Source: Arhodomonas aquaeolei DSM 8974
GTDB lineage: Bacteria; Pseudomonadota; Gammaproteobacteria; Nitrococcales; Nitrococcaceae
DNA length: 64,000 nucleotides
NCBI RefSeq assembly: GCF_000374645.1
Contig: NZ_KB894804.1
Coordinates: 124,001 to 188,000 of the forward strand
Direction of reading: 5' to 3'
Numbering within the stretch: the stretch's first letter is position 1; each line of letters begins with the position of its first letter. Below the pieces are notes generated by a model. That model was not told the origin of the DNA and did not search any database. It saw only the letters and a list, made by a program, of their open reading frames with translations. Below are positions 1-64,000 of this stretch, piece by piece. The translations under genes were made by a program, and so were the position numbers.

Positions 1-212
1 TGTTCGGCAGCGACAGCGGTATCCGCGGCATCCCGCTGCACGAGCCGGATGTCGAGTACGCGGTAGGTCTCGTGGCGCTCGCCAGGGAGCCGCTCTCGCC
101 GACCATCCATGCCCTGTTCGAGGCCTGCCGGGCCAACGAGCTGCTGCCGCTGGGGGAACCGGTGGAGCCGGTGGAGCCGGCGGGTTCCGGCGGCCTGCCC
201 GTGGGGGAGTGA
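1..212 (+). CDS. LysR-type regulator, C-terminal fragment (gene starts before window)
   Basis: Reading frame 3 is open from the window edge to a TGA at 210-212 and encodes about 69 residues. The segment AVGLVALAREPLSPTIHALF resembles the end of LysR-type effector-binding domains, where a 'GL..R..PLSP' stretch precedes the last helix. The final 20 or so residues are a low-complexity Pro/Glu/Gly tail with a repeated PVEP unit. The DNA-binding half lies outside the window, so target and effector cannot be judged. The family assignment rests only on this C-terminal motif. Confidence 0.55.
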   Translation, partial: FGSDSGIRGIPLHEPDVEYAVGLVALAREPLSPTIHALFEACRANELLPLGEPVEPVEPAGSGGLPVGE

Positions 213-253
213 CTGCCGGGGGTGCGTGGCGGGCCTGGCCGTGACCTTCCGGT

Positions 254-333
254 AGGTCGTTCACCCGGGATCTACCCGGAAGACCGGTGGTGCGAGTCAG
301 ACCACTCCGCCAGGAGGCCCGGGTGAACGACCT
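254..333. repeat. 16-bp perfect inverted repeat
   Basis: AGGTCGTTCACCCGGG at 254-269 is exactly complementary to 318-333, with a 48-base spacer. The spacer itself contains part-copies of the same words. No T-tract follows, so a simple intrinsic terminator is unlikely. Confidence 0.8.
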
Positions 334-364
334 CGTGTGCTGATCCTGCTCCCGGGTAGGGAAT

Positions 365-406
365 GGAATGTCGGGTAGATCGAGCACCACGGGCGTGCGA
401 CATTCC
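365..406. repeat. 9-bp inverted repeat, GGAATGTCG
   Basis: GGAATGTCG at 365-373 is matched by CGACATTCC at 398-406. It sits between the larger 254/333 repeat and the 424/452 hairpin, so the three elements are stacked in series. Confidence 0.6.
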
Positions 407-423
407 GGGCCGGTCCCGGCGGC

Positions 424-452
424 GTCGCACACGGCCTGCGGCCGTGTGCGAC
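424..452. terminator. 13-bp perfect stem, 3-base loop hairpin
   Basis: GTCGCACACGGCC (424-436) pairs perfectly with 440-452 around a TGC loop. It lies 86 bases beyond the stop of the convergent TonB receptor gene. Such a strong hairpin between converging genes may end transcription from either side, but no U-run is visible. Confidence 0.45.
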
Positions 453-537
453 CTACCCGCCCGGGATCCAGTCCGTGACGATGTCGGCTCTCGGGTGTGG
501 CCGACCCTGTATATCCCGGGATCGAGGGGGTAAACGG

Positions 538-2676
538 TTAGCCGCCGAACGGTACGCGCAGCGTCAGGCGTATATCCCGCCCGGGAGAGAGGGCGTAGCC
601 CTTGTAGGTGTCCAGGAAGGCGCGATAGTCCTCGTTGAGCAGGTTGCTCACGCTCAGGTCCAGGTGGATCACCCGGTTGCCGACGCGTGGCGAGAAGCCG
701 GCGCTCATACCGACCAGCGTGTAGCTGTCCGTGGAGGCGCTGCCGAACGGGGCGTCGTCGAACTGCGAGAAGGGCTCGCCCGGGGCCGCGTCCTTGCTCG
801 CATAGTGGCGGACGGTGACCGCGGCGTGCGGATTACGCAGCCAGCCCCGGCTCGCCGGCGTGAAACGGGCGCCGACGCTGAGGTTGTCCGCCGGGAGCAG
901 CGGCAGGTCATCGCCGTTGTCGTCACGCTCGCCGTCCACCATCTCGGCGACCGCGGTGAGTGTCAGCCACGGGGCCAGCGTTTTCTCCACGCTGAGCTCG
1001 ACGCCATGGAGTGTCGCATCCGCCTGCTCGTAACGGAGCACCGGCAGGCCGCCGTGGGTGCCGCCGGTATCCTGGAGCATGATGTAGTCGTTGATCACGT
1101 TGCGGTAGACGGTCGCTGTGGCCCTCAGTCCCGGGGACTGCCAGCGCAGCGAGAGGTCCGTGTTCAGCGAGGTCTCCTCGTCCAGGTCCGGATTGCCCGC
1201 CTGGTAGGCGGCCACGCCCCCGTGCTGGCCGGCGACGTAGAGCTCGAACAGCGACGGTGCCCGGAACCCGCGCTCCACGTTGGCGGCGAGCGAGAGCCTG
1301 TCGGTCATGCTGAGGACCCCGCCGAGCGAACCGGTGGCGACGCCGTAGCTGTTTTCCTCGGCATTGCGGACGCTTGCCGACGGCGCGCGTGTCCGGGAGG
1401 CGCGGGCCTCCGTGGTGTGGTGGTCATAGCGCACCCCGCTCTGCAGCAGCAGCGGGCCAAGGCGTTTCTCCTCGAAGGCGAATACCGCCGCGTTGTGCAC
1501 GTTGCCGCCCGGCGAGAGCTGCGTGCTCCCGCGTGACTCCTGGGTCCTGTAGCGGTATTCCACGCCCACCGTGCCCCCGTCCAGTCCGGCAATGGCGCCG
1601 TGTTCGCCCTCCAGGCGGGCCGTGTACTGGTCGAACTCGATATCGATGGTGTGATCGAATCCGGCGGAACGCGGATAGCCTGCCGCGTTGGAGCGGCGCT
1701 CGTTGTTCTGCCAGAGCAGCCTGGGCTTCCAGGTGATGTTGCCGATACGGGTGCGCCCGGAGAGGCTGAGCTGTTCGTCGTCGATGTACTGGCCGATCCC
1801 CTCGGCGCCCGCTGACGGGGGCTTGATGCCGGCCGGCGGCGGCAGCAGGAAATTGTGCTCGTCGTTCCAGCGCGTGTAGCGCAGCCGCCACTCGCCGCCG
1901 CGGTCGTCACGTACGCCCACGGCGATATCGCCGGCCGCCTGTTCGAAGTCGGTGTAGTCGAGATCGCCGGTGTAGGCCGGCGCATCCTGGTGCTCCGGGC
2001 TCGGCGGCGGCGGGAAGTAGGTCCTCTCGTCGGGGGTTTCGATGTTGCCCGCGTCCCGCCGGATGACGCCCACGGAGATGCCGAACCGGCCGTTGCCGGC
2101 GCCGGCGCGCAGGCCCGTGTCCCACTGGCCGTTATTGCTGTAGTAGCGGGTCATCGCCTCGCCGTGGAAGTCGGTGTCGTAGTCGATTTCACGGGGGATC
2201 AGGTTGACTGCACCGCCGAGGGCGCTGGAGCCGTAGAGCACGCTGGAGGCGCCGCGAACGACCTCGACACGCTCGAGCAGGAATGGATCGTAGCCCGGCA
2301 TGTGACGTACGCCGTACTGCTGGTGATCCAGTCCGACGCCGTTGGACAGCATCCGGATGCGTTCCCCCGACAGCCCGCGGATGACCGGCTTGCCGGCGCT
2401 GTTGCCGGTGGCGATGTTCTCCACGCCCGGCAGGTCCGCCAGCGCTTCCCCCAGGTTGGCGTCGCCGTCCGCCACGATCGAATCGGACGTGACGACGTCC
2501 AGGCTCGCGGCCTGTTCCGACAGCGCCCCCGGCACCGGGGTGCCGGTGACCGTGAGGGGATCCAGCGCCAGTGCGGTGGCGCCTGCCTCCGCCGCCGTGC
2601 CCGGCAGCGGCGCGCAGGCGGCCAGTGTCACGGTCGCAATCGCATGGTTTACGGGTTTGCGCAACGGTAACGGCAT
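538..2676 (-). CDS. TonB-dependent outer-membrane receptor, ZnuD-like
   Basis: The 712-residue protein has an N-terminal export signal, a plug domain with the typical ERVEVVRGASSVLYGSSALGG segment (split here as ERVEVVRGASS then VLYGSSALGG), and a long beta-barrel ending in a canonical C-terminal strand. TonB receptors import scarce metals or chelates using TonB energy. Histidine-containing plug loops near HQQYGVRHMPGYD resemble ZnuD-type zinc receptors. The start is set by AAAAGGAGG just upstream (2681-2689). It follows a DUF1826 gene on the same strand by 52 bases, with a Zur-like box between them. Zinc is the most likely substrate by context; heme or another metal cannot be excluded. Confidence 0.85.
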   Translation of the reverse strand: MPLPLRKPVNHAIATVTLAACAPLPGTAAEAGATALALDPLTVTGTPVPGALSEQAASLDVVTSDSIVADGDANLGEALADLPGVENIATGNSAGKPVIRGLSGERIRMLSNGVGLDHQQYGVRHMPGYDPFLLERVEVVRGASSVLYGSSALGGAVNLIPREIDYDTDFHGEAMTRYYSNNGQWDTGLRAGAGNGRFGISVGVIRRDAGNIETPDERTYFPPPPSPEHQDAPAYTGDLDYTDFEQAAGDIAVGVRDDRGGEWRLRYTRWNDEHNFLLPPPAGIKPPSAGAEGIGQYIDDEQLSLSGRTRIGNITWKPRLLWQNNERRSNAAGYPRSAGFDHTIDIEFDQYTARLEGEHGAIAGLDGGTVGVEYRYRTQESRGSTQLSPGGNVHNAAVFAFEEKRLGPLLLQSGVRYDHHTTEARASRTRAPSASVRNAEENSYGVATGSLGGVLSMTDRLSLAANVERGFRAPSLFELYVAGQHGGVAAYQAGNPDLDEETSLNTDLSLRWQSPGLRATATVYRNVINDYIMLQDTGGTHGGLPVLRYEQADATLHGVELSVEKTLAPWLTLTAVAEMVDGERDDNGDDLPLLPADNLSVGARFTPASRGWLRNPHAAVTVRHYASKDAAPGEPFSQFDDAPFGSASTDSYTLVGMSAGFSPRVGNRVIHLDLSVSNLLNEDYRAFLDTYKGYALSPGRDIRLTLRVPFGG

Positions 2677-2690
2677 GTCGCCTCCTTTTA

Positions 2691-2705
2691 CGTTATATCG
2701 TATCG
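2691..2705. promoter_or_regulatory. Weaker Zur-like box before the TonB receptor
   Basis: CGTTATATCGTATCG matches 11 of 15 bases of the better box at 3438-3452. It lies 15 bases upstream of the receptor start, where repressor binding would block transcription or separate the receptor from the DUF1826 gene. Confidence 0.45.
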
Positions 2706-2728
2706 ATAGTGGTTTTTTTGCCGCTTTG

Positions 2729-3409
2729 TCAGGCTTGGCGCGGGAGCGCGTCCAGGCACAGCAGGACGCGTGTCCGGCCGCTGCCCCGTAGTGGCGGCGA
2801 TCGGTGAACCAGTCCGTTTCCCTCGTTCCCGGGGAAACGCTCGCCCTTCATGATGGCGACGTCCGGCGCTGACAGGCGCCGCGGGGTGTGCGTACGGCAG
2901 ATCGCCCCGTTCGACGCCCCCGCATAGAGCGCGCTGCGCGCGACCTCGTCGTTGCCCAGCCACTCCGTGCCCGGGCCCCGGTAGGTGCACACCAGGCGCA
3001 GGCCGACCTGGTCCACGTGGAAGCGGCGGCAGCCGTCGCCGGTGCTTGTCTCGAGACGCAGCGCCATGGCGTCCGTATCGATCAGCCCGGAGAACAGCCG
3101 GGCGAGCAGGGCGATGTCCTCGATCCAGTGCGGACAGGCACCGGGGTCGAGTCCGTGCGCCGCGAGCACCCGGGCGACCTCGCCATGACAGCCCGTCGTA
3201 CTGATGCGTCGGCGTACGTCCGGAAGGTCGCCGGGGGCGAGGGGCGCGAGCTCGTCGTGGAGTGCCGCCGGCACCTGGCGGTGCCAGATGCACATGTTGA
3301 CATCAGGGTCCCGTACGGCCGCGAGGTCCGAGGCGTCCATGGCGGTTACGTGAGGCCGGCGCGGCGCGTGCTTCGCTGGCGGGGCGATAGCGGCGGTCAG
3401 TGGTGTCAT
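2729..3409 (-). CDS. DUF1826-family protein, probably zinc-homeostasis linked
   Basis: The 226-residue protein shows the DUF1826 pattern: CRRFHVDQVGLRLVCTYRGP, then GTEWL, VAIMKGERF and VHRSPPL near the end. The fold and function of this family are not established to my knowledge, but members recur in predicted Zur regulons and beside zinc chaperones. It is the first gene of a two-gene minus-strand unit with the TonB receptor. The promoter region at 3420-3455 is AT-rich and carries a strong Zur-type palindrome, so expression under zinc limitation is likely. No signal peptide or membrane segment is evident, so a cytoplasmic location is expected. Confidence 0.8.
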   Translation of the reverse strand: MTPLTAAIAPPAKHAPRRPHVTAMDASDLAAVRDPDVNMCIWHRQVPAALHDELAPLAPGDLPDVRRRISTTGCHGEVARVLAAHGLDPGACPHWIEDIALLARLFSGLIDTDAMALRLETSTGDGCRRFHVDQVGLRLVCTYRGPGTEWLGNDEVARSALYAGASNGAICRTHTPRRLSAPDVAIMKGERFPGNEGNGLVHRSPPLRGSGRTRVLLCLDALPRQA

Positions 3410-3437
3410 CGGTGAAGTGCCCGTTATGATTTAAATA

Positions 3438-3452
3438 TGTTATATCATAACA
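3438..3452. promoter_or_regulatory. Zur-type operator
   Basis: TGTTATATCATAACA has perfect 6-bp arms (TGTTAT/ATAACA) around ATC and matches the core of gammaproteobacterial Zur boxes (GTTATA...TATAAC). It lies 29 bases upstream of the DUF1826 start within an AT-rich island in otherwise GC-rich DNA. Confidence 0.7.
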
Positions 3453-3572
3453 ATATCGGTCCGGTTAAGCGTCGGGACATGGCGGCGGGAGCCGGGGCGC
3501 GTGGCCGCCCGGCGGGCTCGTGCGCCCGAGGGCGGCGACTATGTGACCGCGGGCCCCGCGGTGACCCGTGTC

Positions 3573-4445
3573 TCAGGCGATGGCGATCGGGCGCAGCATG
3601 GAGCCGGTCGCGCCCTCGATGCGGGGTGGCAGGGCGATGAACAGGAACTCGTATACCCCGGCGGCGGCGAGCTCCTCGAGGTAGACGTTCTCCATGATGT
3701 AGATGCCGGCCTCGATCAGCAGCCGCTGGTGCACCGGGTGGGGATTGCCGGGCTCAATGGAGGGCACGACCTCGCAGGACTCGGTGTCCACGCCCACCGC
3801 GGTCACGCCGAGGTCGGCGGCCATGTCCGCGATGGCACGGGTTATACCCGATCCCTGGGTCTCCGCCATGCGCTGCTGATCCGGCCACACCGACATCTGT
3901 CCCGTGCGGACGAGGACGACGTCCCCCCGTTCGGGCGGGGCGGTGTCCTGCCGCGCCATGGCACCCTCGAACTCGTCCAGCGAGACCGGGTGCGACCGGC
4001 CGAGACGGTCGACGCCCAGGTAACCGGCGACGTCGGCGAGCACCGCGCGGGTGACGATGGGCGGCAGGGTGGAGGCGTCGTGGTCGGTCGGCCCGAAGTC
4101 CCCGAGCGCGTCGGCGGCGCTGGAGCCGCCGTGCCAGTGGTCATCCGCGCCGCAGGTGATATGGGCGAGGGCGTCGATGTGGGCGCCGGAGTGACAGGTC
4201 GCCACCAGCATTTCCGAGACGATGCCGATGTTCTCGCGGTTGACCTCCGGCGCGAGCCAGTCCTGGTCCTGGCGGATACGCAGGCCCTTCGGGGTGCGGT
4301 AGGTGACCACCTGGAACGGCGGGTGGCCCGCCCACATGGGCATGCCCGGGAAGCGTCCCGGGTCCAGGTCGAAGACCCGCCCCAGGGACGGGGCGCGGAG
4401 GTCGCCGAGCAGCTTGGCCGGCTCCGGGTGGCTGTCCGTGTTCAT
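3573..4445 (-). CDS. Cyclase-family (kynurenine-formamidase-like) metal hydrolase
   Basis: The 290-residue protein carries the PF04199 cyclase metal motif HxGxHxDxxxH, seen as CHSGAHIDALAHI near residue 84. Family members are metal-dependent amidohydrolases or lactonases, usually 200-300 residues long. It is the last gene of a minus-strand operon with apnO-, oiaK- and oiaX-like genes. This suggests it handles an intermediate or side product of the same acid-sugar pathway, for example a lactone, but no such step is established. The start ATG at 4445 has GGAG six bases upstream. Formamidase activity is possible but not supported by the context. Confidence 0.8.
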   Translation of the reverse strand: MNTDSHPEPAKLLGDLRAPSLGRVFDLDPGRFPGMPMWAGHPPFQVVTYRTPKGLRIRQDQDWLAPEVNRENIGIVSEMLVATCHSGAHIDALAHITCGADDHWHGGSSAADALGDFGPTDHDASTLPPIVTRAVLADVAGYLGVDRLGRSHPVSLDEFEGAMARQDTAPPERGDVVLVRTGQMSVWPDQQRMAETQGSGITRAIADMAADLGVTAVGVDTESCEVVPSIEPGNPHPVHQRLLIEAGIYIMENVYLEELAAAGVYEFLFIALPPRIEGATGSMLRPIAIA

Positions 4446-4538
4446 AGGGGCTCCGGGCGGTTCCGTCCCGCGGGGACGGGCGTGAAGGTGTCGCCGCCCG
4501 GGCGGTGTGCGCCGGGCGGTCCGGAACGGGGGCCGGGA

Positions 4539-5366
4539 TCAGGTGATCCGGCGGATGCTCTCGCGGATGGCCTCCGGCTCGAAGACCTGCTTCCAGTCGT
4601 CGCGGATGATCGCCGGCTTGCCGTTCTCGATGGCCTTGTTGGCGGCATCCGAGAACACCCCGTCGATCTCCTCGAAGAGCACGGCCAGCTCGATGTTGGC
4701 ATGACCGAGAACGAAGTCCCGGGCCGCCTCCCGGGAGACGCCGCGGGCGACGCACTCGTCCAGGGCCTCGCGCAGGGTGGCGAACAGCGTGGCGGCCACG
4801 GTCTCGGAGAGCCCCGGCTCCAGGATCGCCATGTGCTCGACGCTCACGCGGTGGGAGCGGTTCACCGGCGCGTAGATGGTGCGCGCGATCTCCTCGCCCA
4901 GCGCCCAGCTCTCCTCGGGGCCCTGCATGAGCGCGGAGACGATGTTCTGCTTGGCGGCGAGGCCGCCGAAGAAGTCCCGCTGCGCCTCCTCGGTGGGCTC
5001 GTAGTTGAAGATCGAGGGGTGGCAGGGGTGGGTGACGAAGTAGACGAGATCGTCGCGCTCCGGCAGGTGCCCGGCGAACGGTGCGGCGGCGTCCAGTGTC
5101 ACCACCATCGTGCCCGCGGCGAGCTTGTCGTCGATGGCGTGGGAGACCTTGCCGATCAGGGTGTCCGGTACGGCCAGGATCACGGCGTCGGTACCGGCCA
5201 GGGCCTCGTCGACGTCCATGCAGTCCACGCCGAGATCGGCCTTCAGCCGTTCGCGGGCCTGCGGGCTGTTCTCCACGTGGCGCGTCTCGAACTCGGAGCT
5301 CTTGAGGTTCCGGCTGAGCCGGTAGCCCATCTTGCCGCCGGCGCCGATGAGGGTGATTGCCGTCAT
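4539..5366 (-). CDS. apnO: NAD-dependent oxidoisomerase-like protein, probable D-apionate oxidoisomerase
   Basis: The 275-residue protein has an N-terminal Rossmann fold (TLIGAGGKMGYRL, residues 5-17) and an all-alpha C-terminal half like 6-phosphogluconate dehydrogenase or ketol-acid reductoisomerase relatives. With an adjacent DUF1537 kinase and RuBisCO-like protein, the best match I can recall is ApnO, which oxidises and isomerises D-apionate to 3-oxo-isoapionate. The longer open frame upstream is rejected because GGAGGAGTTTCCC precedes this ATG. It lies 44 bases after the kinase stop in the same operon. The specific substrate is inferred from the neighbourhood; the dehydrogenase fold is seen directly. 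Confidence 0.7.
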   Translation of the reverse strand: MTAITLIGAGGKMGYRLSRNLKSSEFETRHVENSPQARERLKADLGVDCMDVDEALAGTDAVILAVPDTLIGKVSHAIDDKLAAGTMVVTLDAAAPFAGHLPERDDLVYFVTHPCHPSIFNYEPTEEAQRDFFGGLAAKQNIVSALMQGPEESWALGEEIARTIYAPVNRSHRVSVEHMAILEPGLSETVAATLFATLREALDECVARGVSREAARDFVLGHANIELAVLFEEIDGVFSDAANKAIENGKPAIIRDDWKQVFEPEAIRESIRRIT

Positions 5367-5410
5367 GGGAAACTCCTCCAGGGATTCGTTGTGGGTCGGT
5401 GATGGATCGT

Positions 5411-6757
5411 TCAGGCGTGGCCGGCCCGAACGTGTTCGAAGTACGGTGGCTGCCCGACCTGACCGCCCTTGAGCGCGATCTGCAGGCCGTTCAGGTCCGG
5501 GTCGTCGGCGTGGACGGTGCACAGCGGTGAGCCGGGGGCGATGGGGGCGAGCGTCGTCAGTGCATACGCCCCCATTTCGTTCATGGCGTGGCCGGAGGTG
5601 TCGCCGCCGGCGACGACGGCACGGCGCACTCCGGTGCGCCGGAGCGTCTCGGTGAGCAGGCGGCCCTGGGCCCGGCCGAGCCGGTGCGAGAAGCCCTCGG
5701 GATCGTCGTTGAACAGGGCCCGGGTGCGCTCGTCCGGTGCCCCCAGCGAGGAGAAGGCGATGACGCTGCGCCCCTGATCCAGCGCGGCGCTGCAGTGCCC
5801 GATGGCCTGCTCGAGGGCGGCTTCGCCGGTCTGCGGCGACAGCAGCGCCGCCGGGTCCAGCGTGTAGCCCTCGAACCCGTTCTCCAGGGCCCACCGGATC
5901 TGCCCGGCGGTGACCGGCGAGCAGCTGCCGGAGACCACCATGACCCGGTCGCTCTGCGCCGCGGCGTCGGCCCGGGGCGCCGGCAGCGGGACCGCGCCGC
6001 TGTCCCGCCAGTGGGCGATGAGGGCGTACTCGACGCCCGAGGAGCCGACGCAGAAGCGGCTGTCCGGTCCGTCGGTGACGTCCCGCCAGAGCAGCTCGCC
6101 GGTCCGGCGCTGGGTGACGTCGTCGAGGACGTCGTAGAGCAGCACGCCGGCGTCGCCGTCGAGCAGCGCCCGGTGCCGGGCGGGGTAGTCCTCCGACCAG
6201 AGGGCGAGCACGTCCATCAGGGCGATGGATTTGTCCGTCTGCCGGGCCAGGTGCCGGCGCAGGTCGCCCTCGGTCATGGGGGTGACCGGGTGGCAGCGCA
6301 TGGTCGGGTGGCGGTCGATGCGGTAGGTCTCGCCGTCGACGGTGGCGAAGAGGTTGCCGAACGCCTGGTAGCGGCGCAGCACCGGCGCGCCCACGACCAC
6401 CGGTGTCTGGCGCGTGCCGAGGACACGGGCGCCGATGTCGACGGCACGGCCGACGCTGCCGATCTCCGGCGCGCTGTCGAAGGTCGAGCAGATCTTGTAG
6501 TGCACCAGTGGGGCACCGAGCGCGCGCAGGTCCGTGAATATCCCGGGCAGGTGCTCGTCCATCCAGGCGGGGGACTTGCCCCGGCTGATGCCGGCGATGC
6601 CGACGGCGCGGGCCTCCGGGAACCTCGCCAGCTCCGCGGCCGTCGGCCGCCGCAGGAACAGGACCGTGGGCACGCCGTTGACGCTGAGCGCCTCCATGAC
6701 ATCGGTGGAGCCGGTGAAGTCGTCGCCGTAGTAGGCGATCAGTGGTGCCTCGGTCAT
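5411..6757 (-). CDS. oiaK: DUF1537-family four-carbon-acid-type sugar kinase, probable 3-oxo-isoapionate kinase
   Basis: The 448-residue protein begins IAYYGDDFTGSTDVME, the hallmark N-terminus of DUF1537/OtnK kinases. It ends with the nucleotide-binding domain (VVAGGDTSGHAMNEMG, then LCTVHADDPDLNGLQIALKGGQVG). These cytosolic enzymes phosphorylate sugar acids with ATP. Pairing with a RuBisCO-like decarboxylase fits OiaK, which would make 3-oxo-isoapionate 4-phosphate. Its ATG overlaps the stop of the RuBisCO-like gene by 4 bases (6754-6757), implying coupled translation. Other DUF1537 members act on erythronate, threonate or related acids, so the substrate remains an inference. Confidence 0.8.
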   Translation of the reverse strand: MTEAPLIAYYGDDFTGSTDVMEALSVNGVPTVLFLRRPTAAELARFPEARAVGIAGISRGKSPAWMDEHLPGIFTDLRALGAPLVHYKICSTFDSAPEIGSVGRAVDIGARVLGTRQTPVVVGAPVLRRYQAFGNLFATVDGETYRIDRHPTMRCHPVTPMTEGDLRRHLARQTDKSIALMDVLALWSEDYPARHRALLDGDAGVLLYDVLDDVTQRRTGELLWRDVTDGPDSRFCVGSSGVEYALIAHWRDSGAVPLPAPRADAAAQSDRVMVVSGSCSPVTAGQIRWALENGFEGYTLDPAALLSPQTGEAALEQAIGHCSAALDQGRSVIAFSSLGAPDERTRALFNDDPEGFSHRLGRAQGRLLTETLRRTGVRRAVVAGGDTSGHAMNEMGAYALTTLAPIAPGSPLCTVHADDPDLNGLQIALKGGQVGQPPYFEHVRAGHA

Positions 6758-8022
6758 CGCGCGAACGTCTCCAGGGCCCGGGCCAGGGCCGGGTGTTCCC
6801 TGGCGTAGTCGGCGAGGGGAACGCCGGCGGTCGCCGCCTCCCAGCCCTCGCGGACGCTGCGCACCCCGGCGGCGACGCCGTCCGGGTGGCCGACGATGCC
6901 GCCACCGCAGCAGTAGATGAGGTCGCTGCTGCCGAGCGCCGCGTAGGTGTCCGGCGCCTGCCAGGCGGACTGGCCGGAGGAGAACACCGGCATCGCCAGG
7001 CAGGCGGGCCGGGGGGTGTCGAACAGCGGGCTCAGGCAGGTGCGGGCGGAGGCGATCACGCTGTCGTCCGGCTCGCAGAACTTGTTGCGCAATCCGTTGA
7101 CGTGCATGTGATCGGCACCGGCCAGACGCCAGAGCTTCTGCCAGGCGACGTAGCTGATGCCGACCGCCGGGGAGCGTGAGTACAGCCCCCAGCCGTTGCG
7201 GTGGGCGTGGATCGGCAGCTCGCTGTGCCGGCGCAGTGCCGTGAGGCCGCTGAGACCGACGCTGTGGAGGCTGACCATGACGCAGTTGCCGCCGAGGTCG
7301 CGGACGAGGTCGTGCCGGCGGCGCATCTCGTCGACTTCGCCGGTGAGGTTGAGCGCGTACATCACGCTGCGGCCGGTGCGCGCCTCGTGCTCGCGAATCA
7401 CCTCGATCACCGCCCGGGCGCGTGCCTCGAAGGGGCAGTGCGGACCGTCCGCCTGGAGCTCGTCGTCCTTGATGAAATCGATGCCCGCGTCCACCAGGGT
7501 GCGGGTGGCGGCCGCGGTCTCGTCGGGGGAGAGGCCGACGGACGGCTTGATGATCGTGCCGATCAGGGGCCGGTCGTGGACGTTCACGAGTCGCCGCGTG
7601 CCCTCGATGCCGAATGCGGGCCCTGCATACGCGTCGGCGAATGCGCCCGGCAGCTGCACATCGAGCAGGCGCAGGCCGGAGAACTGCTTGAGCTCGAAGA
7701 GGTTGCCGGCGATGGTCGCGAGCAGGTTGGGCAGTGACGGCCCCATGTTCGCCAGGGGCCAGGAGAGCGTCACCGTCGCGCGCCGCCAACTCGCCGGTGC
7801 GTTGCCCGCCGGCGTGGCGGCCCCGGGCAGCGAGGGGCTGTCCGCCGTTTCCAGCTCGGTGATCGCCTCGACCCTGGCGCCGCTGCGTGCCTTGATCTCG
7901 TCGGTCTCGCCGGGGACGGCCAGGAATGTCCCCGACGACTGCTCGCCGGCCATGGCGGCCGCGGCATCCTCCAGCGGGAAGGCGGTCTCGATCCAGTAGG
8001 TCGCTTGGATTCTCTCCGGCAT
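6754..8022 (-). CDS. oiaX: RuBisCO-like protein (form IV), probable 3-oxo-isoapionate-4-phosphate decarboxylase
   Basis: The 422-residue protein is clearly RuBisCO-superfamily: TIIKP with the catalytic-type Lys at residue 159, the carbamate and metal motif KDDE at 185-188, HAHRNG at 272-277, the SSGQ phosphate-loop segment near 348 and GGG at 373-375. The active-site set is retained, so it is probably an active enzyme rather than a relic. In apionate catabolism the related OiaX decarboxylates 3-oxo-isoapionate 4-phosphate to L-erythrulose 1-phosphate. It is the first gene of the operon (oiaX-oiaK-apnO-cyclase), with a 5' leader of about 130 bases. CO2 fixation is unlikely because no phosphoribulokinase or small subunit is present. 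Confidence 0.85.
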   Translation of the reverse strand: MPERIQATYWIETAFPLEDAAAAMAGEQSSGTFLAVPGETDEIKARSGARVEAITELETADSPSLPGAATPAGNAPASWRRATVTLSWPLANMGPSLPNLLATIAGNLFELKQFSGLRLLDVQLPGAFADAYAGPAFGIEGTRRLVNVHDRPLIGTIIKPSVGLSPDETAAATRTLVDAGIDFIKDDELQADGPHCPFEARARAVIEVIREHEARTGRSVMYALNLTGEVDEMRRRHDLVRDLGGNCVMVSLHSVGLSGLTALRRHSELPIHAHRNGWGLYSRSPAVGISYVAWQKLWRLAGADHMHVNGLRNKFCEPDDSVIASARTCLSPLFDTPRPACLAMPVFSSGQSAWQAPDTYAALGSSDLIYCCGGGIVGHPDGVAAGVRSVREGWEAATAGVPLADYAREHPALARALETFAR

Positions 8023-8155
8023 CCTGAAGGGCCTCTCCTCGTCGCGGGAACGGCTTTTCGTATCCCGCCTGTCGTTTTTTCGCCCGTCACCACGCCTGCG
8101 TGGCGCATGCCGGTCCAGGAGGGCCGGCTAGGCATCACGTCAGGCAATGATTAGC

Positions 8156-8167
8156 TCATCATACCAG
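8156..8167 (-). promoter_or_regulatory. Repeated motif CTGGTATGATGA upstream of oiaX
   Basis: Read on the minus strand this is CTGGTATGATGA, pointing towards oiaX. TGGTATGAT also looks like an extended -10 element. Three further copies lie before the regulator, lactonase and binding-protein genes, always facing the gene they precede. Confidence 0.55.
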
Positions 8168-8287
8168 TTCGCGTCAAGAAGCCCATGCTGACGCTATGGG
8201 GCGGAGGAAGTCGCATCGCCGGCGTGACGTGGGTGAGTCGCCGGGCCTGCTGCGGGTGTTTGCGGTTAACTTATGTAATCAGCACAC

Positions 8288-8299
8288 ATGGTATGATGA
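8288..8299 (+). promoter_or_regulatory. Repeated motif ATGGTATGATGA upstream of the FadR-type regulator
   Basis: The site lies 99 bases before the regulator start and faces it. It differs from the oiaX copy only at the first base. The 8023-8397 region otherwise contains the divergent promoters and no credible gene. Confidence 0.55.
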
Positions 8300-8397
8300 C
8301 CTGCGCGCGCAGGGACGGCGGGCCGATCTCTCCCGTAGCGGACGGGAGCCGGCCATCCTGCTTGAGACGGCGCGGTCCGGTGAACAGGAGCGAGTGG

Positions 8398-9123
8398 ATG
8401 AGCACGATCAAGACGACCCCGATTGCCCGCAGGAAGCTCTCCGACGAGGTGCTGGAGCGGCTCGTGGACCTGATCGAGAGTGGCCAGCTCAAGGCCGGCG
8501 ACCAGATGCCCTCCGAGCGCGAGCTCATGGAGACCTTCAACGTCGGCCGGCCGGCGGTGCGCGAGGCGCTCCAGAGCCTGGCCTCCATGGGCATGATCAC
8601 CATTCAGCATGGTGAACGGGCACGGGTGACCGCCGTCACCGCGCAGTCGATGATCAACCAGATCGACCGCTCGGCGCGGTATCTGCTCTCGACCTTCCCC
8701 AAGAACGTCGATCACCTCAAGGAGGCGCGGCTGTTCTTCGAGGTGGGCATGATCCGTATCGCCGCCGAGCGGGCCGGGCCCGACGACGTCGCCCGGCTGG
8801 AGGAGGCGGTCCGCGAGATGGAGCGCAACCTCGGCAAGGGCCGGACGTTCATCGAGGCGGATATGCGCTTTCACCGCATCATCGCCGAGATCCCCGGCAA
8901 TCCCATCTACGCGGCCGTCTCCCAGGCCATGCTGCAGTGGCTCTCGGAGTTCCATGTGGACATGGTCAGCTTCCCCGGTGCCGAGGACGTGACCCTGAAG
9001 GAGCACTACGAGCTCCTCGAGCGGGTCAAGGCGAACGACCCGGACGGCGCCGCCCAGGCGATGACGGACCATCTCACCCGCGCCAGCTCCCTGTACACGG
9101 CCCGCGCCCGGGGCGAGCGCTAG
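8398..9123 (+). CDS. FadR-subfamily GntR transcriptional regulator (NanR-like)
   Basis: The 241-residue protein has an N-terminal winged helix (KLSDEVLERLVDLIESGQLK, then AGDQMPSERELMETFNVGRPAVREAL broken across the recognition helix). It is followed by an all-alpha FCD ligand domain with the metal-binding type Asp/His pattern in FIEADMRFHRIIAEI. The ATG at 8398 is chosen over an upstream start because CAGGAG lies 8 bases before it and homology begins at KTTPIARRKL. It is divergent from oiaX and converges on the lactonase gene with a 4-base stop overlap. It probably represses the island and releases DNA when a pathway acid binds. Confidence 0.88.
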   Translation: MSTIKTTPIARRKLSDEVLERLVDLIESGQLKAGDQMPSERELMETFNVGRPAVREALQSLASMGMITIQHGERARVTAVTAQSMINQIDRSARYLLSTFPKNVDHLKEARLFFEVGMIRIAAERAGPDDVARLEEAVREMERNLGKGRTFIEADMRFHRIIAEIPGNPIYAAVSQAMLQWLSEFHVDMVSFPGAEDVTLKEHYELLERVKANDPDGAAQAMTDHLTRASSLYTARARGER

Positions 9124-11054
9124 ACCTCTTCCCCCGGGGCCGTGCCGATGACGCGGAGCACGCCGTAGGGCGGCAGGGTCGCCTCCGGCCCTGCCATTGC
9201 GGCGGTGCGGTCCATCCAGTCCCGGGCCTCGCGGGCGCTCGCCGCCACCGTCGCGTCCAGGCGTTGCGCCTCCTTTACGTTGAATCCCTCGATCCGCACC
9301 GGGGTGGTCTCCGGCCGGCGGTTCGCGAGCCAGAGCTCCGCGCGGCCATCGGTCCGCGTCCAGGCGACGGCGTCGACGCGCTGCGGGTCCCCGATTGCGG
9401 TGCCGAGTCCCCGCGCCCGCGGGGCGCGGGCGAGCCCCCGGAGTACGTGGAACACCGGGTACGGGCCCCGCGCGTCCATCGTCGCAAAGGGGGCGTCCAG
9501 CGACGACAGCGCCACCGCGTCGACCCCGGCGGCACGGGCACGGGCGTAGTAGCCGAGGTTCCAGGCTGCGGCGAACTGGGCGGTCTGGCGCGGGTCGTTG
9601 CGTGCCATCGGCAGCCGGAGCCGGTCCCGGTTGTCGAAGGTGTGCACGCCGTAGGGGTTGCTCCACATGCCGATCGCGCTCATGCCGACCCGGTACGGCG
9701 TCCCCGCCGGCGCCATGGCCCGGGCCGAACGGAACACGTGGGGCAGCGCCTCCAGGGTCTCCATCACCGAGAGGTCGTCCGCGGCATGGACGATCGCGGC
9801 CGTGGCGTGGCTCAGGAAGTCGATCCGTGCGCGCGGCGGGCAGCGGTTCAGCTCGGTGAAGTAGGTGAGCATGCCGCCGCCGGCGGCGGCGCGGGGAAAC
9901 ACCTCGCGCACCGCCTCGGTCACGGCGTCCGGTGTCGGTGTCTCCGGCCACCGGCCGTCGGGCTGGTAGCTCCTGAGGTAGGCCGCGGGCAGTGCCAGCA
10001 CGCCGGAGGGCACCACGCCGAGCGCCTCGAGGGTGTCCGCGAGCCACTGCAGGGCCGCCCGTGGCTCGGCGTCGTCCGGGAGGATCACGCCCAGGTCCAG
10101 TGCGGCTCCGACCCCCACGTCGTCCAGCAGCGCGGCGGCGGCGCGCAGGTGGTCCGCCGCCGAGGGACTGCGCAGGTCCACGCGCATGTGCAGGTGGTCC
10201 GGCCGGATACCGGCGAGGGTGCGCCGGGCGGTCTCCGAGACCGGTTCCCCGAGGTCGTGGCCCATACCCAGCGCGGGCAGCGCAGAGCGTGCATTGGGGT
10301 CCACGTGCACGGGAACCACAGCGCGGTCCCGGCGCGCCGCAGGGGCGTCGCCCGGGGCGGGGCCGTCGATGCGCACGCGTACGCGCTGCACCACCGTGTC
10401 GCCCGCCTCGATGCGGTAGGGCGTCGGCCATGCCAGTGGACGGTTGTAGGTCTTGAACGAGGCGTCTGTCCAGTTGCGCTGGTCCTCCATTTCGAAGACG
10501 TCGCCTTCGAAGGCGCACTCCACGGTGATCCCGGGTCGGGGCTGGTGGCGGATGGCGGCGATGTCGAAAAAGGGCTGGCCGGGGCTGATCCGGTCCGGGA
10601 AACGGCCCTCCTCGTGGCCGCCGTCCGTGTGTACGACGGTGACCGGACCGCCCGCGATGCCCTCGATGGGATGCAGGACCACGAGCCCGCTGCGGCTGGT
10701 GGTGAAGCCGCCGGGGGAGCGGAGCCTGGCGGTCACCGTGAGCTCGCGGTCGCGGATCCGGGCCTCGAACGCCGCCTCCAGCGTGCCGGCCCCGGCGGTG
10801 GTGGCCTCGAAGCGGAACACCCAGGTGCCGTCGTCGCGGTGCTCGAAGGTGTCCTCGCGCCGGAGCAGGCAGGTGCCCCACTGATCGTCGCGTATCGTCA
10901 GCCCGATACCGCGGAGGATCTCGCGCCCGCCGATGCGGATATGCCGGAGCCAGCCGTCATCGACCGTGAGCTCGAATGCGCCGGCCCGGAGGGCCGTGGG
11001 GGAAGGCGGGGTGGCATCGGTTCCGAACAGGGCCTCGGCGTCACTGGACTCCAT
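9120..11054 (-). CDS. apnL: Large lactonase-like protein, possible D-apionolactonase
   Basis: The 644-residue protein has no signal peptide. Its N-terminal part is rich in beta-strands (residues 20-220), followed by a region resembling a TIM-barrel hydrolase and a short C-terminal beta-domain. I do not recognise unambiguous catalytic residues. Size and neighbourhood match what I recall of ApnL, which opens D-apionolactone to D-apionate in clusters with ApnO, OiaK and OiaX. GGAGGAGAG lies 7 bases before the chosen ATG at 11054. A longer frame upstream lacks support. Its stop overlaps that of the convergent regulator (CTAG, 9120-9123). A glycosidase role is the main alternative. Confidence 0.55.
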   Translation of the reverse strand: MESSDAEALFGTDATPPSPTALRAGAFELTVDDGWLRHIRIGGREILRGIGLTIRDDQWGTCLLRREDTFEHRDDGTWVFRFEATTAGAGTLEAAFEARIRDRELTVTARLRSPGGFTTSRSGLVVLHPIEGIAGGPVTVVHTDGGHEEGRFPDRISPGQPFFDIAAIRHQPRPGITVECAFEGDVFEMEDQRNWTDASFKTYNRPLAWPTPYRIEAGDTVVQRVRVRIDGPAPGDAPAARRDRAVVPVHVDPNARSALPALGMGHDLGEPVSETARRTLAGIRPDHLHMRVDLRSPSAADHLRAAAALLDDVGVGAALDLGVILPDDAEPRAALQWLADTLEALGVVPSGVLALPAAYLRSYQPDGRWPETPTPDAVTEAVREVFPRAAAGGGMLTYFTELNRCPPRARIDFLSHATAAIVHAADDLSVMETLEALPHVFRSARAMAPAGTPYRVGMSAIGMWSNPYGVHTFDNRDRLRLPMARNDPRQTAQFAAAWNLGYYARARAAGVDAVALSSLDAPFATMDARGPYPVFHVLRGLARAPRARGLGTAIGDPQRVDAVAWTRTDGRAELWLANRRPETTPVRIEGFNVKEAQRLDATVAASAREARDWMDRTAAMAGPEATLPPYGVLRVIGTAPGEEV

Positions 11055-11112
11055 GGCTGCGCTCTCCTCCTGCGCCGGATGCATTGTTGTTGAATTCAGG
11101 CTAGAAATAACG

Positions 11113-11124
11113 TCATCACACCAG
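11113..11124 (-). promoter_or_regulatory. Repeated motif CTGGTGTGATGA upstream of the lactonase
   Basis: On the minus strand the site reads CTGGTGTGATGA, 59 bases before the lactonase start. A TTGAC word lies 3 bases further upstream, as also seen at 5 bases for the oiaX copy. Confidence 0.55.
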
Positions 11125-11155
11125 TCGGTCAAACGCCTGGCTGGCCGACCGAGCC

Positions 11156-11185
11156 TTGACGGCCGGGAGATTACTGGTGTAATGA
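11156..11185 (+). promoter_or_regulatory. Promoter and repeated motif before the sugar-binding protein gene
   Basis: TTGACG (11156-11161), a 16-base spacer and TGTAAT (11178-11183) form a good sigma-70 promoter. The -10 sits inside CTGGTGTAATGA (11174-11185), the fourth copy of the island's motif. The start codon is 121 bases downstream. Confidence 0.6.
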
Positions 11186-11305
11186 GTGTACGACATAATG
11201 ATCGGACCGAATGAGTCCGGCCAGATCGGCGCCCCGGTCGCGCCGTATCGAAGAGCAAAACAGGCCGCGGTCACGCGGCGACAGTCCTGAGGAGGAGAAG
11301 CCCCT

Positions 11306-12352
11306 ATGTCGACGAATCTATTCAAGGTTACGCGCCGTGCCGCGCTCTCGCTGTGCGCCGTGGCCCTCACCGTCCCCGCCTTCGCCCCGGCATCCGCCCA
11401 GGCCGCGGACAAGCCGGTCATCGCCCTGTCGAACGCCTACTACGGCAATACCTGGCGCCGGCAGATGGTCGACTCGTTCGAGGCGGTGGCGAAGAAGGCC
11501 AAGGAGCAGGGGGTGATCGAGGACTACATCATCCTCAACGGCGACGGCTCGGTGAATCAGCAGATGTCCCAGATGGGCAGCCTGATACTCAAGGGCGTCG
11601 ACGCCATCGCCATCGATGCCGCCTCCGAGTCCGCGCTCAACGGCGTTATCAAGAAGGCCTGCAGTGCCGGTGTGAAGGTGGTGGCCTTCGATTCGGTCGC
11701 CTCCGCACCGTGCGCCTACAAGCTCAACTTCAGCTTCGTGAAGTATCAGGCGGACCTCGCCGAGTACGTCGCGGACCGTCTCGACGGCGAGGGCAACGTC
11801 CTGGTCGTCCGGGGGGTGAAGGGCTCCGCGCCGGACCACGACATGTACAAGGGCCAGATGAGCGTGCTCAAGAAGTACCCGGACCTCGAGGTCGTGGGGA
11901 CGGTGTACGGTCAGGCCACGGGTTCGGTGGCCCAGTCGGCGGTGGCGAACATCCTGCCGAGCCTCCCCCACGTCGACGCGGTGCTCACCCAGGGCGGCGG
12001 CGACGATTACGGTGTCGCCAAGGCCTTCGAGCAGTATGGCGGCGAGTACGCCGACGACATGCCGATCATCGTGGGTGGCGGCAGCTCGAACTTCATCCAC
12101 TGGTGGGCCGATCGCCGCGAGAAGACCGGCTACAGCACGATCTCCAAGAACACCGCGCCGGGCATCGGCAGTGCCGCGTTCTGGCTCGCCTACGAGATCG
12201 AGCAGGGCGCCACGCCCCAGAAGACCATGCTCATGCCGGTGGCGACGGTCACCAACGACAACCTGGGCGAGTACAGGGACATGAAGCCCGGCGTCATCGT
12301 CAGTCCCGAGTACACGCACGACTGGGTCACCGAGCACCTGCTCGACAAGTGA
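11306..12352 (+). CDS. Sugar ABC transporter periplasmic binding protein
   Basis: The 348-residue protein starts with a Sec signal (TRRAALSLCAVALTVPAFA) and cleavage near ASAQAAD. It has a ribose-binding-protein-like fold: IALSNAYYGNTWRRQM, GVDAIAIDAASESAL and a C-terminal second lobe. It would capture the island's substrate in the periplasm and pass it to the fused transporter encoded next. The RBS GAGGAGGAG ends 8 bases before the ATG. Context points to apiose, apionolactone or apionate as ligand, but no binding residues can be read reliably. Confidence 0.9.
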   Translation: MSTNLFKVTRRAALSLCAVALTVPAFAPASAQAADKPVIALSNAYYGNTWRRQMVDSFEAVAKKAKEQGVIEDYIILNGDGSVNQQMSQMGSLILKGVDAIAIDAASESALNGVIKKACSAGVKVVAFDSVASAPCAYKLNFSFVKYQADLAEYVADRLDGEGNVLVVRGVKGSAPDHDMYKGQMSVLKKYPDLEVVGTVYGQATGSVAQSAVANILPSLPHVDAVLTQGGGDDYGVAKAFEQYGGEYADDMPIIVGGGSSNFIHWWADRREKTGYSTISKNTAPGIGSAAFWLAYEIEQGATPQKTMLMPVATVTNDNLGEYRDMKPGVIVSPEYTHDWVTEHLLDK

Positions 12353-12414
12353 CCGGCCCGAGCCCGGTCGCCCCGGCGGGGTGACCGGGCCGACATGCAT
12401 GTCCAGGAGCCGCT

Positions 12415-14958
12415 ATGAGCCTCAGCGAGTCCCCACGCGATCACCGCCCGGAAACGGCGACCGGGGAGACCGGTGCCGCGCACGCGGTACCGCCGCCCGG
12501 GCCTTCCGCCCCGAACGTCGTCGCCCTCGAGGGCGTCACCAAGGCCTACGGTCCGACGACGGCCAACCGCGACGTCGGCATCGTGCTCGCCGCCGGTGAT
12601 GTCCTCGGCCTCGTCGGCGCCAACGGCGCCGGCAAGAGCACGCTGATGCGCATCCTCTGTGGCGTGACCGTGCCCGATCGGGGCAGTCTTGCGATCGCCG
12701 GCGAGCCGGTGGACTTCCAGCGCTTCTCGCCGCGGCACGCCCGGGCGCAGGGGATCCGGATCGTCCACCAGGAGCTGTCCCTGTGCACCAACCTGTCGGT
12801 CACGGAGAACTTCTTCCTCGAGGACGCCCGGATCGCCGGTGGTGGCCCCCTGTGGCATGCCCATTACGGGCGGCGCGCCCGCCGGAGCATCGACCGGGTC
12901 TTTCCGGACGCCGGCATCGATGTCCACGCGCGGGTCGGCGACCTGCCCATCGGGCAGCGGCAGATGGTAGAGATCGCCCGGGCCGCGAGCGATCCCGCCC
13001 TGCGGCTGCTCATCCTCGACGAGCCCACCTCGTCGCTGGACTCCGAGCGCAGCATGCAGCTGCGGCGGTACATGGAGGCGCGCTCCGGGGACGGTGTGTC
13101 GTTCGTGTTCATCAGCCACAAGCTTGGCGAGGTCGTGGACATCGCCTCGCGGATCGCCGTGATGCGCAACGGCGAGAAGGTCTGGGAGGGCGATTCGGCG
13201 GAGACCTCGGTGAGTCAGCTCGTCGACTGGATGGGCGGTGACGCGGGCCGGGAGCTGGAGAGCCATCACGCCGATGCCGGGGCCCGCGGCCGGGAGCGCG
13301 CCGCGGCGGCGCGCGAGCCGCTGGTGCGCATCGGTGGCGATCATCTCCGCGGTGCCGGCGAGCAGGCCCTGGTGCTTCACGCCGGCGAGATCGTCGGCTT
13401 CGCCGGACTGGAGGGCAGCGGCCAGCGCGAGATGCTCCACGAGGTCTTCCGTCAGGCACGCAGGGGCAACGTGCAGTGCCTCGGGTCCGTGGGCTTCGTC
13501 TCCGGGGACCGCCGCCGGGAGGGGGTCTTCCCCCTGTGGAGCGTGGAGGAGAACATCGCCGTGGGACAGACCGGCAAGCGCGGCCCGCTGGCGCCGCTCG
13601 CCGGGCGCGGCGAGCTCGGGCGCATCGACCGGTGGCTGGAGAAGCTGCGCCTGGACCGCGAGCGCCTGCCCTCGCCGATCCTGGAGCTCAGCGGCGGCAA
13701 CCAGCAGAAGGCGCTGGTGGCACGGGCGCTGTTCGCCGATGCGGACGTGATCCTGCTCGATGATCCCACCCGCGGCGTGGACGTCTCGGTCAAGCGCGAT
13801 TTCTACGACGTGGTCCGCGAGCTGGCCGAGGCCGGCAAGCTCATCATCTGGTACAGCAGCGAGGATATCGAGTTCCTGGAGTGCGACCGGGTCCTGGTCT
13901 TCAGCGAGGCCGCGATCGCGTGCGAGCTCCGCGGCGAGGACATCAGCGAGGAGGCGATCGTGAGCTCCGCGTTCAGCGAGATCGTGGAGGAGGCCACGCC
14001 TGCCGCCGCCGGTGCGGGCCGGGCGCGCCAGGGGCAATGGCGGCAGTGGCTGTTCCGGGTCGCGCCGTTCCTGAGCACGATGGTGATCTTCGCCATCATC
14101 GGCTCGATGAACCCGATGGCGGTCAGCGCGTTCGGCCTCGACCTGCTGCTGGGGCCGGCGGTGCCGCTGGTGCTGGTGGCCGCCGCGCAGATGTTCGTGG
14201 TCGGGGGCAGTCATATCGACCTGGGCGTCGGGGCCTTCGCCGGGCTGGTCAACGTGGTCAGCGCCACGGTGCTGGTCGCCCATCCCGGCCCGGGGGCGCT
14301 GGCCCTGCTCGCGCTGGTTGCGGGCTACGGGAGTCTGGGCGCCCTGATCGAGGGGCGCAAGCTGCCCGCCATCGTTGTGACCCTGGGTGCCTCGTTCATC
14401 TGGCTCGGGATCGGCTATACGCTGCAGGAAAGCCCGGGCGGGAGCAGCCCGGCGTGGCTCAGCGCGCTGTTCTCGTGGTCGCTCGCCGGTGTCCCCGCCT
14501 CGGTGGTCATGATCGCCGGCGCGGGGGCGCTCGCCTGGGCGGTCAACCGCTCGCGGCTGGGCGTGGTCCTGCGGGGCTTCGGCAACAACGCCCAGGCCCT
14601 CAGCCACATGGGCTGGTCGGCGTTCACCTACACCGTCGCGCGCTACGTCGTCGCCGGCGTGTTCGGCCTGTTCGCCGGGCTCTCCCTCACGGCGGTGAAC
14701 ACGGCCTCGGATATCAACGCCAGCGGCTCGTTCACGCTGCTCAGCGTCGCCGCGGTGGTAATCGGCGGTTGCCGGCTGGTCGGCGGCTCGGTCACCCCGG
14801 TGGGGGTGGTCTTCGGCGCGCTCACGCTCTCGCTGATCGGGGCGCTGCTGGGCTTCATCGGGATCAGTACGGATTACAACGCCTCGGTCCAGGGGGCGCT
14901 GCTGATCGGCATTCTGGCGTTGCGGACGCTGGTCGGGCAGAAGGAGACGGCGGAATGA
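12415..14958 (+). CDS. Sugar ABC transporter: tandem ATPase fused to an RbsC-type permease
   Basis: The 847-residue protein joins three modules. The first ATPase has Walker A GANGAGKST (68-76), signature LPIGQRQ and Walker B LLILDEP. The second has a degenerate Walker A (GLEGSGQRE), as is usual in RbsA proteins, plus LSGGNQQK (about 425) and VILLDDPTRGVD. From about residue 547 a polytopic RbsC-type permease follows (FRVAPFLSTMVIFAIIGS onward). Usually these are separate RbsA and RbsC polypeptides. No stop or frameshift is needed to read through, so the fusion looks real. The gene overlaps the next permease by ATGA. The transporter would therefore be a heterodimer of a fused and an unfused permease. 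Confidence 0.9.
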   Translation: MSLSESPRDHRPETATGETGAAHAVPPPGPSAPNVVALEGVTKAYGPTTANRDVGIVLAAGDVLGLVGANGAGKSTLMRILCGVTVPDRGSLAIAGEPVDFQRFSPRHARAQGIRIVHQELSLCTNLSVTENFFLEDARIAGGGPLWHAHYGRRARRSIDRVFPDAGIDVHARVGDLPIGQRQMVEIARAASDPALRLLILDEPTSSLDSERSMQLRRYMEARSGDGVSFVFISHKLGEVVDIASRIAVMRNGEKVWEGDSAETSVSQLVDWMGGDAGRELESHHADAGARGRERAAAAREPLVRIGGDHLRGAGEQALVLHAGEIVGFAGLEGSGQREMLHEVFRQARRGNVQCLGSVGFVSGDRRREGVFPLWSVEENIAVGQTGKRGPLAPLAGRGELGRIDRWLEKLRLDRERLPSPILELSGGNQQKALVARALFADADVILLDDPTRGVDVSVKRDFYDVVRELAEAGKLIIWYSSEDIEFLECDRVLVFSEAAIACELRGEDISEEAIVSSAFSEIVEEATPAAAGAGRARQGQWRQWLFRVAPFLSTMVIFAIIGSMNPMAVSAFGLDLLLGPAVPLVLVAAAQMFVVGGSHIDLGVGAFAGLVNVVSATVLVAHPGPGALALLALVAGYGSLGALIEGRKLPAIVVTLGASFIWLGIGYTLQESPGGSSPAWLSALFSWSLAGVPASVVMIAGAGALAWAVNRSRLGVVLRGFGNNAQALSHMGWSAFTYTVARYVVAGVFGLFAGLSLTAVNTASDINASGSFTLLSVAAVVIGGCRLVGGSVTPVGVVFGALTLSLIGALLGFIGISTDYNASVQGALLIGILALRTLVGQKETAE

Positions 14959-15947
14959 GCGTGTTTTTCAGCTGGGCGGCCGGCAATCGCTGGATCTGGT
15001 CGGCGATCGGCGTGGTGGTGCTGTGGGGGATCCTCAGCGTGTTCGCCGAGAGCTTCAGCCTCCAGAGCCTCAGCGGCGTGCTGACCTCGACGGCATTCCT
15101 GACCATGGTGGCCATCGGCCAGATGTTCGTGGTCTCCACCGGCCGGGGGAATATCGATCTGTCCATCCCCAGCGTGGTCACCTTCAGCGCCTTCGTCGGC
15201 ATGAGCATCATCCAGGGCTCGGTGGCGATGGTGCCCGCCGGGCTGCTGGCGGTGGTCGTCATCGGTGCCGTGGTCGGCTCGGTCAATGCCTTCCTGGTCC
15301 TGCGCCTCGGCATCCCCGCCATCATCGCGACGCTGGCCACCGGCTACATCATGGCGACGGCGGTCCTGCTCGCCAACCAGCACTTCTCGACGTTCGCGGT
15401 GGATCCGGTGCTGAAGACACTCACCACCGGCAAGCTGCTCGGCTTTCCGGTGATCACGCTGGTGAGCCTGGTGATCGTGGCCTTTGCCGCCTGGGTGCTG
15501 CGCACACGGGCGTACGGGCGCAGCCTGATGGCGGTGGGGCAGAACCTCCGCGCGGCGGGGCTCGCCGGCGTCCGGACCGATCGCACCATCTTCCTGGCGT
15601 TCTTCACCAGCAGTGTGCTCGCGGCGGTGACCGGCGTGCTGCTCTCGGCCTACGTCGGCGGCGCCTTCCTGGAGATGGGCAAGCCCTATCTGCTCCAGTC
15701 GGTGGGCGCGGTCGTGGTCGGCGGGACGCTCATCTACGGCGGCAGCTCGACGGCGCTGGGTACGTTCTTCGGGGCACTGCTGCTGGTGCTCATCGTCACG
15801 ACCATGCAGATCGCCGGCCTGCCCGCCGGCATGCAGGACATCGTCCAGGGGGCGGTGATCATCGGCGTGCTGGCACTGGCCGGGGACCTCAAGGCCGCCG
15901 GGCGTCCCCGCCGCCGGACCACCGGCAAGGAGGCGGCCGGCGGCTGA
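14955..15947 (+). CDS. Sugar ABC transporter permease (RbsC type)
   Basis: The 330-residue protein is highly hydrophobic with eight or more predicted membrane segments. It shows the family motifs GRGNIDLSIPSVVTFSAFVG and an EAA-like loop region around AVGQNLRAAGLAGVRTDR. It would form the second half of the membrane channel beside the permease fused to the ATPase. The ATG overlaps the preceding stop (14955-14958), so the two are probably translated together in near-equal amounts. The arginine-rich C-terminus (GRPRRRTTGKE) should lie in the cytoplasm by the positive-inside rule. Confidence 0.9.
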   Translation: MSVFFSWAAGNRWIWSAIGVVVLWGILSVFAESFSLQSLSGVLTSTAFLTMVAIGQMFVVSTGRGNIDLSIPSVVTFSAFVGMSIIQGSVAMVPAGLLAVVVIGAVVGSVNAFLVLRLGIPAIIATLATGYIMATAVLLANQHFSTFAVDPVLKTLTTGKLLGFPVITLVSLVIVAFAAWVLRTRAYGRSLMAVGQNLRAAGLAGVRTDRTIFLAFFTSSVLAAVTGVLLSAYVGGAFLEMGKPYLLQSVGAVVVGGTLIYGGSSTALGTFFGALLLVLIVTTMQIAGLPAGMQDIVQGAVIIGVLALAGDLKAAGRPRRRTTGKEAAGG

Positions 15948-15962
15948 CGCCGGGCCCCGGGC

Positions 15963-15986
15963 GGCCCGCCACCATGGCGGCGGGCC
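15963..15986. terminator. Hairpin between convergent transporter and ilvE genes
   Basis: GGCCCGCC (15963-15970) and GGCGGGCC (15979-15986) form an 8-bp GC stem with an 8-base loop in the 51-base gap between converging genes. There is no T-run, so it is only a candidate bidirectional terminator. Confidence 0.4.
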
Positions 15987-15998
15987 ACGACCCGGTCG

Positions 15999-17099
15999 TC
16001 ACGCCAGGCGCGTCATCCAGCCGCGCTCGTCGCGGCGGTGGCCGTACTGCAGGTCGAGGAGGGCACGGCGCAGCATCGGGCCGACGGTGCCGCCGTCACT
16101 GTCGCCGCAGGCGATGGTGCGCTCCTCGGTGACCAGCTCGCCGATGGGGGTCACGACCGCCGCGGTCCCGCAGGCGAAGACCTCCGTGAGCGCGCCGGAG
16201 TCCGCCGCCTCGATCCATTCCCCGATGCTCACCGGGCGTTCCTCGACGCTCAGGCCGGCGTCCGCTGCGAGCTCCAGCAGCGAGGCGCGGGTGACACCTT
16301 CGAGAATGGTCCCGGAGACGGGCGGGGTCACCAGCCGCTCGTTGTCGAACACGAAGCAGACGTTCATGCCGCCGAGCTCCTCGACCCAGCGGTGCTCGCT
16401 GGCATCGAGGAAGACCACCTGCTCGCAGTCGTGTGCCGACGCCTCCTGCTGGGCGGCGAGGGAGGCGGCGTAGTTGCCGCCGCACTTGGCCGCGCCGGTA
16501 CCCCCGGGGGCGGCGCGGGTGTAGTGACTCGACAGCCAGATGCGGACCGGCTTCACGCCCCCGGCGAAGTAGGCGGCGGTGGGGCAGGCGATCACGTGGA
16601 AGTCCACTGTGCGCGAGGGGCGTACCCCGAGGAACGGCTCGCTGGCGATCATGAACGGACGCAGGTACAGGCTGGATTCCGCACCGTGATGCTGCGGTGT
16701 GGGCACCCAGTCGACGTCCTGGCGGACCAGGGCTTCGAGGGCTTCGAGGAAGGTCCCGGTGTCCGGCTCCGGCAGCGCCAGGCGGCGTGCCGAGGCACGC
16801 AGGCGCTCGGCGTTGCGTTCCGGGCGGAAGGTCCATACGGAGCCGTCGGGATGGCGATAGGCCTTGATCCCCTCGAAAACGGTCTGGCCGTAATGCAGGG
16901 CGGCGGTGGCGGGATCCAGGCTCAGCGGTCCGTAGGGCCGTACCTCGCCGGTCTCCCAGCCTCCGGAGGCGCTCCAGCGCACGTGGACCATGTGGTCGGT
17001 GAAGAAACGCCCGAAACCGGGATCCGCCAGTATCGCCGCCCTGTCCCCGGCGCTGGTCGGTTCGGTGTTCGGAGTGATCCGGAAGCTGGTGACGGACAA
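15999..17099 (-). CDS. ilvE: Branched-chain amino acid aminotransferase, class II
   Basis: The protein belongs to PLP fold-type IV. It shows FEGIKAYRHPDGSVWTFRPE, the region around SLYLRPFM, AAKCGGNYAASLAAQ with the PLP lysine, EELGGMNVCFVF and the FACGTAAVVTPI phosphate-binding segment. It transfers amino groups between Leu/Ile/Val and 2-oxoglutarate. Homology starts at about SFRITPN. I prefer a TTG start at 17099 because GGGAGG lies 5 bases upstream, giving 366 residues, close to the class II norm. An in-frame ATG at 17183 or 17216 would add an unlikely leader. It converges on the sugar transporter and is not obviously part of that pathway. Confidence 0.88.
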   Translation of the reverse strand: MSVTSFRITPNTEPTSAGDRAAILADPGFGRFFTDHMVHVRWSASGGWETGEVRPYGPLSLDPATAALHYGQTVFEGIKAYRHPDGSVWTFRPERNAERLRASARRLALPEPDTGTFLEALEALVRQDVDWVPTPQHHGAESSLYLRPFMIASEPFLGVRPSRTVDFHVIACPTAAYFAGGVKPVRIWLSSHYTRAAPGGTGAAKCGGNYAASLAAQQEASAHDCEQVVFLDASEHRWVEELGGMNVCFVFDNERLVTPPVSGTILEGVTRASLLELAADAGLSVEERPVSIGEWIEAADSGALTEVFACGTAAVVTPIGELVTEERTIACGDSDGGTVGPMLRRALLDLQYGHRRDERGWMTRLA

Positions 17100-17342
17100 T
17101 TTGACCTCCCGTGTTGTCGTGGTCGGATCCCGGTGCGCCGCCCGCGCACCCTTCAACGGGCTTTGCTGCAGGACGCAAGCCATCCCCGCCTCTCCAATAA
17201 TCCCGTGAAACGGCACTGCCTGTCACGCCCGGTTTTGAAACGCCGATGCCAACGCCTGTCCTGTCGTTTCCAGCACGGCGGCGCGGGGTAGGGAGCCGGC
17301 TTTGCAGTGGTGATTCGGTGTTCGCGTTCGCGGGGGCTGTCG

Positions 17343-17374
17343 TTGCACAATAAGATTTATCTATTATACTTTTT
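17343..17374 (+). promoter_or_regulatory. Promoter with NsrR-like box before the OsmC-like gene
   Basis: TTGCAC (17343-17348), 16 bases and TATACT (17365-17370) form a promoter in a sharply AT-rich patch. The 23-bp element at 17352-17374 covers the spacer and -10. It starts AAGATTTATCT, matching 8 of 11 bases of an NsrR half-site, and agrees at 18 of 23 positions with the element at 20194-20216. A repressor bound here would occlude RNA polymerase. Confidence 0.5.
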
Positions 17375-17490
17375 ATTATTGAGTGCAAGGGCGGCTTCCG
17401 GCGAAGCCGCTGACCCGGAGCGAATCCGGAAGATGTATCCGATCCACGGAGCGGGCGGCAGTCCGGTTCGTGACGGCGAGTGGTGAATCC

Positions 17491-17769
17491 ATGGAAGTGG
17501 CCCGGCTTCTCGTGGCGAGCATGGAATGCGAGCGCGACCGGCTGCGGTATCTGGAGACAGAGCGCGGCGACGATGCGGCGAGGTGTTTCGCCGAACGTAC
17601 GATGGCGTGTTACCGGAGTGCGGTGGTGCGGCGTTCCGCCCCTGCCGGTGAGCCGGCCCATCGCGTTCGCCTGATCGGTGCCTACAGTTATCTGAAACAC
17701 TATCTCCGTGCCCGCCGGCGCGATGCCGGAGCCGGGCAGTCAACACCCGCGAGCCTTTCAGGAGGCACC
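17491..17769 (+). other. Coding-like module in frame with and running into osmC, no stop between
   Basis: From an ATG at 17491 the frame stays open for 93 codons and continues into the OsmC-like gene. The residues MECERDRLRYLETERGDDAA and later HRVRLIGAYSYLKHYLRARR look like a real small helical protein. I recall stand-alone proteins with an RDRLRYLEERDG-type start and an ESY..FKRYL-like end, which suggests homology, but I cannot verify this. Either a 235-residue fusion is made, or this is an upstream gene whose stop was lost while OsmC starts independently at its own RBS. Translation from GTG at 17383 is less likely because it sits too close to the promoter. Confidence 0.4.
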
Positions 17770-18195
17770 ATGAAACGCAATGCAACCGCGGTCTGGCAGG
17801 GCGGACTCAAGGAGGGGAGTGGTACCGTCTCCACGCAGAGCGGCACCGTGGCGGGGGCCGGCTATTCCTTCGGCACCCGTTTCGAGCAGGGCGAGGGGAC
17901 CAATCCCGAGGAGCTCCTGGCGGCCGCCCACGCGGGCTGCTATTCGATGGCCCTGTCGATGGTGCTCGGGCAGGACGGCCTCACGCCGGAACGAATCGAT
18001 ACCACGGCGACGGTGACCATCGAGCCCGACGATAGCGGCTTTACCATCACCACGGTCCACCTGGACGTCCGGGCGCGTATCCCGGGTGCGGACAGGCAGC
18101 GCTTCAGCGCCGCGGCCGAGGCCGCTAAGGCGGGCTGTCCCGTCTCGAAGCTGTTCAACGCGGAGATCACGATGGATGCGCGGCTGCAGGAGTGA
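17770..18195 (+). CDS. osmC: OsmC-like peroxiredoxin / organic hydroperoxide-type protein
   Basis: The 141-residue protein starts MKRNATAVWQGGLKEGSG and has GTNPEELLAAAHAGCYSMAL with the first redox cysteine, then KAGCPVSKLFNAEITMDARL with the second. This is the OsmC arrangement for thiol-dependent reduction of organic hydroperoxides in the cytoplasm. The length is typical. AGGAGG lies 5 bases before this ATG, which favours it over the in-frame upstream extension. An FmdE-like gene follows 47 bases later. The promoter at 17343-17374 carries an NsrR-like box, so nitrosative or oxidative stress control is plausible. Confidence 0.88.
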   Translation: MKRNATAVWQGGLKEGSGTVSTQSGTVAGAGYSFGTRFEQGEGTNPEELLAAAHAGCYSMALSMVLGQDGLTPERIDTTATVTIEPDDSGFTITTVHLDVRARIPGADRQRFSAAAEAAKAGCPVSKLFNAEITMDARLQE

Positions 18196-18242
18196 CGGCG
18201 TTCCGCACCGGAGGCGTGGATGCCGGCTGCCAGGGAGTGACC

Positions 18243-18896
18243 ATGCAATTTCCCGCGTTCTTTGACCGGGTGCCGGTCGTGCGGGTCCGGGATCCGCTGG
18301 CCGGGCTGCTCGGTGCCAGCGAGGACGGCGTTCTCGAATACCGCTACGCGGACGCGGTCCGTCTCGCGGGGCATTCCTGTCCTACCGTGGCCGGTGCCTT
18401 TCTCACCGGCCGCGCGGCCCTGGCGGCGCTGTATCCGGACACGTTGCCGGAGCGCGGCGGGGTCGCCGTGGACATGCCGGCCCGCGCCGACGACGGCACT
18501 ACCGGGGTGGTCGCCCAGGTGCTGACCCTGCTCACCGGTGCCGCAGCGGAGGGCGGCTTCAGGGGGATCGGCGGGCGGTTCGCCCGCAACGGCCTGCTCC
18601 GCTTCGATATGCCCGTCGAGGGGGCCGGCGGGGGCGTGTGCCTCCGGCGCCTCGATAGCGGTGAAGCCGTCGCCGTGCGCTTCGACGCCGGCGTGGTACC
18701 GGCCGACGGACGGCAGAAGGGGCGCCTGATGACCATACTGCAGGGGCGGGCCGATACGACGGAGAACGCCGCCTTCGCCACGGCCTGGCAGGACCGGGTG
18801 CGCCGCATCCTCGTGGACCATGCCGACGATCCGGCGATGGTCAGGGTTACGCGGCTGAGGCCGGACCCCGGCGGGTGGCCGGCACCGGCCGGCTGA
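18243..18896 (+). CDS. FmdE-like domain protein of unknown role
   Basis: The 217-residue protein has a segment AVRLAGHSCPTVAGAFLTG resembling the metal-binding Cys/His region of FmdE (formylmethanofuran dehydrogenase subunit E) family domains, followed by RGGVAVDMPARADDGTTGVV. In bacteria such domains are not tied to methanogenesis and their role is unclear. ATG at 18243 is chosen because GGGAG lies upstream. A GTG at 18192 overlapping the osmC stop is an alternative. It is probably co-transcribed with osmC. A metal- or thiol-related redox function is only inferred. Confidence 0.6.
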   Translation: MQFPAFFDRVPVVRVRDPLAGLLGASEDGVLEYRYADAVRLAGHSCPTVAGAFLTGRAALAALYPDTLPERGGVAVDMPARADDGTTGVVAQVLTLLTGAAAEGGFRGIGGRFARNGLLRFDMPVEGAGGGVCLRRLDSGEAVAVRFDAGVVPADGRQKGRLMTILQGRADTTENAAFATAWQDRVRRILVDHADDPAMVRVTRLRPDPGGWPAPAG

Positions 18897-19061
18897 GTCC
18901 CCGCCGCCGGTCGTGCCCGGCATGCCGGGCGAGGCCCGCATGGTTCGGCGTATCGGTGTCGGCCATGCTCTCCCGCTCACGGCTGACGGGCTCCCGCCGG
19001 TTACCCCCGTGTCCGGCGTTCGCCCTTCCCCGGGCCGTAACGCGATCCCCCGGCCGGGGCG

Positions 19062-20180
19062 TCATCCCCGGCCGGTGGGTCCTTCGCCGCCGACGCGCCG
19101 GTGCACGAGTCGCCGCAACCGCGCCATCACGTCGAGGTTGTTCGCCTCCATGCGCTCCATGGCGGTAACGGCGGCCTCGATGTCACCGCGCCAGTACGCG
19201 GCGACCGCCGCCCCGGCCTGGACGTGCACCTCGCGGTGGGGTGCTTCGATCGCCCCGAAGTCCGGATCGTCACCGAACAGGGCGCGTCCCTCGCCGGCGT
19301 AGTACCACTGGCCGAGCGGGCATTGTGTCTCGTCCGGCAGATCGTCCGCCCCCTGCCCGGACGCGCCGCCGAGGACCTGGTAGACGGTGAGCTTGATCTC
19401 CAGCTCTTCAAGGTTGGCCAGTTCCACCTCCGCGAGCAGCCCGGCCCAGCCGAGGGTCGTGCTGGTGCCCCGGGCCAGTTCCAGCAGGTGGGCCAGGCGG
19501 TCGCGTACCTGCTGCGCCTCGTCGCTGAGCGCGGCGACCTGTTCCGCGTTGTCGCGGGTCACGGTCGTGGTCGTCGTCACCCGATCCTGAACCCGCGCCA
19601 CGGCGGTGCCGATCTGTTCGGTCGCCTCGCCGGCCCGCGAGGCCAGGTTGCGTACCTCCTCGGCGACCACGCTGAAACCCCGGCCGTGGGCGCCCGCACG
19701 GGCGGCCTCGATGCTCGCGTTGAGTGCCAGCAGGTTGGTCTGGCGGGAGACGCCGTCAACGATATCGACGAGCTCCCGGATCGCGCCGGCCTCGCGGTCG
19801 AGGGTCTCCACGTGCTCCGAGGTCTGGCCGATCGTTTCGCTGACGTGGGTGAGACGGGCGACCAGGTCCGCGACCGCCGTGCCGCTGGTGGTCGATTCGC
19901 CGGCGGTGGTCTCCGCGTCCTCACGCCGGCTGTTCAGCATGGCGGAGAGCTGCTGGAACGAGCCGCGCAGGGCGCCGAGGGACTGGCCGAACTGGTCGAA
20001 TCCGCGTACGACCCGGCCGCGTAGCTGCAGTGCGTCGTCGAGCTCGCGGCAACGCCGCAGGGCCGTGTCCCGCTCCTGTTCGAGCGCGGCGATCCGCTGG
20101 TGCAGCGTATCGTCCTCGTCCTCGTGGACAGGGGGCGGTGTTTCCGGCCGGTTCCGCCGGCGTCTGATTGCCTGCAGCAT
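19062..20180 (-). CDS. Soluble methyl-accepting-type receptor with C-terminal CZB-like domain
   Basis: The 372-residue protein has no membrane segment. A coiled-coil (25-60) leads to a short MCP signalling domain (about 100-210) with the hairpin [20 protein letters not shown] and [13 protein letters not shown], then a CZB-type domain (255-345) with [12 protein letters not shown] and APHREVH. CZB domains bind zinc through three His and one Cys, and some respond to HOCl or other oxidants. Here the first canonical His position appears as NLEELEIK, so one ligand seems missing. The gene is divergent from a P450 and lies 13 bases behind an NsrR-like box. It could tune chemotaxis or a diguanylate cyclase. 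Confidence 0.85.
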
Positions 20181-20193
20181 GTCGTCGCCTTAG

Positions 20194-20240
20194 AATAAGT
20201 ATTTTATATGAATCTTATAGCGGCCGGGAGAAAGTTTCAA
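20194..20240 (-). promoter_or_regulatory. NsrR-like box and promoter before the CZB receptor gene
   Basis: On the minus strand, TTGAAA (20240-20235), 17 bases and TAAGAT (20217-20212) form a promoter. The -10 overlaps a 23-bp element at 20194-20216 whose half-sites match the NsrR consensus at 9 of 11 and 8 of 11 bases. It is the sister of the element at 17352-17374. The rest of 20181-20487 is GC-rich and shows no gene. Confidence 0.5.
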
Positions 20241-20487
20241 TGGCAAACGAGGTGTGTCCGGCCGTCCGGGACGGTCCTCCGTTGACCGGCCGCTCCTGGC
20301 GGCCGACATCACGTCGTATGCCAGCTAAACGTCGGTGCCGATAGCAGCCGACCTGCGCGGGACTGACGCGTAGGCGAGCCGCGGTGCCGGCCTGTGTTTG
20401 TGTTAACGCCCCGGTGTCGGCAATGGGGTGGGAAGCCGCCCGGATAACCCAAAGGCACCGGGCGGCGATAGGTTCAAGGGAGCTGTA

Positions 20488-21639
20488 ATGAGTGAATGCT
20501 GCGAGCAGGACTGGGATCCCACGGTCCCGGATGCGTCCCGGGGTCCCGTCGGGCGCTACGACGACATGCGCGAGCGCTGTCCCGTGGCGTTCAGCGACTT
20601 CGCCGGCTGGAGTGTCCTCCGCCACGAGGACGTCGAGCGTGTCCTCCACGATACCGAGACGTTCAGCAATCGCGTCTCGCGGCACCTGTCGGTACCGAAC
20701 GGTATGGACCCGCCGGAGCACACGGCCTACAGGCGGGTCGTCGAGCGGCTCCTCTCCCCCGGCCGGGTCGCGGCGTTCGAGGCGCGGTGTGCCGCGGTGG
20801 CCCGCTCGTGTATCGGGGCGGTGCCGGCGCATGGCGCCGTGGAGATCATGGCCGCTGTCGCCGGGCCCTTCGCCGCGCGCGCCCAGTGCGCCTTTCTCGG
20901 CTGGCCGGACTCCATGGCCCCGTCGCTGCTGCGATGGACCGCCCGCAATCATGCCGCAACCCTCGCGCGCGACCGTATCGCCATGGCCGGGATCGCCGAA
21001 GAGTTCGAGGACTACGTCGATGACATGATCGGCCGGCGGCGCCGCGGAGAAATCCCGGGGGACGATGTGACCGGTGAGCTCATGGCCGGGCGCGTCGCCG
21101 GCCGGCCGCTTGGACGCGATGAGCTGGTGAGCGTGCTGCGCAACTGGACGATGGGCGAGGTGGGCACGCTATCCGCCGCCGTGGGTATTCTCGTCCACCA
21201 CCTGGCGGCGGACGAGGCGCTGCAGGCACTGCTGCGGCGTGATCGCACTTTGGTATCGGCGGCGGTCGAGGAGATCCTGCGCGCGGATGGCCCGCTGGTG
21301 TCCAACCGGCGCCGCACCACCCGCGAGGTCACGCTGGGCGGCCGGACCATCCCCGCCGGGGCTACCGTGTCGATCAACTGGATCGCGGCGAATCGCGACG
21401 AGGCGGCGTTCGATCAGGCCCACCGGATCGATCTCACCCGCCGTCAGGACCGGAACCTGCTCTACGGTGACGGCATCCATGTCTGCCCGGGGGCGGCGCT
21501 CGCGAGGATGGAACTCCGCGTCATGCTGGAGGCATTGCTGGACGGCACGGCCTGGCTTCGCCCCGATCCGCAGCGTCTGCCCGAACGGGCCGGATTCCCC
21601 GCGGCGGGTTTCGCCACGCTGCCCGTGGCCGTGGAGTGA
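20488..21639 (+). CDS. Cytochrome P450 (class I bacterial type)
   Basis: The 383-residue protein has the K-helix ExxR (EILR, 262-265) and the heme-cysteine loop YGDGIHVCPGAALARMEL with Cys333. Early PPEHTAYRRVVERLLSP is the usual bacterial C-helix region. The I-helix reads MGEVGTLSAAVG (about 222-233), so the usual acid-alcohol pair is shifted, with Thr227 kept. Most P450s insert oxygen using ferredoxin electrons, but none is encoded nearby. Its stop overlaps the start of NnrS, a nitric-oxide-response membrane protein, so a role in NO or N-oxide chemistry deserves thought. The start ATG has GGGAG upstream. Confidence 0.92.
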   Translation: MSECCEQDWDPTVPDASRGPVGRYDDMRERCPVAFSDFAGWSVLRHEDVERVLHDTETFSNRVSRHLSVPNGMDPPEHTAYRRVVERLLSPGRVAAFEARCAAVARSCIGAVPAHGAVEIMAAVAGPFAARAQCAFLGWPDSMAPSLLRWTARNHAATLARDRIAMAGIAEEFEDYVDDMIGRRRRGEIPGDDVTGELMAGRVAGRPLGRDELVSVLRNWTMGEVGTLSAAVGILVHHLAADEALQALLRRDRTLVSAAVEEILRADGPLVSNRRRTTREVTLGGRTIPAGATVSINWIAANRDEAAFDQAHRIDLTRRQDRNLLYGDGIHVCPGAALARMELRVMLEALLDGTAWLRPDPQRLPERAGFPAAGFATLPVAVE

Positions 21640-22775
21640 GCGTGGGAGGCCGAGGCGGCCCGTCCGGGCGGCGCGTTGCGGCGCAGGCGCTGTTCTTTCC
21701 CCTGGCCGCCGCCCATGCCCTGCTCGTCGTGCCGCTGTCCGTGCATGCGCTGACCGGCGGCGCCGCCCTGCTGCCGGGGCTCGCCACGAGCACGGGCCAT
21801 GCCCACGAAATGCTGTTCGGCTTCGCCCTCGCCGTCGTTGCCGGCTTCACCATCAACCGTATCCGGCGGCCGGTGCTCGCCGCGCTACTGACGTTCTGGC
21901 TGGCGGGGCGTCTCGCCTTCCTGGCTGCACCCGGGGGTACGGTGGCGCTGCTCGCCAACGGACTGTTCGCCTCGGCCGTGGTCGTGCTCGCGGCACCGCC
22001 GTTCATGCGGGCGGCGAAGAAATGGCGGAACCGCGCAACCGGGCCGCTTCTGATCGCCATCGCCCTGGCCGCGGTGCTGACGCAGGTGAGCGATGTCGCA
22101 GAACTGTCCGGTCCCGAGCACGGTGTCCTGAGAGAGGCGGTGGTGCTGCTCGCCGTACTCATGCTCTTCATGGGAGGGCGCCTGATCGCGCCCGCGGCGG
22201 CCGGACACCTGCGCCTGCAGGGGGTCGTGCTGTCGGCCCGGGTACAGCCCCGGCTGGAGGGGGCGTTGCTGCTGCTCGGGGGCGTCGCCGTGCTGCTCCG
22301 GGCGGTTCCCGCTGGCCACCTGGTCGCCGGCAGCGCCCTGCTGCTGGCGGCCGCGGCCGCCGCGCTGCGGCTCGTACGCTGGCGGCTGTGGCGCTGCCTC
22401 GACCGGCACGACCTGTTCCTGCTCGGCGCCGGGTATGCCTGGCTGGCGCTCGGCCTGGCGCTGCTCGGGGCGGCCTGGGTGGCCGGCAGCCCGATGCCGA
22501 CGACCGCGCTGCACGCGTTGACCGTGGGGGCGCTGGGGACGCTCACGATCACGGTCATGGCGAGGACGCGCCGGATCGCCACGAAGCGCCAGACCGCGTT
22601 CATGCCCGATATCGTGCTCGCGGTGCTGCTGGTCGGTGTCGCCGCGGCCCTGAGGCTGACGCTACCGGGGTGGTGGATGGCCGCCTCGCTGCTGTGGTCG
22701 CTCGCCTACACCATTGCGCTGGTGCATCTGCTGCGCCTGAACGGGCCCGCGCCCGGCGCCCGGCAGTCGGGTTGA
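21636..22775 (+). CDS. nnrS: NnrS-family heme/copper membrane protein
   Basis: The 379-residue protein has about 12 membrane segments with the family signatures HAHEMLFGFALAVVAGF near residue 50 and HALTVGALGTLTITVMART near 290. The conserved histidines there are thought to bind heme and copper. NnrS proteins protect against nitrosative stress and are usually under NsrR, NnrR or DNR control. The GTG start at 21636 overlaps the P450 stop (GTGA), giving strong translational coupling. A GTG at 21642 is an alternative. The tight pairing with a P450 is unusual to me. Confidence 0.9.
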   Translation: MSVGGRGGPSGRRVAAQALFFPLAAAHALLVVPLSVHALTGGAALLPGLATSTGHAHEMLFGFALAVVAGFTINRIRRPVLAALLTFWLAGRLAFLAAPGGTVALLANGLFASAVVVLAAPPFMRAAKKWRNRATGPLLIAIALAAVLTQVSDVAELSGPEHGVLREAVVLLAVLMLFMGGRLIAPAAAGHLRLQGVVLSARVQPRLEGALLLLGGVAVLLRAVPAGHLVAGSALLLAAAAAALRLVRWRLWRCLDRHDLFLLGAGYAWLALGLALLGAAWVAGSPMPTTALHALTVGALGTLTITVMARTRRIATKRQTAFMPDIVLAVLLVGVAAALRLTLPGWWMAASLLWSLAYTIALVHLLRLNGPAPGARQSG

Positions 22776-22924
22776 ACCACCCGCCCCCCGTTCGGCTTTT
22801 GCCGATTCCCGTACAAGCGCGCGTTTGCAGCGGGTTGAATGTAGTGGCCGGCGTGCCGGGAGACCCTGAAGCGTCCGGACAAGCCCCCGGCCCTCCCCAC
22901 GCCAATCCCCCCTTTATTCCGCGT

Positions 22925-22938
22925 ATTGACCGTCGTCA
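22925..22938. promoter_or_regulatory. TTGAC-N4-GTCAA palindrome before the E1 operon
   Basis: A 5-bp perfect dyad lies 86 bases before the E1 alpha start in the 248-base gap that must hold this operon's promoter. TTGACC could also serve as a -35 element, but no convincing -10 follows at 17 bases. The regulator is unknown. Confidence 0.3.
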
Positions 22939-23023
22939 ACCCCGGTGTGCTGAATCCGGCGCTATTCTGAAATCCGGTCAACCGCAGAAACGCCCGGATA
23001 TCGCCCCGGCCGGAGGAGTGGCA

Positions 23024-24010
23024 ATGGAACCGAGCAAGGACCAGCTGCTGTGGATGTACGCCGCCATGGCAAAGGCGCGCCATTACGAGGACACGATGGC
23101 CAGGGCCTACATGGAGGGAAAGACCCCGAAGTTCGACATCGGTGCCGGGCTGGTGCCCGGCGAGATGCACCTGGCCGCCGGCCAGGAGCCTTGCGCCGCC
23201 GGCGTGTGCGTGCACCTGCGTGCCGGCGACACGGTGACGGCGACCCACCGCCCCCACCACGTGGCCATCGCCAAGGGCGTGGACCTCAACCGGATGACCG
23301 CCGAGATCTACGGCCGGCGAGACGGCCTGGCGGGCGGGCGCGGCGGGCACATGCACCTGTTCGATCCGGCCGTGAACTTCGCCTGCAGCGGCATCATCGG
23401 CGAGAGCGCCGGTCCCGCCACCGGCGCGGCCCTGGCCGCCAGGCTGCAGGGTAGCGACGCGGTCGCGGTGGCCTACCTGGGCGACGGCGCTGCCAACCAG
23501 GGCGCCTTCCACGAGGCGCTCAACCTGGCGTCGCTGTGGCGCCTGCCGGTCGTGTTCGTCATCGAGGACAACGCCTGGGGGATCTCGGTGCCGAAGAGCC
23601 GGTCCACCGCGGTGCCGGACAACAGCGTGCGCGCCCGGGGCTACGACATGCCCGGCGTGCACGTGGCCGACAACGACACGCTGGCCGTGTTCGATGCCGC
23701 CGGCGAGGCCGTGGCACGGGCACGCCGGGGCGAGGGTCCGACCCTGATCGAGGTCCAGACCTACCGCTACTACGGCCATTTCCAGGGCGACCCGGAGGTC
23801 TACCGGCCGAAGGACGAGGTGGCGCGGCTCAAGGCCCGGGACCCCATCGATCGGCTGCGCGGGCACATGCTCGACAACGCCGGCGTCACCGAGGCCGAGG
23901 CGGACGAGGCGCTGACCCGGGTCCGGGCCGAGGTAGACGCGGCGTTCGAGTTCGCGCGCCAGAGCGGGGAGCCGGCGCCCGAGGACGCGCTGGAGCACGT
24001 GTTCGCGTAA
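23024..24010 (+). CDS. Thiamine-diphosphate-dependent dehydrogenase E1 alpha subunit (acetoin/pyruvate type)
   Basis: The 328-residue protein contains the ThDP motif GDGAANQGAFHEALNLASLW (starting at residue 153) ending at EDNAWG (181-186), plus HRPHHVAIAKGVD and GGRGGHMHLF. It resembles AcoA and branched-chain or pyruvate E1 alpha subunits. It would decarboxylate a 2-oxo acid or cleave a ketone such as acetoin, passing the acyl unit to lipoyl-lysine. CGGAGGAG lies just before this ATG, so the very long upstream frame running through the P450 is rejected. It is followed 18 bases later by E1 beta. Confidence 0.9.
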   Translation: MEPSKDQLLWMYAAMAKARHYEDTMARAYMEGKTPKFDIGAGLVPGEMHLAAGQEPCAAGVCVHLRAGDTVTATHRPHHVAIAKGVDLNRMTAEIYGRRDGLAGGRGGHMHLFDPAVNFACSGIIGESAGPATGAALAARLQGSDAVAVAYLGDGAANQGAFHEALNLASLWRLPVVFVIEDNAWGISVPKSRSTAVPDNSVRARGYDMPGVHVADNDTLAVFDAAGEAVARARRGEGPTLIEVQTYRYYGHFQGDPEVYRPKDEVARLKARDPIDRLRGHMLDNAGVTEAEADEALTRVRAEVDAAFEFARQSGEPAPEDALEHVFA

Positions 24011-24028
24011 CCCGAGGAGGTGGGTCAG

Positions 24029-25051
24029 ATGTCCAGGAATCGAGTACTGACAGGTTCGCGCGCGATGGTGGAAGCGATCGCGCAGGAGATGCGCGTCGAC
24101 CCCACGGTCTTCGTCATGGGCGAGGACGTGGGGCCTTACGGGGGGATATTCAGTTCCACCACGGGGCTGCTCGACGAGTTCGGCGAGGAACGGGTGCGCG
24201 ACACCCCGATCTCGGAGACGGCCTTCATCGGGGCGGGCGTGGGCGCGGCCATGGCCGGCATGCGCCCCATCGTCGAGCTCATGTTCGTCGACTTCTTCGG
24301 CGTCTGCATGGACGCCATCTACAACCTGGCGGCCAAGAACACCTATTTCTCAGGCGGCAACAGCAAGGTGCCGATGGTGCTGATGACCGCGACCGGAGGC
24401 GGCTACAGCGACGCCGGCCAGCACTCGCAGACGCTGCACGCCACGTTCGCCCATCTGCCGGGGATGAAGGTGGTGGCACCGTCGAACGCCTACGACGCCA
24501 AGGGACTGATGACCTCGGCGATCCGCGATGACGCTCCGGTGCTCTACATGTTCCACAAGGGGCTGCAGGGCCTGGCCTGGATGGCCGCGCCGGAAGGGGC
24601 GTCCACCGAGGTGCCCGAGGATCCCTACGCCATCCCCTTCGGCGAGGCCAGGGTGGTGCGCGAGGGGGGCGACGTCACCATCGTCGCGATCAGCATGACG
24701 GTGCACCACGCACTCGCCGCCGCCGAGGCACTGGCGAAGGACGGCGTCGACGCGGAGGTCATCGACCTGCGCAGCCTGGTGCCCCTGGACCGGGAGGCGG
24801 TACTGGCGTCGGTGCGCAAGACCGGGCGCCTGGTGGTGGCCGACGAGGACTACCGCAGCTTCGGCCTGACCGCCGAGATCATCGCCTCGGTGGCGGAGAC
24901 CGACCCGGGCCTGCTCAAGAGCGCGCCCCGCCGCGTGGCCTGCCCGGATATCCCCATCCCCTACAGCCGGCCGATGGAACGGTTCGCGCTGCCCGACGCC
25001 GAAAAGATCCGGGCTGCCGTGCAGCAGACCCTGAACCGGGCGGTGGCCTGA
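24029..25051 (+). CDS. E1 beta subunit of the same dehydrogenase
   Basis: The 340-residue protein has the E1 beta landmarks VFVMGEDVGPYGGIFSSTTG, RVRDTPISETAFIGAGVGAA, and the C-terminal transketolase domain (EVIDLRSLVPLDREAVLASV). It pairs with E1 alpha to bind thiamine diphosphate at the subunit interface. ATG at 24029 is preferred over GTG at 24020 because CGAGGAGG ends 8 bases before it. It is followed after 3 bases by a tiny lipoyl-domain gene. AcoB and PdhB are close relatives; the true substrate is not visible. Confidence 0.9.
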   Translation: MSRNRVLTGSRAMVEAIAQEMRVDPTVFVMGEDVGPYGGIFSSTTGLLDEFGEERVRDTPISETAFIGAGVGAAMAGMRPIVELMFVDFFGVCMDAIYNLAAKNTYFSGGNSKVPMVLMTATGGGYSDAGQHSQTLHATFAHLPGMKVVAPSNAYDAKGLMTSAIRDDAPVLYMFHKGLQGLAWMAAPEGASTEVPEDPYAIPFGEARVVREGGDVTIVAISMTVHHALAAAEALAKDGVDAEVIDLRSLVPLDREAVLASVRKTGRLVVADEDYRSFGLTAEIIASVAETDPGLLKSAPRRVACPDIPIPYSRPMERFALPDAEKIRAAVQQTLNRAVA

Positions 25052-25054
25052 ACG

Positions 25055-25297
25055 ATGGCGGACGTACGCATACCGGAGGGGCTCTGGGACGCCGACATAA
25101 CGCCGGAGGGGGTGGTGGCCAACTGGCTCTACCGGGACGGCAGCGAGGTCGACGCCGGTGAGACGGTCGCGGAGATCATGGTGGAGAAGGCCACCATGGA
25201 GATCACCGCGCCGGCGGCCGGGCGGCTGGCGATCACGGTGGCGAAGGACGGTGTGGTCCGTCCGGGCACGGTGATCGGCCGCATCGATGAGCAGTGA
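25055..25297 (+). CDS. Stand-alone lipoyl-domain carrier protein
   Basis: The 80-residue protein is a complete lipoyl domain with nothing else. The hairpin is VEKATMEI, with the lipoylated Lys at residue 45, and the symmetric strands GETVAEI and TVIGRI follow the family pattern. In standard complexes this domain is the N-terminus of E2. Here the gene ends after the domain and no linker or acyltransferase core follows. It starts 3 bases after E1 beta and overlaps the lipoate-ligase-like gene by 11 bases. It would be the free acyl or electron carrier for the E1 pair. A biotin domain is less likely because the biotin motif AMKM is absent. Confidence 0.88.
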   Translation: MADVRIPEGLWDADITPEGVVANWLYRDGSEVDAGETVAEIMVEKATMEITAPAAGRLAITVAKDGVVRPGTVIGRIDEQ

Positions 25298-26087
25298 CGC
25301 GGTACTTGGCGGCGCCGGTCGGGACCGGCCGGGGTCGCCCGGTACCGGGCCGTTCCGGCGCGACGGACTCACGGCCGCGGCGGGCCTCGACTGGCAGCGC
25401 GACGTGGCCGCGGCGGTGGGGGCCGGGCACCGGCCGCCGGCGACCCTGATCTGGCGCTGTGCACCGGCACTGGTCGTCGGTGGGGCGGAGCGCGGACTGC
25501 CGGGCTTCGGCGATGCCTGCGAGCGGCTGGCGGCCGAAGGCTGGCCGGTGTGCGGGCGCGACATTGGCGGCAGCGCGTTTCCCGTGGGGCTGCACAGCGT
25601 TCAGCTCGCCCGCATCCTGCCGCGGCGCTCGGGGGCGTCGCTGGAGCGGTTCTACCGTTGCATGGCCGAGCCGGTGGTTGCCGTGCTTGCGCGGCTCGGC
25701 CTGGGCGCGGCGACGGGGACGGTGCCGGACGCCTTCTGTGCCGGGAGCCGGGATATCGCCGTGGGCGGGCGCAAGCTCGCCGGTCTGGCCCAGGTGTGGC
25801 GGGGCCCGGTGGACAGGGGCGGCTACGTGATGATCACCGCCTCCGTGCTCCTGGACGGCGAACCGGAGGCCCTGTGCCATGCGGTGAACCGGTTCCACGA
25901 GCTGGCCGGCGGTACCCTGCGGTGCCGGCCGCAGGCGGTGACCTCGGTGTGCCGGGAGCTCGGGGGGGTACCGGACGGTTCCGGTCTTGCCGCGGCCTTC
26001 GACGCCGCGCTGGCGGAGGCGCTGTCCCCGGAGGCAGGGGACACAGTCCCGCGGGCTTTGCCGGAACAGGCCGTCGGGTCGCCGTAA
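25287..26087 (+). CDS. Lipoate-protein ligase A-like (BPL/LplA family) protein
   Basis: The 266-residue protein reads WRCAPALVVGGAERGLPGF, GRDIGGSAFPVG (in place of the usual RRxSGGGxV loop), a SLERFYRCMAEPVVAVLARL helix and GGRKLAGLAQVWRG with the expected catalytic Lys. This is the biotin/lipoate transferase fold. It would attach lipoate or octanoate to the lipoyl protein encoded immediately upstream. The start overlaps that gene by 11 bases. I looked for an E2 catalytic core (HxxxDG) and found none. The substitutions in the substrate loop suggest a divergent, perhaps dedicated, ligase or an octanoyl transferase. Confidence 0.75.
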   Translation: MSSDAVLGGAGRDRPGSPGTGPFRRDGLTAAAGLDWQRDVAAAVGAGHRPPATLIWRCAPALVVGGAERGLPGFGDACERLAAEGWPVCGRDIGGSAFPVGLHSVQLARILPRRSGASLERFYRCMAEPVVAVLARLGLGAATGTVPDAFCAGSRDIAVGGRKLAGLAQVWRGPVDRGGYVMITASVLLDGEPEALCHAVNRFHELAGGTLRCRPQAVTSVCRELGGVPDGSGLAAAFDAALAEALSPEAGDTVPRALPEQAVGSP

Positions 26088-26225
26088 CGGATAGACCGGT
26101 CTGATTGCCGTTGGCCAAACGCGCCCCGCGCGTGTAGCCCACGATGTGCTCACGAAAGCGGCCACGCCTGCTGGGACCCGTCTGCCCCCTCGGATTGCGG
26201 ATCGGCGGCAGGCGCGATGCCGGCC

Positions 26226-26597
26226 TCAGCGCGGCGTGATCCTGACCGTTGCCGGGCGGGCACGATCCCCGATCATCGCTGCGAGGTAGGGGCTGGCCCC
26301 GTACTTCGCCCGGTAGGCGTCGTCGATGCGGTCGTTGACGGCCCCGGTGACGGGCTCGAACGCGACCTCCAGCGTCATGTCCGCGGCGGCGATCCGTCCC
26401 GCTTTCTGCGCGACAGCGGCCTGGTACCAGCGGGAGTTCCGGCCGTTGTAGGCGCGGACATAGAGGGCGCCGTCGACGGTCACCGACCAGATCCAGGTCG
26501 GGGTCCCGTACGTCCTGCCGTCGTCGCGGAAGGGGGCGATGTGCAGATCGTCGGCCCCGACGATCCGGTGAAGGACATCTTCTGACCATGCCGTCAT
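26226..26597 (-). CDS. DUF2255-family protein
   Basis: The 123-residue protein shows the DUF2255 pattern: DLHIAPFRDDGRTYGTPTWI, ALYVRAYNGRNSRWYQAA and a C-terminal DDAYRAKYGASPYL. These small proteins resemble the flavin-split-barrel (pyridoxamine-oxidase-like) group, but function is not established. It is the distal member of a run of minus-strand redox genes and has no signal peptide. A binding role for flavin or F420 is speculative. Confidence 0.75.
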   Translation of the reverse strand: MTAWSEDVLHRIVGADDLHIAPFRDDGRTYGTPTWIWSVTVDGALYVRAYNGRNSRWYQAAVAQKAGRIAAADMTLEVAFEPVTGAVNDRIDDAYRAKYGASPYLAAMIGDRARPATVRITPR

Positions 26598-26697
26598 TGC
26601 AGTAACCTCCGGTGGGTTTCACGTCCGGGATCGCGGGCTTCGGCCGGCGTCGTGCCGCCGAAGCCGGCGACCCCGGTTCCTCGTTCCGCGTCGCCGC

Positions 26698-27648
26698 TCA
26701 GTCGAACTCGAGCACGAACCGCCCGCGTGCCCCGCCGGCGTCGAGTCGCCGATGGGCCTCGCTCGCCTCGGCGGCGGGAAACGTCCCTGCCACCCGCGGG
26801 GGCAGCAGACCGCTTTCGACCTGCCGGGCGATCCGGGCGATCGCCTCGTGGTCGGTGGCGCGCTCGCGCACGTTGACGAACGTCACGGTCATGCCGCGGC
26901 CGAAGCTCGTCTGCTCCGCCGGACGCAGGATGATGAACATGCCGCCGTCACGAACGGCGGGGGCGATCCGCCCGCCGAGGCTCGCCGCGTCGACGACGGC
27001 GTCGACGCCGTCGGGGAACGCCTCGCGCACACGCTCCGCGGCGTCTTCACCCCGCGGGACGAAGTCCGTGGCCCCCCGGTCGCGCAGATAGGCCTCGTCC
27101 TGCGGCGAGGCGATGGCCACGACACGGAGGCCGTCGTCGTTCGCCAGGGCCGTGGTGTAGGTGCCGACCGCCCCCGCCGCGCCGGTGACCAGCAGGGTCG
27201 AGCCCGGTGCCAGGTCCAGCGTGTCCAGGGCGTTGCGGGCGGTGAGGGCGTTCATCAGGAATGCCGCCGCAGCGGGGATGTCCGTGCCCGCCGGCACCGG
27301 AGTGACGGAGGCCGCGGGCAGGCACACGTACTCGCTGTATCCGCCGTAACGGCCGTGGTTGTCGACTATCCCCACGACCTTCTCCCCGACCGCGGGAACG
27401 GACCCCGCCTCGACCCCGTCGCCGACGGCGTCGATGACACCGGCGATATCCATGCCGGGCACGAAGGGTGGATCGACTCCCGCGTAGAGGTCGGCGAGAT
27501 CACCCTGGCGCAGCATTACGTCGGCGGGATTGATACCGGCCGCCTGCACCCTCACGCGGACCTCGCCGGGGGCGGGCTCCGGGTCGGGGAGTTCCACCAG
27601 GTGAAGCACGTCCGGACCGCCGTACTCGTTCAAACCTACTGCACGCAT
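26698..27648 (-). CDS. NADP-dependent quinone oxidoreductase-type zinc-less MDR protein
   Basis: The 316-residue protein starts MRAVGLNEYGGPDVLHLVEL and has VQAAGINPADVMLRQG, FVPGMDIAGVIDAVGDGV and the Rossmann segment LLVTGAAGAVGTYTTALA. This is the quinone-reductase branch of medium-chain dehydrogenases. These use NADPH to reduce quinones or enones in the cytosol. The structural-zinc cysteines are absent, as expected. The start is placed where homology begins; the longer frame adds an implausible leader. It sits in a reductase-rich island and probably serves electrophile detoxification. Confidence 0.88.
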   Translation of the reverse strand: MRAVGLNEYGGPDVLHLVELPDPEPAPGEVRVRVQAAGINPADVMLRQGDLADLYAGVDPPFVPGMDIAGVIDAVGDGVEAGSVPAVGEKVVGIVDNHGRYGGYSEYVCLPAASVTPVPAGTDIPAAAAFLMNALTARNALDTLDLAPGSTLLVTGAAGAVGTYTTALANDDGLRVVAIASPQDEAYLRDRGATDFVPRGEDAAERVREAFPDGVDAVVDAASLGGRIAPAVRDGGMFIILRPAEQTSFGRGMTVTFVNVRERATDHEAIARIARQVESGLLPPRVAGTFPAAEASEAHRRLDAGGARGRFVLEFD

Positions 27649-27802
27649 CTCGTTGCTCCATGTTGCCAGGAAGCCGGGGCCGGGGGCTGGCGCAGGCAGC
27701 CTCCCGGTCCCGGGAAATGAGTACCGCCGGGTGGCGGGGGCCACACGGTCTCGCCACGGGACCCCGCGGCGTGCCCCGCCAGCGCCGGTCATGCCCTGTG
27801 CC

Positions 27803-28819
27803 TCAAGGGCGAAGCAGGACCTTGATCGCACGCCGCTCGTCCATGGCCTTGTAGGCCTCGGCGACCTGGTCCAGCGGCATCGTCACGTCGAAGACCTTGC
27901 CCGGGTCGATCTTCCGGTCCCAGATGAGCGGGATCAGCTCGTCCAGGAAGTTGCGCACCGGTGCCGGCCCGCCGTGGAGATGGGCGTGGGTGAAGAACAG
28001 CTTCTCGCCCTCGAGCGAGACGCCGTGCGGCATGCCGACGTAGCCGACGAATCCGCCGGGACGCATCGCGCCGATGGCCTGCGACATGGACTCCTGGGTG
28101 CCGACGCACTCCAGCACCGAGTCGGCGCCGACGCCGTCGGTCATGTCCTTGATGCGGGCGATGCCCTCTTCACCGCGCTCGGTCACGATATCGGTCGCGC
28201 CGAACTCCTTCGCCAGCTGCTGGCGCTTTTCGTGACGGCTCATCGCGATGATCCGCTCGGCGCCCTTGAGCCTGGCCGAGAGCACGCCGAGCAGGCCGAC
28301 CGCGCCGTCGCCGACCACTGCGGCGGTGGAGCCGGGCTGCACGTTCGCCGCCTCCGCCGCGAACCAGCCGGTGCCGAAGACGTCGGAGACCGCCTGCAGG
28401 CTCGGCAGCAGATCGTCGGCGGGCGTTTCCGGCGTGGCGACGAGCGTGCCGTCGGCGAGGGGAACGCGCAGCAGCTCCGCCTGCGCGCCGCCGACGAACT
28501 CCGCGTGCTCACAGGAGGGCTGGTAGCCGTGGCGGCAGTGGGGACAGGTGTTGTCCGAGGCGAAGAACGAGCCGATGACGAACTGGCCGGGCTTCACCGA
28601 GGTCACGGCGCTGCCGACCTCCTCGACGACCCCGCTGTACTCGTGACCCATCGGCGACGGTCCGTCGAGGGGCTGGAGGCCGCGATAGGGCCAGAGGTCC
28701 GAGCCGCACACGGACGTGACGGCCAGGCGCACGACGGCATCCGTGGGGTGGACGATCCTGGGGGATTCCATGTCCTCGAAACGAACGTCACGAGGGCCAT
28801 AGAGCATTGTTCCCTTCAT
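27803..28819 (-). CDS. Zinc-dependent alcohol dehydrogenase (MDR family)
   Basis: The 338-residue protein has the catalytic-zinc Cys and Glu-His context (SVCGSDLWPYRG, MGHEYSGVVEEVGSAV) and a structural-zinc cluster CPHCRHGYQPSCEH. The Rossmann segment is AAVVGDGAVGLLGVLSARL. It should interconvert an alcohol and aldehyde or ketone with NAD(P). AGGGAG precedes the ATG at 28819. It is followed by the quinone reductase gene and preceded by a tautomerase on the same strand, consistent with a shared detoxification role. The substrate is unknown. Confidence 0.9.
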   Translation of the reverse strand: MKGTMLYGPRDVRFEDMESPRIVHPTDAVVRLAVTSVCGSDLWPYRGLQPLDGPSPMGHEYSGVVEEVGSAVTSVKPGQFVIGSFFASDNTCPHCRHGYQPSCEHAEFVGGAQAELLRVPLADGTLVATPETPADDLLPSLQAVSDVFGTGWFAAEAANVQPGSTAAVVGDGAVGLLGVLSARLKGAERIIAMSRHEKRQQLAKEFGATDIVTERGEEGIARIKDMTDGVGADSVLECVGTQESMSQAIGAMRPGGFVGYVGMPHGVSLEGEKLFFTHAHLHGGPAPVRNFLDELIPLIWDRKIDPGKVFDVTMPLDQVAEAYKAMDERRAIKVLLRP

Positions 28820-28914
28820 GATGATTACTCCCTGAGAGCGTTGATGGTGTATCGGGGGTCTGCCCGTTGAGGCCGGGGCGTCGCGTTGCCCCCGTCCTGG
28901 TGTCGCAGGACGGG

Positions 28915-29145
28915 TCACTCCATCTCGTAACCGGGTTTCCTGTAGACCTGGTCCCACTTGTCCCGGATCTCCGGGCGATAGACCCGCTCGGCCCAGTCGC
29001 CGGGCGTTATCTCCTCGAAGGCGACTGACACCTCCTCTTCGGCGGCGTCGAGATGGTTCACGACATCCCGGGTAATGGCCTCGGCGAGTTCGGTCTTCTG
29101 CCGTTCCGACTTGCCTGGCCGGTGCTTGACGACGACATGCGGCAT
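28915..29145 (-). CDS. Tautomerase-family protein (4-oxalocrotonate tautomerase, PptA-like)
   Basis: The 76-residue protein begins MPHVVVKHRPGKSERQK. After Met removal Pro1 is the expected general base. The segment EEEVSVAFEEITPGDWAERV and the ending KPGYEME match the E. coli PptA-type branch. These small enzymes tautomerise enols and form oligomers. It lies between the MFS and alcohol dehydrogenase genes. The natural substrate is not visible. Confidence 0.88.
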   Translation of the reverse strand: MPHVVVKHRPGKSERQKTELAEAITRDVVNHLDAAEEEVSVAFEEITPGDWAERVYRPEIRDKWDQVYRKPGYEME

Positions 29146-29176
29146 TGCCTTCTCCTGTGCCTGTCAGCCGCGAAGC

Positions 29177-30604
29177 TCATGCGCTTCCCGGCGGTGTGTT
29201 TTCCCTTGCGGGCGCGGTTTCCGGTGCCGGGCGTTCGTGGGCGAAGAACACGACGAGCGCACCGAGGAGCGAGAATCCCGCGGTCACCAGCACCGCGACA
29301 TTCCAGCCGGCGAGCAGGCCCGCGGGCCCGGACCCGGGACCCGCGTGGGTGACGAGTACGGTGACCAGCGCCAGCCCCGCGGCGGAGCCGAGGTAACGCG
29401 CGGTGTTATTGGCGCCGCTGCCCATGGCGGTCCTGCCGGCGGGCACGCTCGCCACCGCCTGACGGCCGAGGGCGGCGTTGAGTACGCCGTAGGCGGCCCC
29501 GGCGATCAGCAGTGCCGGCAGCAGGCGCGTGAGCGTCCCGTCCAGGGAGAGCCCGATCAGGCCGAGCTGTCCCGCGGCGGAGCCGAGGAGGCCGGCGATG
29601 AGCTGGGTCCGGGGCGTCACCCCCGTGGGCAGCCACCGGACCCCGAAGGCGGTCACGACGCTGGTCGCCGACCAGGCGAGCAGCATCAGGGCCGACAGCA
29701 GCGTGCTGGTGCCCAGGGCCCGTTCGAGCAGCATCGGCAGGGATGACACCAGGGAGAGCACGCCGGCGCCGGCGGCGAACGCCGCCGTCGTCGCGCCGAG
29801 GAAATCGGGGCAGCGGAAGAGCGCGATATCGAGCATCGGCCCCTCGATCCGGCGTTCGACCGCCACGAATCCGGCCAGCAGGACCAGTCCCAGGACCAGC
29901 AGGGCAACCACCAGCGGGCGGTCCCAGCCCATGCGCCCCTCGACCAGCGCGGACAGCAGCGCCGCGATCCCGCCCCCGAGCAGCAGGGTGCCGGCCAGGT
30001 CGATGCGGCGGGGCACCGGCGCACGGGACTCCGGCAGAACCCGCCGGGCCGTCCCGGCGAGCGCGGTCGCCGCCAGCGCGGTGAACACGTAGGGGAGGCG
30101 CCAGCCGCCCAGGTGGTCGAGACCCGCCGACAGCAGCGGCCCGATCGCCACACCGGCCCCGAGCGCGGCGGCCCAGACCCCGGTCGCCCGGGCACGGGGC
30201 GCGCCGGAGGGAAAGGTGTGACCGATCAGGCCAAGGCCGCACGCGAGGATGGCGGCGCCGCCCAGTCCCCCCAGGACACGGGCGATGACGAGCACCAGCG
30301 CCGTCGGCGCGAGGGCGCCGAGGATCGATGCGATGGCCAGTAGCAGGGCCCCGCCGACGAATACCCGGCGCCGTCCGTAGTCGTCGCCGATGGCGCCGCT
30401 GCTCAGCAGGCCGGCGGCGGCCCCGACGCTCATGCCGCTCATGATCCAGGCCTGGATGCCGGGGCCCACGCCCAGGGCGCCGGCCGTGCTCATCAGCGTG
30501 GTCAGGGGGAGCGTGAACGCCACGAGCACCAGCAGGGGGCCGGCGGCCGCGACGGCCAGGATCGAGCCGGGGCTCGGGGCGTCTGTGTTCGTTGCTGCGT
30601 TCAT
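29177..30604 (-). CDS. MFS drug-efflux-type transporter (DHA2-like, 14 TM)
   Basis: The 475-residue protein is hydrophobic throughout, with about 14 membrane segments. It has the MFS loop motif GAIGDDYGRRRVFVGGALLL after TM2 and a second-half motif ARVLGGLGGAAILACGLGLI. It would export drugs or metabolites with the proton gradient. The ATG at 30604 is chosen as the start of MNAATNTDAPSPGS. The location in a reductase and tautomerase cluster fits removal of toxic organics, but the cargo is unknown. Confidence 0.85.
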   Translation of the reverse strand: MNAATNTDAPSPGSILAVAAAGPLLVLVAFTLPLTTLMSTAGALGVGPGIQAWIMSGMSVGAAAGLLSSGAIGDDYGRRRVFVGGALLLAIASILGALAPTALVLVIARVLGGLGGAAILACGLGLIGHTFPSGAPRARATGVWAAALGAGVAIGPLLSAGLDHLGGWRLPYVFTALAATALAGTARRVLPESRAPVPRRIDLAGTLLLGGGIAALLSALVEGRMGWDRPLVVALLVLGLVLLAGFVAVERRIEGPMLDIALFRCPDFLGATTAAFAAGAGVLSLVSSLPMLLERALGTSTLLSALMLLAWSATSVVTAFGVRWLPTGVTPRTQLIAGLLGSAAGQLGLIGLSLDGTLTRLLPALLIAGAAYGVLNAALGRQAVASVPAGRTAMGSGANNTARYLGSAAGLALVTVLVTHAGPGSGPAGLLAGWNVAVLVTAGFSLLGALVVFFAHERPAPETAPARENTPPGSA

Positions 30605-30811
30605 GCACCACTCCGCGCCGGCGGGCCGGGGCCATGGGGCCATCGGTCCCGCGCGCGCTGCGTTCGTGTGTTGGTCAGGGGCTCGGTGACGGGTGGGTCG
30701 ACGGCGTGCCCCGGTGTCGGGGGGCTGCCCCGCAGGGCCGAAGACCCGGCGCCGCCGTTCGGGGGACGTCCCGGGTCGCGGTGTCCCCCGAGCGGGGAAG
30801 GGCGGAGCGCG

Positions 30812-31933
<1,122 letters not shown>

Positions 31934-31963
31934 TCACCCGGGTGTCGCCCGTCAGGGCCCGGA

Positions 31964-32845
31964 TCAGTCCCCGCTGCCGAACGTCTCCGGCGTGACCTCG
32001 GCGGGGTCGGGGCCGCCTCTCTCGCCCCGGTCGAGGGCCTCGATCGCGGCGACCTCGTCACGTGTCAGCGAGAAGTCGAAGATGTCGCCGTTCTCGTGGA
32101 TGCGGCCGGCACGGACCGACTTCGGGATGACCGAGTTGCCGAGCTCGATGTGCCAGCGCAGCACGATCTGGGCCGGGGTCTTGCCGTACCGCTCGGCCAG
32201 CGAGACGACGACGGGGTCCCGAAGCGGGTCGCCCGTCGCCGCCGCCTCACCCAGGTAGCGTTTGATGCCGCCGATCGGCGACCACGCCTGGGTGACGACC
32301 CCCATCTCGCGGTTCGCCTTCCGGAGTTCCGGCTGGGCCAGATACGGATGCAGCTCGACCTGGTTGACCGCCGGTGTGACGCCGCTCGCCTCGGTGAGCC
32401 GCCGGATATCGTCGGGCGAGGCATTGCATACGCCGATCGCCCTGACCCGGCCCTCCTCCAGCAGCCTCACTGCCGCTTTCCAGCTTTCGAGGGTGCGCTC
32501 GAAGTGTTTCGGCACCGGCCAGTGCAGGAAATAGAGATCGAGCGTCTCCAGGCCGAGCTCCTCCATCGAGCGGTCGAACGACCGCAGGGCCCGGTCGTAG
32601 TCGTAGTCGCTGATCCAGAGCTTCGTCTGGACGAAGAGGTCGTCCCGGGGCACGCCGCTCTCGCGGATGCCCTGGCCGACCTGCGCCTCGTTCATGTACC
32701 GGGTGGCGGTGTCGATCAGGCGGTAGCCGTCCGCCAGTGCGGTCCTGACCGCCTCGACGGTCTCCGCCGGGCCGGACTGGAAGACGCCGAGCCCGAAGGC
32801 CGGCATCCCGAGTCCATTGCCCAGTGTCAGCATCGGTCCCTTCAT
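31964..32845 (-). CDS. Aldo/keto reductase (AKR5-like, 2,5-diketo-D-gluconate reductase type)
   Basis: The 293-residue protein starts MKGPMLTLGNGLGMPAFGLG and has RLIDTATRYMNEAQVG (Asp, Tyr), FVQTKLW (Lys) and YFLHWPVP (His), then NQVELHPYL and SVIPKSVRAGRIHEN for NADPH. The length is normal for the family. Close relatives reduce methylglyoxal and keto-acids. A small cupin gene follows upstream on the same strand (gap 43 bases), so they may be co-transcribed. Confidence 0.92.
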   Translation of the reverse strand: MKGPMLTLGNGLGMPAFGLGVFQSGPAETVEAVRTALADGYRLIDTATRYMNEAQVGQGIRESGVPRDDLFVQTKLWISDYDYDRALRSFDRSMEELGLETLDLYFLHWPVPKHFERTLESWKAAVRLLEEGRVRAIGVCNASPDDIRRLTEASGVTPAVNQVELHPYLAQPELRKANREMGVVTQAWSPIGGIKRYLGEAAATGDPLRDPVVVSLAERYGKTPAQIVLRWHIELGNSVIPKSVRAGRIHENGDIFDFSLTRDEVAAIEALDRGERGGPDPAEVTPETFGSGD

Positions 32846-32888
32846 GGGAGGTGTCCTCGGTTGAAATGGGGGCCGAGCGACAAGGCCC

Positions 32889-33305
32889 TTACTCCGCCGA
32901 CGCGACCGCGGCGTCGTAGTCCTCGTCGGTGACCTTCTCCAGCCAGTGGACGGGCGTGCCGTCGAGCGACTCCTGGATAGCGATATGGGTCATGGCGGTG
33001 CCGGGCATGGCGCCGTGCCAGTGCTTCTCGTTCGGCGGGCACTGGATCACGTCACCGGGACGGATGATCCTTGCCGGTTCTCCCTCGCACTTCACGATGC
33101 CGCAGCCGGACGTGACGATCAGGTGCTGGCCGAGGGGGTGGGTATGCCACGCGGTGCGCGCGCCGGGCTCGAAGGTCACGCTTGCACCGGAGGCGCGTGC
33201 CGGCTCGGCCGACTGGAAGAGCGGGTCGATGCGCACGGTGCCACTGAAGTAGTCGGCGGGGCCGGCGCTGGAGGGCCGTGATCCGGCTCGATGGATGTCG
33301 TGCAT
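32889..33305 (-). CDS. Small cupin-domain protein
   Basis: The 138-residue protein carries a cupin metal site: [17 protein letters not shown] gives the first motif (HxHxxxxH-like) and [10 protein letters not shown] the second. There is no signal peptide. It is similar in sequence and length to the exported cupin at 35996-36472, so the island has a cytosolic and an exported paralogue. Many such proteins are of unknown function; some are decarboxylases or isomerases. Confidence 0.88.
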
Positions 33306-33449
33306 GGTATTTGCTCCTCTGGTAGGGGGCCCCCGATGGGGGCAGGGTTACGGGGTGCCGTCATCAGGACGGCGCCGTGCGAACCGGGTTCCGCTGCCGG
33401 GTGTCCCGGTAATCGGACGGGAAGGCCGTACCGCGCGGGTCGGCCGCGT

Positions 33450-33923
33450 TCACTGCGGGGGATCGATCAGCTCGATGCGGGTCCGCAGCGCTCCCCTGGC
33501 CTCGAGCGCGCTCACGTCCCCCTCGATCCGGCCGAGCCGGACCAGTCCGTTCGCGTAGCCGAAATCGCGGTAGAACAGGGCCAGGTTGCCCCACGGGGCG
33601 TAGTAGGTGACGTCGCCCACGTCGGGGTCCACCCCCTTGGGGGCGCCCTCCGTCGACAGCCGGGACGGCAGGTCCGCGATCTTCTCGGTCGCATGGAAGT
33701 CCTCGAGGGTGAGCTCGAGGGGCAGCATGGCGGCGAAGTCGCGGGCCGCCGGCGTGTCTTCCAGGCGCGCCACCAGCTCCGTGTCCTCCACCGTGATGCG
33801 TATCCTCATGGTGTCCTCCGTCGGTTCGGATCGCGTGTTCCCGGCGTACGCAACGCACGCCCCGAGCAGGGCGACGCCGCCGATCGCGGTGCGCAGGAAT
33901 CGTCGGTCCAGGGCCCTCAACAT
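33450..33923 (-). CDS. Cyclophilin-like-fold protein, probable lipoprotein
   Basis: The 157-residue protein has an N-terminal signal with a lipobox-like LLGAC at about residue 20-23. The mature domain (MRIRITVEDTELVARLEDTP, then ARDFAAMLPLELTLEDF) and DVGDVTYYAPWGNLALFYRD match the bacterial cyclophilin-like fold often annotated in reductase clusters. Prolyl-isomerase activity is doubtful. A second in-frame Met at MRIRIT could give a cytosolic form, so the export call is tentative. Confidence 0.75.
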   Translation of the reverse strand: MLRALDRRFLRTAIGGVALLGACVAYAGNTRSEPTEDTMRIRITVEDTELVARLEDTPAARDFAAMLPLELTLEDFHATEKIADLPSRLSTEGAPKGVDPDVGDVTYYAPWGNLALFYRDFGYANGLVRLGRIEGDVSALEARGALRTRIELIDPPQ

Positions 33924-34033
33924 GCCGAATGGCCGCCATCACCGATCAGGGCGGGGCGGGCCGACCCGCCGTTGTATCTGCCCCGTGGGACGGGCACGCC
34001 CGTTCCCCGGGGGGCGGACCGGATGCGGCGTCC

Positions 34034-35078
34034 CTAGATGGTCGTCGCATCGATCACGTAGCGGTATCGCGCCGCCTTGTCCAGGACGTCCGACCACGCG
34101 TCGTTCACCTTGTTCGCCTGGATGACCTCGATCTCCGGGTGAATCCCGTTCTCGGCGCAGTAGTCCACGAGCGCCTGGGTCTGGGGGATGCCCCCGGTGA
34201 GCGAGCCCTCGTAAGTGACCCTGTTGAAGAGGAACACCATCTGATCGAAGGACAGTGCCTCGCCGGGTGCGCCCACCTGCGTGTACGTGCCGTGCGCGCG
34301 CACCAGGGGAATGTAGGCGCCGACCTCGTAGGCGGCCGGTATCGTCGAGATCATGGTGTCCAGCGTGTTGTAGTAGGGGCGGAGCGATTCGGCCGATTCC
34401 ACGACCACCGCCTCCTTCGCGCCGAAGGCACGGATGTCCTCGACCTTGCTCTCGGAGGTGGTGAATGCGTAGACCTCCGCGCCCCTGGAGACGGCCAGCT
34501 TCACGGCCAGGTGGCCGAGGCCGCCGATGCCGGCAACACCCACCCGGTCCCCCTTGCGCACGGAATGGTTGAGGAGGGGGGTGTACGTGGTGATCCCGGC
34601 ACACAGCAGCGGGGCCGCGTGCTGGAGACTGATCCCCTCGGGAATCCGGATCGCGTAGTCTTCCTCGACGATGATGTTGTTGGCGTAGCCGCCCTGGGTG
34701 ATCCCCGTCGGGGCGAGCGGGTCGGGGTAGCCGTACGTGTACAGCGTGTCCGGGGACCTGGGGATACTGCTGGGGACCCCAGTCGCCCCGGATCTGGTGG
34801 ATATCCGAGTGGCACACCCCGCAGTACTGGATGTCGACCAGTATGTCGCGCGCCCGCAGCGCCCTGCGCTGGAACGTCCAGGGGCTCAGCGAGCCCGATT
34901 CGTCGCGGGCGGCGTACCCCTTGGCGCCGACGGGCTGCGCCTGATCGCCGTGCCGTTCGCCGCCGCCCGTGCCGTTCTGGGCGAGGACGGCGCCCGAACC
35001 GGTCAGTAGCGCACCGCCGCCGGCGAGTGCGGAGTTCCGGAGAAAATCCCTTCTCGATATGTGCTTGAAATGATCCAT
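34034..35078 (-). pseudogene. Broken Tat-exported zinc alcohol dehydrogenase (CAD/BdhA type)
   Basis: The 5' part reads HISRRDFLRNSALAGGGALL (Tat signal), then YCGVCHSDIHQIRGDWG and PQQYPQVPGH. Immediately after (near 34740-34746) the frame changes: the next recognisable residues are TYGYPDPLAPTGITQGGYAN in another frame, continuing to MRKGDRVGVAGIGGLGHLAV and a proper C-terminus at 34034. By comparison with intact relatives, about 50-55 residues including the structural-zinc Cys cluster are missing at the junction. The deletion plus frameshift should abolish the enzyme. A good RBS (AAGGAG) remains before the start. Confidence 0.8.
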
Positions 35079-35177
35079 GTCGATCTCCTTTCTCCCGCGG
35101 GGGTCCCGCGTGCTCATGGACTGTGGGTGCGTCGCGGACCTTGACCGTTCAGCGCCGGCGCGTCTCCCGTGCCCCGT

Positions 35178-35939
35178 TCACCGGGCGGTATAGCCGCCGT
35201 CGACTGCCAGGGCGTGGCCGACGACGAAGCTCGATCCCGGACCGCAGAGCCAGAGCACCGGCTCGGCGATCTCGTCCGCCGTGCCCAGGCGCCGGGCCGG
35301 GACCTGTTCCATCAGAGTGTCCATGGCCTCGGTCTCCGTGTCCTTCATGCCGGCGACCATGGGCGTGTCGATAATGCCGGGGCATACCGCGTTGATGCGG
35401 ATCCCGCGGTCCGCGTATTCCAGCGCCGCGCTCTTGGTGAGTCCGAGCACGCCGTGCTTCGCGGCGTGGTAGGCGCCGCGGCCGGGGACACCGACCAGGC
35501 CGCCGAGCGAGGAGCAGTTGACGATGGCGCCGCTGCCCTGGCTGCGCATCTGGGTCAGCTCGTACTTCATGCACGACCACAGGCCGCGCAGGTTGATGCC
35601 GAGTACCCGGTCGAACTCCTCGCCTTCCAGATCGGCGGTCTCGGTGGCGATGGACTGCACGCCGGCGTTGTTGAAGGCGGCATCCAGGCGGCCGAAGGTC
35701 GCGACGGTCCGCTCAACCATTTCCCGGACGGCGCTCTCCCGGGTCACGTCGCAGGTCACCGCGAGCGTCCGTGCGCCGCCTTCGGCGAGCTCCTCGGCCG
35801 CGGCGCTCACGCCCGCGCCGTCGATATCCGCCAGCGTGACCGAGGCCCCCGCATTCGCGAATGCCCTGGCCGTCGCCAGCCCCATGCCGGACGCGGCGCC
35901 GGTGACCAGCGCGACTTTTCCGGTGAAATCGTGGTTCAT
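35178..35939 (-). CDS. Short-chain dehydrogenase/reductase
   Basis: The 253-residue protein is a classical SDR: LVTGAASGMGLATARAFA for NAD(P), the NNAG motif, a serine in NCSSLGG and the catalytic YHAAK. The C-terminus GHALAVDGGYTAR is typical. It likely oxidises or reduces a secondary alcohol in the cytosol. It follows the cupin gene on the same strand after 56 bases and belongs to the same redox island. Substrate unknown. Confidence 0.92.
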   Translation of the reverse strand: MNHDFTGKVALVTGAASGMGLATARAFANAGASVTLADIDGAGVSAAAEELAEGGARTLAVTCDVTRESAVREMVERTVATFGRLDAAFNNAGVQSIATETADLEGEEFDRVLGINLRGLWSCMKYELTQMRSQGSGAIVNCSSLGGLVGVPGRGAYHAAKHGVLGLTKSAALEYADRGIRINAVCPGIIDTPMVAGMKDTETEAMDTLMEQVPARRLGTADEIAEPVLWLCGPGSSFVVGHALAVDGGYTAR

Positions 35940-35995
35940 TCGGAACCTCCGCGTTGCTGTTCGAGACCGGCCCCCAACGGCGGGGCCGGGAAGGG

Positions 35996-36472
35996 CTATT
36001 CCGTGCCGCCGGCGTACTGTTCGTCGCTGACCGGCTCGCCCCAGATGACGTTCTCGCCGTCCTTGAACTGCTGGACGGCGATGTGCGTGACCGCGGTCGT
36101 GTCGGTCGCGCCGTGCCAGTGCCTCACTCCCGGTGGTGTCCAGATGACGTCTCCCGCCTGCATGACGACCTTTCTGCCGCCTTCCTCCTGGACCCAGCCG
36201 GTACCGCCGGTCACGATGATCACCTGCCCGGCGGGGTGGGTGTGCCAGTTCGAACGGGCGCCGGGCAGGAAGGTGACCTCGCCGCCGTTGGACCGGAACG
36301 GATCGTTGGCCGCGAACAGCGGTTCCACGTAGGCGGTCCCGGTGAAGTGCTCGCCCGAGCCGATAAAGCCCTCGCGGCTACCGTTCCTGGAGACCTGCAT
36401 GCCCTCGGCGAGGGCGCGCCCGGCACAGGCCAGGGTCAGGATCGCGGTCAGCGTCAGGGTGGAGGTCTTCAT
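35996..36472 (-). CDS. Exported cupin-domain protein
   Basis: The 158-residue protein has a Sec signal (STLTLTAILTLACAGRALA) followed by a cupin with SNWHTHPAGQVIIVTGG and PPGVRHWHGATD. It closely parallels the unexported cupin at 32889-33305, including the FTGTAYVEPLF start and the ending with an EPVSDEQY-like motif. It would act in the periplasm. The duplicated pair suggests that the same chemistry is needed on both sides of the membrane. Confidence 0.88.
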   Translation of the reverse strand: MKTSTLTLTAILTLACAGRALAEGMQVSRNGSREGFIGSGEHFTGTAYVEPLFAANDPFRSNGGEVTFLPGARSNWHTHPAGQVIIVTGGTGWVQEEGGRKVVMQAGDVIWTPPGVRHWHGATDTTAVTHIAVQQFKDGENVIWGEPVSDEQYAGGTE

Positions 36473-36591
36473 GGACAGGCTCCCTTGTCACTCCGAGTGT
36501 CGGTGCGTGTACACCCGTGCGGATCGCGATACGCCCGTGGCACGGTCGTCGCCGAGGCGGTGGCCGCCGCCCGGTGCGGTGCCGTTCCGGG

Positions 36592-37302
36592 TCAGCCGTG
36601 CGCGATCTCGTGTCGCAGCCAGATCACGCCGCCCGACAGGGTCTGGCAGGAGAGCAGGCGCAGGTGTTGCCCCTCCGACGGCGCCCTGCCCGACGGGTCC
36701 GAGTGTTCGAATATGGCCGGAATGCCGGCGAGCCCGTCGATCGCCGGGCAGATCAGCGTGCTCACCTCGTCGATGAGGCCAGCCGACAGGAACGCGCCGT
36801 TGGTCGCCCCGCCGCCTTCGAGGACGAGATGGCCGATTCCGAAGGCGTCACCCAGTATCTCCATCGCCTCGGCGAGGTCGTCGCCGTGGGGGCCGGCGAA
36901 CACATAGGAGACGCCCGCTTCCCGGAGCCGCTCGAGGTGCTCGTCCGGGACCCGCTGCGAGAGCACCACCACCGCGTGATCCCCGTCGACCTCGCCCTGG
37001 TCGAAGCGCAGGCGTCCCGAGGGATCGATGGCCACCGCGACGTCCCGGCCGGCGCGTTCCTGGAAGTAAGCCGGGCGCTCCCTGGGGGTCTCCAGGAGCG
37101 GGGGGCTCTGGTTCTGATCGACGTAGTCGGTCATCGTCCGGCGCCCGACGATCCAGCCCTCGCCACCAAGCCGCTCGGCGGCGGTGTCGTAATGCGCGTC
37201 GATGAGGTCCATGACGCGACTGCCCACCGGATCGCTCCATCGCTCCGGGCAGAGACGGCCGTCGAGAGAGGTAATCATGTGGCAGGTAATCTTCGGGCGC
37301 AT
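36592..37302 (-). CDS. RibD C-terminal / dihydrofolate-reductase-like reductase
   Basis: The 236-residue protein starts MRPKITCHMITSLDGR, with IVGRRTMTDYV and HLVLEGGGATNGAFLSAGLI later. This is the RibD reductase-domain pattern. These bind NADPH and reduce pteridine-like or other cyclic substrates. ATG at 37302 is chosen because AAGGA lies 6 bases upstream; ATG at 37329 has no good RBS. A LysR-type palindrome lies 165 bases upstream (37467-37481). It is probably not for riboflavin synthesis because the deaminase half is absent. Confidence 0.85.
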   Translation of the reverse strand: MRPKITCHMITSLDGRLCPERWSDPVGSRVMDLIDAHYDTAAERLGGEGWIVGRRTMTDYVDQNQSPPLLETPRERPAYFQERAGRDVAVAIDPSGRLRFDQGEVDGDHAVVVLSQRVPDEHLERLREAGVSYVFAGPHGDDLAEAMEILGDAFGIGHLVLEGGGATNGAFLSAGLIDEVSTLICPAIDGLAGIPAIFEHSDPSGRAPSEGQHLRLLSCQTLSGGVIWLRHEIAHG

Positions 37303-37466
37303 GGATCCTTGCTGGCTCGGGTTGCTCATCGCCCGGGTTGCGGGCAGGGTTATTCACGTCGGCAGCGATTCAGTGGCCTTGCGAATCCACGTCAGGCGCT
37401 ATGACTACGAGGGAAACCGTAGTCCGCCGGGTGATGCGAATAAACGGGGGTACGTTTCTTGGAGTC

Positions 37467-37481
37467 ATGAGCACCACTCAT
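37467..37481. promoter_or_regulatory. LysR-type operator candidate, ATGAG-N5-CTCAT
   Basis: ATGAGCACCACTCAT has perfect 5-bp arms and the T-N11-A spacing typical of LysR sites. It lies between the stop of the F420-type reductase gene and the RibD-like gene. The same motif occurs at 38218-38232 and 39241-39255. Confidence 0.55.
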
Positions 37482-37485
37482 TAGC

Positions 37486-38133
37486 TCATTCGCTGTGCCG
37501 GTGAATCCGGTCGAAGCGGTACACGAGTTCCGGGCCGCCCGGCTGGGCGTAGGCGAGCTCGGCGGTGACCATCGCGAAGGGCTCGACGAAGCGTGCGGTT
37601 CGGAGCGGGCCGGCATCCAGCGGCTCGTAGCCGACGTCCGCGATGAGCCGCCCGGCTACCGCTTTGGCGTCCGCGTCGTCGCCGTAGTAGAGAAGATGGG
37701 GGCGGGGTGACTCGTCACGGGCGCTGAAGACGTTGAACAACGCCTCGCTCGGGCTGGTGTTGAACGTGGAAACGAAGCGCACGTCGGGTCGCAGGCGTGC
37801 CAGTTCCTCCGCCCCCGACGTCGTCGTCCCGACCACGAGGTCGCGGTTCTGGCGGTCGAGGGGGACACAGCAGTTGAGTACGATGGTGTTGTCCATGTCC
37901 CCGGCCCGGGAGACCACGTCCTCCACCCGCGACCAGTGCACCGCGAGCAGGACCGCATCGGCGGTCTGCACGGCCTCCGCCGGTGTTCCGGTCCGCGCAC
38001 CGGCCCCCCGGGCAAGGCGATCGAGCTTCCCCGGGGTTCGCGCGTAGCTGAACGTCACCTCGTGCCCCGCCATTGCCCAGATGGTCCCGAGCGTCCCGCC
38101 CATCAAACCCGAGCCGAGTATCCCGATCTTCAT
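37486..38133 (-). CDS. NADPH-dependent F420 reductase-like (NAD-binding) protein
   Basis: The 215-residue protein starts MKIGILGSGLMGGTLGTIWA, a Rossmann motif, and continues FSYARTPGKL, DAVLLAVHWSRVEDV and a helical C-terminus. It resembles F420H2:NADP oxidoreductase (Fno) relatives that are widespread in bacteria lacking F420; the real partner may be another flavin. It is divergent from the LysR regulator gene with a 101-base shared promoter containing the operator, so it is a probable direct target. Confidence 0.85.
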   Translation of the reverse strand: MKIGILGSGLMGGTLGTIWAMAGHEVTFSYARTPGKLDRLARGAGARTGTPAEAVQTADAVLLAVHWSRVEDVVSRAGDMDNTIVLNCCVPLDRQNRDLVVGTTTSGAEELARLRPDVRFVSTFNTSPSEALFNVFSARDESPRPHLLYYGDDADAKAVAGRLIADVGYEPLDAGPLRTARFVEPFAMVTAELAYAQPGGPELVYRFDRIHRHSE

Positions 38134-38214
38134 GGGTGCCTCCGATCGCCGATTTGCCTGGCCGGGAAAGTAGCACCCCGCGGTCCCGGGAAAACCCCCT
38201 ATAATCAGAAAGGA

Positions 38215-38235
38215 TTAATGAGGAAGGTTCATCAA
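38215..38235. promoter_or_regulatory. LysR operator candidate, TTAATGA-N7-TCATCAA, overlapping the lysR start
   Basis: The dyad TTAATGA (38215-38221) and TCATCAA (38229-38235) has 6 of 7 matched arm bases and includes ATGAG-N5-TTCAT. It touches the first base of the regulator's ATG, which fits autoregulation, and lies 82 bases before the divergent reductase start. Confidence 0.6.
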
Positions 38236-39128
38236 TGCTGAGAGAGAATGTTGTCGACCTGATGTCCTTCGTCGTCGTGGCTCGCGTGGGAAGCTTCACC
38301 CGTGCCGCGGCGCAGATCGGCGTCTCGCAGTCTGCCCTGAGCCACGCCGTGCGGGGCCTGGAGGAGCGCCTCGGCATCCGCCTGCTGATGCGCACCACGC
38401 GCCGGGTCAGCCCCACGACGGAAGGCGAGCGTGTACTCGAGCGCATCGCCCCCCACTTCGCGGAGATCGAGAACGAGCTGGAGGCCCTGGTCGAGATGCG
38501 GGACCGACCGGCCGGGACGATACGGATCACCGCGACCGATCACGCGGCGGACACCGTCATCTGGCCGAAGCTGGCGCCGGTGCTGAAGCACTATCCGGAT
38601 ATCAATGTCGAGGTGGTCACGGACTACGCCCTCACCGACGTCGTGGCGGAGAAGTTCGACGCGGGCGTGCGCCTCGGGGAGCAGGTGTCGGAAGGGATGA
38701 TCGCCGTGCGGGTTGGACCGGATTTCCGCATGCTCGCCGTGGGGGCGCCGTCCTATTTCGAGGGGCGGGAGCTGCCCCGGGTGCCGCGGGACCTCACGGA
38801 CCACTGCTGCATCAACCTGCGTTTGCCCACGCACGGTTCCATCTATGCCTGGGAGTTCGAGAAGGACGGGCGGGAGCTCCATGTCCGGGTGAACGGGCAG
38901 CTGACCTTTAATACCATCGGCCCGATCGTTGACGCGGCGCTCGAGGGTTACGGGATCGGCTACGTACCCGAGGGCCTCGTGCGCGAGCATATCGACGAGG
39001 GTAGGCTGGTGCCGGTGCTGGAGGACTGGAGTCCGCCGTTCCCCGGTTACTACCTCTACTATCCACACCGCCGGCGGTCCTCGCCGGCCTTCAACGTCAT
39101 TCTCGAGGCGATGCGTCACGGGGAATGA
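38235..39128 (+). CDS. LysR-family transcriptional regulator
   Basis: The 297-residue protein has the N-terminal winged helix (LMSFVVVARVGSFTRAAAQI, then GVSQSALSHAVRGLEERLG) and a C-terminal periplasmic-binding-like effector domain (TIRITATDHAADTVIWPKLA onward). It belongs to the CrgA/PA-type group often beside quinone or aldehyde reductases. It is divergent from the F420-type reductase gene. Three copies of a T-N11-A palindrome, one at its own start, suggest the direct regulon includes that reductase, the RibD-like gene and the CMD gene. The effector is probably an electrophilic small molecule, which is an inference. Confidence 0.93.
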   Translation: MLRENVVDLMSFVVVARVGSFTRAAAQIGVSQSALSHAVRGLEERLGIRLLMRTTRRVSPTTEGERVLERIAPHFAEIENELEALVEMRDRPAGTIRITATDHAADTVIWPKLAPVLKHYPDINVEVVTDYALTDVVAEKFDAGVRLGEQVSEGMIAVRVGPDFRMLAVGAPSYFEGRELPRVPRDLTDHCCINLRLPTHGSIYAWEFEKDGRELHVRVNGQLTFNTIGPIVDAALEGYGIGYVPEGLVREHIDEGRLVPVLEDWSPPFPGYYLYYPHRRRSSPAFNVILEAMRHGE

Positions 39129-39240
39129 GCCCGTCGCCGGACGGCCCCGCAATGGGGGCCGTACCGACCCGGGTGAATCCGGCGGTTCGCTGACGCGGCT
39201 CTCACCCCGCCGGAAAGAGGGGGAGCGCTTCCCCGTATTG

Positions 39241-39255
39241 ATGAGTGCGACTCAT
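39241..39255. promoter_or_regulatory. LysR operator candidate, ATGAGT-N3-ACTCAT
   Basis: A perfect 6-bp-arm palindrome lies 119 bases before the CMD gene. An adjacent hairpin GGCTCC-TAT-GGAGCC (39256-39270) follows directly. The core matches the sites at 37467 and 38218. Confidence 0.6.
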
Positions 39256-39373
39256 GGCTCCTATGGAGCCGGGCTGGTTAATCCAACGGCGGCAGGCAGT
39301 TACGGTCCTCGGACGGTGTGATTGCCACCGGGTTTCCCAACCGCGGTATTCAGTAGCCACTGAGGAACGAGCC

Positions 39374-40144
39374 ATGCGAGCAGCCGTATTCGCCGCGTTC
39401 ACCCTGTCTCTCGCCGCACCGGCCGCCATGGCGCAGCCGGGCGTCGACGTCGATACCGGGAAGCTCTCCAGTGTTGCCCCGGCCCTGGAGCGCTATACCA
39501 GGGACGACCTGCTCGGGCGTGAGTGGCAGGACGATGCGCTATCGAAACGGGACCGGTCCCTCGTCACGGTGGCGGCGCTCATCGCCCGTAACCAGGGCGA
39601 GGACCTGCCGAACTACATCCGTGTCGCCCTCGACAACGGCGTCAGCCCCGCGGCGATCTCCGAGACCATCACGCATCTCGCCTTTTATGCGGGGTGGCAG
39701 AACGCCATGACCGCCGTCGATGCGGCGGCGGCGGTGTACGAGCAGCGCGGTATCTCCCGTGACGAGCTCCCGGCTGCGGCGCCGCAGGAGATGCTCCCCC
39801 TCGACAAGGAGGCGGAGGCGGAACGCCAGGCCTACGTGCAGAAGCGTTATGGCGATGTGTCCCAGGGCGTGGTGGACAATACCGAGGAGCTCCTCTTCCG
39901 TGACCTGTGGCTGCGCCCGGCGCTCGAGCCACGCGAGCGCAGTCTCGTCACGGTGTCCGCGCTGATCGCCGCCGGCCATGTGGAGCAGATCCCGTTCCAT
40001 CTCAACCGCGCGATGGATAACGGCCTCACCAAGGACGAGGCCTCGGCGATGCTCTCGCACCTGGCGTTCTACGCCGGTTGGCCCAATGTCTTCTCGGCGC
40101 TGCCCGTTGCCCGGGACGTTTTCGAATCGCGGAAAGGGGAATGA
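39374..40144 (+). CDS. Exported double carboxymuconolactone-decarboxylase (CMD) domain protein
   Basis: The 256-residue protein has a Sec signal (MRAAVFAAFTLSLAAPAAMA) and two tandem CMD domains. Each has the pattern RSLVTVxALIA followed by LxHLAFYAGWxN (near residues 58-105 and 190-240). The AhpD-type CxxC is absent, so a peroxidase-partner role is unlikely. The start is fixed by GAGGAACGAGCC before ATG at 39374. The upstream LysR-type operator suggests control by the adjacent regulator. Function beyond the CMD fold is unknown. Confidence 0.85.
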   Translation: MRAAVFAAFTLSLAAPAAMAQPGVDVDTGKLSSVAPALERYTRDDLLGREWQDDALSKRDRSLVTVAALIARNQGEDLPNYIRVALDNGVSPAAISETITHLAFYAGWQNAMTAVDAAAAVYEQRGISRDELPAAAPQEMLPLDKEAEAERQAYVQKRYGDVSQGVVDNTEELLFRDLWLRPALEPRERSLVTVSALIAAGHVEQIPFHLNRAMDNGLTKDEASAMLSHLAFYAGWPNVFSALPVARDVFESRKGE

Positions 40145-40409
40145 AAGACGTCCGGTAGCGCCTTCTATGCAATCTGCACGGTGTCCGGTTCCCGGGCACC
40201 GTGCCTATGGCGACTTTTGCAGGGCCGTCCTCCGGGGCCCGGCCGGGGACACGCCGTGCATCCGCCGCCGGGTGGGCGGGAGCGTGACCACCGGCTCGGC
40301 CGCGCGCGATGGTCCGTTTCGCGCGTCTCCCATATCCACACTCGATCAAAGGCAAACACGGTTAGCGGGGCCGGCATGACATGCCCGCACTGAATCGTGA
40401 GGAACGACC

Positions 40410-40877
40410 ATGAGTACCTTTACCGTCAATGGAAAGACCCACCGCTTCGACGGTGACCCCCAGACCCCGCTGCTCTGGTATCTGCGTGACGTCAGTCGCC
40501 TGACGGGCACGAAGTACGGCTGCGGGATGTCGCTGTGCGGCACCTGCACCGTCCATCTCGACGGCGAACCGGTTCGCTCCTGTGTCACACCGGTCTCCCA
40601 GGCCGAAGGCAAGGCCGTCACGACCATCGAGGCCATGAGCGAGGATGCGGTGGGCCGGCGTGTCCAGCAGGCCTGGCTCGATCTCGGCGTCGCCCAGTGC
40701 GGCTACTGCCAGGCCGGCCAGATCATGAGTGCCACCGCACTTCTCCGGGACAACCCGGCACCGGATGACGAGCAGATCAACCAGGCCATGAGCGGCAACA
40801 TCTGCCGTTGTGGCACCTACGCCCGCATCCGCCAGGCCATCCACAGGGCCGCGGCAACGCAGGAGGACGAGGCATGA
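40410..40877 (+). CDS. iorA: (2Fe-2S) small subunit of isoquinoline 1-oxidoreductase-type molybdoenzyme
   Basis: The 155-residue protein has the plant-type 2Fe-2S motif [20 protein letters not shown] plus the distal VRSC, and the second cluster [10 protein letters not shown] with CRCGTYARI. This is the xanthine-oxidase-family small subunit. It passes electrons from the molybdenum subunit. Its TGA overlaps the ATG of the large subunit (40874-40877). GAGGAAC lies before the start. Tat export could occur piggyback with the large subunit. Confidence 0.93.
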
Positions 40878-43216
40878 ACACCCCGGTGGACGATCTGCTG
40901 CTCGCCAACGTCAGCCGCCGTCACTTTCTCAAGGGATTGGCCGCCGGGAGCGCCCTGGTGCTCGCGGCCCGCTGGGACCTCGCGCTCGGCGAGGAGGAGA
41001 AGGAGTATGGCGCCGACGCCATGCCCCATGGCTGGGTCGACGACCCGAACGTGTTCATCCGCATCGACGCGGACGGCACGGTCACGGTCACCAACCATCG
41101 TGCCGAAATGGGGCAGGGCATACGCACCAGCCTCGTGATGGTGGCCGCCGACGAGCTCGGTGCCGACTGGGACCGCGTGCGTGTCGAGCAGGCACCGGCG
41201 GACCAGGAGAAGTACGGTAACCAGAACACGGACGGCTCGCGCAGCATGCGCCACTGGTTCGCGCCGATACGTCGCGCCGGCGCGGCCGCGAGGATGATGC
41301 TGGAGCGCGCCGCTGCCGAGCGCTGGGGCGTGCCGGCCTCCGAGTGCCATGCCCGGGTGCACGCCGTGGTCCACGCTGCCAGTGGCCGGGAGCTTGGTTT
41401 CGGGGATCTGGCCGCCGCGGCCCGGGAGCTGTCGGTGCCGCCGCGGGAGCGTCTCGAGCTCAAGCCGCAGTCCGAGTGGCGCTACATCGGCGAGGATGCC
41501 GGTCCCGCCTACGACGTGAAGCGGGGCAGTGTCGTGCGCCCGAAGGCGATCGACGGCGAGGATATCGTCACCGGGCAGGCCGTCTACGGCGCCGATGTCG
41601 CGTTCGAGGACATGCTGTATGCCGTCGTGGCGCGGCCGCCGGTCTACGGCGCCATGCTGCGCAGCGTCGACGACGGCGAGGCGCTAAAGGTCCCCGGCGT
41701 CTTGCGGACGGTGGAGATCGACGGCACCGGTCAGCCGGCGGGCTTCAAGCCATTGGGCGGTGTCGCCGTGGTCGCCGAGAACACCTGGGCGGCGATCCAG
41801 GGGCGCAAGGCGCTGAAGATCGACTGGAACCTCGAGAGCGCCGGCGATAACGCCGCCTATGACTCGAAGGCCTACCGCAAGCAGCTGCAGCAGACCGCCC
41901 GCGCGCCGGGCAAGGTGATCCGTGACGAGGGGGATATCGAAAGCGCCCTGGCGGATGCCGCGGAGCGCGTGAGCGCCACCTACTACATGCCGCACATGGC
42001 ACAGGCGCCGATGGAGCCGCCGGTGGCGGTGGCGCGCATCGTGAACGGCCGCGCCGAGGTCTGGGCCCCGGTACAGAACCCGGGCGCCACCCGCTCCGGG
42101 GTGGCCAAGCGGCTCGGGCTCGAGCCGGAGGACGTCACGGTCAACGTGACGCTGCTCGGCGGTGGTTTCGGGCGCAAATCCAAGCCGGACTTCGCCCAGG
42201 AGGCCGCCAGCCTGACAAAGGCGTTCGACGGCCGACCGGTACGCGTGCAGTGGACACGGGACGACGACCTCCACCACACGTATTTCCACGCGGTCTCCGT
42301 CGACCGCCTGGAGGCGGGCCTGGATGCGGACGGTCGGGCACTCGGCTGGCGCCACCGAACCCTGTCGCCGAGCATCGGCTCGCTGTTCGCCCCCGACCCG
42401 GAGCACATCGCCCCGTTCGAGCTGGGGCAGGGGTTCAACACCATGCCCTTCGATATCCCGGCCATCCGCCTGGAGAATCCCGAGGCGCCGGCACACGTGC
42501 GAATCGGCTGGTTCCGGTCCGTCTACAACCTGCCCCACGCCTTTGCCATCCAGAGCTTCGCCGCGGAGCTCGCCGAGGCCGCCGGGCGTGATCACCGGGA
42601 CTATCTGCTCGAGCTGCTGGGGCCCTCCCGCGAGATCGACCCCCGGACCTTCGGCGATCAGTGGAACTACGGCGAGAACCCCGAGCGTTACCCCATCGAT
42701 ATCGGCCGGATGCGCGCCGTCATCGAGAAGGCCACGGCCGAGGCCGGGTGGGGGCGCGACCTGCCGAAGGGCAGGGGACTGGGACTGGCCGTGCACAACA
42801 GCTTCGTCTCGTACACGGCGGTAGTGTTCGACGTGGAGCTCGGCGACGGCGGCGGCCTCATCATCCACAGTGCCGACATCGCCTTCGACTGCGGTCCCCA
42901 GGTCAATCCCGAGCGCATACGGGCACAGCTCGAGGGGGCCTGCGTCATGGGTATCGGTATCGCGATGCAGAGCGAGATCACCTTCAGCGAGGGACGGGTC
43001 CAGCAGGACAACTTCCACCAGTACCTGGTCCCCCGCATCGACAGGGCGCCTCGCGAGACGCGTGTGCATCTGATCAACCCCGACAGCGAGGCCGCGATCG
43101 GCGGCGTCGGAGAGCCCGGGCTCCCGCCGGTGGCGCCGGCACTGTGCAATGCGATCCACGCCGCGACAGGCAGGCGCATCCGCCGGCTGCCGGTCGGCGA
43201 CCAGCTGTCCGCCTGA
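40874..43216 (+). CDS. iorB: Molybdopterin large subunit, isoquinoline 1-oxidoreductase-like
   Basis: The 780-residue protein begins with a Tat signal ([20 protein letters not shown]) and continues with the xanthine-oxidase-family fold: [35 protein letters not shown], and a C-terminal [20 protein letters not shown] containing the catalytic Glu. It would oxidise aldehydes or N-heterocycles in the periplasm using a molybdenum-cytosine-dinucleotide cofactor. Overlap with the 2Fe-2S gene makes a two-subunit enzyme. No cytochrome c partner is encoded nearby. IorB is the closest name, but aldehyde dehydrogenases of the same family cannot be excluded. Confidence 0.93.
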
Positions 43217-43381
43217 TGGGCGGTCTTCCCGTGACCCGCCACGGACCGTGCCTGCGCCGGCCCCACGGCAGGCGCCTTTCTGGAGCGGATCCGCGGCGGG
43301 CACGGCCCCGCGAGCCCGGGGTGCCGGGGCGGAGGTCACGGCTTCAGCCTGCACATCATCCAGAACGGATCGGAATTCGAC

Positions 43382-44398
43382 ATGACTAGCCGGAAAACAC
43401 TCTGCGTGGCGGGAGCCAGCGGCCTGGTCGGCTCCAATATCGTCAAGGCGGCACTCGAACGGGGCTATCACGTCAACGGCACGATGCGCGATGCCGGCGA
43501 CGACGATAAACGCCGCTATCTCATGGCATTGCCGGGGGCCGGGGAGCGGCTGACGCTGTTCTCCGCGGACGCCGGGGACAGCACGAGCTTCGATGCCGCG
43601 CTCGAGGGGGCCGATGCGGTGTTCATCGCCTGCCTCCCGCCGATCTATCGGGCGCAGGACGGCACGCCGGCGAGCGGGCTCGACCGCCAGCGGGGCTACG
43701 ACGAGATCGTCCGACCCGTCGAGGAGGGATGCCTTAACGTCCTGCGCGCCACCGACCGCCAGGGGGTCGGCAACGTCATCCTGTGCTCCTCGACCTCGAG
43801 CACCAACCCGCCCGAACCCGTCGCGGTGAAGACCGAGGCGAACGCCGTCTCGGATCCGGAGCGGCAGATCGCGGCGGGAAAGTTCACCGCCGCCGAGAAG
43901 ATCGTGATGGAGCGCGCGGTCCGCGAGTTCTGCGAGGGCCACGGCCAGCGGCTGTGCATCCTCCTGCCGACCATGATGCTCGGGCCGGTGGTCCTGCCCC
44001 GGCACCTCGAGAACGGCAGTCACAGCCTCCTCGTGCGGCTGAGCCGCGGTGAGCAGGGCTGGCATCAGTCCGTGCCGGCGGGGTCCATGTCCGTTTCCCA
44101 CGTGGCCGACGTGGCCGCGCTGTTCCTCGCCGCTTACGAGGATCCGCGGGCGCAGGGCCGCTATTTCGCCGTGTACGACAGCTGGTCGTGGCGTGACCTC
44201 TATGCGGAGTTCGCCCGGCATGTGCCGGCGTCCGGGCTGCCTGCGCCGCTCGACGGCGAGCCCGAAGCGCCGACACGCTTCGATTTCACCCGCCGCGACA
44301 GCCTGGGTGTGGCCATGCGCGATATCCCCACGACCATCGCCGAGACCTGCGAGTGGCTGAAGGGCCATCCCTTCGGCGGTGCCGTCGGGCAGGGGTAG
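43382..44398 (+). CDS. Extended SDR / NmrA-like epimerase-family protein with altered active site
   Basis: The 338-residue protein has GASGLVGSNIVKAALERGYH for NAD(P) and dihydroflavonol-reductase-like architecture (GADAVFIACLPPIY, LPTMMLGPVV). The usual YxxxK reads as KFTAAEKIV, so the catalytic Tyr is Phe. This may be a binding or sensory protein, or use a different proton donor. It follows iorB after 165 bases on the same strand and could be co-transcribed. Function unknown. Confidence 0.8.
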   Translation: MTSRKTLCVAGASGLVGSNIVKAALERGYHVNGTMRDAGDDDKRRYLMALPGAGERLTLFSADAGDSTSFDAALEGADAVFIACLPPIYRAQDGTPASGLDRQRGYDEIVRPVEEGCLNVLRATDRQGVGNVILCSSTSSTNPPEPVAVKTEANAVSDPERQIAAGKFTAAEKIVMERAVREFCEGHGQRLCILLPTMMLGPVVLPRHLENGSHSLLVRLSRGEQGWHQSVPAGSMSVSHVADVAALFLAAYEDPRAQGRYFAVYDSWSWRDLYAEFARHVPASGLPAPLDGEPEAPTRFDFTRRDSLGVAMRDIPTTIAETCEWLKGHPFGGAVGQG

Positions 44399-44763
44399 GG
44401 GCACCGGCCGCAGGGACGTTCCCACGGCATTGATCGCGTCATCTTCGTCGTACACAGGCGGCACGCCCTTTCTGGCCACGATCGATAGAGGCCCCGGTCC
44501 ATGGTGTCGGGGTTGCCTCTGCGGCGGCCGATGGCCCTTCATCCGGGCGTCGCCCTGATCGTGATGCGCCATGACCGCCGTTCCCATGGCAGCGGCCGTG
44601 TCTACCCCGGGCAGGGCGCATATCCTCGCATCCGGTGATGGTGTCTTCTCGTTTTCGTGCGCTCCGGCGGTGCGGCGGTACCGGTGAGGGCGGGTGCAAC
44701 CGAATTGACATAGTGTTGATTCGACACTAAGTTGGAGGCTCCTGTACGTGGAGGGACACGACG
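44399..44763. other. Intergenic region with NrtR promoter
   Basis: This 365-base gap lies between the epimerase-like gene and nrtR. It is AT-richer near its 3' end, where the operator at 44711-44729 and an RBS GGAGGG (44749-44754) lie. I see no further gene in it. Confidence 0.6.
44711..44729. promoter_or_regulatory. Putative NrtR operator, TAGTGT-N7-ACACTA
   Basis: A perfect 6-bp-arm palindrome lies 35 bases before nrtR in the only AT-rich part of the gap. NrtR proteins bind such dyads upstream of NAD-biosynthesis genes, and nadA follows in the same direction. Confidence 0.6.
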
Positions 44764-45435
44764 GTGCGCGAGGCGGAGGCGGTGTGCCCGGCCGGCTGGC
44801 TGGGGGTGTCCGCGGATGTGGTGGTCTTCAGTGTCGGCGACGACGCGTTGCGGGTGCGCCTGCAGCGCCGGCACCGCACGCCGTTTGCCGGCAGCCTGGC
44901 GCTGCCCGGCACGCTGCTTCGCGACGATGAGTCCCCGGAGGAGGGGGCCCAGCGGGTGCTCGGCGGCGACGTGGGACTGGACCGTGTCTACCGCGAGCAG
45001 CTCTACACCTTCGGCCGTCCCGGACGCGATCCCCGCGGGCGGGTGGTGGCGGTGGCGTACTTCGCGCTGGTGCCGGCGAGCGTGGCGGCGGGGCTGCCGG
45101 ACGGGCCGGACGCCGCCTGGCACGCGGTGGACGCGCTCCCGCCGCTCGCCTTCGATCACGCGGAGATGGTGGCCATGGCGCACCGCCGGCTGTCGGCCAA
45201 GCTCGCCTATTCCACCATCGCCCTGGAGCTGATGCCGGAGCGTTTTACCCTCAGCCACCTGCAGGGCGTTTACGAGGTCATCGGCGGCGAACCGCTGGAC
45301 AAGCGCAACTTTCGCAAGCGCATTGGTGCGCTGGAGTGCGTCGAGCCCACCGGCGAGACCTACCGCGCGGGCAATCACCGCCCTGCGCGGCTGTACCGGC
45401 GCCGGACACCGGGCCGGGTCGAGATCATCAAGTGA
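44764..45435 (+). CDS. nrtR: NrtR-type Nudix transcriptional regulator of NAD metabolism
   Basis: The 223-residue protein has an N-terminal Nudix-like domain ([20 protein letters not shown]) and a C-terminal winged helix ([20 protein letters not shown], then RNFRKRIG). The Nudix catalytic box is degraded, as usual in NrtR. ADP-ribose typically releases it from DNA. GTG at 44764 is used because GGAGGG lies 9 bases upstream and no better in-frame start exists. It is followed 34 bases later by nadA. Confidence 0.9.
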
Positions 45436-45469
45436 CACCGGGTGCGTCCCGGTGTGGGGAGGACTGGCG

Positions 45470-46540
45470 ATGAACAACGCCGAGCCGGCACGCACCGGCA
45501 CACACCTGCGGGCCGAGGCCTTCAGCGCGGACGAGACCCTGCGCGCCGGTGAGGCCGATACCCTGCGGGCACGCATTCGCGAGCTGCTCGAGGCCCGCGA
45601 CGCGGTGCTCGTGGCGCACTACTACACGGCCCCGGAGATCCAGGCCCTGGCGGACGAGACCGGCGGCCACGTCTCGGACTCCCTGGACATGGCGCGCTTC
45701 GGCGCGGATCACCCTGCCTCGACCCTGGTGGTGGCGGGCGTGCGCTTCATGGGTGAGACCGCCAAGATCCTCACCCCGGACAAGCGCGTGATCATGCCCG
45801 AGCTGGAGGCGACCTGTTCGCTGGACGAGGGCTGCCCGCCGGACGAGTTCGCCGCCTTCTGCGACGCCCACCCGGAGCGCACGGTGGTGGTCTACGCCAA
45901 CACCAGCGCGGCGGTGAAGGCGCGTGCGGACTGGGTCGTGACCTCCAGCATTGCGGTGGACGTCATCCGGCACCTCCACGCGCGCGGCGAGCCGATCCTC
46001 TGGGGGCCGGACCGCCACCTCGGCGATTACATCCGCCGCGAGACCGGCGCGGACATGCTCCTGTGGGACGGGGCCTGCATCGTCCACGAGGAGTTCAAGG
46101 GTAGCGAGCTCGAACAGCTGCGCTCGCGCTACCCCGATGCGCCGGTGCTGGTACACCCGGAATCGCCGCGTTCGGTGGTGGAGCAGGCGGACGTCGTCGG
46201 CTCGACCTCGCAGCTGCTGCAGGCGCTCACGACCTCGTCGGCATCGCGGTTCATCGTTGCCACCGACAACGGCATCTTTCACAAGATGCGCGAGGCCGCG
46301 CCGGACAAGGAGCTCATGGAGGCGCCCACGGCGGGGCGCAGCGCCACCTGCCAGAGCTGTGCCCACTGCCCGTGGATGGCGATGAACGGCCTGCGCAACC
46401 TCGCCGGTGCGCTGGAGCGCCTGGACAACGAGATCTTCGTGGACGAGGCCGTGGCCGAGCAGGCCCGGATCTCGCTCGGGCGGATGATGACCTTCGGCCG
46501 CGAGCGCCGCCAGGCCGTTCTGGGCAACGGCGACGCCTGA
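45470..46540 (+). CDS. nadA: Quinolinate synthase A
   Basis: The 356-residue protein has [13 protein letters not shown], the iron-sulfur ligand regions ATCSLDEGC (Cys116), [10 protein letters not shown] and [13 protein letters not shown], and [19 protein letters not shown]. NadA condenses iminoaspartate with dihydroxyacetone phosphate to quinolinate in NAD synthesis, using a 4Fe-4S cluster. The length and motifs are standard. It starts 34 bases after nrtR and is likely repressed by it. No nadB or nadC is in the window. Confidence 0.95.
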
Positions 46541-46606
46541 AGGCGGCGGCGATGGCGGGGTTGCCCGTCTAAACTGTCCATAAAGGCATCGTCCGGAGAC
46601 AGTGCT

Positions 46607-47302
46607 ATGGGCAGGGGCAGCGCGTTGGTCGTCGGGGTTGGCCCCGGGCTCGGTGCGGCGCTGGTACAGCGTTTCGCCGCCGGTGGTCTGAACGTCGCGA
46701 TGATCGCCCGCGGCGCCGAGCGGCTGGCCGATATCGCCGCCGGTATGGACGCCGACGAAGGGCAGGTCCTTCCCTATCCCTGCGATGCCACCGACGAGGC
46801 CCAGGTGGCAGCCGTGTTCGACGCCGCCGACGCCGAGCTCGGTCCGGTGGAGGCGGTGGTGTACAACGCCGGGACTTTCGAGCCCGGCGGTATCCGCGAC
46901 ATTTCCGTGGCCACCTTCGAGCGGTGCTGGCGGGTGGGGTGTCTGGGTGGTTTCATCGTCGCGCGCGAGGCCGCGCGTCACATGGCACCGCGGGGACGGG
47001 GCAGCCTGCTGTTCACCGGGGCCACGGCGGCATGGCGCGGCGGTGCCGGGTTCGCCACCCTCGCGGTCCCCAAGTTCGGCATCCGTGCGCTCTCCCAGAG
47101 CCTGGCCCGGGAGCTCGGGCCCGAGGGTGTGCACGTGGCCCATGTCGTCATCGACGGGCGCATCGGACCGCCCGACGGGGTCGCCGACAACGACCGGCTC
47201 GAGCCCGCTGCGATCGCCGAGAGCTACTGGCAGCTCCACTGCCAGCCCCCCAATGCGTGGACCCAGGAGCTCGACCTGCGGCCCGCCACGGAACGTTTCT
47301 GA
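46607..47302 (+). CDS. Short-chain dehydrogenase-type protein lacking the canonical Tyr
   Basis: The 231-residue protein starts GSALVVGVGPGLGAALVQRF, a variant of TGxxxGxG, and has VVYNAGTFEPGG. The usual YxxxK reads AVPKFGIRALSQSLARELGP, without the Tyr. This variant is seen in a family of SDR-like proteins of unknown activity. It is followed by PhzF and a hydrolase gene in the same direction. Activity, if any, is likely unusual. Confidence 0.82.
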   Translation: MGRGSALVVGVGPGLGAALVQRFAAGGLNVAMIARGAERLADIAAGMDADEGQVLPYPCDATDEAQVAAVFDAADAELGPVEAVVYNAGTFEPGGIRDISVATFERCWRVGCLGGFIVAREAARHMAPRGRGSLLFTGATAAWRGGAGFATLAVPKFGIRALSQSLARELGPEGVHVAHVVIDGRIGPPDGVADNDRLEPAAIAESYWQLHCQPPNAWTQELDLRPATERF

Positions 47303-47406
47303 CCGGCCCACCGAGTGACGGCACCGGTGCCAGCGGTTATGGTGCGGGGCACCGTGGGTGTCCGGCACCCGTTTCCGGCCTGGTTGGCGACGACAGGGAT
47401 AACGGC

Positions 47407-48336
47407 ATGCAAGCAGTACCGATCATTCAGGTGGATGCCTTCACCGCGACGGCCTTCGGCGGCGTGGCCTGCGCCGTGGTACTCGACGCGGATGGCCTCG
47501 ACGACGAGATGATGAGCACGCTCTCCGACGAGCTGGGCGTCTCCGCGACCGTGTTCGCCATGGATCCGGAGGACCAGACAGTGGCCGAGGTGGGGGCACG
47601 CTCGTTCGTCGGGCGCGAGGAGGTGCCGCTGTTCGGCCACCTCGCGGTGGCGCTCACCCATGCGCTGCTGACCAAGGGACGCCTGGCGCGGGGCGACGGG
47701 CACATCCAGCGCCTGGGCATCGAGACCAACCACGGCGTGGTCGAGATGGACGTGACCCATTCCGGCGGGGATATGCCGCTGCTGTCGGTCACGCAGCCGC
47801 CGCCGGATTTCTTCGAGGCCCAGGATCCGGCAGAGATCGCGACGGTATTCGGCCTGGAGCTCTCGGACCTGCGGGATGACGCGCCGGTGCAGACGGTGAA
47901 TACCGTGATCCCGCACCTGATGGTGCCCGTGGTGAGCGAGGACGCGCTGCGGCGCGCCCGTGTCCGGCTCGACGCCTATGCCGAGCTCCACCGTTTCGGC
48001 GGTTTCGTGGGGGCCCATCTGTTCGCCCTCGGGGGCGCCACCGACAGCGGTGACGTGTTCTCCCGCCATTTCGGCGCACCACCGAACGCCTTCGAGCACA
48101 GCTTCAATGGCTCGGCAAGCGGCGGCCTGGCGGCCTACCTCTGGCACCACGGACTCATTCCGCACGCCCGTTTCTCCGTGGAGCAGGGGCACTGGCTGGG
48201 CCGGCCGGGTGAGGCCTGGGTCGAGGTCCAGGGTGAGCCCGAGGCGATCCGCGGTGTCCGCGTTGCCGGGCGTGCGGTGCAGGTGATGGAGGGGCTGATG
48301 CTGGTCCCCGACACCGGGGATGGCGACGACGGGTGA
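47407..48336 (+). CDS. PhzF-family isomerase-like protein
   Basis: The 309-residue protein has the two-domain PhzF/DapF-like fold: IIQVDAFTATAFGGVACAVV, EEVPLFGHLAVALTHAL with the expected catalytic Glu and His, and FNGSASGGLAAYLWHHGLI near the C-terminal domain. PhzF enzymes isomerise trans-2,3-dihydro-3-hydroxyanthranilate, but most homologues have unknown substrates, and no phenazine genes are present here. The next gene overlaps its stop (GTGA). Confidence 0.9.
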   Translation: MQAVPIIQVDAFTATAFGGVACAVVLDADGLDDEMMSTLSDELGVSATVFAMDPEDQTVAEVGARSFVGREEVPLFGHLAVALTHALLTKGRLARGDGHIQRLGIETNHGVVEMDVTHSGGDMPLLSVTQPPPDFFEAQDPAEIATVFGLELSDLRDDAPVQTVNTVIPHLMVPVVSEDALRRARVRLDAYAELHRFGGFVGAHLFALGGATDSGDVFSRHFGAPPNAFEHSFNGSASGGLAAYLWHHGLIPHARFSVEQGHWLGRPGEAWVEVQGEPEAIRGVRVAGRAVQVMEGLMLVPDTGDGDDG

Positions 48337-48959
48337 GCGAGTGGCTGATTGACGGGCCGGGGGGCGCGGCGGTCACGGTCGTCCTCGCCCACGGCGCCGG
48401 TGCCGCCATGGACACACCGTTCATGACGCACATCGCCGGAGGGCTCGCCGCGGCGGGCCACCGCGTGGTGCGTTTCGAGTTCCCGTACATGGCGAGGCGG
48501 CGCGAGGACGGTAAGCGACGTGGCCCGGACCGGCAGGAGACGTTGCTCGGGTGCTACCGCGAGGTCGTCGCGGCGGTGCGCGAGCGCTGGCCGGGGACCG
48601 TGGCCATCGGCGGCAAATCCATGGGCGGACGCATGGCAAGCCTGGTCGCGGACGAGCTCGGCGCCCGGGGACTGCTCGTCCTCGGCTACCCCTTCCATCC
48701 CCCGGGCCGGCCCGAGCGGCCGCGGGTCGCGCACCTGGCGGCGCTGTCGACACCGGCGCTGATCCTGCAGGGCGAGCGTGACCCGTTCGGCCGGCCGGAC
48801 GAAGTCGCGGCCTACGAGCTCGCCTCCACCATTGCGGTGACCTGGGTGCCGGACGGCGATCACTCCTTCAAGCCGCGCAAGCGCAGCGGCGAGACCGAGG
48901 CGGGCAACCTTGACCGGGCGGTGGCCGCCAGCGCTGCCTTCCTGGCGCGGCTCGCCTAG
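48333..48959 (+). CDS. Alpha/beta hydrolase (KANL3/Tex30 type)
   Basis: The 208-residue protein has VVLAHGAGAAMDTPFM, VRFEFPYMARRREDGKRRGP and GGKSMGGRMASLVADE with the nucleophile Ser, and DGDHSFKPRKRSG with the His. These small dienelactone-hydrolase-like enzymes have unknown substrates. It starts at GTG 48333 overlapping the PhzF stop, and its stop overlaps the convergent GGDEF gene stop at CTAG (48956-48959). Confidence 0.88.
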   Translation: MSEWLIDGPGGAAVTVVLAHGAGAAMDTPFMTHIAGGLAAAGHRVVRFEFPYMARRREDGKRRGPDRQETLLGCYREVVAAVRERWPGTVAIGGKSMGGRMASLVADELGARGLLVLGYPFHPPGRPERPRVAHLAALSTPALILQGERDPFGRPDEVAAYELASTIAVTWVPDGDHSFKPRKRSGETEAGNLDRAVAASAAFLARLA

Positions 48960-49669
48960 TCCCCGGAGACGCCGATGCGGTTACGCCCGCCGTTCTTCGC
49001 CGCATAGAGCCCGGCGTCGGAACGCTCCAGTGCCCGTGCCGCCGTATCGTCGCTGCGTACCTCCGTCACGCCTGCCGAGATCGTGATACCGATTTTGTGC
49101 TCGCCGGTTTGGAAGTGCTCGTCGCGTATCCGTGCCAGCAGCTTGCCGGCGGTGTGGCGGGCCTGCTGCAGGTCGGTCTCCGGCAGCAGCACCACGAACT
49201 CCTCGCCGCCGTAACGGGCGAGCAGGTCGATGGCGCGCACCTCTGCCTGAAGCCGGCTGGCGACGGCGGTGAGGATGCGGTCGCCGGTGACGTGGCCGTA
49301 GGCGTCGTTGACCCCCTTGAAGTGATCGATGTCGAGGATGATCAGTGACAGGCGCCGGCCGTAGCGCTGGCGTCGCGCCAGCTCGACGGCAAAGCGCTCC
49401 TGGAAGGCCTTGCGGTTGTAGATGCCGGTGAGGGCATCGGTGGCCCCGCGGTTGCGTTCCTCGGCAAGGCGCCGACGAAGCTCCGCGATCTTTGCCTCGC
49501 TCTCGCGCAGGCGCCTGCGGTACGGGCAGGCCCTGCACGCCGTGCTCTGCCGTCCGGGGCTGCAACGCTGCAGCAGCGCCAGGGCGCGGAGGGCAAGGCG
49601 TCGGGGGATGTTACCGGGGATGGTGCGTGTGATTGGCCTGCCGCGCTCAGCCTGCTCGTCCTGAGCCAT
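48956..49669 (-). CDS. Diguanylate cyclase (GGDEF), single-domain, likely active
   Basis: The 237-residue protein has a short N-terminus with a Cys-containing QSTACRACPYRRR (perhaps a redox or metal patch), a coiled-coil and a GGDEF domain with DIDHFKGVNDAYGH and RYGGEEF, so the active motif is intact (GGEEF). It should make cyclic di-GMP. No receptor domain is evident. The CRACPY Cys pair is unusual and might sense metal or redox state. A second GGDEF protein lies at 50876-51967. Confidence 0.93.
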   Translation of the reverse strand: MAQDEQAERGRPITRTIPGNIPRRLALRALALLQRCSPGRQSTACRACPYRRRLRESEAKIAELRRRLAEERNRGATDALTGIYNRKAFQERFAVELARRQRYGRRLSLIILDIDHFKGVNDAYGHVTGDRILTAVASRLQAEVRAIDLLARYGGEEFVVLLPETDLQQARHTAGKLLARIRDEHFQTGEHKIGITISAGVTEVRSDDTAARALERSDAGLYAAKNGGRNRIGVSGD

Positions 49670-49876
49670 TGATCCCTACCTCTGCGCACGTCCCGTGCAT
49701 CCGTGCGCGGCACGGGGGGCTGGTTCTGGCGTGTCCCTGCACCGGTGCCATGCAGTCGCGGGGTTTACGCGGGTGCATGGCTCGCGCCGCCATTGCGTCG
49801 TCCTTTCCCGGGGCGTTCCCGGTAATGGGACATGGTCGACATGACGCGATCGTCTGCCGCCCGGTATGCTCGTTCA

Positions 49877-49894
49877 CTTATGGTCAGCCATAAG
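49877..49894. promoter_or_regulatory. CTTATGG-TCAG-CCATAAG palindrome
   Basis: Perfect 7-bp arms around TCAG lie in the gap upstream of the S24-type regulator, whose likely start is 235 bases downstream. The symmetry and location fit an operator for that repressor or for a regulator of the divergent GGDEF gene. Confidence 0.5.
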
Positions 49895-50025
49895 CCACCG
49901 CCGCCGCGCGATTGGGTATCCGCCCGGTGTGTCCATACTGCGGTGTCTCCGTGGCTCAAGGCGCACGGGCCGGCACGTTGCATGCGCCGACACGGTCTCC
50001 GGCCGTCCATTCCGTGACGCCGGAG

Positions 50026-50058
50026 TCCCGGATAAGGGTGAGACTGCCTTATCCGGGA
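50026..50058. terminator. 12-bp stem hairpin upstream of the S24 gene
   Basis: TCCCGGATAAGG (50026-50037) pairs with 50047-50058 around a 9-base loop; GTTTC-like bases follow. This may be a terminator or attenuator in the leader of the S24 gene, which starts about 70 bases later. Confidence 0.45.
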
Positions 50059-50128
50059 GTTTCGTGTCAATGGTTTCCGGGCGTGTGTCGCAACCGGGGT
50101 GGCCCGGGCGTGCCAGTGGAACACGACA

Positions 50129-50812
50129 ATGCCTGACGAAGGAAAAAACAACGACATGGCCGGCCGTTCACACGGGGGTGCATCGACGGATGCCGGCGCC
50201 ATTGGGGCTCGCATATCCGAGATTGCCGCGCACGTCGGGGGCAAGAAGGCCCTCGCCGCGCGGGCCGGTGTCTCGGAGAGCCATCTCTATCGTTATATCG
50301 CGGGGGCCAGCGAGCCCACGGCGGGGCGCCTGGTGGCCCTGGCCCGGGCCGGCGGTGTGTCCGTCGCGTGGCTCGCGACCGGCGAGGGGGCGCTGGAGGT
50401 ATCCGGTACCGTACGCGAGGCCGGGCCCCGATACGCCGCGGGGGAATACACGCCGATCCGTGCCGCGGACACGATGCCGGTGCTGGCGCTCTCATCGGCG
50501 TGGCTGAACGCGGAGGGACTGTGCGCCGAGGCGCTGGTCGTGGTCACGGCCAGCGGCGACTCCATGGCCCCGACCGTGAACGAAGGGGATCGCCTTCTCG
50601 TCGACACGACCCGGCACGATATCGGCGACGACGCTGTGTACGTGCTCCGCGTCGACGGTGCGCTGCAGCCGAAACGCCTGCAACGGGACTGGTCCGGCGG
50701 GGTGTGGGTGCGATCGGACAGCCTCCGCTACGCGGATCAGCACGTTTCCGGCGCGGCCCTGGCGGCCCTGGATGTGGTCGGCCGGGTGATCTGGATAGCG
50801 CGACGGGTCTAG
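50129..50812 (+). CDS. XRE-type repressor with S24 (LexA/CI-like) peptidase domain
   Basis: The roughly 227-residue protein has an N-terminal helix-turn-helix (KKALAARAGVSESHLYRYIA) and a C-terminal S24 domain with the Ser of TASGDSMAPTVNEGD and the Lys of LQPKRLQRDW, the Ser-Lys dyad for autocleavage. It resembles phage CI-type repressors that respond to RecA after DNA damage. No phage genes are nearby, so it may be domesticated. ATG at 50129 is chosen tentatively; ATG at 50156 (behind GAAGGA) and GTG at 50099 are alternatives. Confidence 0.88.
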   Translation: MPDEGKNNDMAGRSHGGASTDAGAIGARISEIAAHVGGKKALAARAGVSESHLYRYIAGASEPTAGRLVALARAGGVSVAWLATGEGALEVSGTVREAGPRYAAGEYTPIRAADTMPVLALSSAWLNAEGLCAEALVVVTASGDSMAPTVNEGDRLLVDTTRHDIGDDAVYVLRVDGALQPKRLQRDWSGGVWVRSDSLRYADQHVSGAALAALDVVGRVIWIARRV

Positions 50813-50875
50813 CCCGGCACCGCGTTCGCTCCGCGTCGTCGTGGTTGACGTTGGTGACGCGGCACTCGCCGGGTG

Positions 50876-51967
50876 TCAACGCAGGCGCACGGCGATCCGG
50901 TCGCGTCCGGCGCGCTTGGCGTCGTAGAGGGCGTGGTCCGCGCGTTCGAAGGCATCCGTCATGTCGTCGCCGACCTGGACCTCGGTCACACCGGCCGAGA
51001 TCGTAACCGGGACGGCCTCCGGGCCGCCGCCGTCGGGGCGCAGCCGGCGGACGGCCTCCAGCAGCCGGTCGGCGCTCTCCCGTGCCGCGTCCGCGTCCGT
51101 TTCGGGCAGCAGCGCGACGAACTCCTCCCCGCCGTAGCGGGCCATCATGTCCGTGGTGCGCAGGGCGGCGCGCAGCGTTTCCGCCACGGCCACGAGGATC
51201 CGGTCGCCGGCGAGGTGGCCGTGGATATCATTGACGCGCTTGAAGTGATCGATATCCGCGACGACCAGGGCGAAGGTCCGGCGGGTGCGCTGCTGGCGGG
51301 CCAGCTCATCGGAGAAACGCTCCTCGAAGGCCATGCGGTTGGGGACGCCGGTGAGGGTGTCGGTGGCCCCGCGGCTGCGCTCCTCGACCAGGCGCCGGCG
51401 TAGCTCGGCGGTCTCGGCCTCGGCCTCCTGCAGCCGGCCGCGCAGTGCGTCCGCCTCGGATTCCGCCGCCGCCACGCGCTCGTGCTGACGCCGGGAATAG
51501 GTCCGCAGGGTGTCGACGATGTGCGCGAGCCGTGATTCCACGCGCTGCATCGGGACGTCGGCGGTCCCGCCGGAGACCGCCTGACGGATGTCCCCGACGT
51601 GCTGGCGGACGTGGTCGCTCATGGCGTCGTGGTCGGCGATGGCCTCCGCGCGCTCGCTCTCGGCGTGGCGGAGGTGGCGGTCCAGTGCCGCGAGCTGGCG
51701 GGCGTAGGTGTTGAGCCCCTGCTCGAGCAGCCTGGCCTCCGAGCGCAGGTCCCTCTCCAGCAGGGCGTGGAAGCGGTGCACGCGCTCGGCGCAGTCGGTG
51801 TCGTCGCCAAGCTCTTCGGCGAGGGTCCCCCGGTGCGCGCGGCTGGTTTCCGGCAGCGCATCGGTGGTGAACAGGGCCGCCAGCGCCCGCCTGAGTGCAG
51901 CGGTGACGGAGCGGCGCCGGCGGGCGTGGAGCCAGTCGCAGAGGCGAGGGAGCAGGGCGCGGGCCAT
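50876..51967 (-). CDS. Diguanylate cyclase (GGDEF) with long helical N-terminus
   Basis: The 363-residue protein has about 190 residues of helical, charged sequence with coiled-coil segments, then a GGDEF domain with DIDHFKRVNDIHGH and RYGGEEF. The motif is intact, so cyclic di-GMP synthesis is likely. The helical part may be a dimerisation or sensory element. It shares the order GATDxLTG before the GGDEF core with the protein at 48956-49669, so the two may be paralogues. It is followed on the minus strand by gpt. Confidence 0.93.
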   Translation of the reverse strand: MARALLPRLCDWLHARRRRSVTAALRRALAALFTTDALPETSRAHRGTLAEELGDDTDCAERVHRFHALLERDLRSEARLLEQGLNTYARQLAALDRHLRHAESERAEAIADHDAMSDHVRQHVGDIRQAVSGGTADVPMQRVESRLAHIVDTLRTYSRRQHERVAAAESEADALRGRLQEAEAETAELRRRLVEERSRGATDTLTGVPNRMAFEERFSDELARQQRTRRTFALVVADIDHFKRVNDIHGHLAGDRILVAVAETLRAALRTTDMMARYGGEEFVALLPETDADAARESADRLLEAVRRLRPDGGGPEAVPVTISAGVTEVQVGDDMTDAFERADHALYDAKRAGRDRIAVRLR

Positions 51968-51976
51968 GGTCGCCCG

Positions 51977-52480
51977 TTAGTGCCCGTCGTGCAGCGGCGG
52001 GGTGAACTGCAGGCTCATGTCCCAGGGGAAATAGATCCAGGTGTCCTGGGAGACCTCGGTGACGAAGGTGTCCACCACCTCGCAGCCCTGGGGCTTGGCG
52101 TAGACCGTGGCGAAATGCGCCTTCGGGAGCATGTCGCGGACCTCGCGCGCGGTGCGGCCGGTGTCCACGAGGTCGTCGACGATGAGCACCCGCTCGCCGC
52201 TGCCGGCGCCGAGGTTGGTGACGGCGTCGGTGACGTGCTTGAGCACGACCAGGTCACCCTGGGTGTCGTAGTCGTGGTAGGAGGCGACGCAGACGGTCTC
52301 TATAAGCCGGATGCCGAGTTCCCGGGCGACGATGGCCGAGGGCACGAGCCCGCCGCGGGTGATGCAGACCAGGGCGTCCCACTGGCCGACGCCGGACAGA
52401 CGCCAGGCCAGGGCCCGGGCGTCGCGGTGGAGCTGATCCCAGGAGACGGGAAAGGCCTTTTCCTGTGGGTGTGGCACCAT
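51977..52480 (-). CDS. gpt: Xanthine-guanine phosphoribosyltransferase
   Basis: The 167-residue protein has the PRPP motif [11 protein letters not shown], plus [17 protein letters not shown] and a C-terminal WIYFPWD. It salvages xanthine and guanine to nucleotides with PRPP in the cytosol. The length is typical of Gpt (about 150-170). ATG at 52480 begins [16 protein letters not shown], in line with the family. It lies upstream of the GGDEF gene on the minus strand, with a 9-base gap. Confidence 0.93.
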
Positions 52481-52570
52481 GGTCGTCGAGTACCTGCAGC
52501 GGGGTTGGGGCGGCACATTATCGTCAAATCGGCCCGCGCGGCCAATACCGGAAGGCCGCCCCGCCCGGTG

Positions 52571-53767
52571 TCACCGCTTGCAGCTGCCGTCCGGGGCGGC
52601 ATGGATGTCGTCGCCCGGGATGACGCTGACCTGCTTGTAATAGTCCCAGGCCGAGGTGCTGTTCAGCGGTGATTTCACCTGCATGAGATAGAAGTCGTGG
52701 ACCATCAGCCCGTCCTCGCGCACGTGGCCGTTGTGGGCGAAGGCGTCCTCGATGGACATGCCCCGCAGCGTGTCCGCGACGCTCCGGGCGTCGTCCGTGC
52801 CGGCCTTCCTGGCGGCGCGGAGGTAGTTCAGCGTGGCCGAGTAGGTGCCCGCGTGGATCATGGTCGGCATCGCGCCGGCGCGCTCGTAGACCGCCTGGGC
52901 GAAGGTGCGCGAGGCCTCGTCGAGGTCCCAGTAGAAGGGGGTGGCGAGCTGCAGGCCCCGGGCGACGTAGAGCCCGAGATCGCGGACATCGGTGAGGAAC
53001 ATCAGCAGCGCGGCGAAGCGGTGCTCGTCGTCCACCAGGCCGAGCTCATAGCCCTGGCGGATCGCGCGCTGGGTGTCCTCGCCGCCGCTGGCGAGCGCGA
53101 TCACGCCGGCCCCGGAATCCTCCGCGGCCGTCAGGGGCTCGGTGAGGTCGGTGGCCTTGTACGGGTAGCGTGCCGCGCCGAGGACCTCGCCGCCGGCCTG
53201 CTTGACCAGCCCGCGTGCGGCGGACTCGATGGCGCTGCCGAAGGCGTAGTCCGCGGTGACGAAGAACCACTCGTCGCCACCGTCCCGGGTGACCGCCGAG
53301 GCCACGGCGTTGGCGAGGGCGTAGCTATCGAAGCCCCAGTGGAAGGCGAGCGGCGAGCAGTACTTGCCGTGCAGTGCCGAGGCGCCCGCGCCGGTGGGCA
53401 TGACCACCACGCCCTGCTCGGTCGCATAGCGCTGTACCGGGATTGCCGTGTTGGAGCGCACCAGGTCGGTGATCATGTCCACGTGGTGGGTCTCGACCAG
53501 TTCCCGCGCCGCCTTCAGTGCCTGATCCGCATCGCTGCCGTGATCCATGGCGATGATACGGATGGGGGCACCGTCGATATTCCCGCCCAGGCGGTCGGCG
53601 GCGACCTCGGCGGCGACCACGCTCAGCTGGCCGGCGTCGCCGCGGGAGACGCCGGAGAGGTCGGTAAGCACCCCGATGCGGATCTCACCGTCGGAGAAGT
53701 CGGCATGGGCCGTGGCATACGCGCCGCACAGCACCAGGGCGAGCAGTCCGCGAAGCATCGCGCGCAT
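52571..53767 (-). CDS. Branched-chain/short-chain amide-type ABC periplasmic binding protein (orphan)
   Basis: The 398-residue protein has a signal peptide (MLRGLLALVLCGAYATAHAD) and a Leu/Ile/Val-BP fold: IRIGVLTDLSGVSRGDAGQL, GRNIDG-like GNIDGAPIRIIAMDH and YAFGSAIESAARGLV. It would bind amino acids, urea or amides in the periplasm. No permease or ATPase is adjacent, so it may share a transporter encoded elsewhere or act as a sensor. Ligand unknown. Confidence 0.92.
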   Translation of the reverse strand: MRAMLRGLLALVLCGAYATAHADFSDGEIRIGVLTDLSGVSRGDAGQLSVVAAEVAADRLGGNIDGAPIRIIAMDHGSDADQALKAARELVETHHVDMITDLVRSNTAIPVQRYATEQGVVVMPTGAGASALHGKYCSPLAFHWGFDSYALANAVASAVTRDGGDEWFFVTADYAFGSAIESAARGLVKQAGGEVLGAARYPYKATDLTEPLTAAEDSGAGVIALASGGEDTQRAIRQGYELGLVDDEHRFAALLMFLTDVRDLGLYVARGLQLATPFYWDLDEASRTFAQAVYERAGAMPTMIHAGTYSATLNYLRAARKAGTDDARSVADTLRGMSIEDAFAHNGHVREDGLMVHDFYLMQVKSPLNSTSAWDYYKQVSVIPGDDIHAAPDGSCKR

Positions 53768-54108
53768 GGATGATCTCCTTGCTGGCCGGCGCAGTCCATT
53801 CCCTACCGCGCCTTATTGTTCGGATTGGGCCGTGTTGCCGCGACGGCGCGTATCCGCGCGGCTACGCACGACTGTAGCATTTTGGCGGCGTGGCGGTCGC
53901 CGGCGTGTGAGCAACATCAAGCTTTGATGGATCCACGGTCTCATCCGGTGCCTGATCGCCGTGTGTCCGTATGCCTTGCGGGTGCAACGGGCCCTTGCCG
54001 GGCGGCACCGCGGTCCGGTGAAGGGGCGTTCCCGGCATACCGGGGTGAGGACGGGCAAGCGTCCGGGTTAGTATGGCGGCACGCCTTTCACCTCCCGGAG
54101 GAGTCGCC
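53768..54108. other. Intergenic region without recognisable feature
   Basis: This 341-base gap lies between the divergent binding-protein and IMPACT-family genes. It must contain both promoters. I find no convincing palindrome, hairpin or gene in it. Confidence 0.5.
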
Positions 54109-54750
54109 GTGGCGGACACCGCCCCGCTGGTGCCGGCCGGTCCGGCGCGTGCCGAGACCTTGGTGCGCAAGAGCCGGTTCATCGCTCACGCCGAACGCGC
54201 GGAGACGCGCGGGGAGGCGTTCGCCGTGGTCGATCGGCTGACCGCGGAGTTCCCGGACGCGCGCCATCACTGCTGGGCCTACCTCGTCGGAGACCCCGAG
54301 GGGGCCGCCTCCGCGGCGGTGAGCGATGCCGGTGAGCCTTCGGGTACCGCCGGCCGGCCCATCCTCGGTGTGATCCAGCACAAGGGCATCGCCGACGTGG
54401 TGGTGGTCGTCGTGCGCTATTTCGGCGGTATCAAGCTGGGGGCCGGCGGCCTTACCCGGGCCTACGCGGGTGCCACGGAACAGGTGCTATCGGCGCTCGA
54501 GCTCACGCGTCACCGGCCGTGCTCCCGGGTCCGCCTGCATATGGGCTTCGCGGTCGAGCAGCCGCTGCGCCACTGGGCCTCCGGTCACGACGCATGGCCG
54601 TGCTCGGTCGACTACGGCGAGGGGGTGGTCATGGAGCTGGTGCTGCCGGACGACGAGCTGGAGGCGCTGTCGGCGTTCTGCGGCGCGCAGGGCGTCCGTA
54701 TGGAGGCGCCCTCCGCCGCCCCGGGGACGGGCGGCGAGGGGCGCGGTTGA
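54109..54750 (+). CDS. IMPACT/YigZ-family protein
   Basis: The 213-residue protein has KSRFIAHAERAETRGEAFAV, DARHHCWAYLVGD, DAGEPSGTAGRPILGVIQHK and VVRYFGGIKLGAGGLTRAYA, the standard UPF0029/YigZ signature. These proteins are linked to translation and ribosome rescue in some systems but the bacterial role is uncertain. GTG at 54109 is chosen because GGAGGAG lies 6 bases upstream; the frame upstream from 54073 is unlikely. Confidence 0.92.
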   Translation: MADTAPLVPAGPARAETLVRKSRFIAHAERAETRGEAFAVVDRLTAEFPDARHHCWAYLVGDPEGAASAAVSDAGEPSGTAGRPILGVIQHKGIADVVVVVVRYFGGIKLGAGGLTRAYAGATEQVLSALELTRHRPCSRVRLHMGFAVEQPLRHWASGHDAWPCSVDYGEGVVMELVLPDDELEALSAFCGAQGVRMEAPSAAPGTGGEGRG

Positions 54751-54763
54751 TGGCGGGTGGAGC

Positions 54764-55387
54764 TCACCCGCCGGCCTCGTCACCCCAGATGGCTTCCAGC
54801 CGCTGGTCGCGTCCGCAGCGCAGGCGATAGTACTTGTAGCGGATCGGATTCTTCCGGTAGTAGTCCTGGTGATAGTCCTCCGCCGGATAGAACGCCGAGG
54901 CGTCGACCACCGGTGTGACGATGCGGTGATCGAAGCGCTGCGCCAGCCGCTCCTTGCTCTGCTCGGCGAGACGGCGCTGCTCGTCGTTGTGCACGAAGAT
55001 CGCCGTGCGATAGGAACGGCCGCGGTCGCAGAACTGTCCGCCGGGGTCGAAGGGGTCGACGTTGCGCCAGTACACCTCGAGCAGCCGCTCGTAGCTGATC
55101 TTCGCCGGGTCGTAGACCACGCGTTCCGCCTCGTAGTGACCCGTGCCGCCGCTGCCGACCTGGCGGTAGGTGGGTCGCTCGACGTGGCCGCCGGTATAGC
55201 CGGAGATCGTCTCACGCACGCCGTCGAGCTTGTCGAACGGCGGCTCCATGCACCAGAAGCAGCCGCCGGCGAAGGTCGCCACCGCGAGTCCCTCCGGTGG
55301 CGGGCCGGCCGCGGGCTTGCCCATGCCGGCGGCGCCTGCGGCGGTGGTGACGGCGGCAAGGAGGATTACGGCCAGCCGGCGCATCAT
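54764..55387 (-). CDS. msrA: Exported peptide methionine sulfoxide reductase A
   Basis: The 207-residue protein has a Sec signal (RRLAVILLAAVTTAAGAAG) and the MsrA active site FAGGCFWCMEPPFDKL (Cys43), with YTGGHVERPTYRQVGSGGTG following. MsrA reduces the S-epimer of methionine sulfoxide. Most MsrAs are cytosolic, so periplasmic export fits protection of envelope proteins. The ATG overlaps the upstream msrB stop (55384-55387). The pair forms an operon. Confidence 0.93.
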   Translation of the reverse strand: MMRRLAVILLAAVTTAAGAAGMGKPAAGPPPEGLAVATFAGGCFWCMEPPFDKLDGVRETISGYTGGHVERPTYRQVGSGGTGHYEAERVVYDPAKISYERLLEVYWRNVDPFDPGGQFCDRGRSYRTAIFVHNDEQRRLAEQSKERLAQRFDHRIVTPVVDASAFYPAEDYHQDYYRKNPIRYKYYRLRCGRDQRLEAIWGDEAGG

Positions 55388-55890
55388 GCCGGGGCCTCCC
55401 CGGCGGGGACGAAATCAAGCGCCACGCCGTTGAGGCAGTAGCGCAGCCCCGTGGGCTCCGGACCGTCCTCGAAGACGTGGCCGAGATGGCCGCCGCAGCG
55501 GCTGCAGTGCACCTCGGTGCGCACCATCACGAGCAGGCGGCGGTCCTCGCGGGTGCCGATCGCGCCGTCGATGGGGGCGTAGAAGCTCGGCCAGCCGGTG
55601 CCGCTGTCGAACTTGGTCTCCGAGCGGAACACGGGCTGGTCGCAGCCGGCACAGGTGTATACCCCGGCGCGCTTCTCGTGCAGGAGCTCGCTGCTGCCGG
55701 GTGCCTCGGTGTCCTCCTCGCGCAGGACCTCGTACTCGCGTGGGGTCAGCCGCTTGCGCCACTCCGCCTCGCTGAGCTCCAGGGGGAACTCGCCGGCGGC
55801 GCGGGCGCTCGGCAGCAGCCGCCACACCCCGGCGGGGATGATGGCCGCGGCCCCGAGGGCCGCGAGCAACTGGCGTCGTGTCATGGCCAT
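55384..55890 (-). CDS. msrB: Tat-exported peptide methionine sulfoxide reductase B
   Basis: The 168-residue protein has a Tat-like signal (MTRRQLLAALGAAAIIPAGV) followed by MsrB motifs: CAGCDQPVFRSETKFDSGTG, two CxxC zinc pairs (CAGC and CSRC), GHLGHVFEDGP and RYCLNGVAL with the catalytic Cys. It reduces the R-epimer of methionine sulfoxide. Together with the exported MsrA gene, overlapping by 4 bases, it would form a periplasmic repair system. ATG at 55890 is taken from the start of MAMTRRQ. Confidence 0.9.
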   Translation of the reverse strand: MAMTRRQLLAALGAAAIIPAGVWRLLPSARAAGEFPLELSEAEWRKRLTPREYEVLREEDTEAPGSSELLHEKRAGVYTCAGCDQPVFRSETKFDSGTGWPSFYAPIDGAIGTREDRRLLVMVRTEVHCSRCGGHLGHVFEDGPEPTGLRYCLNGVALDFVPAGEAPA

Positions 55891-56045
55891 GCCTTCTCTC
55901 CGCTGACCTTTACCGTTTCGACAGCCCCGTCCCCGGTATGTTCGCCGGGGGCGGGCGGCCATGGGAATGACCGTGTCAGTAAGGCTAGCGCGGGGGCTCC
56001 AGCATGTGCATACGGGGCTTTACGGACCCCGCCCGCCCTCGTTGT

Positions 56046-56798
56046 TCAGCGCGCCGGCGGGGCGTCCTCCTCCTCGCGCACCTGCGCGGCCATGCCGGCG
56101 AGGTCCGGGAAGAGGAAGTCGACCGAGGGCCGTTCCGGCACCTCTGCGGTGGCCCCCCAGCTGCCGCCACGGGACAGGCCCTGGCGATCGATCCAGCATC
56201 GGGCGAGGCCGGCGTGGCTGGCCGGGACGTGGTCGTGGAACAGGCTCTGGGCGGTGTGCAGGATCTGCTCCGGGGCGATGCCGTGGTCCTCCCGCAGCCG
56301 GTTGACCATGTACTCGAAATTGCCGGGGGTGGGCTTGTAGGCGCCCATGTCCTCGGCGGTGTAGATGGCGTCGAAGGTGACCCCGAGCTTGCGATTGGAG
56401 GCGGCGAAGCCTCCGTGGTCCACGTTGGAGAGGATCACCAGCCGGTACGAACGGGCGAGCGAGCGCAGGGCGTCGGCGCTGTCGGGGAAGGCGGGCCAGT
56501 GAGGCACGGACTCGCCGAACGCCCGGTCCAGGGCCTCGTCGCTGCGCAGCCCGAAGCGCTCGACGAAGCGCTCGTGGACACGCCGCAACAGCTCGGGGTA
56601 GCGCATCCCGGGGGTCTCGGCCTGCTGCGTGCTCTCGAACTCGGCGAAGGCGGCGAGGCCGGTTTCGCGGGTGATTTCCGTGCAGCCGTTGGCGTGGAGC
56701 ACCGGCTGCAGGGCGTCCCAGATCCCGCTCTCCCAGTCGATCAGCGTCCCGTAGCAGTCGAAGGTGAGCACGGAGAAGTCGGTCAGTCGACGGGTCAT
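56046..56798 (-). CDS. Haloacid dehalogenase type II (HAD superfamily)
   Basis: The 250-residue protein has the HAD nucleophile motif SVLTFDCYGTLIDWESGIWD and continues with LVILSNVDHGGFAASNRKLG, and FHDHVPASHAGLARCWIDR. It matches L-2-haloacid dehalogenase-type members, which hydrolyse 2-haloacids with inversion, but many homologues have other substrates. GAGGAG lies 9 bases before the chosen ATG (56798); an ATG at 56807 is too close to that RBS. Confidence 0.9.
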   Translation of the reverse strand: MTRRLTDFSVLTFDCYGTLIDWESGIWDALQPVLHANGCTEITRETGLAAFAEFESTQQAETPGMRYPELLRRVHERFVERFGLRSDEALDRAFGESVPHWPAFPDSADALRSLARSYRLVILSNVDHGGFAASNRKLGVTFDAIYTAEDMGAYKPTPGNFEYMVNRLREDHGIAPEQILHTAQSLFHDHVPASHAGLARCWIDRQGLSRGGSWGATAEVPERPSVDFLFPDLAGMAAQVREEEDAPPAR

Positions 56799-56897
56799 GG
56801 CTTGCATCTCCTCTGCGTCCTGAGGCCGCAGTCTGGAGCGTGGGGCGGAGGCCTGTCTTTGCCCGTTGCTGCCGCCGTTTGTGCCTGGGCTCCGCCT

Positions 56898-57668
56898 TTA
56901 TCGCCGGCCACCGTGGCGGCGGCGGTAAGCGGCCGGCGGCATGCCCGTCTCCCGGCGGAAGGCGCGGGTGAAGGTGCTCTGGTCCGCGTAGCCGGAGGCC
57001 AGGGCGATCTCCGCGAGCGGCCGGCGCGTCGTCTCCAGCAGCCAGCGTGCGTGGTGCAGGCGCTGCCGGGCGAGATAGCGGCCCGGCGAAGTCCCGAAAT
57101 GCGTATCGAACAGCGTGAACAGCCGGCTGGTTCCGACACCGGCCTCGCGGGCGATCGCCGCCACCGTGAGGGCCTCGCTGCAGTGGGATTCCATGAACCG
57201 GATGGCCCGCGCCAGCGGCCGTGGCAGGGCGGCGGGGACCGTGTCGAGGCCCCGGGCGAGGGTCTCGACGATCATCGATCCGGTGACCTCGGAGCGCACC
57301 CCGCCGAGACCGTCCGGGCCGATGCGCTCGGCCATGAAGCGGCACAGCCCGTGGAGGCTGGCGTCGAAGCGCACGAAGGGCTGTTCGGCGGCCGCCTGCC
57401 AGAATTCGCGGCCGTTGCCGGGGGAGGGCGGTGCGGTGATGTCGAGGATCAGGAACGCGTTGTCACCGCTGCCGGCGAAGCCGTGGGGCCGGCCGCGGGG
57501 GATAACGGCGGCACAGTCGCCGGTGACGTCGCCGCCCCGGCCGTCCACGTCCATTTCCAGTGTGCCCGCCAGCGGCAGCACGACCTGGTGATGGGGATGA
57601 GCGTGGTGGTGTGTCTCCCGCGCGTAGCGCCGCAGCGCCAGGTGTGCCGGTTCCGTGGGGACCGTCAT
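56898..57668 (-). CDS. AraC-family transcriptional regulator
   Basis: The 256-residue protein has an N-terminal cupin-like ligand domain (HHHAHPHHQVVLPLAGTLEM with many His) and a C-terminal AraC HTH pair (LTVAAIAREAGVGTSRLFTL and LAEIALASGYADQSTFTRAF). The His-rich stretch might bind metal. It follows an ABC ATPase gene by 39 bases on the same strand and could be co-transcribed, suggesting control of that transporter or of the downstream dehalogenase. Confidence 0.92.
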   Translation of the reverse strand: MTVPTEPAHLALRRYARETHHHAHPHHQVVLPLAGTLEMDVDGRGGDVTGDCAAVIPRGRPHGFAGSGDNAFLILDITAPPSPGNGREFWQAAAEQPFVRFDASLHGLCRFMAERIGPDGLGGVRSEVTGSMIVETLARGLDTVPAALPRPLARAIRFMESHCSEALTVAAIAREAGVGTSRLFTLFDTHFGTSPGRYLARQRLHHARWLLETTRRPLAEIALASGYADQSTFTRAFRRETGMPPAAYRRRHGGRR

Positions 57669-57707
57669 GACCGTGTCCTCCGGGCCGGCGTTCGCCGCCG
57701 GCCATGT

Positions 57708-58502
57708 TCAGCCGAGTACGAGTGCGTCGTCGTCGACCTCCTCGCCGCGGACCTTCTCGAACATGTGCAACAGGTCCTCGACCTTCATGCCGCGGCGCTC
57801 CTCCCCGCTGACGTCGAGCACCACCCGCCCCTCGTGGAGCATGACCGTACGGTCGCCGTGGTCCAGCGCCTGACGCATGGAGTGGGTGACCATCAGTGTA
57901 GTCAGCCCGGACTCTCCCACGAAGCGGTCCGTCAGGCCCATGACGAAGTTCGCGGTACGCGGGTCCAGCGCCGCAGTGTGCTCGTCGAGCAGGAGGATGC
58001 GCATGGGGTTCATGGTGGCCATCAGCAGGCTCACGGCCTGGCGCTGGCCGCCGGAGAGCAGGCCCATGCGGTCGCCGAGGCGGTCCTCGAGGCCGAGGTT
58101 GAGCTCCGCGATCCGCTCGCGGAAGGCGCGGTGGCGGCCGCCGTCGACCGCGCGGCGCAATCCGCGGCGGTGGCCGCGGGCGCAGGCAAGGGCCAGGTTC
58201 TCCTCGATGGTGAGGTCTTCGCAGGTGCCGGCCATGGGGTCCTGGAACACCCGGGCGACCAGCCCCGCCCGTGCCGATGTGCTGCGGCGGGTGACGTCGT
58301 CCTCGCCGATGAGCACGCGGCCGGTGTCCGTGCCGGTCTCGCCGGCGAGGACGTTGAGCATGGTGGACTTGCCCGCGCCGTTGGAGCCGATGACGGTGAC
58401 GAACTCGCCCGTGGGGATGTCCAGGTTCAGGCCCGTGAGCGCGTGGGTCTCGATGGCCGTACCGGGATTGAAGGTGACGTGGATGTCCTCGAGACGGATC
58501 AT
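57708..58502 (-). CDS. ABC transporter ATPase (ABC_sub_bind system)
   Basis: The 264-residue protein has Walker A GSNGAGKST, signature LSGGQRQ and Walker B ILLLDEHTAALDP (DEH variant common in this family). The gene starts at 58502 and overlaps the permease stop by one base (TGATG). It would energise import with the permease and the binding protein encoded upstream. Such systems can import amino acids or aromatic compounds; the cargo is not visible. Confidence 0.92.
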   Translation of the reverse strand: MIRLEDIHVTFNPGTAIETHALTGLNLDIPTGEFVTVIGSNGAGKSTMLNVLAGETGTDTGRVLIGEDDVTRRSTSARAGLVARVFQDPMAGTCEDLTIEENLALACARGHRRGLRRAVDGGRHRAFRERIAELNLGLEDRLGDRMGLLSGGQRQAVSLLMATMNPMRILLLDEHTAALDPRTANFVMGLTDRFVGESGLTTLMVTHSMRQALDHGDRTVMLHEGRVVLDVSGEERRGMKVEDLLHMFEKVRGEEVDDDALVLG

Positions 58503-59425
58503 CAGCCCTGTCCCCCCTTGTTGGCCGGAGTGGCCCGGGCCCGGCGCTGCATGGCGCGCTTGGTGCGCAGGCCCGGCAGCACCATGGCGACCACGACCAG
58601 CACCGCGGTGATGAGTTTGAGGTCCTGCGCCTGCAGGCCGATGAATTCGGCGTTGAGCGCGAAGGCCACGGCGAAGCGGTAGATGATCGAGCCGATCACC
58701 GCGCCGATGACCGCGCGCACGATCGTCTTCGGCGGTACCAGCGCCTCGCCCACGATCACCGCGGCCAGGCCGATCACGATGGTGCCGATGCCCATGGTGA
58801 TGTCCGCTGCGCCCTGGATCTGGGCGAACAGCGCGCCCGCGAGTGCCACCAGGGCATTGGACAGCGCGATGCCGAGCAGCGTCATCCGCCCGGTATGAAT
58901 GCCCTGCGCGGAGGCCATGCGCGGGTTGGCACCGGTGGCGCGCATGCCGAGTCCCATCTCCGAGCCCAGGAAGCGCGTGATCAGGTAACCGGTGACGAGG
59001 ACCACGACCAGGAGCACCGCGGGATTGAGCCAGTAGTAGGGGATGTCCAGGCCCTCGAATGCGGAGAAGACCGTGGGCTCGCCGAGCAGTGCGACATTGG
59101 GCCGGCCCATGATGCGCAGGTTCACCGTGTGCAGCGAGATCATCACCAGGATGCTCGCGAGCAGGTGGAGGATGCGCAGGCGCACGTTCAGCCAGGCGGT
59201 GACCAGCCCGGCGCCGGCCCCGGCGAAGAAGGCGGCCACGGTCGACAGCCAGGGGTTCACGCCGGCGAGGATCAGCGTTGCGGCGACGGCGGCGCCCAGC
59301 GGAAGGCTGCCGTCGACGGTAAGGTCGGGGAAGTTGAGTATCCGGAAGCTCAGGAAGACGCCGATGGCGACCAGGCCGAACAGCAGGCCGGTCTCTATGG
59401 CGCCGAGAATGGCGATCTGACTCAC
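58502..59425 (-). CDS. ABC transporter permease
   Basis: The 307-residue protein has about eight to nine membrane segments and ends with a basic tail (TKRAMQRRARATPANKG). It matches the LivH-like permeases of ABC_sub_bind systems. It sits between the binding-protein gene (139 bases upstream) and the ATPase gene, which overlaps it by 1 base. Hydrophobic start: SQIAILGAIETGLLFGLVAI. Confidence 0.9.
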   Translation of the reverse strand: MSQIAILGAIETGLLFGLVAIGVFLSFRILNFPDLTVDGSLPLGAAVAATLILAGVNPWLSTVAAFFAGAGAGLVTAWLNVRLRILHLLASILVMISLHTVNLRIMGRPNVALLGEPTVFSAFEGLDIPYYWLNPAVLLVVVLVTGYLITRFLGSEMGLGMRATGANPRMASAQGIHTGRMTLLGIALSNALVALAGALFAQIQGAADITMGIGTIVIGLAAVIVGEALVPPKTIVRAVIGAVIGSIIYRFAVAFALNAEFIGLQAQDLKLITAVLVVVAMVLPGLRTKRAMQRRARATPANKGGQG

Positions 59426-59563
59426 GTCGCTGCCCTTTGCGTCATAACCGAAGGTGCCGGTCCGGGCCGGCCACGCCTTGTGGGCGCGGCCGGAAAACGG
59501 CCGGTGGCCGGGCGCCGGCGTGGTGGCCGGCGCCGTTCGGACCCGGCCGCGGGCCCGCGCGTG

Positions 59564-60541
59564 TTATTCGACGATCTCGTCGGCGTCGTCGAGCACCGAC
59601 TGGTCGAACTCCAGCCCCATCTTGCGGGCCGCCGCCGGATTGAGATGGATCCGTGTCTTGTCGACGAACTCCACCGGGATATCCCCGGGGGCCTCGCCCT
59701 CGAGGATGCGGGCCACGATGGCACCGGTCTGGCGGCCGACGTCGTAGTAGTTGAACCCGATACCGGCGGCGGCGCCGCGGCTCACGATGGTGGTGTCGCC
59801 CGTGAAGATCGGGATGTCCGCCTCCATGCCCACCTTGGCCACCGACTCGAAGGCGCTGATCAGGGTGTTGTCGGTGCCGATGTACATGGCGTCCACGTCG
59901 CCGACCAGTGAGCGGGCGGCGCCGAGCACGTCCGCTGTTGACGGGGCGGCCGCGGTCTTGACCTCGATGCCGTACTCCGGCGCGGCCTTCTTGATCGCGT
60001 CGACAAGCACGACGGCGTTGGGCTCACCGGGATTGTAGGGAATGCCGAGGGTCTCGAGCTCCGGCATTACGCGCTTGATGAACGCCAGGTGCCTGGCTAC
60101 CGGCGTCATGTCGGAGACGCCGGTGACATTGCCGCCCGGATGGTCGAGATCGTTCACCAGCTTGGCGTTGACCGGGTCGGTCACCGCGGAGAAGACCACC
60201 GGGATCCGTCCGCGGGCGGCGGATACCGCGGCCTGTGCCGAGGGCGTGGCGATGGCGACGATCACGTCCGGGTCGTCGCCCACGTACTGCCGGGCGATCT
60301 GTCCGGCGATGCCGACATCGCCCTGGGCGGTCTGGAACGCCCAGTCGAGGTTGTCGTTCTGCTCGTAGCCGCGCTCGCGCAGCTCGTCCAGCGTGCCATC
60401 ACGCACGGCGTCCAGCGCCGGGTGCTCGACGATGGAGGTCACCCTGACGGTCGCCGGGGCCGCGGCCGCGGGGCCCGCGATCAGTGCCATGGACAGCGAG
60501 GCGGCCCCGAGCAGGCCGCGGACGAGGTTTTTGCCGATCAT
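59564..60541 (-). CDS. ABC transporter substrate-binding protein (PF04392 type)
   Basis: The 325-residue protein has a signal peptide (NLVRGLLGAASLSMALIAGP) and the ABC_sub_bind pattern VTSIVEHPALDAVRDGTLDE, VAIATPSAQAAVSAARG and SAVTDPVNAKLVNDLDHPGG. ATG at 60541 begins MIGKNLVRG. It is the first gene of a binding protein-permease-ATPase operon. Relatives include TrpX-type tryptophan or aromatic binders, but the ligand here is unproven. Confidence 0.92.
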   Translation of the reverse strand: MIGKNLVRGLLGAASLSMALIAGPAAAAPATVRVTSIVEHPALDAVRDGTLDELRERGYEQNDNLDWAFQTAQGDVGIAGQIARQYVGDDPDVIVAIATPSAQAAVSAARGRIPVVFSAVTDPVNAKLVNDLDHPGGNVTGVSDMTPVARHLAFIKRVMPELETLGIPYNPGEPNAVVLVDAIKKAAPEYGIEVKTAAAPSTADVLGAARSLVGDVDAMYIGTDNTLISAFESVAKVGMEADIPIFTGDTTIVSRGAAAGIGFNYYDVGRQTGAIVARILEGEAPGDIPVEFVDKTRIHLNPAAARKMGLEFDQSVLDDADEIVE

Positions 60542-60664
60542 TCCCTTTCCCCCTGGCTGGTGTTGCCGGCGCCGACGTGTCCCGGCGAAGGCGTCGTGCG
60601 CGGCGCCGTAAGCCGCCAATTCTGCCGCAAAGGCCGACGCGGGCAAATACCGCCGGCCGTAACG

Positions 60665-60693
60665 AAAAGAGCCCGGGGCGCCGCCCCGGGCTC
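60665..60693 (-). terminator. Rho-independent terminator of dctP
   Basis: GAGCCCGGGGC (60669-60679) pairs with 60683-60693 around a 3-base loop. On the minus strand the stem is followed by TTTTCGTT (60668 downward), just beyond the dctP stop. This is the clearest intrinsic terminator in the window. Confidence 0.75.
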
Positions 60694-60726
60694 GATCGGG
60701 TCTCGAGGTTTCCCGCTTCGGGAAGC

Positions 60727-61746
60727 CTACTTCTTCTCGGCCTCGTCGAACAGCTTGGTTACCAGATCCAGCAGCTCCTGGCCACTGTCGCCGACCTCGT
60801 CGACGAAGACCTGGCGCACCGGCTTGGCGAGCTCGCGGAACTGGTTCCGCTCCTCGTCGGAGAGCCGGATGATCTCGATGTCGCTGTTGGACTTGATGAT
60901 ATCCAGGCGCTTGCTGTTGAGCTCCTGCTGCTTGTCGTGGATATAGCGCACGAGCTCGTCGGTGGCCTCCTTGATGAGCTGCTTACGCTCGTCGGACAGG
61001 CCGCTGTACCAGTCCTGGTTCGCCATCGCGGTGGCCACGAACTGCGCCTGGTTGGCGAAGATCATGTAGTCCTGAACCTCGTAGAAGTTCATCTCCTCGT
61101 GGGCGAAGACCGGCTGGATGTTGCCCTCGGCCTGGCCCTGCTGGAGGGCGCTGTAGAGCTCGCCGTACTCGATGGTCGTCGGCGACGCCCCATAGGCGCG
61201 GTAGGTCTCGAGCAGCAGGCGGTTGTCCATCACGCGGATGGCGAGACCTTCCATGTCGTCAGGGGTGTGGATCGGCTTGTTCGCCGTCCAGACCTGGAAG
61301 CCCTCGGGCACGATCGCGATCGGGTGCAGGCCGCGATCCTGGAACGCGTTCTGCCACGGGTCACTCTCCAGGAACTCGGGGGAGTTGAGGACCTTGGTGG
61401 TCATCCACTCGTCCTGGGGCAGGATGAAGTTCAGGCTGAACAGCTGGCTCTCGGGCACCGTCCCGCCGAGGAAGCCGGAGCCGAACGCGAGCTGGATGGC
61501 GCCGCTCTGGACGGCATCGTAGATGTCGGTGAGCCCGCCCAGCTCGCCGTAGGGATAGAGCTCGACGGTGACGTCGCCGTCGGTCTTCTCCTCGATGATG
61601 TTCTTGAACTCGGCCGCGTACTCGTACTGAACGCTGCCCTCGATCTCTTCGAGACCGAAGCGCCAGGTCTCCGCACTGCTCGCTGTTGCCGCGAACGCCA
61701 GGCCCAGGCCGAGCGCCGCGATGGAGATGGACTTGTACAGCCGCAT
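60727..61746 (-). CDS. dctP: TRAP transporter periplasmic solute-binding protein (DctP family)
   Basis: The 339-residue protein has a signal peptide (LYKSISIAALGLGLAFAATA) and the DctP fold: TWRFGLEEIEGSVQYEYAAE, ELYPYGELGGLTDIYDAVQS and AIRVMDNRLLLETYRAYGAS with the ligand Arg. It captures an organic acid in the periplasm for the DctQM pair encoded divergently. ATG at 61746 has AGGAGG upstream. A terminator follows. Ligand unknown; many DctPs bind sugar acids, so overlap with the apionate island is conceivable but unsupported. Confidence 0.92.
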   Translation of the reverse strand: MRLYKSISIAALGLGLAFAATASSAETWRFGLEEIEGSVQYEYAAEFKNIIEEKTDGDVTVELYPYGELGGLTDIYDAVQSGAIQLAFGSGFLGGTVPESQLFSLNFILPQDEWMTTKVLNSPEFLESDPWQNAFQDRGLHPIAIVPEGFQVWTANKPIHTPDDMEGLAIRVMDNRLLLETYRAYGASPTTIEYGELYSALQQGQAEGNIQPVFAHEEMNFYEVQDYMIFANQAQFVATAMANQDWYSGLSDERKQLIKEATDELVRYIHDKQQELNSKRLDIIKSNSDIEIIRLSDEERNQFRELAKPVRQVFVDEVGDSGQELLDLVTKLFDEAEKK

Positions 61747-61860
61747 GGGTAAGGACCTCCTTTCTGATTGGCTGTTCTCGTTCGTGTCGAGGCTCCCCGG
61801 TAACAGTAACACAGGGTTTTCGGCCGTCCAGCGAGTAGGCAAACCCGGATTCTTGGTTTA

Positions 61861-61881
61861 TGGTCAATTAAGGTTTGACCA
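61861..61881. promoter_or_regulatory. TGGTCAA-N7-TTGACCA palindrome (GntR-like operator)
   Basis: Perfect 7-bp arms lie 21 bases before dctQ and 114 bases before the divergent dctP start. FadR-type GntR regulators often bind TGGTCN...GACCA-like dyads. No GntR gene is adjacent. Confidence 0.55.
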
Positions 61882-61902
61882 GCCGCGGCGGGGGAATTCG
61901 CT

Positions 61903-62535
61903 ATGACGCAATCCGGTGATGGTGCGGCGGGACCGCGCAGTCACAACGTCTTTCTCAGAGGGTTGGCGACGCTGGACCGCTGGCTCGGCAACATAGAAAG
62001 GCTGATAGTCGGCGGCGGTATCCTGGTCATGGCCATCGTCATGAGCGGGCATGTCCTCGGAAGACTGATCTTCGGCGAAGGCATCCCCGGCACCAGCGAG
62101 ATCACCGAGCTCCTGATCATCCTCATCACCTTCATCGGCGTCAGCTACGCCGCCCGCTCCGCCCGCCACATCAGCATGTCCGCCCTCTACGATCAGCTCG
62201 GCGGCACCGCCCGCAAGGGGCTGCTCGTGCTGATCTGTCTCGGCACGGCCGCGCTGATGTTCTACCTGGCCTTCGAGTCCGCCGACTACACCCTGGCGAT
62301 CTACGAGCGGGGGCGCACCAGCTCGGCGCTGACCATCCCGCTGTGGATCGTCTACCTCGCCGCGCCCATTGGCTTCACCCTCGCCGGCGTGCAGTACGTG
62401 CTCACCGCCGTGCGCAATCTCGCCAGCCACGAGCTGTATCGCTCCTTCACCGAGAAGGAGGAGTACGCCGAGGTTCCCGTCGAGGAGGAGGGTGCCGCGG
62501 CCGGCACCACGACGAATCAGAATAACGGCGCCTGA
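61903..62535 (+). CDS. dctQ: TRAP transporter small permease (DctQ)
   Basis: The 210-residue protein has four membrane segments, the typical DctQ topology: a first helix around IERLIVGGGILVMAIVMSGH, ITELLIILITFIGVSYAARS and two further helices. The C-terminal tail is charged and Gly/Thr-rich. It partners the large permease encoded 38 bases downstream. Confidence 0.92.
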   Translation: MTQSGDGAAGPRSHNVFLRGLATLDRWLGNIERLIVGGGILVMAIVMSGHVLGRLIFGEGIPGTSEITELLIILITFIGVSYAARSARHISMSALYDQLGGTARKGLLVLICLGTAALMFYLAFESADYTLAIYERGRTSSALTIPLWIVYLAAPIGFTLAGVQYVLTAVRNLASHELYRSFTEKEEYAEVPVEEEGAAAGTTTNQNNGA

Positions 62536-62573
62536 GCGGGCGCATAGGCTAGAGAGCAAGGGGAGCGCGCCGG

Positions 62574-63860
62574 ATGTTGACCTGGCTTGTTGTGACGATG
62601 ATCGTGCTGCTGCTGCTCGGGTTCCCGATGATGGTCCCGCTGGCGGCCGGCACGCTGTACATGATGTTCACGGGGATGACCTTCTTCGGGCCCGACCAGG
62701 GTGTGAGCTGGATGATCTCCGGTATCGGCACCTGGGTGCTCGCGGCGGTGCCGATGTTCATCTTCGCCGCGGACATCATGACCAAGGGGCACACCGCCAA
62801 CCGGCTGCTGGACCTGGTCTCCGCCTTCACCGGCCATCTGCGCGGCGGCCTGCCGATCACCACCGCGGCGAGCTGTGCGGTGTTCGGCGCGGTTTCCGGC
62901 TCGACCCAGGCCACGGTGGTCGCCATGGGCGGGCCCATGCGCCCGCGGCTGCTCGAGAAGGGCTACACCGACAGCTTCGCGCTGGCGCTGATCATCAACT
63001 CCAGCGACATCGCACTGCTGATCCCGCCGAGCATCGGCTTCATCGTCTACGGGGTGATCATGCCCGGGGCGTCCATCGGCGACCTGTTCATCGCCGGTAT
63101 CGTCCCCGGCCTGCTCATCCTGCTGCTGTTCTCCGTGTACTGCTACATCGGCTCGCGTGTCCAGGGCATCGAGCCCGAGCCGCGGACCCCGTGGCCGGAG
63201 CGCTGGCAGTCGATCAAGCGCGCGCTGCTGCCGCTGGGCTTCCCGGCCATCGTGGTGGGCGGCATCTACGGCGGTTTCTTCAGCCCGGTGGAGGCCTCGG
63301 CGGTGGCGGTGGCCTACGCCTTCGTGCTGGAGGTGATCATCTTCCGTCAGGTCACGCTGCGCGATCTCTGGGACCTGGCGCTGTCCACGGGCATGATCAC
63401 CGCCGTGGTGTTCATCCTGGTCGCGGTGGGCGCCGCGTTCTCGCAGACCCTGGCGACGGCGCATATCCCGGAGCAGGTCCTCGGCCCGGCGGTGGACAGC
63501 ATCGGCGACAACCAGATCGCCGCGCTGTCGCTGATCGCGCTGTCGTTCTTCATCGGCTGCATGTTCGTCGACCCGATCGTGGTCATCCTGATCCTGGTGC
63601 CGATCTTCAAGCCGCTGGTCGACTCGGCCGGGCTGGATCCGGTGCACGTGGGCGTGATCGTTACCCTGCAGGCGGCGATCGGCTCGGCCACGCCGCCGTT
63701 CGGCTGTGACATCTTCACGGCGATGGCGGTGTTCCGGCGGCCCTATTTCGACGTGATCCGCGGCACCCCGCCGTTCATCCTGATCCTGCTGCTCGCCACT
63801 GCGCTGCTGATTGTCTTCCCGGAGCTGTCGCTGTGGCTGCCCTCGTTCGGGGCGCAGTAG
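62574..63860 (+). CDS. dctM: TRAP transporter large permease (DctM)
   Basis: The 428-residue protein is a 12-TM-type DctM: MVPLAAGTLYMMFTGMTFFG, GSTQATVVAMGGPMRPRLLE and LLIPPSIGFIVYGVIMPGAS, with the second-half repeat NQIAALSLIALSFFIGCMFV. It uses the sodium gradient with DctQ to import the DctP-bound solute. The sodium-motive mechanism is known for the family; here it fits a possibly halophilic host. A bulged hairpin follows the stop. Confidence 0.94.
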   Translation: MLTWLVVTMIVLLLLGFPMMVPLAAGTLYMMFTGMTFFGPDQGVSWMISGIGTWVLAAVPMFIFAADIMTKGHTANRLLDLVSAFTGHLRGGLPITTAASCAVFGAVSGSTQATVVAMGGPMRPRLLEKGYTDSFALALIINSSDIALLIPPSIGFIVYGVIMPGASIGDLFIAGIVPGLLILLLFSVYCYIGSRVQGIEPEPRTPWPERWQSIKRALLPLGFPAIVVGGIYGGFFSPVEASAVAVAYAFVLEVIIFRQVTLRDLWDLALSTGMITAVVFILVAVGAAFSQTLATAHIPEQVLGPAVDSIGDNQIAALSLIALSFFIGCMFVDPIVVILILVPIFKPLVDSAGLDPVHVGVIVTLQAAIGSATPPFGCDIFTAMAVFRRPYFDVIRGTPPFILILLLATALLIVFPELSLWLPSFGAQ

Positions 63861-63869
63861 CAGGCCTGC

Positions 63870-63903
63870 CTGGGAGCGCCGCCGGCCAGGCGGCGCCCCA
63901 GGT
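63870..63903 (+). terminator. Hairpin after dctM
   Basis: CCTGGG-A-GCGCCGC (63870-63883) pairs with GCGGCGCCCCAGG (63891-63903) with one bulged A and a 7-base loop, just after the dctM stop at 63860. No T-run follows, so factor-dependent termination is possible. The remaining bases to 64000 show no gene. Confidence 0.45.
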
Positions 63904-64000
63904 CCGGGGCGCAAAGGTGTTTCACAAGGGCAGAGACGGGGCCGCATGCCGGCCCGGGCGGCGGGTGCCGCCGCAGGGCTATCGGCGCAGGCGCGTCGCG

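Follow-up and report, generated by a model that had tools for sequence, protein, structure and literature searches.

A predicted D-apionate catabolic and transport island in Arhodomonas aquaeolei with a RuBisCO-like protein most likely of the OiaT type

Gene content and setting of the island

The window analyzed (64,000 nucleotides, bases 124001-188000 of contig 5) is part of the 3.96 Mb genome of Arhodomonas aquaeolei DSM 8974, which is assembled in 48 contigs with an estimated completeness of 100. All of the island genes named here are intact, full-length open reading frames. Four of them form an operon on the minus strand. The gene for a RuBisCO-like protein (RLP; 8022-6754, 422 aa, PF00016 245 bits) overlaps by four bases the gene for a DUF1537 kinase (6757-5411), and these are followed by genes for an oxidoisomerase-like protein (5366-4539) and a cyclase-family protein (4445-3573). 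A regulator gene (8398-9123, plus strand) is divergent from this operon. A second divergent promoter region lies between a lactonase-like gene (11054-9120, minus strand) and genes for a sugar-type ABC importer (11306-15947, plus strand). We chose the start codons of the regulator, oxidoisomerase-like and lactonase-like genes, with translations among the basis for the choice.

A preliminary description of this DNA listed an RLP, a DUF1537 kinase, a Rossmann protein, a FadR-type regulator and a sugar ABC system, all of which were found in place. The "lactonase-like protein" that it also listed is present, but two proteins fit the term: the ApnL-like protein encoded at 9120-11054 (minus strand) and the cyclase-family protein encoded at 3573-4445 (minus strand).

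As read from translations, the left flank encodes a TonB-type receptor and a 226-aa protein and the right flank an aminotransferase-like protein; the flanking genes on both sides do not look related to the island. No GC contrast indicative of recent arrival was detected (2-kb windows have 67-74% GC inside the island and 68-73% on either side). Scans for promoters (1 site, 0.6 expected) and terminators (5, with 2.4 expected, sd 2.0) were uninformative.

Just outside the window, on its right-hand side, there is a second RLP gene (L003:8439-9548, minus strand; contig 5, 188439-189548; 369 aa). Its best model is the MtnW-type enolase (196 bits, cut-off 409) and its motif is KDDH. It adjoins transporter-like and GGDEF-like genes, and a phosphoribulokinase-type kinase (269 bits, cut-off 236) is encoded about 2 kb further on. 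The two RLPs are the only PF00016 matches in the genome.

Related loci, the regulator and operator-like sites

A contig scan with an alignment of seven RLPs, from which the 80 best of at least 539 confirmed relatives were taken, together with nine plasmid loci, yielded 89 related loci. They come from Pseudomonadota, Acidobacteriota, Bacteroidota, Verrucomicrobiota, Chloroflexota and haloarchaea. Flanks of the genome loci extend to at most 10 kb and many contigs are shorter, so the absence of a gene from this set carries little weight. Within the set (the best 80 plus the nine), homologues of OiaK are present in 84 loci, of ApnO in 57, of ApnL in 22 and of the full-length fused importer in three.

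The regulator (8398-9123, plus strand; GntR and FCD, PF00392 and PF07729) scores 321 bits against PRK03837, above the cut-off of 260, and thus belongs to the NanR type. An inverted pair of the motif TGGTRTRATGA occurs in each of the two divergent promoter regions. Between the RLP and regulator genes, the operator-like sites are TGGTATGATGA at 8156-8166 (minus strand) and again TGGTATGATGA at 8289-8299 (plus strand). Between the ApnL-like and binding-protein genes, they are TGGTGTGATGA at 11113-11123 (minus strand) and TGGTGTAATGA at 11175-11185 (plus strand).

The motif was defined from these four sites, and the 89 related loci serve as a separate test. Exact matches in the 3.96 Mb genome number four, all in the island, and the reversed motif has none. 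When one mismatch was allowed, a search of the window returned only the same four sites (0.92 expected; 3 of 100 shuffles reached four). In the related loci we identified 48 sites in 32 loci, where 1.2 are expected from base composition, and 39 of the 48 precede, by no more than 450 bp, a gene homologous to one of the island. The reversed motif has one site there, which is not in such a position. The motif is present in 29 of the 43 loci that have a NanR homologue versus 3 of the 46 that do not, in a set of loci related by descent. Because the motif is confined to the promoters of the island and precedes homologous genes in other loci, the island looks like a single regulon, with TGGTRTRATGA as a putative operator bound by the NanR-type regulator.

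The motif also occurs in two Halomonadaceae loci (L067:19177-19187 and L074:17737-17747), about 8-9 kb from the RLP gene. The site in the former adjoins a recurrent gene that resembles a TRAP binding protein, and a TRAP-type system may be the apionate importer there.

Lactonase, oxidoisomerase, kinase and cyclase-family proteins

The predicted D-apionate oxidoisomerase (ApnO-like; 4539-5366, minus strand) has a PGDH_C domain (PF16896, 230 bits) and weak Rossmann matches, and it matches PDB 5t57 with 370 bits. This domain combination, in a gene that adjoins ApnL, OiaK and RLP genes, is the architecture of ApnO. The protein is at most 71% identical to its homologues in related loci, and retains 54 of 55 columns that are near-invariant among 57 of them.

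The predicted 3-oxo-isoapionate kinase (OiaK-like; 5411-6757, minus strand; PF07005 and PF17042) scores 530 bits against the OiaK model NF042436, below the cut-off of 700. Only one of six comparison kinases passes this cut-off; the other five, all beside such RLPs, score 428-575 bits. As these five also fall below the cut-off, we retain the OiaK-like assignment. One of the five, a Rhizobium leguminosarum kinase encoded beside an annotated OiaX, scores 479 bits. The window kinase retains 70 of 71 near-invariant columns (84 homologues in related loci). The predicted D-apionolactonase (ApnL-like; 9120-11054, minus strand) scores 495 bits against NF049900, for which the cut-off is 750 and which three of four comparison ApnL proteins pass. 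Judging from these other members, the OiaK equivalog cut-off appears narrow and that for ApnL does not. Despite the low score, we keep the suggestion that the protein works like ApnL, with 56 of 59 near-invariant columns retained (22 homologues in related loci). Together, the family matches and the retained columns support the ApnL-, ApnO- and OiaK-like assignments proposed earlier.

The last gene of the operon (3573-4445, minus strand) encodes the cyclase-family protein (PF04199, 63.6 bits). It contains HSGAHID, which we take to be a metal-site-like motif. No homologue was detected at E 1e-15 in any of the 89 related loci, as far as their flanks reach (at most 10 kb for genome loci, with many contigs short). 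Relatives occur in 59 plasmid records, and none of the four settings examined (relatives of 47-51% identity in three, 37% in one) is an apionate cluster. Among solved structures, the protein matches 5ibz, which is uncharacterized, with 54 bits, and kynurenine formamidases with 23 bits. The predicted enzyme has no place in the known apionate pathway, and may be an additional hydrolase that acts on a lactone or an ester.

Import and pathway entry

The importer genes encode a periplasmic sugar-type binding protein (11306-12352, plus strand; PF13407, 176 bits), a fused ABC ATPase-permease (12415-14958, plus strand; PF00005 in two stretches and PF02653) and an ABC permease (14955-15947, plus strand; PF02653, 106 bits). 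This confirms the sugar ABC system noted previously, with the second gene encoding a single 847-aa fusion. The ATPase-permease fusion is also found in Paraburkholderia sprentiae, S. meliloti and Microvirga, and in another setting on an Agrobacterium plasmid.

What enters the cell has to be judged from the transporter and from the enzymes that are encoded. Full-length homologues of the fused importer (54-57% identity) were identified in three of the 89 related loci, and a homologue of apiose dehydrogenase (ApsD) is nearby in all three; for this reason the importer might carry apiose. In that case D-apiose would be oxidized by an unrelated dehydrogenase encoded elsewhere, an arrangement that is compatible with an OiaT-type RLP. 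We think it unlikely, however, given what the genome lacks. The preliminary description reported no apiose dehydrogenase in the window, and this holds genome-wide: the best match to ApsD has 26% identity (32 bits) and is not convincing. There is also no further exact motif site elsewhere in the genome, and the binding protein is unlike the DUF2291-linked type. It scores only 29.6 bits against PDB 5ibq, presumably the D-apiose complex of a binding protein, as compared to 458 bits for the DUF2291-linked P. sprentiae protein. Given that no apiose dehydrogenase was found, that the binding protein differs from the 5ibq type and that an ApnL-like gene is retained, the imported compound is most likely the lactone or the acid, an entry point already suggested in the preliminary description and plausible in light of these results.

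The RuBisCO-like protein

Carter et al. are said to have set out, in 2018, the steps of the oxidative D-apiose pathway and its enzyme names, including OiaX and OiaT. In their account OiaX is reportedly followed by two isomerases, LerI (TIM-like) and DerI (RpiB-like). OiaT has reportedly been characterized from Xanthobacter autotrophicus, with 3-phosphoglycerate and glycolate as products. The RLP was initially described as OiaX, with L-erythrulose 1-phosphate as its product. The best NCBIfam model is indeed OiaX (NF042437), but the score of 473 bits is 227 below the cut-off of 700. All nine window-type RLPs scored against this model fall at 407-518 bits, so the shortfall is shared by the whole set and is not peculiar to the window sequence. 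The RLP (6754-8022, minus strand) retains 117 of 118 near-invariant columns (88 homologues in related loci).

In a tree made by a quick method from 58 rows (36 of 90 window-type rows, with the outgroup rows L013 and L026 excluded), the 13 OiaX rows form a single clade with support of 100. The window RLP is outside this clade, in a distinct set comprising 31 rows (support 94; 95 for 30 of those rows). Five other RLPs with below-cut-off scores (L110, L123, L136, L137 and L138) are on the OiaX side with support of 86, closer to it than the window RLP, and their assignment to one branch or the other is uncertain. L136 and L137, two of the five, make up a third group of RLPs, which share 48-51% identity with the window RLP and occur with VOC, TRAP and DUF1537 genes. 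In these, H replaces N309, and PDB 3nwr aligns with the same H.

Three positions separate the window-type rows compared from the OiaX rows. Residues 27, 107 and 307 (window numbering) are E, N and H in every one of the 14 window-type rows, and D, G and Q in every one of the 13 OiaX rows. Position 305, which is H in the window RLP and Q in OiaX, was not adopted as a further mark, as Q also occurs in two of the 14 window-type rows. The three positions align with Glu60, Asn123 and His327 in the list of 14 Arabidopsis RuBisCO active-site residues given in an excerpt of PMC5786004. Of the residues in that list, the window RLP retains 11 (E27, T32, N107, K159, K185, D187, E188, H274, R275, H307 and K314) and differs at Lys177 (S161) and Leu335 (F315), Tyr20 being outside the comparison. 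These include K159 and residues of the KDDE motif (185-188) noted in the preliminary description, all of which are present. E, N and H also occur in the RuBisCO-family rows L013 and L026, which from their sequences appear to be form I RuBisCO; L008, L011 and L012 lack this combination. The protein thus appears to retain the RuBisCO residues for enolization, carboxylation and cleavage, which OiaT may also need.

Two apionate RLP branches have been described, and RLPs of Ancylobacter (Xanthobacteraceae), which are 69-70% identical to the window RLP, fall in the same tree set. On these grounds, the RLP is most likely an OiaT-type transcarboxylase/hydrolase, the tie to Xanthobacter being at the level of the bacterial family only.

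Downstream isomerases and glycolate oxidation

The genome content bears on the same question. An isomerase was noted earlier as missing from the window; we find that no isomerases for L-erythrulose 1-phosphate (an RpiB type plus a second TIM) are present elsewhere in the genome either. No RpiB-type isomerase was detected in the whole-genome search, and the only TIM gene is located between glmM and secG and is glycolytic. The absence is better explained by the OiaT branch, which needs no such isomerase.

We surveyed 247 genomes of the family of Pseudorhizobium tarimense (L088), 70 of which have an RLP match at E 1e-90. The scores against the OiaX model are two-humped: 43 genomes have a match at 731-797 bits (six of these also carry a lower-scoring RLP) and 27 have only matches at 374-473 bits, with nothing in between. 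RpiB and at least two TIMs are encoded in 42 of the 43 genomes with OiaX, as opposed to 3 of the 27 with only below-cut-off RLPs. The RLPs of these 27 span two score ranges, 374-403 bits and 418-473 bits, which are pooled here and lie outside the tree. Fisher's test gives 2e-14, which is no strict probability as the genomes are related. In 50 genomes with window-like RLPs from across the phyla (50 of the 80 loci were used, and L110 and L123 are among them), RpiB was found in 27, a second TIM in six and both in five.

These lines of evidence agree that the RLP is probably not OiaX. The alternative, a decarboxylase whose product would be handled by isomerases unrelated to LerI and DerI or encoded in an unassembled part of the genome, draws on the best-matching model, on the metal-site residues K185, D187 and E188 and on K159 and K314, all shared with OiaX, and on an assembly of 48 contigs. 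It is set against the position of the RLP outside the OiaX clade and under the cut-off, the three differing residues, the lack of RpiB and of a second TIM at a completeness of 100, and the absence of the isomerase pair from 45 of the 50 genomes with window-like RLPs. We consider it highly improbable.

Genes for GlcD, GlcE and GlcF are side by side elsewhere in the genome. GlcE (477 bits, cut-off 284) and GlcF (623, cut-off 333) are above their cut-offs and GlcD (816, cut-off 897) is below. The glc operon is common in bacteria. Its presence is in weak agreement with an OiaT-type RLP, the genes being common ones that are not tied to the island.

Comparison with known and related systems

The island has in common with the OiaT branch its ApnL-, ApnO-, OiaK- and RLP-type enzymes and a sugar ABC importer. 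Unlike that branch, it has a binding protein that is not of the 5ibq type, a diverged ApnL and an extra cyclase gene, and no ApsD was found in the genome. The OiaX branch of Rhizobium and Agrobacterium shares the kinase, oxidoisomerase and lactonase families (e.g., in L132), but its RLPs are only about 44-47% identical to the window RLP and differ from it in clade and active-site residues; RpiB and the second TIM are absent from the genome of the window. Strain LCG007, which grows on D-apiose, has a cluster annotated as ApnL, ApsD, ApnO, OiaK and OiaX (excerpt of PMC11747546). The oxidative D-apiose work of Carter et al. 2018 is cited in an excerpt of PMC6302742.

A Paraburkholderia sprentiae plasmid locus (L043) encodes a window-type RLP (62% identity), ApnO, NanR, an OiaK that is above its cut-off (822 bits) and an importer of the same kind (binding protein, fused ABC protein and permease). 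Additional genes there are those for ApsD and a DUF2291-linked importer, together with an SMP-30 gene, and the cyclase is absent. Four loci of Ancylobacter and Microvirga (L050, L051, L052 and L056) encode RLPs of 68-70% identity with ApnO, OiaK and NanR, and lack the cyclase. ApnL is present in L050, L052 and L056, ApsD is nearby in L051 and L056, and the fused-type ABC gene is complete in L051 and truncated where the locus stops in L050 and L052.

In two Rhizobium and Agrobacterium plasmid stretches (L131 and L133), an annotated OiaX occurs with aldo/keto reductases, an SDR, a DUF1537 kinase and 3-keto-5-aminohexanoate cleavage genes, with no gene annotated like ApnO or ApnL. These RLPs are perhaps for another substrate.

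Proposed pathway

The family matches support the earlier description of an apionate-type catabolic and transport unit, and catabolism of apionate by the predicted enzymes is well supported. We think it likely that the island is one regulon for D-apionate, a branched sugar acid from plants, or for its lactone, with the RLP acting as OiaT. In this pathway, which is predicted from sequence in its ligand, its reactions, the regulator's binding to the motif and the role of the cyclase, the fused-type ABC importer would take up D-apionate or its lactone, and the ApnL-like enzyme would open the lactone, giving D-apionate, from which the ApnO-like oxidoisomerase would form 3-oxo-isoapionate. The OiaK-like kinase would then produce 3-oxo-isoapionate 4-phosphate. 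The RLP, acting as OiaT and not as the decarboxylase OiaX, would cleave this to 3-phosphoglycerate and glycolate. 3-Phosphoglycerate could enter glycolysis, and glycolate could be oxidized by GlcDEF, whose genes are outside the island. Both divergent promoter regions would be under the control of the NanR-type regulator via the TGGTRTRATGA sites.

A related branched sugar acid, for example D-hamamelonate, is a very doubtful substrate: an RLP oxygenase of the D-hamamelose pathway is reported from Ochrobactrum anthropi (cited in excerpts of PMC10176493 and PMC8914248) and linked to 3-phosphoglycerate and glycolate in the latter, and an ApnO homologue is not seen within reach in 32 of the 89 loci (flanks no longer than 10 kb, many of the loci on short contigs), so that the RLP-kinase pair may serve other uses, but ApnL- and ApnO-type genes are part of the regulon of the island and lie beside many homologous RLPs.

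More tentatively, and with somewhat less than even confidence, we suggest for the apionate island a fuller reading in which D-apionolactone or D-apionate feeds the pathway rather than apiose, the cyclase performs an unrecognized step (e.g., hydrolysis of an apionate ester or of another lactone) and the RLP typifies a large set of catabolic C-C cleavage enzymes that largely retain the RuBisCO active site. This RLP set, which occurs in bacteria and haloarchaea, would then be easily mistaken for OiaX.

Significance

The pathway itself is already known, and the island is a new example of it for which the OiaX branch first proposed is probably wrong. In the literature that we consulted (mostly non-subscription, and not searched for these items by name), we met no operator, genome-content test or residue signature for these RLPs. 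The clade, the three residues and the presence of RpiB with a second TIM are simple tests that could separate the two apionate RLP branches in genomes, and the operator-like motif could be used to find apionate regulons. A set of RLPs that largely retains the RuBisCO active site and is probably catabolic would be useful for understanding which residues CO2 chemistry needs.
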